DNA from: a virus
Length of the DNA: 27,310 bases
Strand: one strand, 5' to 3'
Virus record (IMG/VR): IMGVR_UViG_3300027907_000041
Location: 1-27,310 of that record
How positions within the stretch are numbered: position 1 is the stretch's first letter; each line of letters opens with the position of its first letter. This document shows positions 1 to 27,310 of this stretch, piece by piece. Made by a program: the position numbers and the translations under genes. Below the pieces are notes generated by a model. That model ran no database searches. It was not told where the DNA came from and saw only the letters and a list, made by a program, of their open reading frames with translations.

Positions 1-1160
1 TCCCGCATCCACTTGACCGCTGTCTTCATCGCGGACAGGGTGTTGTTGATACCCATATCCGGCATCACGGTCTGAAGGGGCTGCATGAACTGCCGCAGCA
101 CTGCCCCCGGATTCCAAGCCAAGTTGGCCTGGTAGTTCCAGCTGACCATCATCGAAGTGAGGTCCCTCAAGTCACTCTTATTCAGGACCACAGCGATCTT
201 CTTGAACCCACTTGTCCCGTCCAGCTTGGTGAGAATCCGTCGCATCGACTCCGCGAGGGCGAGCTGCGTCGCATCGGGAGAGTGGCGGACCTGGTGAAGG
301 TAACGGAGGAACAGTTCCCCCGTCTGCGGGTTCATCTGATCCGCGAACGCCTTGAACTGGTTCACGGCGAGGTTCCAATGCGGGGCGAGGTGCGTCTCTG
401 TGCTCACCGCGCGGAAGAGGGTCTTCGCGATGATCTGTGCATCCAACTCCCTGTCCACCGGGGCCTCACCCGTCCTCACGGAGCGGGAGATCAAGCTGCT
501 GATTTTCCCCGGTGTCTTGATCTGACTGAACTTGCTGTAGTCTCCACCCATCGCCCGGATAGTGGGGACGAAGTTGCCCAGCAGCTCCGCAACGTCCTCT
601 GCACTGTAGTCCAGCTTCGCGAAGTAGTCCACATACGTCTTCATCAACTGATCGTGCATCGTCTGGACGTACGCAGCCTTCTCCGGCGGGAGTCCCTTGA
701 GGAGCGTCGCCTTCCCCTTCTCGTTCCCCGCCATCTCGAACAGCTCCTGGACCATCTCCCTCTCCTGCCGGGTGCTTCCAGAGAAGATCTTGGGGATGAT
801 GCTATACGACGCCTCCGCTAGGAACGTCTCAGCATCCCTCCGTCCCAACTCGATACTGCGATACCACGTCCAGAAGGGGATACCAGTCTCCCTCTGCAAG
901 TCCTGTAGCATGTTCCCTGTAGGGCGGAAGAAGCGGGTGATACTGGCGAAGACGCCCCCCTTATCTGGAGCCAGCTCCTTCCCACCCTTCTGGATGCTGT
1001 CCATAATCTCCTGGTTCATCGCGGCGTCAGAGATGTCCAGGTGCCGAGGGCCCTCAGCGTCGCGAGGCTCGAACGTCTCCTCCGACTGGCCAACGACCTC
1101 TTCCAGGTCCCTATTATCTCGCGGACCCCTAGCAGGGGGGCAGTTTGGCAAAGGCGGCAT
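1..1160 (-). CDS. Partial large virion/ejection-type protein (3' end outside window)
   Basis: An open frame runs from an ATG at 1160 to the window edge without a stop (386 codons seen). The start has a strong GGAGGAG ribosome site about 6 bases upstream. It overlaps the end of the preceding gene by 32 bases, a longer overlap than any other pair here. The visible protein is mostly helical and amphipathic, with a Pro-rich N-terminus (PPLPNCPPARGPR) and no Cys cluster or signal peptide. Near the cut end it has a stretch reading NLAWNPGAVLRQF, a style of sequence found in large phage internal and polyvalent proteins. I do not recognise a catalytic motif. Its place as the last of four large proteins after the tail genes suggests a protein packaged in the virion and delivered with the DNA. 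That role is inferred from position and style only. Confidence 0.8.
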   Translation of the reverse strand, partial: MPPLPNCPPARGPRDNRDLEEVVGQSEETFEPRDAEGPRHLDISDAAMNQEIMDSIQKGGKELAPDKGGVFASITRFFRPTGNMLQDLQRETGIPFWTWYRSIELGRRDAETFLAEASYSIIPKIFSGSTRQEREMVQELFEMAGNEKGKATLLKGLPPEKAAYVQTMHDQLMKTYVDYFAKLDYSAEDVAELLGNFVPTIRAMGGDYSKFSQIKTPGKISSLISRSVRTGEAPVDRELDAQIIAKTLFRAVSTETHLAPHWNLAVNQFKAFADQMNPQTGELFLRYLHQVRHSPDATQLALAESMRRILTKLDGTSGFKKIAVVLNKSDLRDLTSMMVSWNYQANLAWNPGAVLRQFMQPLQTVMPDMGINNTLSAMKTAVKWMR

Positions 1161-4100
1161 TCTTCTCCTCCGGTGGGAACATCCGATACTGACCCTGGCT
1201 ATCGGCCTGGAGCTTCCCCGCCATGAACTCTTCCTTCATGCTCTTGCTCTTGTACCAGCTGTACATGAAGGCGTCCGACGGATCTCTGCCCTTCAAGATA
1301 TCCAGGCCATCGGGAATCTTCCGGTCGATGTCGGATAAGATCACGTGCGTCGGCCGTGGCATCCCGTTCGCATCTCGGACCTCTACTCCCAGCTTCTGGA
1401 AGCCCTGCTCCCATTGCTTGAAGATCTGTTGCACCTTGTTCTCGTCGTACACGAACATCTTCTGCCTGCCGTTCACAAGCTCCGGTGCTGTCCACGTGCG
1501 GAGAGACCGCATCTGTGGAACCTTCTCTGCGAGGTTGTCGAGGAGCGCTTGGACCCGGTTCGGAGGAGACATAACACGGAGCGCAGCCTCCGTCAGCCCC
1601 TTACCTCCGGCCTGCTGGACTCCACCGATCTCAGCGTGGGGAACCACGTACATCTCCATCCCAGGCCTTCCAGCAGAGACGACCTCTTGGAAGGCCTGGT
1701 CCACAGCTTGCACGGGGAGGAAAGCCTTGGAGTCCACATCCGGATCCCGTCCCCTCTCCCGCCCCATGTTCCACGCCCGCTCCAACTCCCCCTCCAACTT
1801 CACCCCACTCTTCTTGATCGGGATCTTGGACACCGCAGCCATGGCTTCCATCGGGTGGTGGAACACTTGCTTCTCGCCTGCAAGGGCATTCTCCACCGTC
1901 CAGGTTCCCAACTTGGGGTCTCTCCTCACGCTGTAGCCACGAAGCGAGGCCTGCTTCTCTAACTCACCCGGCGACACGTAGCCAAGGTCAATGTCCGCAG
2001 CCTCCCGAAGGGTCATGCTCGGCTTCTGCTTCCCAGGAGCGTGGGTCGTGTGACTCACACGGAGGCGGACGGGAGTGGACTCAGGGACTCCTGCCTTGAT
2101 CAACTTCCGTGCTGCGTCCCTGAACTGGACCATGTTGGGATTCGTCCCCTGGGTCTTATCGAAGATCTCGTAGCTACGGAGAGTGCTTACCCGTTGAGTG
2201 GGATCGCCAAGCGTCCACCGACCGGTTACTGGGTCCTTGTACTTCACATCCGGACGCTGGGTCTTATCCGGAAGCCCCCTGGGATCGTGGATCTTCTGCA
2301 CCTTCCGCCTGGCCGAGGGGTCCAGGTCCTCGAGCGCAACGTTCTCGTCATAAACAATGCTCCGGTTCGTGATCCCGGAGGTCTTGGTCCGATCGATCTC
2401 ACCCTCGGCAGTCCGGACAACGAGCTGCTGCCTACGAGGCTCGAAGCCCGCAGTGAAGCGATTGTCCCAGTACCCCTCTGGCCCACTCGGAGCGAGGTCA
2501 CCCGCTGCAGCCTTCCCTCCGAAGCTCTGCCGATACGCACCGAACTCCGACGGGGCATTGGGCTGCGCGCGGTCCAGGCGGCCGATGTTCGCTCGGAGCC
2601 CAGTTTGTGACTCTGTCTCCTGGATCACAACAGGGGTAACGCTGAGGGTGAGAGTGTCATCCCGGTGACTGAAGCCTCGAACAAGCTCGTGCTCGTAGTC
2701 CGAGGCGGGGTCAGCGGACGTGAACTCCGGCTCCCTCCAATACCCACCCGGAGCGTCGAGCGGCTCGGGTGTCACGTCCCCCGTTCCGAGGTCCACGGTG
2801 AAGCGGCGTTCCTTCCCGCTACGATGGGCCCTGAGGTTGAGTACTGGTCCCTGAGTGGGGATGAGAGCGTTCACATCCGTGAATGGGGCGACGATCTCCT
2901 TGCCACCTACTTCGAGGCGGATGTACCCAGCCTGCAACTGCATCTGACGGAGTGCCTCAGGCATCGGTTCGGGTGGCGGCGTGGTCAACTCGCTCACACG
3001 ACGGGAGACACTCTGGCCAGCGGCCTGCCTCGCAGCAATATCGGCACTGTACGCCTTGAACTCGTCCCGGAGCTCCTCTACCAACTCCGGTGTCCCATGT
3101 TGAGAGGCTAGGGTCATCCGACGAGAGTAGTCCAGACGGCTCCACTGGTCCTGACTGACGTAGGGAACCAGTTCCTGCGGAACCGCTTCGGCCTCGTAGC
3201 TCCGGGAACGGGGAACCATCTCGCGGCCCTGCACCCGTGTTGGAAGATCGGGTTCCTCACCCGACATGAGCTTGGACCGGTACATCGTCTCGGGGGTATC
3301 TGCGAACTCAGGCCCGGAGGGTCCCTCTCCGGGTGTGGGACGAGCGGGACGCTTCCGACCCATTACGTTACCCTCTGCGTCCACTCGCTCGCCCGCTCGG
3401 TTCCAGAGGTACTCCCGACGTCGCTCTCCTGTACCTTGGACGACCTTCGTCTGCTCCGGGGTCACCAGGGTCACAGGCTTCCCCTGTCCCAGGTTCTCTG
3501 CGTAGAGCAACGCCTGGTCGGAGTCCTTGAACTTCTTCAGTGTAGTCCCGTCCTTCTTCCGTACGACCCACGTCTTCTTGTCCGTTGCACTCCTGTCCAC
3601 GATAAACTCAGAGGCGGGGACCTCTGTCAACATGGTCCCCTTCTTCGCCGGTATCCCGAGAGCCTCGCCCGAGAGGTCCTGTACCGGAACCTGGGCCACA
3701 GCGGCCGCCCGTTTCGCAGGAGCTGTATCCGGGCGCACTACAGCGACGTACTCACCCTTCCCGATGATCGACTTAGCGTACGCCTGGGCAGACTTCGAGT
3801 CCTCGAACTCCTCTAAGACCTCGTTGTTCTTCGTCCGGACGGTCCACTTACAGGGGCTGTGGCACTCCTCGCTGATCGTGACGTCCGGATTCTCCTTCGC
3901 GATAGAAGCCTTGACCTCTGCCGCCTTCCCCTCGACCATGGCCTTGTCTGCAGCCATGGACTCTTCCATCCGAGCTCTCGCCGCTTGGACCTCGGGCGTG
4001 TTCTGGGCGTACAACGCGTTCGCTCGAGTAGTAGCCTCCTTCGCGGTCGCGAACTCCTCTTCAACCCCGGTCGACTGTTGTACAATCCACTTCCCATTCT

Positions 4101-5616
4101 TCCCGTACACTCGGGTGCTTCCCGGTTCCATCCCCTCGACCGCAGCTCGACCCGGACCCCCACTGGCCGAGGCTCCTACCTCGAGGACTGTCCCGGTTAC
4201 CGTACCCCCGCCGGGCACCCGGACAGTGACCGAGGCACCCACCTGCGGCACGTTGCCACTGTGGGCCACGGTCCCTGGAGCAGGTGCCCCTTGAATCGTT
4301 CGCTTGGCCCCCGGACCGTTCTCCAAAAGGTTGAGCATCCACGAAGCGGCCCCCTTATCCGAGGCGCCGTACGTAGCGTCTAGGATCTCCACCTTATGAC
4401 CCATCAACCGTGCGGACTCCATCTTCTGGGCCCAACTGAAGACGGTGTTCCGGAACAGGTTCTTGTTCGCTCCCGTTGGATCGGACTTGAAGAGGGTCTC
4501 CTCCTCAATCCCGTTGATCCGGGTCTTTATGGTGACCCCGGAACCTCTCTCAACGCCCGCCTGAACGGTCCAGAAGTTGGGCGAGCGCATGTTAAAGGCT
4601 TCCACAATCTTCGCGGACTGGTGGGCGAGTGGAGTCTTCTCCGCCGGAGTCCCTTGTGTCGCCTTGAGCACCTGCTCCGCCGTCTCCACATCCTTCGTAG
4701 AGGACCCGTTCCGGATGGAGCCCATCTTAGACTCCACGTTGTCCGTATGCTGACCAGTCTTGGCAGCAATCTCTTCTACCACCTGGTCCAGCTTCTTCTT
4801 CCCCTCCCGGATCTCCGTCCGTAGTGCCCGATGGGTGGTGCCAAGTACAACCGCAGCGTCGAGGACGGCGCCTCCACCCGCGTTCAGCATCACATTGTAC
4901 ACCCGGTCTTCCCCGCTATCCGCTTCTGCGGCGATGCTGAACATCCCGCCGGCCGTGGCGCCCGCCGCCGCGATCCGAGCGACGCTCTTCGTTGCTGCAC
5001 CCACACGCCAGATAGCGTTCGCAGCCTTCACAGATCCGACACCTGGAATCGCGGTTCCCGCCAATTCAGCGAGGACCTGGGGAGCGTAGGATCCTGCCTT
5101 CGCTTCCGCAGGGCTGAAGCCCTCAACACCGTAGGAGGGCTGCTGGATGAACTTCTCCATCGTAGCCCGATCCGCTTCGGCCGTTTGACCCAGGCTCTCG
5201 TACCAGCCCGGCATCAACGAAGCGATAGGGGCCATCAGGCCGTGGAAGAAGCTCGCTGTGGGACCCCGGACCAGCGCCGCCGCAGCGGCTGTGTTCGCAA
5301 CGGGAGGCACGTACCCCTGCCTGCGGAATGTCTTCGCGGAGACAGCGCTCCCTCCCAACTTCTCCCTGTCGTAGCCCGGAGTGCCGGGAGTTTGGAAGGG
5401 GCTCCTGGTGATCGGGATCCCAAACGTCCCCTCAGCCTCGTTCCGGGCGTTCAAGTCCTTGATCAGAGCCTCGTCCGCCTCCTTGTCCACCTGGTCCTGC
5501 ACTGCACCAGAGGCAATCATCTCCAACTCTTCCATTGGAGTGAGAGGACGAGGCGTTCGGGGCTTAGCGAGCTCCTTCGCCCCAAGCGTGAGGACATCCT
5601 GGAGTGGATCGTTCAC
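1129..5616 (-). CDS. Giant 1495-residue internal virion / polyvalent-type protein
   Basis: A GTG start at 5616 overlaps the preceding stop by four bases (GTGA) and has GGAGATG upstream. Residues 1-100 are charged and Pro-rich. Residues about 103-137 and 176-260 are rich in Ala and Gly with hydrophobic helices (for example AAAALVRGP, AGGGAVLDAAVVLG), like membrane-active segments of phage ejection proteins. A small module occurs four times, around residues 507-538, 583-617, 672-709 and 1229-1265, with the pattern W-x-V-x(9,10)-F-x5-A-x3-[AV]. Between these lie long Pro/Gly-rich linkers. No protease, lysozyme or nuclease motif was recognised. Length, composition and position after the tail genes fit a protein carried in the capsid and injected into the host, as in T7-, P22- or SU10-like podoviruses. 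A multi-domain polyvalent effector is an alternative. Confidence 0.8.
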   Translation of the reverse strand: MNDPLQDVLTLGAKELAKPRTPRPLTPMEELEMIASGAVQDQVDKEADEALIKDLNARNEAEGTFGIPITRSPFQTPGTPGYDREKLGGSAVSAKTFRRQGYVPPVANTAAAAALVRGPTASFFHGLMAPIASLMPGWYESLGQTAEADRATMEKFIQQPSYGVEGFSPAEAKAGSYAPQVLAELAGTAIPGVGSVKAANAIWRVGAATKSVARIAAAGATAGGMFSIAAEADSGEDRVYNVMLNAGGGAVLDAAVVLGTTHRALRTEIREGKKKLDQVVEEIAAKTGQHTDNVESKMGSIRNGSSTKDVETAEQVLKATQGTPAEKTPLAHQSAKIVEAFNMRSPNFWTVQAGVERGSGVTIKTRINGIEEETLFKSDPTGANKNLFRNTVFSWAQKMESARLMGHKVEILDATYGASDKGAASWMLNLLENGPGAKRTIQGAPAPGTVAHSGNVPQVGASVTVRVPGGGTVTGTVLEVGASASGGPGRAAVEGMEPGSTRVYGKNGKWIVQQSTGVEEEFATAKEATTRANALYAQNTPEVQAARARMEESMAADKAMVEGKAAEVKASIAKENPDVTISEECHSPCKWTVRTKNNEVLEEFEDSKSAQAYAKSIIGKGEYVAVVRPDTAPAKRAAAVAQVPVQDLSGEALGIPAKKGTMLTEVPASEFIVDRSATDKKTWVVRKKDGTTLKKFKDSDQALLYAENLGQGKPVTLVTPEQTKVVQGTGERRREYLWNRAGERVDAEGNVMGRKRPARPTPGEGPSGPEFADTPETMYRSKLMSGEEPDLPTRVQGREMVPRSRSYEAEAVPQELVPYVSQDQWSRLDYSRRMTLASQHGTPELVEELRDEFKAYSADIAARQAAGQSVSRRVSELTTPPPEPMPEALRQMQLQAGYIRLEVGGKEIVAPFTDVNALIPTQGPVLNLRAHRSGKERRFTVDLGTGDVTPEPLDAPGGYWREPEFTSADPASDYEHELVRGFSHRDDTLTLSVTPVVIQETESQTGLRANIGRLDRAQPNAPSEFGAYRQSFGGKAAAGDLAPSGPEGYWDNRFTAGFEPRRQQLVVRTAEGEIDRTKTSGITNRSIVYDENVALEDLDPSARRKVQKIHDPRGLPDKTQRPDVKYKDPVTGRWTLGDPTQRVSTLRSYEIFDKTQGTNPNMVQFRDAARKLIKAGVPESTPVRLRVSHTTHAPGKQKPSMTLREAADIDLGYVSPGELEKQASLRGYSVRRDPKLGTWTVENALAGEKQVFHHPMEAMAAVSKIPIKKSGVKLEGELERAWNMGRERGRDPDVDSKAFLPVQAVDQAFQEVVSAGRPGMEMYVVPHAEIGGVQQAGGKGLTEAALRVMSPPNRVQALLDNLAEKVPQMRSLRTWTAPELVNGRQKMFVYDENKVQQIFKQWEQGFQKLGVEVRDANGMPRPTHVILSDIDRKIPDGLDILKGRDPSDAFMYSWYKSKSMKEEFMAGKLQADSQGQYRMFPPEEKNAAFAKLPPC

Positions 5617-7349
5617 TTCTTCATCTCCGCGTTGATCCTTGCGACTTCAGCCCAGTCACCCTTCTCGAGGGCCGTCTTCAGCGCCGCAGCGTTCTCCATG
5701 ACGTGGGTCTTCATCGCGATCGAACTGCTCGGATCCTGGATCACCCTCTTCGCGTAGTCGGCGTAGCCCTTCGCGATACTCTGACTGGTCTCCGGAGTGA
5801 TCTCTCCAACCATCTGAACGGGTCCACTCCTCGGATGTGGAAGCCCCATCCCGATACCCGTGCTCTGTGGAATCGGGTTCGTGGTGAGTGCGTGCGCTGT
5901 CCCTCGGAGTACGCCCTCGCCGAGTGCGGCCGCCTTCGCGCCCGCCTTCCAGTGTCGGTCGAGTTGGACCAGGAAGATCTCCTTCGCCAACTCGGTGTAA
6001 CCGATCCCCGGCTTGTAGTCGCAGGAGGCAGTCTCGGGGCCCGCAGACTTGCAGAACTCCTTCTGCATGTCCATTACGTACCGGGTCTTCTGCTCGTCGG
6101 TCGGTGCCCGCATGGCCAAGTCGTTCAGGGCCTTGAACCTGGGACTCTGGATCAACGCCTCCCGGTGATCGTCCTCGAACTTCAGCCTCTGGGCCTCTTT
6201 GATGGAGAGCTCGACCTCGGCCATCCTGTCCGGTGGGAGCACGAAGCCCTCTGGTGCCTTCCCGGTCGTCAACCACTTGTACGCGACCCCCTGTGCGATC
6301 TCTGGGTCCACTCCGTTGGTCACCAGGGTCGAGGCCGTCTTCATGGTCTCCTGGGCGAGTGCAGTCGCGGTCTTCTGCTTGTCGAGGGCGTACTCCGCCG
6401 CCCTAATCTGATAGGTCTTCTCGTCCAACGTGATCTTCTTCTTCGAGAGGGAAGCGCCGAGCCGCTTCTTCGTCTCCGGCGTGAGGACCTTGTCCGGGTT
6501 ATCAATGCTCTCCGCCCACTCACTAATATCCCTTGGATCAGCGTCCGGGAACTCTTTCAACAGTTCCGTCCGCCGTGCTACGGCCATCTTCGCGTACCAA
6601 CCGGGTGTAGAGGGAACCTCCTTCTCGACCTCTTGCTGGATCAAGCTCTGCTTCCCACGGAACGCGAGGATCCCTTCCTTGGTAAACGGGATGTCCAGGA
6701 GCTTCTGTAACGCGGCCTCATTCCCAGCCTCGACGTTCGACGTGAGGGTCTTGTTCCGAAGGACCTCTACCGCGGTCTTGCTCTCCTCGGCCTCTGCCTC
6801 CGCGACAGCCTTACGTCGGGCTGCAGCGAGCTGTGGTGACACAGTGTAGTCGGGGCGACCGCTTGCACTCTTAGGATTCCCGAAGGCATCCGTCCCCCTG
6901 CCGAAGGCATTCGCTGGAAGTCCTTCCGTCACCTCGAACGACGGAAGAGTTACACCACCAACTTTGGCCTCAGGAACCGTGTACTTCTTGAGAGGTGGCT
7001 CGTAACCCTCTTTCAGCGTCTCGTGTTCCTTCCGGTGCCGGAACCGAGTAAAGGGGCTCTCGTTCTCGTGCTTCATCCGTTCGATCCGCTTGGGATCAAG
7101 GATCCGCATCACCGCGGGCATGTTCTGCAACCGCGTTGCTTCCTCCGGATCCGTCTGCTTCAGCTTCGTGAGCTCCAGCTCCCACTTCGCTTGATCGATC
7201 TCTGCCTGCTCGAGGTCCTGCTTCTGCTTCTGCTCTATGATCTGATTCCTGGCGTAAGCCTGAACGATCTTCTCCAGCGCAGGGCCTAGTGACTCCATGA
7301 AGGAGGGCTCGACGATGTACGCTTCCTTCGTCTCACGAATTTTTGGCAT
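5613..7349 (-). CDS. Coiled-coil internal virion protein candidate (578 residues)
   Basis: The ATG at 7349 follows GGAGATG and overlaps the preceding gene by 17 bases. The protein is almost entirely alpha-helical and highly charged. Residues about 25-70 form a Gln/Glu/Lys-rich coiled coil (QKQKQDLEQAEIDQAKWELE). A Lys/Arg-rich stretch follows, and then repeated helical segments rich in Ala, Lys and Glu. Only two cysteines lie close together (C-x6-C near residue 437). No enzyme motif is visible. Its size, helix content and position between two other very large proteins suggest one of a set of ejection (internal virion) proteins. The short overlaps on both sides indicate translational coupling. 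The family is not recognised. Confidence 0.8.
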   Translation of the reverse strand: MPKIRETKEAYIVEPSFMESLGPALEKIVQAYARNQIIEQKQKQDLEQAEIDQAKWELELTKLKQTDPEEATRLQNMPAVMRILDPKRIERMKHENESPFTRFRHRKEHETLKEGYEPPLKKYTVPEAKVGGVTLPSFEVTEGLPANAFGRGTDAFGNPKSASGRPDYTVSPQLAAARRKAVAEAEAEESKTAVEVLRNKTLTSNVEAGNEAALQKLLDIPFTKEGILAFRGKQSLIQQEVEKEVPSTPGWYAKMAVARRTELLKEFPDADPRDISEWAESIDNPDKVLTPETKKRLGASLSKKKITLDEKTYQIRAAEYALDKQKTATALAQETMKTASTLVTNGVDPEIAQGVAYKWLTTGKAPEGFVLPPDRMAEVELSIKEAQRLKFEDDHREALIQSPRFKALNDLAMRAPTDEQKTRYVMDMQKEFCKSAGPETASCDYKPGIGYTELAKEIFLVQLDRHWKAGAKAAALGEGVLRGTAHALTTNPIPQSTGIGMGLPHPRSGPVQMVGEITPETSQSIAKGYADYAKRVIQDPSSSIAMKTHVMENAAALKTALEKGDWAEVARINAEMKK

Positions 7350-8958
7350 CGGCCATCTCCTTCGCAGCCGCGATCAGGATTCCCATCACGTCCACCAGGT
7401 GGATCGTCCGTCCATCACCCACTCCGAACACCCGCTTCATGTCCTGAGCCATCGGGCCGATGTGGACGGTCTCGCTGCCCTTATACCGCCACGTGCTCAC
7501 GTCCAGTTGACGAAGGCCCGCGAGGGTGCTGCCCTTGAAGGGCACCACATCTTCCTTCTCCTCCGCGTCAGACTTCGTGATCGCGGCAGCACCCAGCGTC
7601 CCCGCCAAGAGGCCAAGTGTTTGGAAGATGCTGTTCCCACTGCCCTGTACCACGGGCTTCGGATTGGGATTCGGTGGGAAGCCGGTCGCAAGGCCGAGAG
7701 CGTAGTTCATGTACGGGTTCTCCTGCTGACGGATGAACTCGTTGTACGGCCTCGTGATGTTCCCTTCCTGGATGCCCAGGTCCATGCCCGCAAGCTGTGC
7801 GAGGAGGCTCCCGTACTGTCCGTACCCTTGGGACTGCGCCGTGGTCATCCCGGGAATGATTCCCGCTCCTCCGAGCAACCTGTTCTGCGCACTTTCCCAC
7901 GCACCCTGTAACGCGGTGCCCTTCGCCACGTTCATATCGGCGATCGTCCGTCCCTGACCCCTCGCTACGGCCTCCGCCACATCGGAGCCCGCACCGAGGC
8001 CCATCGCTCCGTACTGCTCCCGGATCTGGGCCCCCACGTCCGCCAACTGCCCCTTCCCCTGCGTGTCGATCGCGTTCATCTGCTGCTCGAGCCCAGGATA
8101 CGCACCCTGCATCTGACCGATAAGGCTCTCGAACAGGCCGCCGTACTTGTTGGTCGTGCTAGCACCGGCCTGGCCCGCAGCGGCCGCCTGGTCCATGTAG
8201 GGGCTTCCCCCCATCATCAAGTTCCCCTCGTACCCCGGCATCTGTGCGTTGAAGTTGCTCGTGAGGAAAGCACCCAGTGCCTTCCGCAGCGCTTGGATGT
8301 CCGGGGGAATGTTCCCCGAGGTGTAGATGTTGTTGATCGCAGTGCCGGTTGGGCTATCACGAGGCGGTGCGTCCGGATCGTTCGGCACACAAACCCCGTT
8401 CTCCATGTGCATCCCACGGGGGCACCCACCTCCTGGATCCCCAGGAGCCTGTCCTGGTACGCAGTTCCCTTGCGAGTTCTTAACCTGTCCAGCGGGACAA
8501 CCACCCGTTTGGGCTGGTGGATCCCCTGGCAAGCAGACTCCTGGTGAAGGTGAGTACTGCCCAGGTGGGCAGAACGTACTATTACCAGGAGGAGGGGGAG
8601 TGTTCGTAGGGGGAGGGGTCGTCGTACCGCCTCCACCCCCACGAGGGTCCCCTCCCGTGTCTCCACCCGTGTCGAGGATTGGCTGGTACGTCCCACCCGT
8701 CCCCTGCGTCGAGAAGTAGTTCGCCAGGTCCCCTAAGCCGGTCATCCCACTCTGAGGAGGGGTGTACGACTGGGTCGTAGCGGGAGCAGTAGTAGGCGCA
8801 GCCGTCCGGGTCTGCGTGCCGGTCGGAGTCTGCTGCCCAGCCTGCTGTCCTACAAGTTGATCAATCGTCTGGTAGCGTGCGAGGGTATCCAGCTTCTGCT
8901 GGTGATACGGATCGTAGCCCAGGACGTCTAGCCCGAAGTAATCATTCGCTAAGGCCAT
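7333..8958 (-). CDS. Cys/Pro-rich virion protein with C-terminal S74 self-cleaving chaperone domain
   Basis: The ATG at 8958 shares its A with the preceding TGA stop and has GAGAGGAAC upstream. Three parts are visible in the 541 residues. Residues 1-125 are low-complexity Gln/Thr/Pro/Gly. Residues 129-193 carry three repeats of the form C-P-x-G-x(n)-G-x-C-[VL]-P. Residues 205-450 are Gly/Ala/Met-rich helices. The last 80 residues match the intramolecular chaperone (peptidase S74) pattern: Ser463-Asp464 at its start, W490-x-Y-K, HIGPMAQD at 499-506 and a terminal AAAKEM helix. In the family, cleavage occurs just before the Ser of the Ser-Asp pair after trimer folding, releasing the chaperone. 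S74 normally ends tail spikes and fibres. Here it ends a protein followed by ejection-type genes, so its virion location is uncertain. Confidence 0.88.
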   Translation of the reverse strand: MALANDYFGLDVLGYDPYHQQKLDTLARYQTIDQLVGQQAGQQTPTGTQTRTAAPTTAPATTQSYTPPQSGMTGLGDLANYFSTQGTGGTYQPILDTGGDTGGDPRGGGGGTTTPPPTNTPPPPGNSTFCPPGQYSPSPGVCLPGDPPAQTGGCPAGQVKNSQGNCVPGQAPGDPGGGCPRGMHMENGVCVPNDPDAPPRDSPTGTAINNIYTSGNIPPDIQALRKALGAFLTSNFNAQMPGYEGNLMMGGSPYMDQAAAAGQAGASTTNKYGGLFESLIGQMQGAYPGLEQQMNAIDTQGKGQLADVGAQIREQYGAMGLGAGSDVAEAVARGQGRTIADMNVAKGTALQGAWESAQNRLLGGAGIIPGMTTAQSQGYGQYGSLLAQLAGMDLGIQEGNITRPYNEFIRQQENPYMNYALGLATGFPPNPNPKPVVQGSGNSIFQTLGLLAGTLGAAAITKSDAEEKEDVVPFKGSTLAGLRQLDVSTWRYKGSETVHIGPMAQDMKRVFGVGDGRTIHLVDVMGILIAAAKEMADAKNS

Positions 8959-9428
8959 CAGAGTTCCTCTCGTATCACCCCAAGCAAGATCATGTCCTCA
9001 AAACCCTTCTCGTCCAACCACCCCCGACGGATGGTCCCTTCCCAGATGAAGCCGACCCGCTTGAGGAAGTCCCGCAACACGCGGTTTGACCACTTCATCT
9101 GGGCCCCTACTCGCTGGAGCCCCAGCTCCTCGCAGGCCAGCTTACAGGCCTCCCGGGTCACGGTCACCCTCTCCTTCCCAAGCTTCTGGTCCCAGAACAC
9201 AACGTTGAGGGTCGCTCTGTTCTGGGGCAAGACGTTTGTGAAGTAGACCAACCCAGTGTCCCCCACCTCGAGGAACCAGGACGCACGGTCCTGCGTGAGA
9301 TGCCAGGCGAACTGGCTGCGGTCCTGTTTAGGGACACGCAGCCCATCGTAGAGGGCCAGGATCCGCTGGATGTCCGCCAGGGACTGGAACTCAAGTAACC
9401 GCAGCGCTTCGCTCGCCTGGGTCGTCAC
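8958..9428 (-). CDS. GNAT-fold protein (acetyltransferase-like; possible head/tail assembly factor)
   Basis: A GTG start at 9428 has an exact GGAGGA site six bases upstream. The 156 residues fit the GNAT order. The middle strand region reads ATLNVVFW. A helix with EACKLACEELGLQRV follows. The C-terminal part (SNRVLRDFLKRVGF, then EGTIRRGW) corresponds to the family pattern N-x-x-(A/S)-x-x-(F/Y)-x-x-x-G-F. The usual Gln/Arg-x-x-Gly-x-Gly/Ala acetyl-CoA loop is not clearly visible, so catalytic activity is doubtful. P22-like phages carry a GNAT-like protein (gp14/DUF2824) among head assembly genes. The present gene also sits in a structural cluster, between fibre genes and ejection proteins, which suggests an assembly or virion-modifying role over cell metabolism. 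Confidence 0.75.
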   Translation of the reverse strand: MTTQASEALRLLEFQSLADIQRILALYDGLRVPKQDRSQFAWHLTQDRASWFLEVGDTGLVYFTNVLPQNRATLNVVFWDQKLGKERVTVTREACKLACEELGLQRVGAQMKWSNRVLRDFLKRVGFIWEGTIRRGWLDEKGFEDMILLGVIREEL

Positions 9429-9430
9429 GC

Positions 9431-9787
9431 TTACTCCTCCGAGGAGAACACTCCGGTTGGGGGATCAGGGGTCCCGGTCACCGTGCCCACGATAACCCCA
9501 TCATTCGTCAGCCGCTGCAGGATCCGCTTGTGCAGCGAGTTGGTGGTAAAGTTCGCTGTGTTGATGTACTTGATGAAGTCGATCGCGACCTGACCAGTGT
9601 ACTGGTGGTTAAGCACTCCGCCCAGGTTGTCCCTCAATCGGATCATGACTAGACCCGGGACCACTGGAGCGGGCGGCGGAGCGACAAGGGCTCCTGTCTC
9701 GTGGTCCATCGAGAAGTAGACCACGTGGTACTTGTTCTTGACCTCTTCCGGCTTGACCTCCGGAGTGGTAAGTGTGAGTTCTTCCAT
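9431..9787 (-). CDS. Hypothetical 118-residue phage protein
   Basis: The ATG at 9787 follows the stop of the 58-residue gene by one base. A ggagcag sequence within that gene's last codons can serve as ribosome site. The first 50 residues contain acidic and Pro-rich stretches (PEVKPEEVKN, APPPAPVVPG). The rest mixes strand-like and helical segments (VAIDFIKYINTANF, HKRILQRL) and ends in an acidic tail. It has no signal peptide, membrane helix or Cys. The tight spacing to both neighbours places it in the tail/virion operon. No family is recognised; a small accessory structural protein is the simplest guess. Confidence 0.75.
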   Translation of the reverse strand: MEELTLTTPEVKPEEVKNKYHVVYFSMDHETGALVAPPPAPVVPGLVMIRLRDNLGGVLNHQYTGQVAIDFIKYINTANFTTNSLHKRILQRLTNDGVIVGTVTGTPDPPTGVFSSEE

Positions 9788-9788
9788 G

Positions 9789-9965
9789 TTACTGCTCCAC
9801 TGCCCGTAGGCCCTGCGTCGGCGTGAGTGCCTTCTTCAACTGATCGTTCTCCGCGATGAGGCGGTCCATCTCCTTCTGCGTGTAGTATCGGATCACCTCA
9901 CGCTCGCCGATGATCTTGTAGAGGTCCTCGAGCTGGACCGCGATTCCTTGCTGCTGTTCACTCAT
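9789..9965 (-). CDS. Small 58-residue coiled-coil protein
   Basis: An ATG at 9965 with AGGAGG eight bases upstream opens a 58-codon frame ending in TAA, one base before the next ATG. The protein starts MSEQQQGIAV and continues with a heptad-like helix (LEDLYKIIGEREV, KEMDRLIAENDQLKKAL), likely a short coiled coil. This frame fills the only space between the last fibre gene and the 118-residue gene, and its ribosome site is among the best in the window. Function is unknown. Its place directly after fibre genes would suit a small trimerising or fibre-assembly helper, but that is speculation. Confidence 0.75.
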   Translation of the reverse strand: MSEQQQGIAVQLEDLYKIIGEREVIRYYTQKEMDRLIAENDQLKKALTPTQGLRAVEQ

Positions 9966-9973
9966 CTGTCCTC

Positions 9974-11608
9974 CTAGACGTAGTACGGGACGTAGACTGG
10001 GGTGCCGCCAATGCGGAATTGGAGAAATCCAGAGTTGGTGGAACCGTTGCCAGACGTGCCTGGGAAGTTGCCGTTATCGGGGGTGCCGACCCATCGTCCG
10101 ATATACGCGTTGTGGTACTCAGTCACGTAGTACGGACCGCTGAATCCTGCGCCGCTCCACACGTTGCCGACGACATAGAGACCAGTGTTGCAGTACAGGC
10201 CGTAGGCGCCGTGCCCTTGAATGTACCAAGAGGTTTGCACGTTGGCGCTGTCCCCCGGATACACAAATCCAGTGTTGTGGAAATTACTGCGCCACGTGTT
10301 GGTCGCAGTTCCAATGCTCCCGGACGCGGTAAATTGCCCAACGCAGTTAAAGTTGCCGGGTATATCGAAACCCCCAAGGTACGTGTCTGACAAGTTCCGA
10401 AACGCGATACCGTGGCCTTTCACATAGGTGACGCTACTCGACTCGAAAAACAGGCGCTGGTGACCTTCACTGCTAATGTGCCACGTGGACACAGCAAAGT
10501 TGACCGTGCTAGTAGCAGTCAATGTCCCGGTCGTCAGGTTGTAGCCGTTCGTGTTGATGTTCTGGCAGGAAATGGAGGTCATGTACGCACTGCCAGCTAG
10601 CCAGAAGCTGCCTGATAAATACAGCCCGGTGTTCGACCACAGGCCATACGAGGAGTGTGACCCTAAATACCACGCCGACTGCCTCGTCCACCCGGTATCC
10701 TGTCGACCGGGGTAGATGGGACACGTTGTGTAGATGTTGCCCTTGTTCGTGTCATTGCCGACAAGCACATCACCATTGGTGCTGAACACGCAGCCCGGTC
10801 GGTCGAGGCTGACACCTCCTGCATACAGGACGAGACCGGGATATGTCCCATCGGTGTTGTAGCAGTGAACGTAGCCCAGCCCACTCTGAAAGAACAGTTC
10901 GATGCCGGGTCCGCTCGCCGGAGGGGTATTGCGCGCTCCTTGAGAACGGATTGTGTAACCAACAACAACGTGCCCAGCTACCGTAAGGGTCTGGCCAACA
11001 TTCACGTCCCCGCTGCGGTACCACGTCATCGGAACGCTCTGAATCGCGGTGTCGTTGTCATCGAGCATGTATAGATTCAGGTTCCCGCTGGCGTTTTGCA
11101 GCTTGCAATAGCGAGAACCGGCCGCGTAGCCTCCTGCGTAGAATCCCACGTCGGCATAGGTAGCACTGTTGATCTTCAAGAGGCTACCACCTACCGTTAC
11201 GTTCCCCTCCCGCGTCATCATGAGCGGAGCGGTGAGGACTGTAGTCACCGCATCATCCACGGTGTCGAACACGAGGTTCGTTCCGTTTGCGTAGACACGC
11301 CACCGCTTCTTGTCCAACGCAGCTTGACGCTCGGTCCACATCAATGTAGGGGCACCAGACGTCAATGCAAGCTCGAGATTCGGTGACAGCCCCCCAATAG
11401 CGTTGTCCAGTTGGAGATAGGTAATCTTGTCGCTGCCACCCGGCTCGTGGTTCACGTGATGCGGGGCCGTTGCTCCGCTTGGCCCCGTGGTCCCTGTATC
11501 TCCCTTCGGACCCTGTGGACCAGTCGGTCCCGTTGGACCAATAGGACCAAGAGTAGGCACCGGTTGCCACCCGCCGCCGACTCGTACTTTCAGGACTCCG
11601 TCTGCCAT
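9974..11608 (-). CDS. Collagen-like tail fibre (distal type, 544 residues)
   Basis: The ATG at 11608 has AAGGGTG upstream. A short N-terminal cap (MADGVLKVRVGGGW) precedes nine uninterrupted Gly-X-Y triplets (residues 21-47), a collagen-like trimer stem. The remainder is beta-rich with many Gly, Asn, Tyr and Trp. It contains a duplicated element, TGWTRQSAWYLGSHSSYGLW in the middle and a related TSWYIQGHGAYGLYCNTGLY near the C-terminus. That pattern suits a repeated trimeric beta-prism or beta-helix shaft ending in a receptor-binding tip. The MAD N-terminal cap is shared with the next fibre gene upstream, so both may attach to the same tail component. A receptor-binding role is inferred from the architecture. 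Confidence 0.85.
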   Translation of the reverse strand: MADGVLKVRVGGGWQPVPTLGPIGPTGPTGPQGPKGDTGTTGPSGATAPHHVNHEPGGSDKITYLQLDNAIGGLSPNLELALTSGAPTLMWTERQAALDKKRWRVYANGTNLVFDTVDDAVTTVLTAPLMMTREGNVTVGGSLLKINSATYADVGFYAGGYAAGSRYCKLQNASGNLNLYMLDDNDTAIQSVPMTWYRSGDVNVGQTLTVAGHVVVGYTIRSQGARNTPPASGPGIELFFQSGLGYVHCYNTDGTYPGLVLYAGGVSLDRPGCVFSTNGDVLVGNDTNKGNIYTTCPIYPGRQDTGWTRQSAWYLGSHSSYGLWSNTGLYLSGSFWLAGSAYMTSISCQNINTNGYNLTTGTLTATSTVNFAVSTWHISSEGHQRLFFESSSVTYVKGHGIAFRNLSDTYLGGFDIPGNFNCVGQFTASGSIGTATNTWRSNFHNTGFVYPGDSANVQTSWYIQGHGAYGLYCNTGLYVVGNVWSGAGFSGPYYVTEYHNAYIGRWVGTPDNGNFPGTSGNGSTNSGFLQFRIGGTPVYVPYYV

Positions 11609-11617
11609 AGCACCCTT

Positions 11618-12685
11618 CTATACAGAGATAATCGCCGTGCCCCATAGGTGGGTCAATGCCGTAAGAAATCCAGCATGGTTCAACCGAAATCGTGATTCAC
11701 CCGGCACCGCATAACACAGACATGTCGCCCATCGACTCTCGGCGTTATTGAAGTAGGAAAACACGGTAGACGGACGCATCGCAGACGCACATACAACGTT
11801 GAATGTCCCAGGCAACGACACAAACACTTCCGTGGGATTACCGGTCATACTTCCGCTCGTCAACGTCAACTGCACGAACAGCGTGTTCCCTATCAACATG
11901 TAATGCGCGTCTATTGAGCCGCCAGTCAAGGAACCTGAATTCGGAGTAACGGTGGGCGTGTACACTGTCCACTCACCCATCGGCGCAGTGCGGCCACGCT
12001 CGGTGATCCCACCGCCCGCATACACAGTACCGCCACGGGTCAGTACTAACGCACTGGTTTGAAGTACCGTCGCCGCGTCGTTCACCGCAAGAAACGACAA
12101 ATTGCCATTGTTGACAATCCGCCAGTGCCTCGCATCAACCGGATTCGCCAAGTCCATCAACCCGATACGTGGAACTGTCTTGGTAATTTGCTGGTCCTCG
12201 CTAAATACATTCGCCACATTTTCGAGCGCGACGTTCGCACTCAGTCGCGCATCGGCCAGCGTTCCCGTGGTGATGATGTCAGCGGAGATGGCAGTGATGG
12301 GGTCGCTGCCGCCGGCATTGTGCGCCGTACCGTGGCCCGAGCCCCCTGCAGGGAGGGGAGTCTCGTCCGTATCGTACCACATGTCGTACGATGCTACACC
12401 CGGGTCAGATGGGCCTACGAAGATTTCGTCGCTCTCCGGCCCGACTGGCCCCGTGGGCCCTGTTTCTCCCGTTGGACCCTGTACACCCTGGGGCCCCTGC
12501 GGTCCAGTATTGCCGATATCACCCTTATCTCCCTTAGCTCCCGTAGGGCCTTGGATTCCTTGCGGACCTTGGATTCCTTGGACACCTTGTTCTCCTTGGG
12601 GCCCCTGCGGCCCTACGGGTCCAACGCTCGTCGGGTTCCAGATGGGAACCCACTCCGTGGTTACTGGATCAGGGATGTCTGCCAT
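11618..12685 (-). CDS. Collagen-like tail fibre (355 residues)
   Basis: The ATG at 12685 overlaps the preceding gene by 17 bases. After a 21-residue cap the protein has about 21 consecutive Gly-X-Y triplets (residues 22-83), the longest collagen-like stem in the window. Next comes [11 protein letters not shown], a form common in phage fibres just after collagen stems, and then [12 protein letters not shown], which is close to HHVNHEPGGSDKI in the neighbouring fibre. The C-terminal 150 residues ([17 protein letters not shown] onward) are beta-strand rich and resemble fibre head domains that bind host surfaces. The shared layout with the downstream 544-residue gene points to paralogous fibres or an attachment fibre and its partner. 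Confidence 0.85.
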
Positions 12686-13022
12686 TGTTCAACCAATCGA
12701 TCGCCTCGAGCGCATGCCGGGCCGGTGTCCCTGACTGCCACGGCACGATCGTCAGGTAGTTGTACAACATGTCAGCCTCGTCCAACGTGATCTCCAACTG
12801 GGCCCCGTTCACGAGCTGCCTCTCCGCCTCCCCATTGACCATCTTCTTCCCACAAGGCTTCAACTCGCTGATCGCCTCCAGCTTCTCGAAGAGGGCGACC
12901 TCCTTCCGTAGAAGCTGAAGCCCCTTCTTGTCGCTCATAGACCCGCCTAGCACGAATCCCACGAAGAGGAACTCGAAGTGCCTCGGGCCCAGCTCGTCGT
13001 TCAAGTCTAGGGTTATCGTCAT
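12669..13022 (-). CDS. Hypothetical 117-residue protein between fibre genes
   Basis: The ATG at 13022 overlaps the preceding fibre stop by four bases (ATGA), a sign of translational coupling. The N-terminus is strand-like ([22 protein letters not shown]). The middle is a charged helix ([19 protein letters not shown]), and the C-terminal half contains [15 protein letters not shown] and [11 protein letters not shown]. There is no signal peptide. The pattern of a small mixed alpha/beta protein sitting between fibre genes suggests a fibre assembly or connector role, but I do not recognise the family. Confidence 0.75.
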
Positions 13023-14935
13023 ACCTTGTAACAGTAGATCATGTCGAAGAACGGAGGGTAGTGGTTCGTTGCGTATCCCGTCGTGCCGCCAATCGCTGTC
13101 TGCGCTAAGGTGGACACAGTACCACTCAACCCTTGGCCCCCGTCACTTGGAATCCCCCCTGTGATAGCGAGGTGATGAGAGTGCAGGCCCGCGTTGTTCG
13201 TATTATCGCTGTAGTCAATGTTATGGTTATGGTCGCCACGTGACATGAACCCACTGTTGCCACCGTCTACGTTCATGTTACCCTGATTGTTCATCCCTGT
13301 AGTCGTGTGTACTCCGAACGCGTGGCTGTGTTCCCCGTCATTATCCGTTCGTCCATCGATCCCGATAAGCCCTCCGTGGTTGTGGCTCGGCAGCGTCATC
13401 CCACTCACCGTATGTGTATGAGCAGGCATGTACAAGCCGCCATCCGCTCCATGGTAGTGGTTCGTCGCGCCAAGTGCCTGTCCGGTGTAGCTCGGCATAG
13501 ATCGGAAGAAGTAGCCATCCCACCACGGAGCTCTAGCCCATCCCGCTGGACACCCTTCCCAGAACATGGCGACCATGTGCTGAGGGATCTGATCCGGGAT
13601 CGTTGCCCACACTCCGTCTCCGCGGAGGTAGTACGCACTGCTCCCGTTAAAATTCACTGTGGACACATTCCCGAGGCCCAGGTTCGTCCGGGCTGTACCT
13701 GTGTCCGTGGCCCCCGTTCCACCCTCGCTCACGGGGATCACGGCCACGGTGCTAGGTTCGCCCCAGATACTCTTCACGTACCCGTTAGCCAACAGGTTGA
13801 GCGCCCTCTCACTGACCAGGGTGGGATGATTGCTCACCATCCAATACGTGCCGTCGACCACTGGCCCGATTGGACCCGTTTGTCCCGGGGGTCCCTGTAC
13901 ACCCTGTTCGCCCTGTGGACCCGTTGGTCCAGGAGGGCCAACGGAGCTGCTGATCCCTACTCCCGGCCACGGTTCCGGTCCCGTCGTGGTGCCATCGACC
14001 ACGCACATGTACGCGATGCCGTCCGGCCCGATTACGATGTCCCCGTCGTAGTACACAGGAGCCGCAGGGTACGCTCCCAGGTAGTCGAGGTTCATCCCGC
14101 CACCCGTCCCGCCTCCCGTCGCGTTGATCGTCAACTGACCGGGAACGCTGCTGTCCAGCGCCACTCCGGTTCCAGCCACAATCTGCCAGGCATTCGCGAG
14201 GGTAGGTTCGTCGTTCAGGGTGATGAACGACTCGTTCAGGGCCCGCCCTTTACTTTGGATGATTATGGCCAAGCGCTCGTTGTGAGCGAACTCACACAGG
14301 CCACCCGGTCCGTCCTGACTCACGAGCTCCACAGCGATAGAGAACCAGTCCGTGGAGGGAAACACCTCGAGCAGTTTCCACACCTGGTGTGTGTTCGCCA
14401 AGTCTGCAGCTTGGATGATGATCTCGGAAGCAGGCTCCGTTAGCTCGAAGAACAGGTGCGCGTCGAAGCCCCTGTCCGTCAGCCAGTCGATCGCGATCCT
14501 TGTCGCGTCTGCCTGCACCTCCGTATTCCACCGGACGAACCCCGAACCGGGGTCCTGCATCTGTTGGCTAAGGGCGTCTGCTTGGTAGTAGAAGACTGAG
14601 GCCGATGGCCCAGGTTCCCCGGGCAGCCCCTGCGGACCTGGTGGCCCAGGTGGTCCCGTAACACCCTCAGCCCACGTCCCATCATCCCGGAGGAAGGTGG
14701 TCGTTCCCCCCGGATAGCCTGCTAGCTTCGTGATGTCTACTGGGTCATCACCCGTTACGTAGTGTGTGGTAGCGTGAGGGCCACCGGCTCCGCCCACTCC
14801 GCTCAGGTTGTTCACCGTTCCAGAAATCAGCTCGAAGTGCTTCTGGATGAGAACGCACATCTCCTCGAAGTACCGCCGCGAATAGTCCGTCAGCGGTGGC
14901 TCGAGCGGGAAGTCGTACGGGAGCTTTATCGCCAC
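13019..14935 (-). CDS. Tail fibre with collagen stems, tail-collar region and His-x-His-rich tip (638 residues)
   Basis: A GTG start at 14935 follows the previous TAA by one base. An N-terminal attachment region (1-70) is followed by FLRDDGTW, then collagen-like triplets at 91-109. A beta-rich domain spans about 112-330, and a second Gly-X-Y run covers 333-357. The fibre motif GGTGATDTGTARTNLGLG comes next, and YYLRGDGVW at 435-443. Residues 454-480 (MVAMFWEGCPAGWARAP) match the tail-collar pattern. The tip, 490-638, carries His-x-His pairs at 493/495, 506/508, 518/520, 536/538, 569/571 and 585/587. In T4 gp37 such pairs bind metal ions along the trimer axis of a needle-like tip. A receptor-binding fibre is therefore likely. 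Confidence 0.88.
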   Translation of the reverse strand: MAIKLPYDFPLEPPLTDYSRRYFEEMCVLIQKHFELISGTVNNLSGVGGAGGPHATTHYVTGDDPVDITKLAGYPGGTTTFLRDDGTWAEGVTGPPGPPGPQGLPGEPGPSASVFYYQADALSQQMQDPGSGFVRWNTEVQADATRIAIDWLTDRGFDAHLFFELTEPASEIIIQAADLANTHQVWKLLEVFPSTDWFSIAVELVSQDGPGGLCEFAHNERLAIIIQSKGRALNESFITLNDEPTLANAWQIVAGTGVALDSSVPGQLTINATGGGTGGGMNLDYLGAYPAAPVYYDGDIVIGPDGIAYMCVVDGTTTGPEPWPGVGISSSVGPPGPTGPQGEQGVQGPPGQTGPIGPVVDGTYWMVSNHPTLVSERALNLLANGYVKSIWGEPSTVAVIPVSEGGTGATDTGTARTNLGLGNVSTVNFNGSSAYYLRGDGVWATIPDQIPQHMVAMFWEGCPAGWARAPWWDGYFFRSMPSYTGQALGATNHYHGADGGLYMPAHTHTVSGMTLPSHNHGGLIGIDGRTDNDGEHSHAFGVHTTTGMNNQGNMNVDGGNSGFMSRGDHNHNIDYSDNTNNAGLHSHHLAITGGIPSDGGQGLSGTVSTLAQTAIGGTTGYATNHYPPFFDMIYCYKV

Positions 14936-14936
14936 G

Positions 14937-16496
14937 TTAGCGAGCCTGGTAGTCCCGGATCTCTATCTCGGGGTGGAAGCTGTTGATGATAAGTGACTCG
15001 GTTGCAGACCAGTGTGCGATCCGAAACTGCACCCGCCCCCCGCTAATCTGGTCATCTACCGTGAACGTCCGATCTCCCGCAGGCTGCGCAGGGATCACTT
15101 TGGGAAAGGGGCCCTGCCACAGCCCGCCGTCCGCACGGTAGAAGAAGTCAACATTCATCTCCGCGCCGCTACTCTTATACGAGACCGTAACGCTCCGTAG
15201 CGTCATCTGCCTGCCCTGGAGCTCGTTGCTCACGTCCCCCGCGCTCAACTCCTTGCTGCTCCAGTAACAGGGGATCGCGATCCCATCATCGCTCAAATGC
15301 CCGTGGTTCCACACGTACACCCGTCCATCCGTGTGTCCGGTCAGCAACGCGGGATACGCAGAGCTTAGGGACACAGCGTCCCACTCCAGCTGGAAGGTGT
15401 CCCAGGGAATGGGGAACGCGTCCCAGATCGCAGTGTTCCCTACCCGGTGCAGCGTGCTACACTTGGGCCCGCTGACCGTCCAAGGGTACCAGGCCCCTCG
15501 TCCCCAGTTATACGCCCACACTCTATCAGGAGTCTTGTGGTGTCCACTTACAATGAAGAAGAGGGCCTCCTGGGTCTCGTTCATCACCTCTCCGAACATC
15601 ATGTGTTCGAACTCGGAGTTGATCTGCCGGTACAACTCGTCGATCACTGCGGCCGCGACACCCGTGGCACCCGTCCCATTAAACTCGTACACGTCATCCG
15701 TACCCAGATACACGTGGAGATTCCGTCTACCCGTTACGGTGTGTGGGGCCAACAACCCTGACTCCGTGATGATCGGCTGCCACTCGATCGGCGCGGCCGC
15801 GTTTCCCGTGCGCACGCCAATCCACACGACCTTCTCCGTGTACGCTGCGATCCGCGTCCCAATCTTCCTCAGATTGTACAGGTGATAGGGGCCCTCGGCC
15901 AGGTCCGTGAACCCGCTTCCCACTCCCGTCCAATCTGTGTGGTCCCCGGCCACGCACCTCCGGATCCGAAACGGCTTCCGGATGCCAGCCTCCAACGTGT
16001 CTCCAAGCAACAACCTGTCCGCTCCCCTTGTCATGTACCTGGCCGGTGGACAGTTGGGGCTCAACACAGCGTACGTGGTAGTGAAGGGGGTCCGTATCAC
16101 CGGGTCGATCCCCTGACTCGCAACGATGCTGTTCTGGCTCACTTCCCACGTGAACAGGTTCTCAGGTCCTCCCGTGAACGGGGGCCCTGAGCACAGCACC
16201 CAGTCGTACAGGTCCCGGTCGTACTTGTACATCGCGGTCTCGGACCACGCGTACAGATGCACCTTATTCGCCTCGTCCCTTGTACTCGCGAGGCCCATCA
16301 CACTCGTGTCGAACGGGGCGTTCGCCGGTCTAAACTGCCTATACCCTGGTCGCTTGCGGAGGCACCCACCCACCACGCACATGTTCATCATGTCGGGCGA
16401 GGCACCCAGCGGAAGCTCCTTCGCAGGTAGCTGCGTGATCATCCCCGCAGTGGGGTAGATGTCGAGGGTTTGTCGAGTCGCGACTCCAGTCCGCAT
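14937..16496 (-). CDS. Beta-propeller tail protein (nozzle / DNA-stabilisation type, 519 residues)
   Basis: I start this gene at the ATG at 16496, which overlaps the previous TAA by one base (TAATG); a GTG six codons upstream is possible but would lie inside the previous gene. The N-terminal part contains LPLGASPDMMNMCVVGGCLRKRPG. That is the usual opening of phage beta-propeller tail proteins, in which a G-x-L-x-KRPG turn follows a list-like segment. Repeated W-containing strands follow (HLYAWSETAMYKYD, VWAYNWGRGAWYPW, VYVWNHG), with about 40 residues per unit, as in propeller blades. Family members include P22 gp10-like stabilisation proteins and T7 gp12-like nozzles, which close the short tail below the adaptor ring. 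Position three genes after the zinc-ribbon protein and next to fibres agrees. Confidence 0.75.
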   Translation of the reverse strand: MRTGVATRQTLDIYPTAGMITQLPAKELPLGASPDMMNMCVVGGCLRKRPGYRQFRPANAPFDTSVMGLASTRDEANKVHLYAWSETAMYKYDRDLYDWVLCSGPPFTGGPENLFTWEVSQNSIVASQGIDPVIRTPFTTTYAVLSPNCPPARYMTRGADRLLLGDTLEAGIRKPFRIRRCVAGDHTDWTGVGSGFTDLAEGPYHLYNLRKIGTRIAAYTEKVVWIGVRTGNAAAPIEWQPIITESGLLAPHTVTGRRNLHVYLGTDDVYEFNGTGATGVAAAVIDELYRQINSEFEHMMFGEVMNETQEALFFIVSGHHKTPDRVWAYNWGRGAWYPWTVSGPKCSTLHRVGNTAIWDAFPIPWDTFQLEWDAVSLSSAYPALLTGHTDGRVYVWNHGHLSDDGIAIPCYWSSKELSAGDVSNELQGRQMTLRSVTVSYKSSGAEMNVDFFYRADGGLWQGPFPKVIPAQPAGDRTFTVDDQISGGRVQFRIAHWSATESLIINSFHPEIEIRDYQAR

Positions 16497-17602
16497 TAGC
16501 CGACGCGCTTCCACATGTACACAGCGATGTACGGTGGGAGGTTAGGATGCGGTTCGCTATCACCACTCAAGCCAACCTTCACGTTTGCGTTGCCAATCTC
16601 GGTGCTCTTCATCGACGTACCTGAGGAGACCCACCCAGAGGGAGGCGGTGTAACCTGTGTGTTATCGCTGTCTGACGGCATGCTGCTCGGGTGAATGTGC
16701 CCGTCATCCCAACCCGGATGACCGTGCCTCGCAAGCTGCGCCTCGGTCAACACAACCGTCTTGGAGCCACCTACCTGCTCGGGTGATGCAAACTCTCCAT
16801 CCCCCTCGTTCACACCTACGAGCATCCGTCCCTGTCCGAAGCGGGCCCACGCTCCGTAGCCGAGTAGTGTAGTCGGACTGGTGGCAACCACGCTGAGGAA
16901 CACAGCACCGATAGGGAAGGCCTCACCGCCTCCACCTCCGCCTCCCACTCCGGACGTACCCCCGTTGAACGTAGCGAGGCCGTTGAACACAACGGGAGTG
17001 TTGAACACAACAGGCTGAGGCCCGTTAAAGGTCGCCTGCCCCGTATCGAAGGTCGTGTTCCCGTGGAAGTACGAGTTTGCGTACGCAGATAGCCCTCCCA
17101 AGAAGGTGGCCGAGGTGTCGAACGTCGTAGCGCCGACGAAGTGCGTAGTCGAGACGAACGTGACGGGGTTGTTGAACACATCGGTTCCACCTCCACCCCC
17201 TCCTGCTCCTACTACGAGGCCCGTCTTCGAGACGGTGAGGATGGGCGCCCCGTTGATCGTCATGTGGATGAGGTGGCTGTCCTCCGCGGACGCCACGTCC
17301 GTGATGTCCATCCGCAAGCCGTCGAAGTGGACGCCAGGGCCGTTCCAGGTCTGAGTGAGGGCGATCAGCCCGCCCCCGCTGTTCATGGTGTTCCCACCAC
17401 CAGTGAGAGCAGTCACGTTTGGCCCGGGAGTGAGGGTGACGTTGCGGTGCTTCCCGTCGTTCACGAGATCCACACCCCAGAAGTGCTCCAGGTTCGCCCG
17501 CTCACGGACGTCCAGCTTGAACTTCCGGATCTCGTCGTCCCCCGCGCTGATGAGGTCCGTGCCCTTGGGAGCGGTCTCGTTCCACTGATTGGTTGCTGCC
17601 AT
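16496..17602 (-). CDS. Tail fibre / collar protein with gp10-like C-terminal domain (368 residues)
   Basis: The ATG at 17602 has AGG five to eight bases upstream. The N-terminus (NQWNETAPKGTDLISAGDDEIRK... within residues 5-43) is a widely used opening of phage fibres: P-x-G-x-D-x-x-S-x-G-D-D-x-I-R-x-x-K, then ER-x-x-x-EH-F. Two Gly runs (133-139 and 220-226) flank a shaft of short repeats with F every 6-10 residues (FNNPVTF, ATTFDTSATF, VVFNTPVVFNGLATF). The C-terminal part (229-368) starts PIGAVFLS, includes LGYGAWARFGQGRMLVGV, the HGHPGWDDGHIHP cluster, and ends NLPPYIAVYMWKRVG. This is the collar-type domain also seen at the end of T4 gp10/gp12-like proteins. It probably forms a trimeric fibre attached to the tail hub. 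Confidence 0.88.
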   Translation of the reverse strand: MAATNQWNETAPKGTDLISAGDDEIRKFKLDVRERANLEHFWGVDLVNDGKHRNVTLTPGPNVTALTGGGNTMNSGGGLIALTQTWNGPGVHFDGLRMDITDVASAEDSHLIHMTINGAPILTVSKTGLVVGAGGGGGGTDVFNNPVTFVSTTHFVGATTFDTSATFLGGLSAYANSYFHGNTTFDTGQATFNGPQPVVFNTPVVFNGLATFNGGTSGVGGGGGGGEAFPIGAVFLSVVATSPTTLLGYGAWARFGQGRMLVGVNEGDGEFASPEQVGGSKTVVLTEAQLARHGHPGWDDGHIHPSSMPSDSDNTQVTPPPSGWVSSGTSMKSTEIGNANVKVGLSGDSEPHPNLPPYIAVYMWKRVG

Positions 17603-17606
17603 CGCG

Positions 17607-18218
17607 TTACCTGAACTTCACCTGCACACCGGTCAATCGGTCGTTCTTCTTCTGCTCCCGCAATGGGAACCGCATCCCACTCACGTACATCCCGATCTCC
17701 TGGCCCACAGCGCCGGCTTCCTCCAAGTCGCGTAGCGCCGTCAGGCCCAACTTCGTCGCCCACATCATCACCAAGATGTCGTAATTCTCGTCATAGGGCA
17801 ACGTCGCCGCGCCGGCCCATCGGACAGGCTTCTCCACATAGTACAACCGGATCGACTTGGGCTTCTCCGCCAAAGCGTTGAAGAAAAACGCGTTGCCCCA
17901 CGTGTAGAAGCGAGTCGGCACCGTTGTCTGCTTATCCACGGCCTCGATCAAGTCCCTGTCCCCGATCGTCACGGGCCGGCCATCCGTCTCGTTGTACAAC
18001 CACTCCGGCCACCACATCCCTACGGGTGTGGGCACAGTGTCCGTATCCTGCATCAAGGGCAAAGACGTCGTCCGCTGCAACTCCCGATGATCGTAGTGCA
18101 TCCCGCACTTGTACATCGCGTCGTTCAGCCACTGTTCCCGCAGGGGGTCCACTGCGTCAGACCGATTCCCCAGCCGGAGGAACAACTCCGCCGTGGCATC
18201 GACAAAGGTTCTCCTCAC
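17607..18218 (-). CDS. Head-tail connector adaptor protein (203 residues)
   Basis: A GTG start at 18218 overlaps the previous TGA by four bases, with GGAGGA five bases before it. The protein is helical at both ends with a beta-rich centre. It shows the adaptor pattern: helix with LFLRLGNRSD and a Trp-Leu segment, then RTTSLPL and VPTPVGMWWPEWLYN, then RFYTWGNAFFF and IRLYYVEKPVRW. It ends with a long helical segment after LPYDENYDILVMMWATKLGLTAL. This layout is that of podovirus adaptor rings under the portal (T7 gp11-like / SU10 adaptor-like). It would form the dodecameric ring joining the portal to the propeller-type nozzle encoded two genes downstream. The family call comes from the pattern alone. 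Confidence 0.75.
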   Translation of the reverse strand: MRRTFVDATAELFLRLGNRSDAVDPLREQWLNDAMYKCGMHYDHRELQRTTSLPLMQDTDTVPTPVGMWWPEWLYNETDGRPVTIGDRDLIEAVDKQTTVPTRFYTWGNAFFFNALAEKPKSIRLYYVEKPVRWAGAATLPYDENYDILVMMWATKLGLTALRDLEEAGAVGQEIGMYVSGMRFPLREQKKNDRLTGVQVKFR

Positions 18219-18451
18219 AAGTCCTCCACCACTTCGGGAAGGGGATCGATGGGCTGCTCGAGAGGAAGGGTCAACCTCGTCCGCGGCGGGCCAGCACCAG
18301 GCTCATCGACACAGCCCATCGTCTCCGGGCCTCGGCACACAACGAGGCCGTTTTGGACAATCACTTTGCCCCGGGGGTAATCCATGCCGCATCTTCCACA
18401 AGTATACCACTCCTCGCCGAAGACGCGATTCGTCTGCCTTGTGTCCAGCAT
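18215..18451 (-). CDS. Small zinc-ribbon-like protein (78 residues)
   Basis: The ATG at 18451 begins directly after the TAG of the membrane-protein gene, with no spacer, so it is probably coupled to it. Cysteines at 18, 21, 39 and 47 (YTCGRCGM, then VVCRG and MGCVD) form a C-x2-C...C-x7-C set typical of a zinc ribbon or treble clef. The C-terminal 28 residues are Pro-rich and acidic. Small proteins of this shape often lie just before adaptor genes in environmental phage genomes. Its role is unknown; a structural zinc site in an assembly factor is a reasonable guess. The stop overlaps the GTG of the adaptor gene. Confidence 0.75.
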   Translation of the reverse strand: MLDTRQTNRVFGEEWYTCGRCGMDYPRGKVIVQNGLVVCRGPETMGCVDEPGAGPPRTRLTLPLEQPIDPLPEVVEDL

Positions 18452-18637
18452 CTACGTCAACCTGAGGTTGAGTATACCTGTCTGGTTGAGAAACCAGATG
18501 AGGCAGATCAGGATCACGACGACCATGATCACTGTAGCGATGGGATTGGGCACGCCGAACGCTGCGGTCAGGCTCCGCGTTGCCCAGATCAGGACGCAGA
18601 TGACGAGGACGACGGCCAGAATAGTCAGGACCGGCAC
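18452..18637 (-). CDS. Two-helix small membrane protein (holin candidate)
   Basis: A GTG start at 18637 has GGAGGTG six bases upstream. The 61 residues hold two hydrophobic helices, about 3-19 (VLTILAVVLVICVLIWA) and 34-50 (ATVIMVVVILICLIWFL), separated by a short loop with Arg and Pro. This is the shape of class II holins and also of small conserved membrane proteins of unknown function (Thivi_2564-type). No endolysin is visible in the window, so a holin call cannot be supported by a lysis neighbour. The gene lies between capsid and connector genes, an unusual place for lysis genes but a common one for small phage membrane proteins. Confidence 0.75.
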   Translation of the reverse strand: MPVLTILAVVLVICVLIWATRSLTAAFGVPNPIATVIMVVVILICLIWFLNQTGILNLRLT

Positions 18638-18647
18638 TATACACCTC

Positions 18648-18664
18648 CGTGACGGCTGGTCACG
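18648..18664 (-). other. Short hairpin before the membrane-protein gene
   Basis: A perfect 6-bp inverted repeat (cgtgac / gtcacg) with a five-base loop lies 11 bases upstream of the GTG at 18637. It directly abuts a copy of the 13-bp repeated motif. It could limit or time translation of the two-helix protein. No U-tract follows, so it is not a terminator. Confidence 0.4.
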
Positions 18665-18665
18665 T

Positions 18666-18678
18666 TACCCCCCACCAA
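18666..18678. repeat. Copy 1 of the 13-bp motif taccccccaccaa
   Basis: It lies in the 42-base gap between the 92-residue gene and the membrane-protein gene. Its exact match with the 26571 copy extends to 16 bases (gttaccccccaccaag, 18664-18679). Confidence 0.7.
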
Positions 18679-18679
18679 G

Positions 18680-18958
18680 TTAACGGAGAAGGACGAGGAC
18701 TTGGCCCCCTGTGGGCATCACGGTAACGACCATCCCACGGCAGGCGTAGTGGTTGCCTTGAAGGAAGTCCACCTCGTCCACCGTGTTCTTCGTCCGGTAG
18801 TGGAAGATCACGTCTCCCGCTCCGTCCGTAATCGTCAGAGCGTCCCCTGCCACTCCCGCATTCGTCTGCAAGACAACGGAGCGGCAGTGCACTACGGGAT
18901 CATACCGGTCCCCAGTTGCGTTGAAGATGAGTGACCGAGACTTTATCAAGGTTGCCAT
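18680..18958 (-). CDS. Small beta-rich protein (92 residues), probable virion component
   Basis: The ATG at 18958 has AAGGA eight bases upstream, just after the four-hairpin element. The chain alternates strand-like segments (SLIFNATGDRYD, VVLQTNAGVAGDALTITDG, DVIFHYRT, VDFLQGNHYACRGMVVTVM, GGQVLVLL) and has no membrane helix or signal peptide. This is the look of a small beta-sandwich phage structural protein, often found after capsid genes. Function is not known. The long structured leader before it is unlike any other gap here and may control its expression or that of the genes after it. Confidence 0.75.
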   Translation of the reverse strand: MATLIKSRSLIFNATGDRYDPVVHCRSVVLQTNAGVAGDALTITDGAGDVIFHYRTKNTVDEVDFLQGNHYACRGMVVTVMPTGGQVLVLLR

Positions 18959-18973
18959 CTATCATCCTTTCCA

Positions 18974-19142
18974 GCGCTGCCAGCGCGGATTCAGAGGTGG
19001 CTCAAGTAAACTCTTGCCGCCACCGGCTTGCGTGGAGTCGAAACTCCGCCTTTGCGGTCGAGTTCCCACTTCGTGCAAGCCCCGCGAGATACAGGAGTAG
19101 CTTCCACAAGACAGCTTTACGCTGCTCCCTGTCTTGTGGAAG
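18974..19142 (-). ncRNA. Candidate structured RNA element with four consecutive stem-loops
   Basis: The gap of about 197 bases between two genes holds four inverted repeats when read as minus-strand RNA. H1 (19101-19142) is a perfect 14-bp stem, cttccacaagacag / ctgtcttgtggaag, with a 14-base loop. H2 (19025-19081) is closed by ggcttgc / gcaagcc and contains further pairings (gtgg/ccac, ccgc/gcgg). H3 (18996-19024) abuts H2 and has a ggtggc / gccacc stem with an inner caag / cttg stem. H4 (18974-18986) is gcgct-gcc-agcgc just before the ribosome site. Within H2 an alternative ggagt-ttcg-actcc tetraloop hairpin (19034-19047) competes with the longer fold. No U-tract follows any stem. The element could protect upstream capsid mRNA ends, act as an attenuator, or be a separate RNA. 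Confidence 0.5.
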
Positions 19143-19155
19143 CACCCTACTTACC

Positions 19156-19572
19156 TCAGTGAACGAAGCTGCCCAGGCTGTAGATCGTCACCCCGGCCGA
19201 GGTGACCACTGCGCTGAATTGCCGCGTGTTGTTCTGCACCAGGGACATCGTGCCACTGAGCGTTAAACCAGCTGCCGTTCCGAAGTTAATGGTCTCCGCA
19301 GCATCCGCCGTGTTTCGGATACTGAAGTTGAACGACATGCCAGGTTGAGGTGGAACCCCGAGTGCGGCCTGCAACGCTGCAACGATGTCAGCGGCAGGAG
19401 GGAACAAGTCGTTCCTTGACGCCCCGTTCGGGTCCCTGAGGATCAGTCCACCCAGGAGCTGCTGCGCGGTATACGTGACCACCCCTGCCGTCGTGATAGT
19501 CGACGGCTGGGTAAAGGTCATGACACCCGGCGCTTCGGTCGTGACGATCGAGCCGAAGGTTGTTGAACCCAT
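19156..19572 (-). CDS. Beta-rich 138-residue protein following the capsid gene
   Basis: The ATG at 19572 has GGAGG nine bases upstream and follows the capsid stop after three bases. The sequence is low in charge and rich in Thr, Ser, Gly and Ala. It contains TAQQLLGGLILRDPNG, then AALQAALG, and ends with a strand pattern (ETINFGTAAGLTLSG, VQNNTRQFSAVVTSAGVTIYSLG). Proteins with this ending (NNT-x-x-F-x-V-V-T then VTIYSLG) are frequent next to capsid or fibre genes of environmental phages and have no assigned function. A head decoration or fibre role is a reasonable inference from position and beta content. Confidence 0.8.
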   Translation of the reverse strand: MGSTTFGSIVTTEAPGVMTFTQPSTITTAGVVTYTAQQLLGGLILRDPNGASRNDLFPPAADIVAALQAALGVPPQPGMSFNFSIRNTADAAETINFGTAAGLTLSGTMSLVQNNTRQFSAVVTSAGVTIYSLGSFVH

Positions 19573-19575
19573 CGC

Positions 19576-20496
19576 CTAACCTCCGCTCGATCCGTACACT
19601 CCACGCCATTCGCTGAAGCCCCGGCTGTACCTCGAGAAGGTCTTGAACATGGCGTCCCCGGTCAGGAAATCGTCGGCGTTGCCATACTCCGGCCGCGTCC
19701 TCCACCAGAACTTCATGTCGTGACCGCCTCGAGCCTTGCGCTGTCTCTTCGGAGCCACGAGGAACCACTGATCGGGGTCCGTGAAGTAGCGGACCAGCTG
19801 GTAGTTCCTGTCTCCCGACTTGACCACGTTGACCTCGTTGTTCGCCGTGTAGGGCTTGAACTCGGACTCCATGATCTCCCTGGCCACCCACTCGAACGAC
19901 GGGTCGAGCAGCACGGTCGTGGGCTCCACGTTGACCGGCCTGCCCCTGTCATCCACCAGCGTCTTGAAGTGGTCCAGGGCCGCCTGGTACGCGGTGAACG
20001 AGAAGTCCACGTCCACGAGTGGCCGGTTGCCGATGGTGCCACCACCGTCGAGGCGGGGATGTGCCGTGTGGCACAGGGCCAATCCGTCTTGGCCAGCGAA
20101 CGCCGGGTTGAAGGCGTTGTTCAACACGGACCACGCATCGATCTCGATCTTGTACGCGGCGCTCCTCGCAAGCTCCGCGCTCATGTCGTTCATGATGTCG
20201 TAGAGGTCGTCGTCGAACATCTCCCGGGTGATCCGGAAGCCGAGGCCGTAGCTTGAGTGCGTGTAGCGGACGATCGCACCCTTCACGGGGTCGTCAAACG
20301 TGGTCGCGGTGCCTTCCGGCTTTGCGACCATCGATCCGAGCCCCGCCATCTTGAAGTCCTCTTCATACGCCCGCTTGCTGTCCCGGACGTTGAAAATGGG
20401 GACCCACGAGGGAGGAGTCGCTTCCATCTCGTTGAACATGACCTCGTAGAGGCCAGGGGCGAGGAGCTCGGAGAATCCACCTGATGTGACTGCCAT
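19576..20496 (-). CDS. Major capsid protein (306 residues)
   Basis: The ATG at 20496 has AGGAGAAT upstream. Position after scaffold and decoration-like genes and the chain itself identify it. The N-arm contains the P-x-W-x-x-I-F segment (PPSWVPIFNV). Next come a strand region, the helix after FRITREMFDDDLYDIMNDM with a long amphipathic spine-like helix, then the LALCHTAHPRLDGG loop. The C-terminal part has EPTTVLLDP and WFLVAPKRQRK followed by MKFWWRTRPEYG. This resembles the Mu gpT-like major head subunit group of HK97-fold coat proteins. No N-terminal protease-processing delta domain is apparent, which agrees with a separate scaffold candidate two genes upstream of the decoration protein. 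The fold assignment is by pattern only. Confidence 0.85.
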   Translation of the reverse strand: MAVTSGGFSELLAPGLYEVMFNEMEATPPSWVPIFNVRDSKRAYEEDFKMAGLGSMVAKPEGTATTFDDPVKGAIVRYTHSSYGLGFRITREMFDDDLYDIMNDMSAELARSAAYKIEIDAWSVLNNAFNPAFAGQDGLALCHTAHPRLDGGGTIGNRPLVDVDFSFTAYQAALDHFKTLVDDRGRPVNVEPTTVLLDPSFEWVAREIMESEFKPYTANNEVNVVKSGDRNYQLVRYFTDPDQWFLVAPKRQRKARGGHDMKFWWRTRPEYGNADDFLTGDAMFKTFSRYSRGFSEWRGVYGSSGG

Positions 20497-20510
20497 TCAG
20501 ATTCTCCTTC

Positions 20511-21020
20511 CTATGCTCCGGTGTTACCCTGCCACTGGCTGATCTGCCAGTGGAAGAGTACATGTGGCCGAATGTCGGTGAACAGCATCTGGTCTCCGTC
20601 CCAGTACTGCCAGATCACCACGATGTCATCCGTGACGTCCGCTGCGTCGACGTACCAGATTCCCCCGGTCGCGCTCTTCGCGATCCCGTGGGCCATGCCC
20701 CGCTTGGCCAGCGTACCCACTCCAGTACCCTCGGCCGCGCTGGTGTCGAGGTACCCTCGGAAGAGCACCCCTGGAGCACAGAGCTCCACGATCTGTTCCA
20801 CGGCGCCCTCGCCCACCGTGTTCTTCGCGTCCGCCGTCGCTACTCCCATGTACAACGCGGGATCCGCGCCGCACTCGGTGAGCATGCCGTCCGCTCCCAC
20901 GAAGCAGACAGCACCCTTCTTGTAGGTCTCCAGCGCCCCCTCCGGCCATGCGTGGCGGGGGAGTGGAGTCCCGAAGATGGTCTTGACGGCACGCATCGGG
21001 ATTTTCGGTTGCGTTGCCAT
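20511..21020 (-). CDS. Capsid decoration-like protein (169 residues)
   Basis: The ATG at 21020 follows GGAGAG. The chain is beta-rich and Gly-rich, with strand-like pieces ALETYKKGAVCFVGADGML, ALYMGVATADAKNTVGEG, VLFRGYLDTSAAEG and WYVDAADVTDDIVVIWQYW. The pattern of a strand with a. Confidence 0.7.
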   Translation of the reverse strand: MATQPKIPMRAVKTIFGTPLPRHAWPEGALETYKKGAVCFVGADGMLTECGADPALYMGVATADAKNTVGEGAVEQIVELCAPGVLFRGYLDTSAAEGTGVGTLAKRGMAHGIAKSATGGIWYVDAADVTDDIVVIWQYWDGDQMLFTDIRPHVLFHWQISQWQGNTGA

Positions 21021-21032
21021 TCAGCTCTCCTT

Positions 21033-21470
21033 CTACTTCTTCGTCGAGTCTTCGTCGAACGAGGAATCGCTCGACGTCTCGTACACTACTTGCTTGGGCA
21101 CACCCTTCAGGCCTGCGGCCCGCATGAGCCGCTGCGCATTCTCGTTGTTCTGCGCAACCATGGTGTCGAAGGAGGCTTTCTGCCGCTCTCGTGCATCGCG
21201 CTTCGGGGCTGCCACTCTCTCCTCGAAGGCCTCATTACGCATTCTCATGAGGACGACGTCCCCACGAGTGACACTCCCGCCCGATGCGGGGTTGCCTGTC
21301 TGTTGCCCCAGGACCGTCGCGGTTCCTGGAGGCAAAGGTGAATCGGGCTCCTGGACGAATTCGAAGCCCTGCGACAAACGTTCACGAACTACGTGGTCCT
21401 TGGTGTTCACCCACCTGTAGTGCCAGCCGGCCTCTGGCTTGGGCACGCTGAGACGATCATTCATCGGCAT
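21033..21470 (-). CDS. Head-region protein (145 residues), role unknown
   Basis: I start at the ATG at 21470, which overlaps the preceding gene by 14 bases; a second ATG at 21464 is almost as good, and no strong ribosome site favours either. The open frame extends 52 codons further upstream, but that part is out of frame inside the scaffold-like gene and looks like a shadow. The protein opens GWHYRWVNTKDHVVRERLSQGFEFV, a form shared by many small phage proteins encoded before coat genes. Next come TRGDVVLMRM and a long charged helix (ERVAAPKRDARERQ, NNENAQRLMRAAG), ending in an acidic Ser-rich tail. It may assist the scaffold or coat; no family is named with confidence. Confidence 0.75.
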   Translation of the reverse strand: MPMNDRLSVPKPEAGWHYRWVNTKDHVVRERLSQGFEFVQEPDSPLPPGTATVLGQQTGNPASGGSVTRGDVVLMRMRNEAFEERVAAPKRDARERQKASFDTMVAQNNENAQRLMRAAGLKGVPKQVVYETSSDSSFDEDSTKK

Positions 21471-22269
21471 AGTCAAACACACTCTTTCTACCGGCCGGCC
21501 TCGTGGGACCAACACCGGTGCTATATCGGTCCACATCAGCCTGGGTAAAGCCACGTCGCTCCAACTCCACCAGGTACTCGGCCTCGTTGAGGCCCATCCG
21601 TTTGGTGAAGCGGCGGATCTTGTCATTGAGCTGCAGCTTCGATTGGACTACCGGCTTGGGCTCCGCCCGCGACCCAGGTGTCGGGGCCGCTGCGCCCCCT
21701 TTCGCTTTGGGTGGAGCTGCCTTAGCCTGGGGCTTCGCTTCGGGCGTAGGATCGAGTGACCTCGTTACGGGGGGAGGAGCCGGCTCCTCTGCATCCGGTT
21801 CCTCAGCTTCAACAGGTGGCTCATCCTTCGCGAAGACCCGCTTGGCCGTCTCTGGGTCTTGCTGAGTCTTCACCAGGATGTACACCCGCCTGTGAAACCC
21901 CCGCTGGATCCGCTGTTCCAAGCTCATCCCTGACTTGGTCTCGGCGACCACCTGCCTATACGTCTTCTCGGGCGTGAGACCGGGGACGGGCCGGTCGTAA
22001 TCCGACACGGTGGAGGCGAACTCGTCCTCGTCCAGTTTCTCTTGCTGGGAGGCGAGGAGCATCATCGTCCTGTCCACACGGCCCGCAGCGTCTTGCGTGA
22101 GCTTGCTACCCGGATCGGAAGGGGGCCTGGGCGCTGTACGTCCGGTAGAAGCGCTGTCCCCGTCCTCAGAGCGTGTTTCCACCGTCTCCGCGAACTCGAG
22201 CACGTCCACTGCTCTGTACCCCTGGAATCGCCCCTCCGTTATGATCCCGTTCTCGTCCACTTTAGGCAT
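21457..22269 (-). CDS. Scaffold-like acidic/Pro-rich head protein (270 residues)
   Basis: The ATG at 22269 has GGGAGAG six bases upstream. Residues 1-60 are acidic and polar. Residues 60-150 are helical, with QEKLDEDEF and KTQQDPETAKRVF. Residues 150-215 are a disordered Ala/Pro/Lys/Glu linker (EAEEPDAEEPAPPPV, PKAKGGAAAP). A basic helical C-terminus follows (KLQLNDKIRRFTKRMG, EAEYLVELERRG). Helical, disordered and ending in a basic helical segment is the usual design of phage scaffolding proteins, whose C-terminal helix-turn-helix binds coat. The gene lies between portal and coat genes, where scaffolds are expected. One copy of a 20-bp repeat lies within the linker-coding part. Confidence 0.55.
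   Translation of the reverse strand: MPKVDENGIITEGRFQGYRAVDVLEFAETVETRSEDGDSASTGRTAPRPPSDPGSKLTQDAAGRVDRTMMLLASQQEKLDEDEFASTVSDYDRPVPGLTPEKTYRQVVAETKSGMSLEQRIQRGFHRRVYILVKTQQDPETAKRVFAKDEPPVEAEEPDAEEPAPPPVTRSLDPTPEAKPQAKAAPPKAKGGAAAPTPGSRAEPKPVVQSKLQLNDKIRRFTKRMGLNEAEYLVELERRGFTQADVDRYSTGVGPTRPAGRKSVFDYADE
21756..21775. repeat. 20-bp exact direct repeat, copy A
   Basis: The sequence gtgacctcgttacgggggga occurs here inside the scaffold-like gene (it encodes part of PPPVTRS) and again at 22315-22334 in the untranslated gap before the same gene. Confidence 0.75.
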
Positions 22270-22280
22270 CGGTCTCTCCC

Positions 22281-22295
22281 TAGGCGCTTCGCGCC
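22281..22295. repeat. 15-bp near-palindrome, copy in scaffold leader
   Basis: The sequence taggcgcttcgcgcc is the exact reverse complement of 27132-27146 in the terminase leader. It can form a 5-bp hairpin with a three-base loop on either strand. Confidence 0.6.
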
Positions 22296-22314
22296 AACGC
22301 GTTACCCCTCCGCT

Positions 22315-22334
22315 GTGACCTCGTTACGGGGGGA
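22315..22334. repeat. 20-bp exact direct repeat, copy B
   Basis: Second copy of gtgacctcgttacgggggga, in the gap before the scaffold-like gene, 559 bases from copy A and in the same orientation. Confidence 0.75.
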
Positions 22335-22365
22335 TTCCATGGACCGTCTCAGGTCCCCGTGAAGC

Positions 22366-24282
22366 TTACATAACAGGCGGCATGCCCCCTGCTCCGATCG
22401 GAGCTCCTCCGGCAAGTCCGCTAGACGCATCCGGCGGTAGCATGCCTCCAGCTCCTCCTGGAGCCATTCCAGGACCCATCGCTGAGCCCGGGGTGGGAGC
22501 TCCTGGAACTCCGCCAAGCGCGGGGGGTGGGGCACCTGCTACTCCTTGAAGGATTGTTTGGATGTTGGGGACAATCGTCTCGACGTTCTCGACGTCGAAG
22601 CGCTCCACGAACCGGCGGATCAGGTCCTGGGAGGCCATCATGATCATGAAGCTCGTCTGCTTGGCCTGCGGAGGCACCTGGGGGTTGAACATCATCATGG
22701 AGGCCTGGCTTAGCCTCATGTAGTACTCGTTCAGCACCGCCATGAGCATCTGCAGGTTCTGCAGCTCCAGCTCCCGATTGACCTGCTCCGAGGTGACCTT
22801 CAGACGAAGTCCAAGAGAAGACCGCACGTCTCCTTGAGGGAACATAATCCGTTTCCCGGGAATGTACTCGTACCCCTCGGGGCGATATTGCTGCTCGAGC
22901 TGGATCGTAAGATACAAGAGCTCCGCAAGAGCATCTCGCATATCATCGATTGATACCCACTGTCGGATGTTACCTTCGGAGATAAGAGCAGTTGTTCCAG
23001 TAGCAGTTGCTCGAGATCCGACAATACTGGATTCCATGCCGAGGTTGTAGGAGGACATCCCACTTGACTTCTCCGCCAAGAACGCTGCTTGATCCTCAAC
23101 GCGTTGGATCGCGGGTCCCGGTTCACTCATGTGGAGAATGCGGACGTCCTTGTCCGGGTTCGGCGTCACGATCCGCGCGCCCGGGTATATCTCTTGTTGA
23201 GGGCCCAGTGTGCTCTCTTCGGACACCACCACGATGCCTGCGTTGGCCGCAGTGGCCGCGTCGATCTTCTGGTTGTGCGCCGTGCTGGCCTCGTCTTGGA
23301 ACGGGACCGTCTGCTCCGCTACAGACTGACCCTGCACCTCGTGGGCCTGGTTGAGGAAGGGCACCTTCACGATGTGGTGGGCCTTCCCGAAGAAGGGGTT
23401 GTAGATCATGCTGAGGAAGCAATCCCCGTCCAGGCTATAGGTGAGGATCAGCTCCTCGAACACGGGCTCCGCCTCGTCCGCGTCCTCGGCGGGAGGGATC
23501 TCCCACAGCCCATGGATCTCGTACACTTCGTACAGCGTGCTTGTGGTCCCCGTCGTCTGCGAGTTCTCTGCACGGGCCCGCCACGCCGGATCGGAGCGTT
23601 CCTTGTTCGTGGAGCGAATGCGCTCCACATCGTCGAAGTCGCCCTTCGCCTCCTTGCGCTTCAACTCGGCCCAGGTGTACCGGTGCTTGATAGCCTTCCA
23701 GGGGAGCTGGCCCCACTCGTCAAATCCATTTGGATAGAGGACGTCCGAGGGCGAGGCAACATGCCAGAAAACGCCTTCGTACTCTACTACGGGCACCGTC
23801 ACGATGTTCCCACTCGGATCGTACATGTGGGAGTCTCGCTCCCTCTTGATCCAGCGAGGGAGGACGAAGCTGTCTCCACACAAGCCCATGTCGAAGGCCA
23901 TTGTGCGCAGGCCGCTCTTGAGCCCTCCATTCTCCACGAACCATGTCAGCCACTCGCGTATGTCCTTTTCCAGGGGTTCCCACTGCGCGCTCTTAATCGT
24001 GACCTCCACGAGGTCCGGGGTACCCATGATCGCTTTCTGGAGCCGCGCGACCACCGCGTCAATCGTGATCTTCACCAGGGGCACTACGATGTTGCTGGCC
24101 CCTGGCCACGGGAAGTCCTTCTTCTCCGTCTTCGGCCTGAACTTATAGGCCCGCAGGAACCCGGCAAAGCGCTCCTCACGCTTCGAGTGCGTCTCCACAG
24201 CGGACGTCAGCTCATCGCGGACACGGATACGGAGCGTGTCCTCTTGAGCGGGTTCGAGCGTGACGGGAAGTGGTTCAATCAC
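22366..24282 (-). CDS. Portal protein (638 residues)
   Basis: A GTG start at 24282 overlaps the preceding stop by eight bases; no good ribosome site is seen and the first internal ATG would remove conserved parts. Residues 50-75 carry DFPWPGASNIVVPLV, the WPGASN motif typical of podovirus-type portals. Residues 70-115 form the helical wing start (DAVVARLQKAIMG). A clip/stem-like centre includes YEVYEIHGLW and then LTYSLDGDCFLS. The helical crown region has SVAEQTVPFQDEASTAHNQ, followed by a Thr/Ala-rich stretch (SRATATGTTALISEGN) and long helices. The last 70 residues are low-complexity Gly/Pro/Ala/Met. The protein would form the dodecameric ring at one capsid vertex through which terminase packages DNA. 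Terminase upstream and scaffold downstream agree. Confidence 0.9.
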   Translation of the reverse strand: MIEPLPVTLEPAQEDTLRIRVRDELTSAVETHSKREERFAGFLRAYKFRPKTEKKDFPWPGASNIVVPLVKITIDAVVARLQKAIMGTPDLVEVTIKSAQWEPLEKDIREWLTWFVENGGLKSGLRTMAFDMGLCGDSFVLPRWIKRERDSHMYDPSGNIVTVPVVEYEGVFWHVASPSDVLYPNGFDEWGQLPWKAIKHRYTWAELKRKEAKGDFDDVERIRSTNKERSDPAWRARAENSQTTGTTSTLYEVYEIHGLWEIPPAEDADEAEPVFEELILTYSLDGDCFLSMIYNPFFGKAHHIVKVPFLNQAHEVQGQSVAEQTVPFQDEASTAHNQKIDAATAANAGIVVVSEESTLGPQQEIYPGARIVTPNPDKDVRILHMSEPGPAIQRVEDQAAFLAEKSSGMSSYNLGMESSIVGSRATATGTTALISEGNIRQWVSIDDMRDALAELLYLTIQLEQQYRPEGYEYIPGKRIMFPQGDVRSSLGLRLKVTSEQVNRELELQNLQMLMAVLNEYYMRLSQASMMMFNPQVPPQAKQTSFMIMMASQDLIRRFVERFDVENVETIVPNIQTILQGVAGAPPPALGGVPGAPTPGSAMGPGMAPGGAGGMLPPDASSGLAGGAPIGAGGMPPVM

Positions 24283-24514
24283 TGTAAGTCCAGGCTTTCG
24301 AATGAGATTGTCTGCCTAGCGCCGGCCGGGCATTGCGGACTGCGGCCGGGACCTTGGCTAGCTTTTCTTCCCGCCCGCTTTCGCGCCTCCGCGACGCTGC
24401 TTTTTTGGGTTTCCCTTTGGAGCTGCTTTCGACGGCTTCATCTTCTTCATCCTTCTTCTCCCCCTTCGCGCCGAGGACTTTGTCTCGGACGTCTGCCCAC
24501 TTCTTCTTAGCCAT
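24275..24514 (-). CDS. Small highly charged protein (79 residues)
   Basis: I start at the ATG at 24514 (MAKKKWADVRDKV). The frame extends seven codons upstream to a TTG that lies within a copy of the 13-bp motif. The protein is rich in Lys, Glu, Arg and Ser (GEKKDEEDEAVESS, KGKPKKAASRRRESG) and is probably disordered. The G-run of the motif lies about ten bases before the ATG and may serve as a weak ribosome site. The stop overlaps the GTG of the portal gene, so it may be a coupling leader for portal translation. No family is recognised. Confidence 0.65.
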   Translation of the reverse strand: MAKKKWADVRDKVLGAKGEKKDEEDEAVESSSKGKPKKAASRRRESGREEKLAKVPAAVRNARPALGRQSHSKAWTYSD

Positions 24515-24522
24515 GGAAACAA

Positions 24523-24535
24523 TACCCCCCACCAA
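24523..24535. repeat. Copy 2 of the 13-bp motif taccccccaccaa
   Basis: Together with copy 3 it matches over 19 bases (aaacaataccccccaccaa, 24517-24535 and 24758-24776). It lies directly upstream of the charged 79-residue gene. Confidence 0.7.
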
Positions 24536-24549
24536 AGAGGAATCGCGGG

Positions 24550-24663
24550 CTAGCGGTCACGCCCGGAACCGTGGCCCTTGTGTCTGATCGCGTACATCGC
24601 TCCCAGGAAGAGGAACACCACTGCGAGGACGATGCAGACGCTAGCGATCTCAAGGAGCGTCAC
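24550..24663 (-). CDS. Tiny single-pass membrane protein (37 residues)
   Basis: A GTG at 24663 overlaps the stop of the 39-residue gene by four bases (GTGA). The 37 residues run MTLLEIASVCIVLAVVFLFL, then GAMYAIRHKGHGSGRDR: one membrane helix (about 5-23) and a basic tail that should face the cytoplasm. There is no Cys lipobox. Together with the previous gene it forms a pair of tiny membrane proteins between terminase and portal. Holin, antiholin or small spanin-like parts are possible but unsupported, since no endolysin is seen. Confidence 0.6.
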   Translation of the reverse strand: MTLLEIASVCIVLAVVFLFLGAMYAIRHKGHGSGRDR

Positions 24664-24779
24664 TCAAACCACCTGCCCCGGTGTCCCGCGGGCCGACGGA
24701 AGCCGAACCAGGGCTTGAAGATCGGGCAGTGGATAACGAATCCCAGCGTGAGCACGAAAACAATACCCCCCACCAACAT
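24660..24779 (-). CDS. Tiny single-pass membrane protein (39 residues)
   Basis: The ATG at 24779 lies one base after the terminase stop (TGACATG). The protein begins MLVGGIVFVLTLGFVI, one short hydrophobic helix, and continues with an aromatic and basic tail (KPWFGFRRPAGHRGRW). The codons for LVGGIV are copy 3 of the repeated 13-bp motif. The ribosome site is weak, but the exact fit between the terminase stop and the next overlapping frame supports a real gene. Role unknown. Confidence 0.55.
   Translation of the reverse strand: MLVGGIVFVLTLGFVIHCPIFKPWFGFRRPAGHRGRWFE
24764..24776. repeat. Copy 3 of the 13-bp motif taccccccaccaa
   Basis: It lies at the start of the 39-residue gene, where the minus strand encodes the residues LVGG. 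Confidence 0.7.
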
Positions 24780-24780
24780 G

Positions 24781-26487
24781 TCAGTAGCCGGTCGTCGCGT
24801 TCCGAGTGGCCGCGCGAGCACGTTCGTTCAACTGGTCACGTCGTGATGCCCCCGTATCACGCACGTCACGGGAGTTGCCTAGGAGCTCGATGCACGCGGC
24901 AACACTGTCCACGAGGTCATTTAGGGGCATCATTGGAAACCCTTTCATCTCCTCTCGCAGGTCCGTGAGGCCGCGTCGGACACAGAGGAAGCGACTTTCA
25001 CAGAAGGGGATGAGCGTCCGGATCCGATTGTCCTTGTCGCCCACGGGAGATTGCTCTTGCACTGCGAAGTGGTACCCCAGTTCCCGCATCGCGTGGTAGA
25101 TGGGGAACTTGAGGAGGCGCATGAACCCCACGTCCTCTACCGCGGCCTTGTGACAGCGCCACCGCTGGTGCATCCCGATAAACTTGGTCACACAGAGCTC
25201 GGGCTTCTTGTGCAGAGCGAACGTGTCCAGCACGAAGATGCGGCCCTTGCGATCCTTTCCCACTACGGCGATGGCGTTACGTGAGTGCTTGCGGATGTCT
25301 TCTGACCTGTTCGCCGGATCCCAGAAGATGACGCGCTTGAGACCATCCATGTCCACTATTTCGCGCGTGCCATCTTCCCTGTCCAACACGATGTGACCCT
25401 CCTGGTCGAAGGTGAACCACAGCACGTCGTTCAGGTTGAACTCGGCGTTCTTAGGGTCCTTGGGGTCGTTCATGTAGAGCATGGAGAACATGAACGAGCC
25501 CTGCTTCGCTTCGATCCTCGCACAGGTATCGGGAGGGAAGTGGCGGGGGAAGTAGTAGTACGTCTTCTCTGGGTCGGGAGCGAAGACCTCCGGATCCATG
25601 TTATACGTCGGTGGCCTGGCTTCCTCCTCCGCGTTCTTGAAGTCCTGCTCCAGCATCTGGCGGGTCCAGTATAGGGGGCGCACCATGATGTCGGTATCCC
25701 GATGCTGGTTGGTCATGATCTCCGAGTAGAGATCATCTACCCCCCACCTAGTCCCAACCATCAGCTCGTAGCCCTCCCGTTCCTCCACGAAGAGGGCCTC
25801 CGCGGTCTTGTAGAACGTCTTCACCTTCTCTCGGACAGCGGGCTGCTCGGAGGACTGCTTGTCTTCGCTGTCGTCCCCAATCTGGATCGTGTAGTGACGG
25901 GAGACGATGTGAGTGGTTATCCCTGCTGCCTCGATGCTGTCCTCTCCGTACATCCCTTCCCTGGGAAAGAGGAGGTTGGTGTCGCTCCACTTGGTCCGAG
26001 TGATGTCGGGAATGATCGAGGGGAAGAGCCACCGCAAGTTCTCGTTTCGCTCCACCTGCTGCTTGATGCTGCGGATCTGCTTCACGGCGTTATCCGCGGC
26101 GAAGCTGTAGAGGAGGATCCTGTGCTCGGGTCCTGGGAGCCCGCAGAACTCGTCTTGGATCTGGACCCAGAGGGGGAAGCTCTTCGACGCGACCGTGGAC
26201 TTGTAGCAGTCACGGGGAACGAGGAGCAGCTTCCGACGCTTCTTGTCCGGAAACTTGGGAGGTACCTGTTGGATGAAGTTACACATCTCCAGGTGAGGTT
26301 GGGGTTCGAACTTGTTCCATCCGAGCACCGCTGTGGTGAAGAAGTACAGGCTGTCCTGGGCCCTCTTTCGCGTAGTCTCGTAGATCTCGTCGACCCTCGA
26401 CTCTGAGTGCATCGTCAAGGGTTCCGAGGGTGCCTGGTTCACGCCGACCAGGCGATCGAGTTGAGCCTGTCTGTCAAGGATGTCCAT
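24781..26487 (-). CDS. terL: Terminase large subunit (568 residues)
   Basis: The DNA-packaging motor. I start at the ATG at 26487; a TTG one codon earlier is less likely, and GGAAAAGG lies upstream. Walker A is VPRDCYKST at 90-98, with the Lys96-Ser97 pair. The Walker B candidate is IQIGDDSED with Asp205/Asp206. The coupling motif MVGTRWGVDDLY is at 243-254. The C-terminal nuclease shows the acidic triad of the RNase H-like fold: Asp390 (VIFWDPAN), Glu451 (AAVEDVGF) and Asp527 (LNDLVDSVA). Length is normal for the family. It would bind the portal, translocate DNA into the head by ATP hydrolysis and cut the concatemer. It is encoded directly after the small subunit with a 3-base gap. Confidence 0.95.
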   Translation of the reverse strand: MDILDRQAQLDRLVGVNQAPSEPLTMHSESRVDEIYETTRKRAQDSLYFFTTAVLGWNKFEPQPHLEMCNFIQQVPPKFPDKKRRKLLLVPRDCYKSTVASKSFPLWVQIQDEFCGLPGPEHRILLYSFAADNAVKQIRSIKQQVERNENLRWLFPSIIPDITRTKWSDTNLLFPREGMYGEDSIEAAGITTHIVSRHYTIQIGDDSEDKQSSEQPAVREKVKTFYKTAEALFVEEREGYELMVGTRWGVDDLYSEIMTNQHRDTDIMVRPLYWTRQMLEQDFKNAEEEARPPTYNMDPEVFAPDPEKTYYYFPRHFPPDTCARIEAKQGSFMFSMLYMNDPKDPKNAEFNLNDVLWFTFDQEGHIVLDREDGTREIVDMDGLKRVIFWDPANRSEDIRKHSRNAIAVVGKDRKGRIFVLDTFALHKKPELCVTKFIGMHQRWRCHKAAVEDVGFMRLLKFPIYHAMRELGYHFAVQEQSPVGDKDNRIRTLIPFCESRFLCVRRGLTDLREEMKGFPMMPLNDLVDSVAACIELLGNSRDVRDTGASRRDQLNERARAATRNATTGY

Positions 26488-26490
26488 CAA

Positions 26491-27078
26491 TCACGCCTTT
26501 TCCAGTAGGACATCCACCACAACATCAGGGCTACGGGGATCAGAAGAAGGAGGAAGGCCATTGGAAGAGTTACCCCCCACCAAGATTGGCGCCTCACCTG
26601 CCTCGGTGGCACGCCGATTCAGCATTTCTAGGAGCTCCGGCGTGAGCATCATGACCTGGGCCCGCGTTTCCACTTTGCGGGTCGCCACATATCCCGCCCG
26701 ATCGAGGGCGTCATGCGCTATCTGCGTGAGAAGTTTCTCGTCAGTTGTGTTCTCGACGATGTCTTGCAGGCGGTCAAACATGTCGATCGCGAAATCTGAC
26801 AGCTCTTCCTTGAATTGACGACGCTCCCGGAGCGCGCCGCCAGGCGGGAGCTGGCTCGGAAGCGCGGATTGGGAGTAGAACGTCTGGATATACCAGGCCT
26901 GGAAGCGCTGAAACTCGGGCTTTTTGCGCCAGGTGCGGATTGTAGCGGGCGAAACTCCCACAGTTTGGGCGAGTTCTGGCACCGTAGCGCCGGGAACATC
27001 GCAGATTGTGGCCATCAGGATGTGCCAACCGGCCGGAACGTACTCGCCGTACACCGGGACTGGACTCTGGTTCGTCAT
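26491..27078 (-). CDS. Terminase small subunit candidate (195 residues)
   Basis: The ATG at 27078 has an AGGGG ribosome site. Residues 32-51 (TVPELAQTVGVSPATIRTWR) form a clear helix-turn-helix of the kind that small terminases use to recognise the packaging site. Helical segments follow (FKEELSDFAIDMFDRLQDIV, LLTQIAHDALDRAG), suitable for oligomer formation, and the C-terminus is a flexible Gly/Ser/Pro tail. Its position directly before the large terminase with a 3-base gap supports the call. A transcriptional regulator would be the alternative. Copy 4 of the repeated 13-bp motif is inside its 3' part (codons for LVGGN). Confidence 0.75.
   Translation of the reverse strand: MTNQSPVPVYGEYVPAGWHILMATICDVPGATVPELAQTVGVSPATIRTWRKKPEFQRFQAWYIQTFYSQSALPSQLPPGGALRERRQFKEELSDFAIDMFDRLQDIVENTTDEKLLTQIAHDALDRAGYVATRKVETRAQVMMLTPELLEMLNRRATEAGEAPILVGGNSSNGLPPSSDPRSPDVVVDVLLEKA
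26571..26583. repeat. Copy 4 of the 13-bp motif taccccccaccaa
   Basis: It lies within the 3' part of the small-terminase gene. Its match to copy 1 extends to 16 bases (26569-26584). Confidence 0.7.
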
Positions 27079-27091
27079 AGAGCTACCCCTT

Positions 27092-27104
27092 TTGGTGGGG
27101 GGTA
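27092..27104. repeat. Copy 5 of the 13-bp motif, inverted
   Basis: Here the plus strand reads ttggtggggggta, opposite to the other four copies. It sits in the untranslated leader, 14 bases before the small-terminase ATG. Confidence 0.7.
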
Positions 27105-27131
27105 CACCGATCTAGACTCCGAGTTGAGTGG

Positions 27132-27146
27132 GGCGCGAAGCGCCTA
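27132..27146. repeat. 15-bp near-palindrome, copy in terminase leader
   Basis: The sequence ggcgcgaagcgccta is the reverse complement of 22281-22295. It falls within the predicted 5' untranslated region and can form a ggcgc/gcgcc hairpin. Confidence 0.6.
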
Positions 27147-27172
27147 CGCCGATCCTTCTTAGGGATAGAGGG

Positions 27173-27202
27173 ATTATATGTCCGATCCCGGCCGGATGGC
27201 AA
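27173..27202 (-). promoter_or_regulatory. Sigma70-like promoter for the late operon
   Basis: The minus strand has a perfect TATAAT (27178-27173) and TTGCCA (27202-27197, five of six matches to TTGACA) with an 18-base spacer. Transcription would start near 27166 and give a leader of about 90 bases before the small-terminase ATG. This is the only convincing promoter I found; all genes in the window could be read from it. Confidence 0.5.
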
Positions 27203-27277
27203 CGTGAGTGTGTGATTGAGGACACTGACTTTGTGAGCCATGTGTGAAACACCCACCGAAATGAGTGAGGGTGGAAA

Positions 27278-27298
27278 CCAGATGCTGGAAGCATCTGG
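27278..27298. other. Perfect hairpin at the right edge of the window
   Basis: An 8-bp inverted repeat, ccagatgc / gcatctgg, with a five-base loop. Neither side has a U-tract on its RNA strand, so a standard terminator is unlikely. It marks the border between the late operon and whatever lies beyond the window. Nothing coding was seen between 27079 and 27310. Confidence 0.45.
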
Positions 27299-27310
27299 TC
27301 TGGGGGTGGG

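Follow-up and report, generated by a model that had tools for sequence, protein, structure and literature searches.

In bacteriophage T7, the attenuating terminator T-phi is found behind gene 10, the phage capsid gene, and the late mRNA carries RNase III processing sites. Phage late mRNAs also have stabilizing 3' hairpins. For bacterial selenoprotein genes, a model of the SECIS hairpin specifies a loop of 3-9 nt, a stem of 4-16 bp, a G in the first two loop positions, a distance of 16-37 nt from the TGA and a minimum free energy (MFE) of at most -7.5 (PMC13188914). The locus compared here comes from an IMG/VR virus record of 27,310 nt, the whole of which constitutes the window. Its genes, which include small and large terminase, portal, capsid and tail genes, lie on the minus strand. 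A DNA search of phage records returned no close record to the window, a search of bacterial genomes for the host with capsid and terminase alignments gave pattern matches with no confirmed relative, and a search for tRNA genes found none. Behind the capsid gene, 197 nt separate the gene at 19156-19572 from the 92-aa gene at 18680-18958, although this is a gap only between ORFs of at least 60 aa. We hold, with middling confidence, that it contains a small late-protein gene and, overlapping and probably masking this gene, a hairpin cluster downstream of the capsid genes that serves as an attenuator or 3' barrier (Table 1).

Table 1. Features of the hairpin locus and its neighbouring genes, in window coordinates
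Feature	Position	Strand	Description
Major capsid protein gene	19576-20496	-	phrog_371, E 1e-16
Small virion-module gene	19156-19572	-	Directly upstream of the hairpin element; ends in TGA; C-terminal phrog_673 match, E 2e-24
Shine-Dalgarno-like site	19149-19156	-	GAGG(U), about 7-8 nt 5' of the GTG; read from the sequence
Small gene, absent from annotation	19002-19145	-	GTG 19143-19145, 47 codons, TGA 19002-19004; product VLPQDREQRKAVLWKLLLYLAGLARSGNSTAKAEFRLHASRWRQEFT
Hairpin 1	19100-19143	-	Perfect 15-bp stem, 14-nt loop; begins in the GTG codon; dG -25.6 kcal/mol, z -6.1
Hairpin 2	19025-19081	-	Bulged, 7-bp closing stem; z -3.6
Alternative GGAGU-UUCG-ACUCC hairpin	19034-19047	-	Within hairpin 2; minus-strand 5'-GGAGUUUCGACUCC-3'
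Hairpin 3	18996-19024	-	6+4 bp, spans the TGA; predicted fold
Hairpin 4	18974-18986	-	5 bp, GGC loop, loop 20 nt past the TGA; predicted fold
Open frame past the TGA	18952-19001	-	ATSESALAALERMIDGN; runs into the start of the next gene; resembles the C-terminal tail of the Cys homologs
92-aa gene	18680-18958	-	Downstream of the hairpins; without family match; gap landmark in relatives

The sequence-only reading had treated the gap as noncoding, which is contradicted by the substitution pattern and homology of the 47-codon gene. The same gap occurs in seven related contigs (capsid 89-99% identical); with the window, they make up three distinct haplotypes. Within the small gene, 12 of the 19 differences between the window and contig L007 fall at codon position 3, and six amino acids change. 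Eleven of 17 changed codons are synonymous, compared with 4/19 and 3/17 in the other two frames. Amino acid changes this few are improbable under random placement (p = 0.0008 for L007, p = 0.0006 for L002). Furthermore, the more distant relative L045 (capsid 75%) carries a homologous ORF at the same locus (MQSALEREKETLYRLLMRLADMYQ...AEFKLHASRFKRICNCPGRR...), with a tblastn E-value of 4e-5 among the fetched loci and none of 2000 shuffles scoring as well. Based on the substitution pattern between haplotypes and the L045 homology, we are nearly certain that the stretch is coding. The L045 ORF is itself similar to small ORFs at the same position in L072 and L087 (0/2000 shuffles for each); the similarity of the window's 47 residues alone to the latter two is below significance. 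Searches of Pfam, PHROGs, NCBIfam and PDB sequences with the small protein gave only sub-threshold matches, those of wider viral contigs recovered only L045 and L087 themselves, and those of phage records recovered none. The L007 counterpart of the Shine-Dalgarno-like site reads GAGGAAG.

Small ORFs are also present in other gaps of the window. One that is absent from the gene list, at 9788-9973 (minus strand, MSEQQQGIAVQLEDLYKIIGEREVIRYYTQKEMDRLIAENDQLKKALTPTQGLRAVEQ), likely encodes a coiled coil. The gap at 18452-18679 (minus strand) holds a hydrophobic reading frame (TILAVVLVICVLIWATRSLTAAFGVPNPIATVIMVVVILICLIWFLNQTGILNLRLT), and the 113-aa ORF at 18303-18644 is probably in the wrong frame. 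The gap at 24536-24780 (minus strand) contains two adjoining short hydrophobic ORFs, with a VGGIV-coding near-repeat at each gap end.

All four stems proposed for the gap, as well as the UUCG alternative, were found where the sequence-only reading had placed them, and the predicted minus-strand fold contains all four. The first stem is perfect as described, but consists of 15 bp rather than 14 (19100-19114 / 19129-19143, enclosing a 14-nt loop). It is the window's sole perfect inverted repeat of at least 14 bp with arms within 80 nt. Hairpin 1 is part of a longer, interrupted helix of 27 pairs (helix 1), and the Shine-Dalgarno-like site of the small gene pairs in the lower part of this helix in the predicted fold. 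The minus-strand RNA of the gap has an MFE of -96.5 kcal/mol, and none of 200 dinucleotide shuffles is equally stable (z = -6.0). Hairpin 4 alone is no more stable than shuffled sequence (z -0.2 to -0.4). The three 120-nt windows of the gap have z-scores of -3.8 to -4.2, within the top 7 of 454 (scan mean z -0.37, sd 1.26); the gap is among the window's most structured stretches, though not uniquely so. Two segments within coding regions, 20821-20940 (z -4.9) and 25681-25800 (z -4.5), out-fold the gap's 120-nt windows.

The small gene was also compared with synonymous permutations that keep both the protein and the codon composition. None of 150 permutations folds as well as the native sequence for the window or L002, and one of 150 does for L007. 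The same test on the relatives' small ORFs gave 0/150 for L072, 1/150 for L087 and 9/150 for L045, and 39 control segments have a mean z of -0.45 (sd 1.17, minimum -3.1). When codons are drawn instead from phage usage, 1/150 recodings fold as well for the window, 3/150 for L002 and 0/150 for L072, against 27/150 for L007, 29/150 for L087 and 91/150 for L045. RNA structure is selected in addition to the protein, but because the excess stability shrinks under the codon-usage null, the claim is strong only for the window, L002 and L072.

Conservation differs from hairpin to hairpin. For helix 1, 95% of cells are paired across haplotypes, and both L007 changes in the stem of hairpin 1 stay paired as G-U on the minus-strand RNA. 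The inner helix of hairpin 2 is nearly invariant (97% of cells paired, one double change), with 81% of cells paired in the closing stem. The five pairs of hairpin 4 never vary across the three haplotypes; they lie in a block of about 32 nt that is identical in all three and extends as far as the next gene's Shine-Dalgarno-like site. Only 77% of cells are paired in hairpin 3, where five pairs depart only by unpaired cells and the structure is broken in both other haplotypes. Hairpins 1, 2 and 4 thus persist in the clade, whereas hairpin 3 (6+4 bp) is not conserved. A search for compensatory changes was negative, with clade covariation no better than shuffled (182/500) and one true double change among only three haplotypes.

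The position behind the capsid gene was then surveyed in 500-nt bins over 50 dereplicated relatives, 46 of which have enough sequence. Perfect hairpins of at least 9 bp occur within 500 nt behind the capsid gene in 22/46 relatives, compared with 42/473 other bins (odds ratio 9.4, p = 3e-10). Their sequences look unrelated between lineages. At least five T in the first 8 nt after the stem follow 7 of the 42 listed relatives' hairpins (stems of at least 8 bp), and terminator-like U-rich tails are seen behind capsid-downstream hairpins in L019, L067, L078, L084, L088, L051 and L062. In L087 and L045 as well, hairpins lie within the homologous gene. Individual relatives provide further examples. 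The L072 ORF similar to the small gene of L045 contains three perfect hairpins one after another (12, 10 and 14 bp; L072:4147-4283), the strongest overlap of coding and structure seen. At L093:4361-4395, the gap that follows the next gene past the capsid gene holds an AT-rich, perfect 16-bp hairpin with a loop of 3 nt.

Compensatory changes are seen in the sister phages L050 and L052, whose gap ahead of the downstream gene folds differently, into three helices; this structure shows six double compensatory changes, compared with 0-2 when slid. This RNA (L050:4567-4665 and L052:4528-4625, the same phages as L009 and L011) displays an invariant GGGGAAUUAACC loop, and a similar hairpin with GCGUUAACC in its loop occurs in L047 and L054. 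The three-helix RNA, which is outside the window, is possibly a new RNA motif. A motif shared between the window and the L050, L052, L047 and L054 gaps was considered, and the sequence alignment of those four did not register.

How the hairpins function is a matter of weighing several explanations. The earlier proposal that they act as RNA stands insofar as the synonymous permutations, the G-U pairing and the hotspot point to a structured RNA under RNA-level selection; the proposal of a discrete new phage RNA is not supported, the sequence being that of a small gene. High fold stability speaks for a noncoding structured RNA gene or riboswitch with an incidental or decaying ORF. The substitution pattern and homology, however, show a protein under selection, the clade covariation does not exceed shuffled alignments, one hairpin is lost, and Rfam yielded no family at the gathering threshold and only implausible weak matches below it. 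We consider this explanation extremely unlikely, and a separate RNA gene is not supported. A plain intrinsic (Rho-independent) terminator was rejected for the window. Hairpin 1 has the G+C-rich stem of such an element (15 bp, 55% G+C over the hairpin, dG -25.6 kcal/mol), but, as already noted from the sequence, the U-tract is absent: a terminator scan of the gap found none, and the tail UACUCCUGUAUC (from L002, with the same bases in the window) has 3 U in the 8 nt after the stem. The main rival to attenuation or stabilization is RNase III processing, which by analogy with T7 late mRNA would cut the interrupted 27-pair helix and separate capsid from downstream mRNA. The 27 pairs of helix 1, of which 15 are perfect, are broken up by small interruptions, against the roughly two turns of near-continuous duplex that RNase III uses; the pairing of this helix is kept across haplotypes, and long stems without U-tracts recur behind the relatives' capsid genes, such as the 16-bp stem of L093 and the 14-bp stem of L072. 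Many relatives, however, have perfect stems of only 8-12 bp, which is short for RNase III. We regard processing as unlikely. The hairpins might instead serve mainly to control translation of the small gene, with a masked start that a trans factor or the product itself opens, and have little to do with capsid mRNA. The start codon and the Shine-Dalgarno-like site do fall in helix 1, and the homologous gene likewise contains hairpins in L072 (three), L087 and L045. Against this, hairpins occur at the same place in relatives where no copy of the gene was detected, and the L045 structure is no more stable than recodings of the same protein with codons drawn by usage. We hold a mainly translational role to be quite improbable.

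The TGA of the small gene raises a different question, namely whether it is recoded as selenocysteine or by readthrough, with hairpin 4 as the stimulatory element and a protein of about 65 aa or more. In alignments, the TGA falls opposite the second Cys of CNCP in L045 and L087; the Cys alignment in L072 varies with the alignment method. Because these alignments were made with a C entered at the TGA position of the window-clade sequences, the number of invariant Cys columns in them carries no independent weight. Past the TGA, similarity at fixed offset is seen to L045 (p = 0.003 for the window, 0.0006 for L007) and to L087 (p = 0.07 and 0.003, respectively), which would indicate only that the ancestor was full length. 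The L007 changes TCT to AGT (Ser-Ser) and ACC to ACG (Thr-Thr) in this region also favour recoding. Hairpin 4 does not vary and falls within what the bacterial SECIS model (PMC13188914) allows for loop, stem and spacing, with a loop of 3, a stem of 5, G first and 20 nt from the TGA. Its perfect stem reaches only -5.4 kcal/mol, however, short of -7.5, and 39-42-nt folds that include the flanks reach -10.8 to -11.6. A SECIS-like hairpin at least as good accompanies about 13% of the window's TGA triplets, so that hairpin 4 is not discriminating. The invariant block around it also holds the ribosome site of the next gene, which explains its invariance at least in part. No tRNA-Sec was found on six related contigs, and a literature search found no precedent for a phage selenoprotein. 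Reassignment of TGA to a sense codon was rejected, since 11 of the 23 listed window genes end in TGA. Given the ordinary TGA stops, the background frequency and unremarkable stability of the hairpin, the negative searches for a tRNA-Sec and a host and the ribosome site in the block, recoding is very doubtful, and decoding as selenocysteine, or by programmed readthrough, with help from the invariant hairpin, which would give a phage selenoprotein with Cys-containing phage relatives, is more doubtful again. The TGA/Cys pair makes for a cheap, high-value side test.

We favour a cis-acting role in the late operon, whether partial termination, 3' protection or processing, because of the hairpin hotspot, the U-tailed hairpins in relatives and the compensatory changes in L050 and L052; the choice among these we infer. 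Attenuation or stabilization combined with start-codon masking appears most likely. One sequence would then do two jobs, encoding a small late protein of 47 aa and forming a cis-acting hairpin cluster in the mRNA behind the capsid genes. The hairpins would impede transcription or terminate part of it, obstruct 3' exonucleases, or do both, and more stable capsid mRNA than downstream mRNA would accumulate. With its first bases in the GTG and the ribosome site paired in its lower part, the large stem would be expected to keep translation of the small gene low unless it is opened. The missing U-tract, the scarcity of T-rich tails among the relatives' hairpins (7 of 42), the null clade covariation, the loss of hairpin 3 and the weaker excess stability under the codon-usage null speak against the attenuator reading. 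More generally, the locus illustrates that what looks like a structured stretch of noncoding DNA may turn out to be an overlooked small gene on which selection for RNA structure is superimposed. In this group of uncultured phages, strong hairpins of unrelated sequence concentrate behind the capsid gene, which offers a testable case of how capsid stoichiometry is set in such phages.

Among described systems, bacterial selenoprotein genes with SECIS elements (PMC13188914) resemble the locus in having an in-frame TGA aligned with the Cys of homologs, and hairpin 4 resembles a SECIS in the position of its loop, 20 nt downstream of the TGA, and in its leading G. The window hairpin differs in that it attains the required stability only with flanking sequence and is not distinctive, and the small gene differs in belonging to no known redox family and in the absence of a tRNA-Sec from six related contigs. 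With RNase III sites and stabilizing 3' hairpins the locus shares a long stem between genes of a polycistronic late operon, where cleavage is a candidate only. T7 T-phi differs from the window element, which has no U-tract, consists of several consecutive hairpins and is embedded in a coding sequence. What the two have in common is a strong hairpin that transcription meets immediately after the major capsid module, and relatives have U-tailed hairpins at this position. The function of the locus is probably late-operon control of an ordinary kind, in an overlapping arrangement that is unusual.
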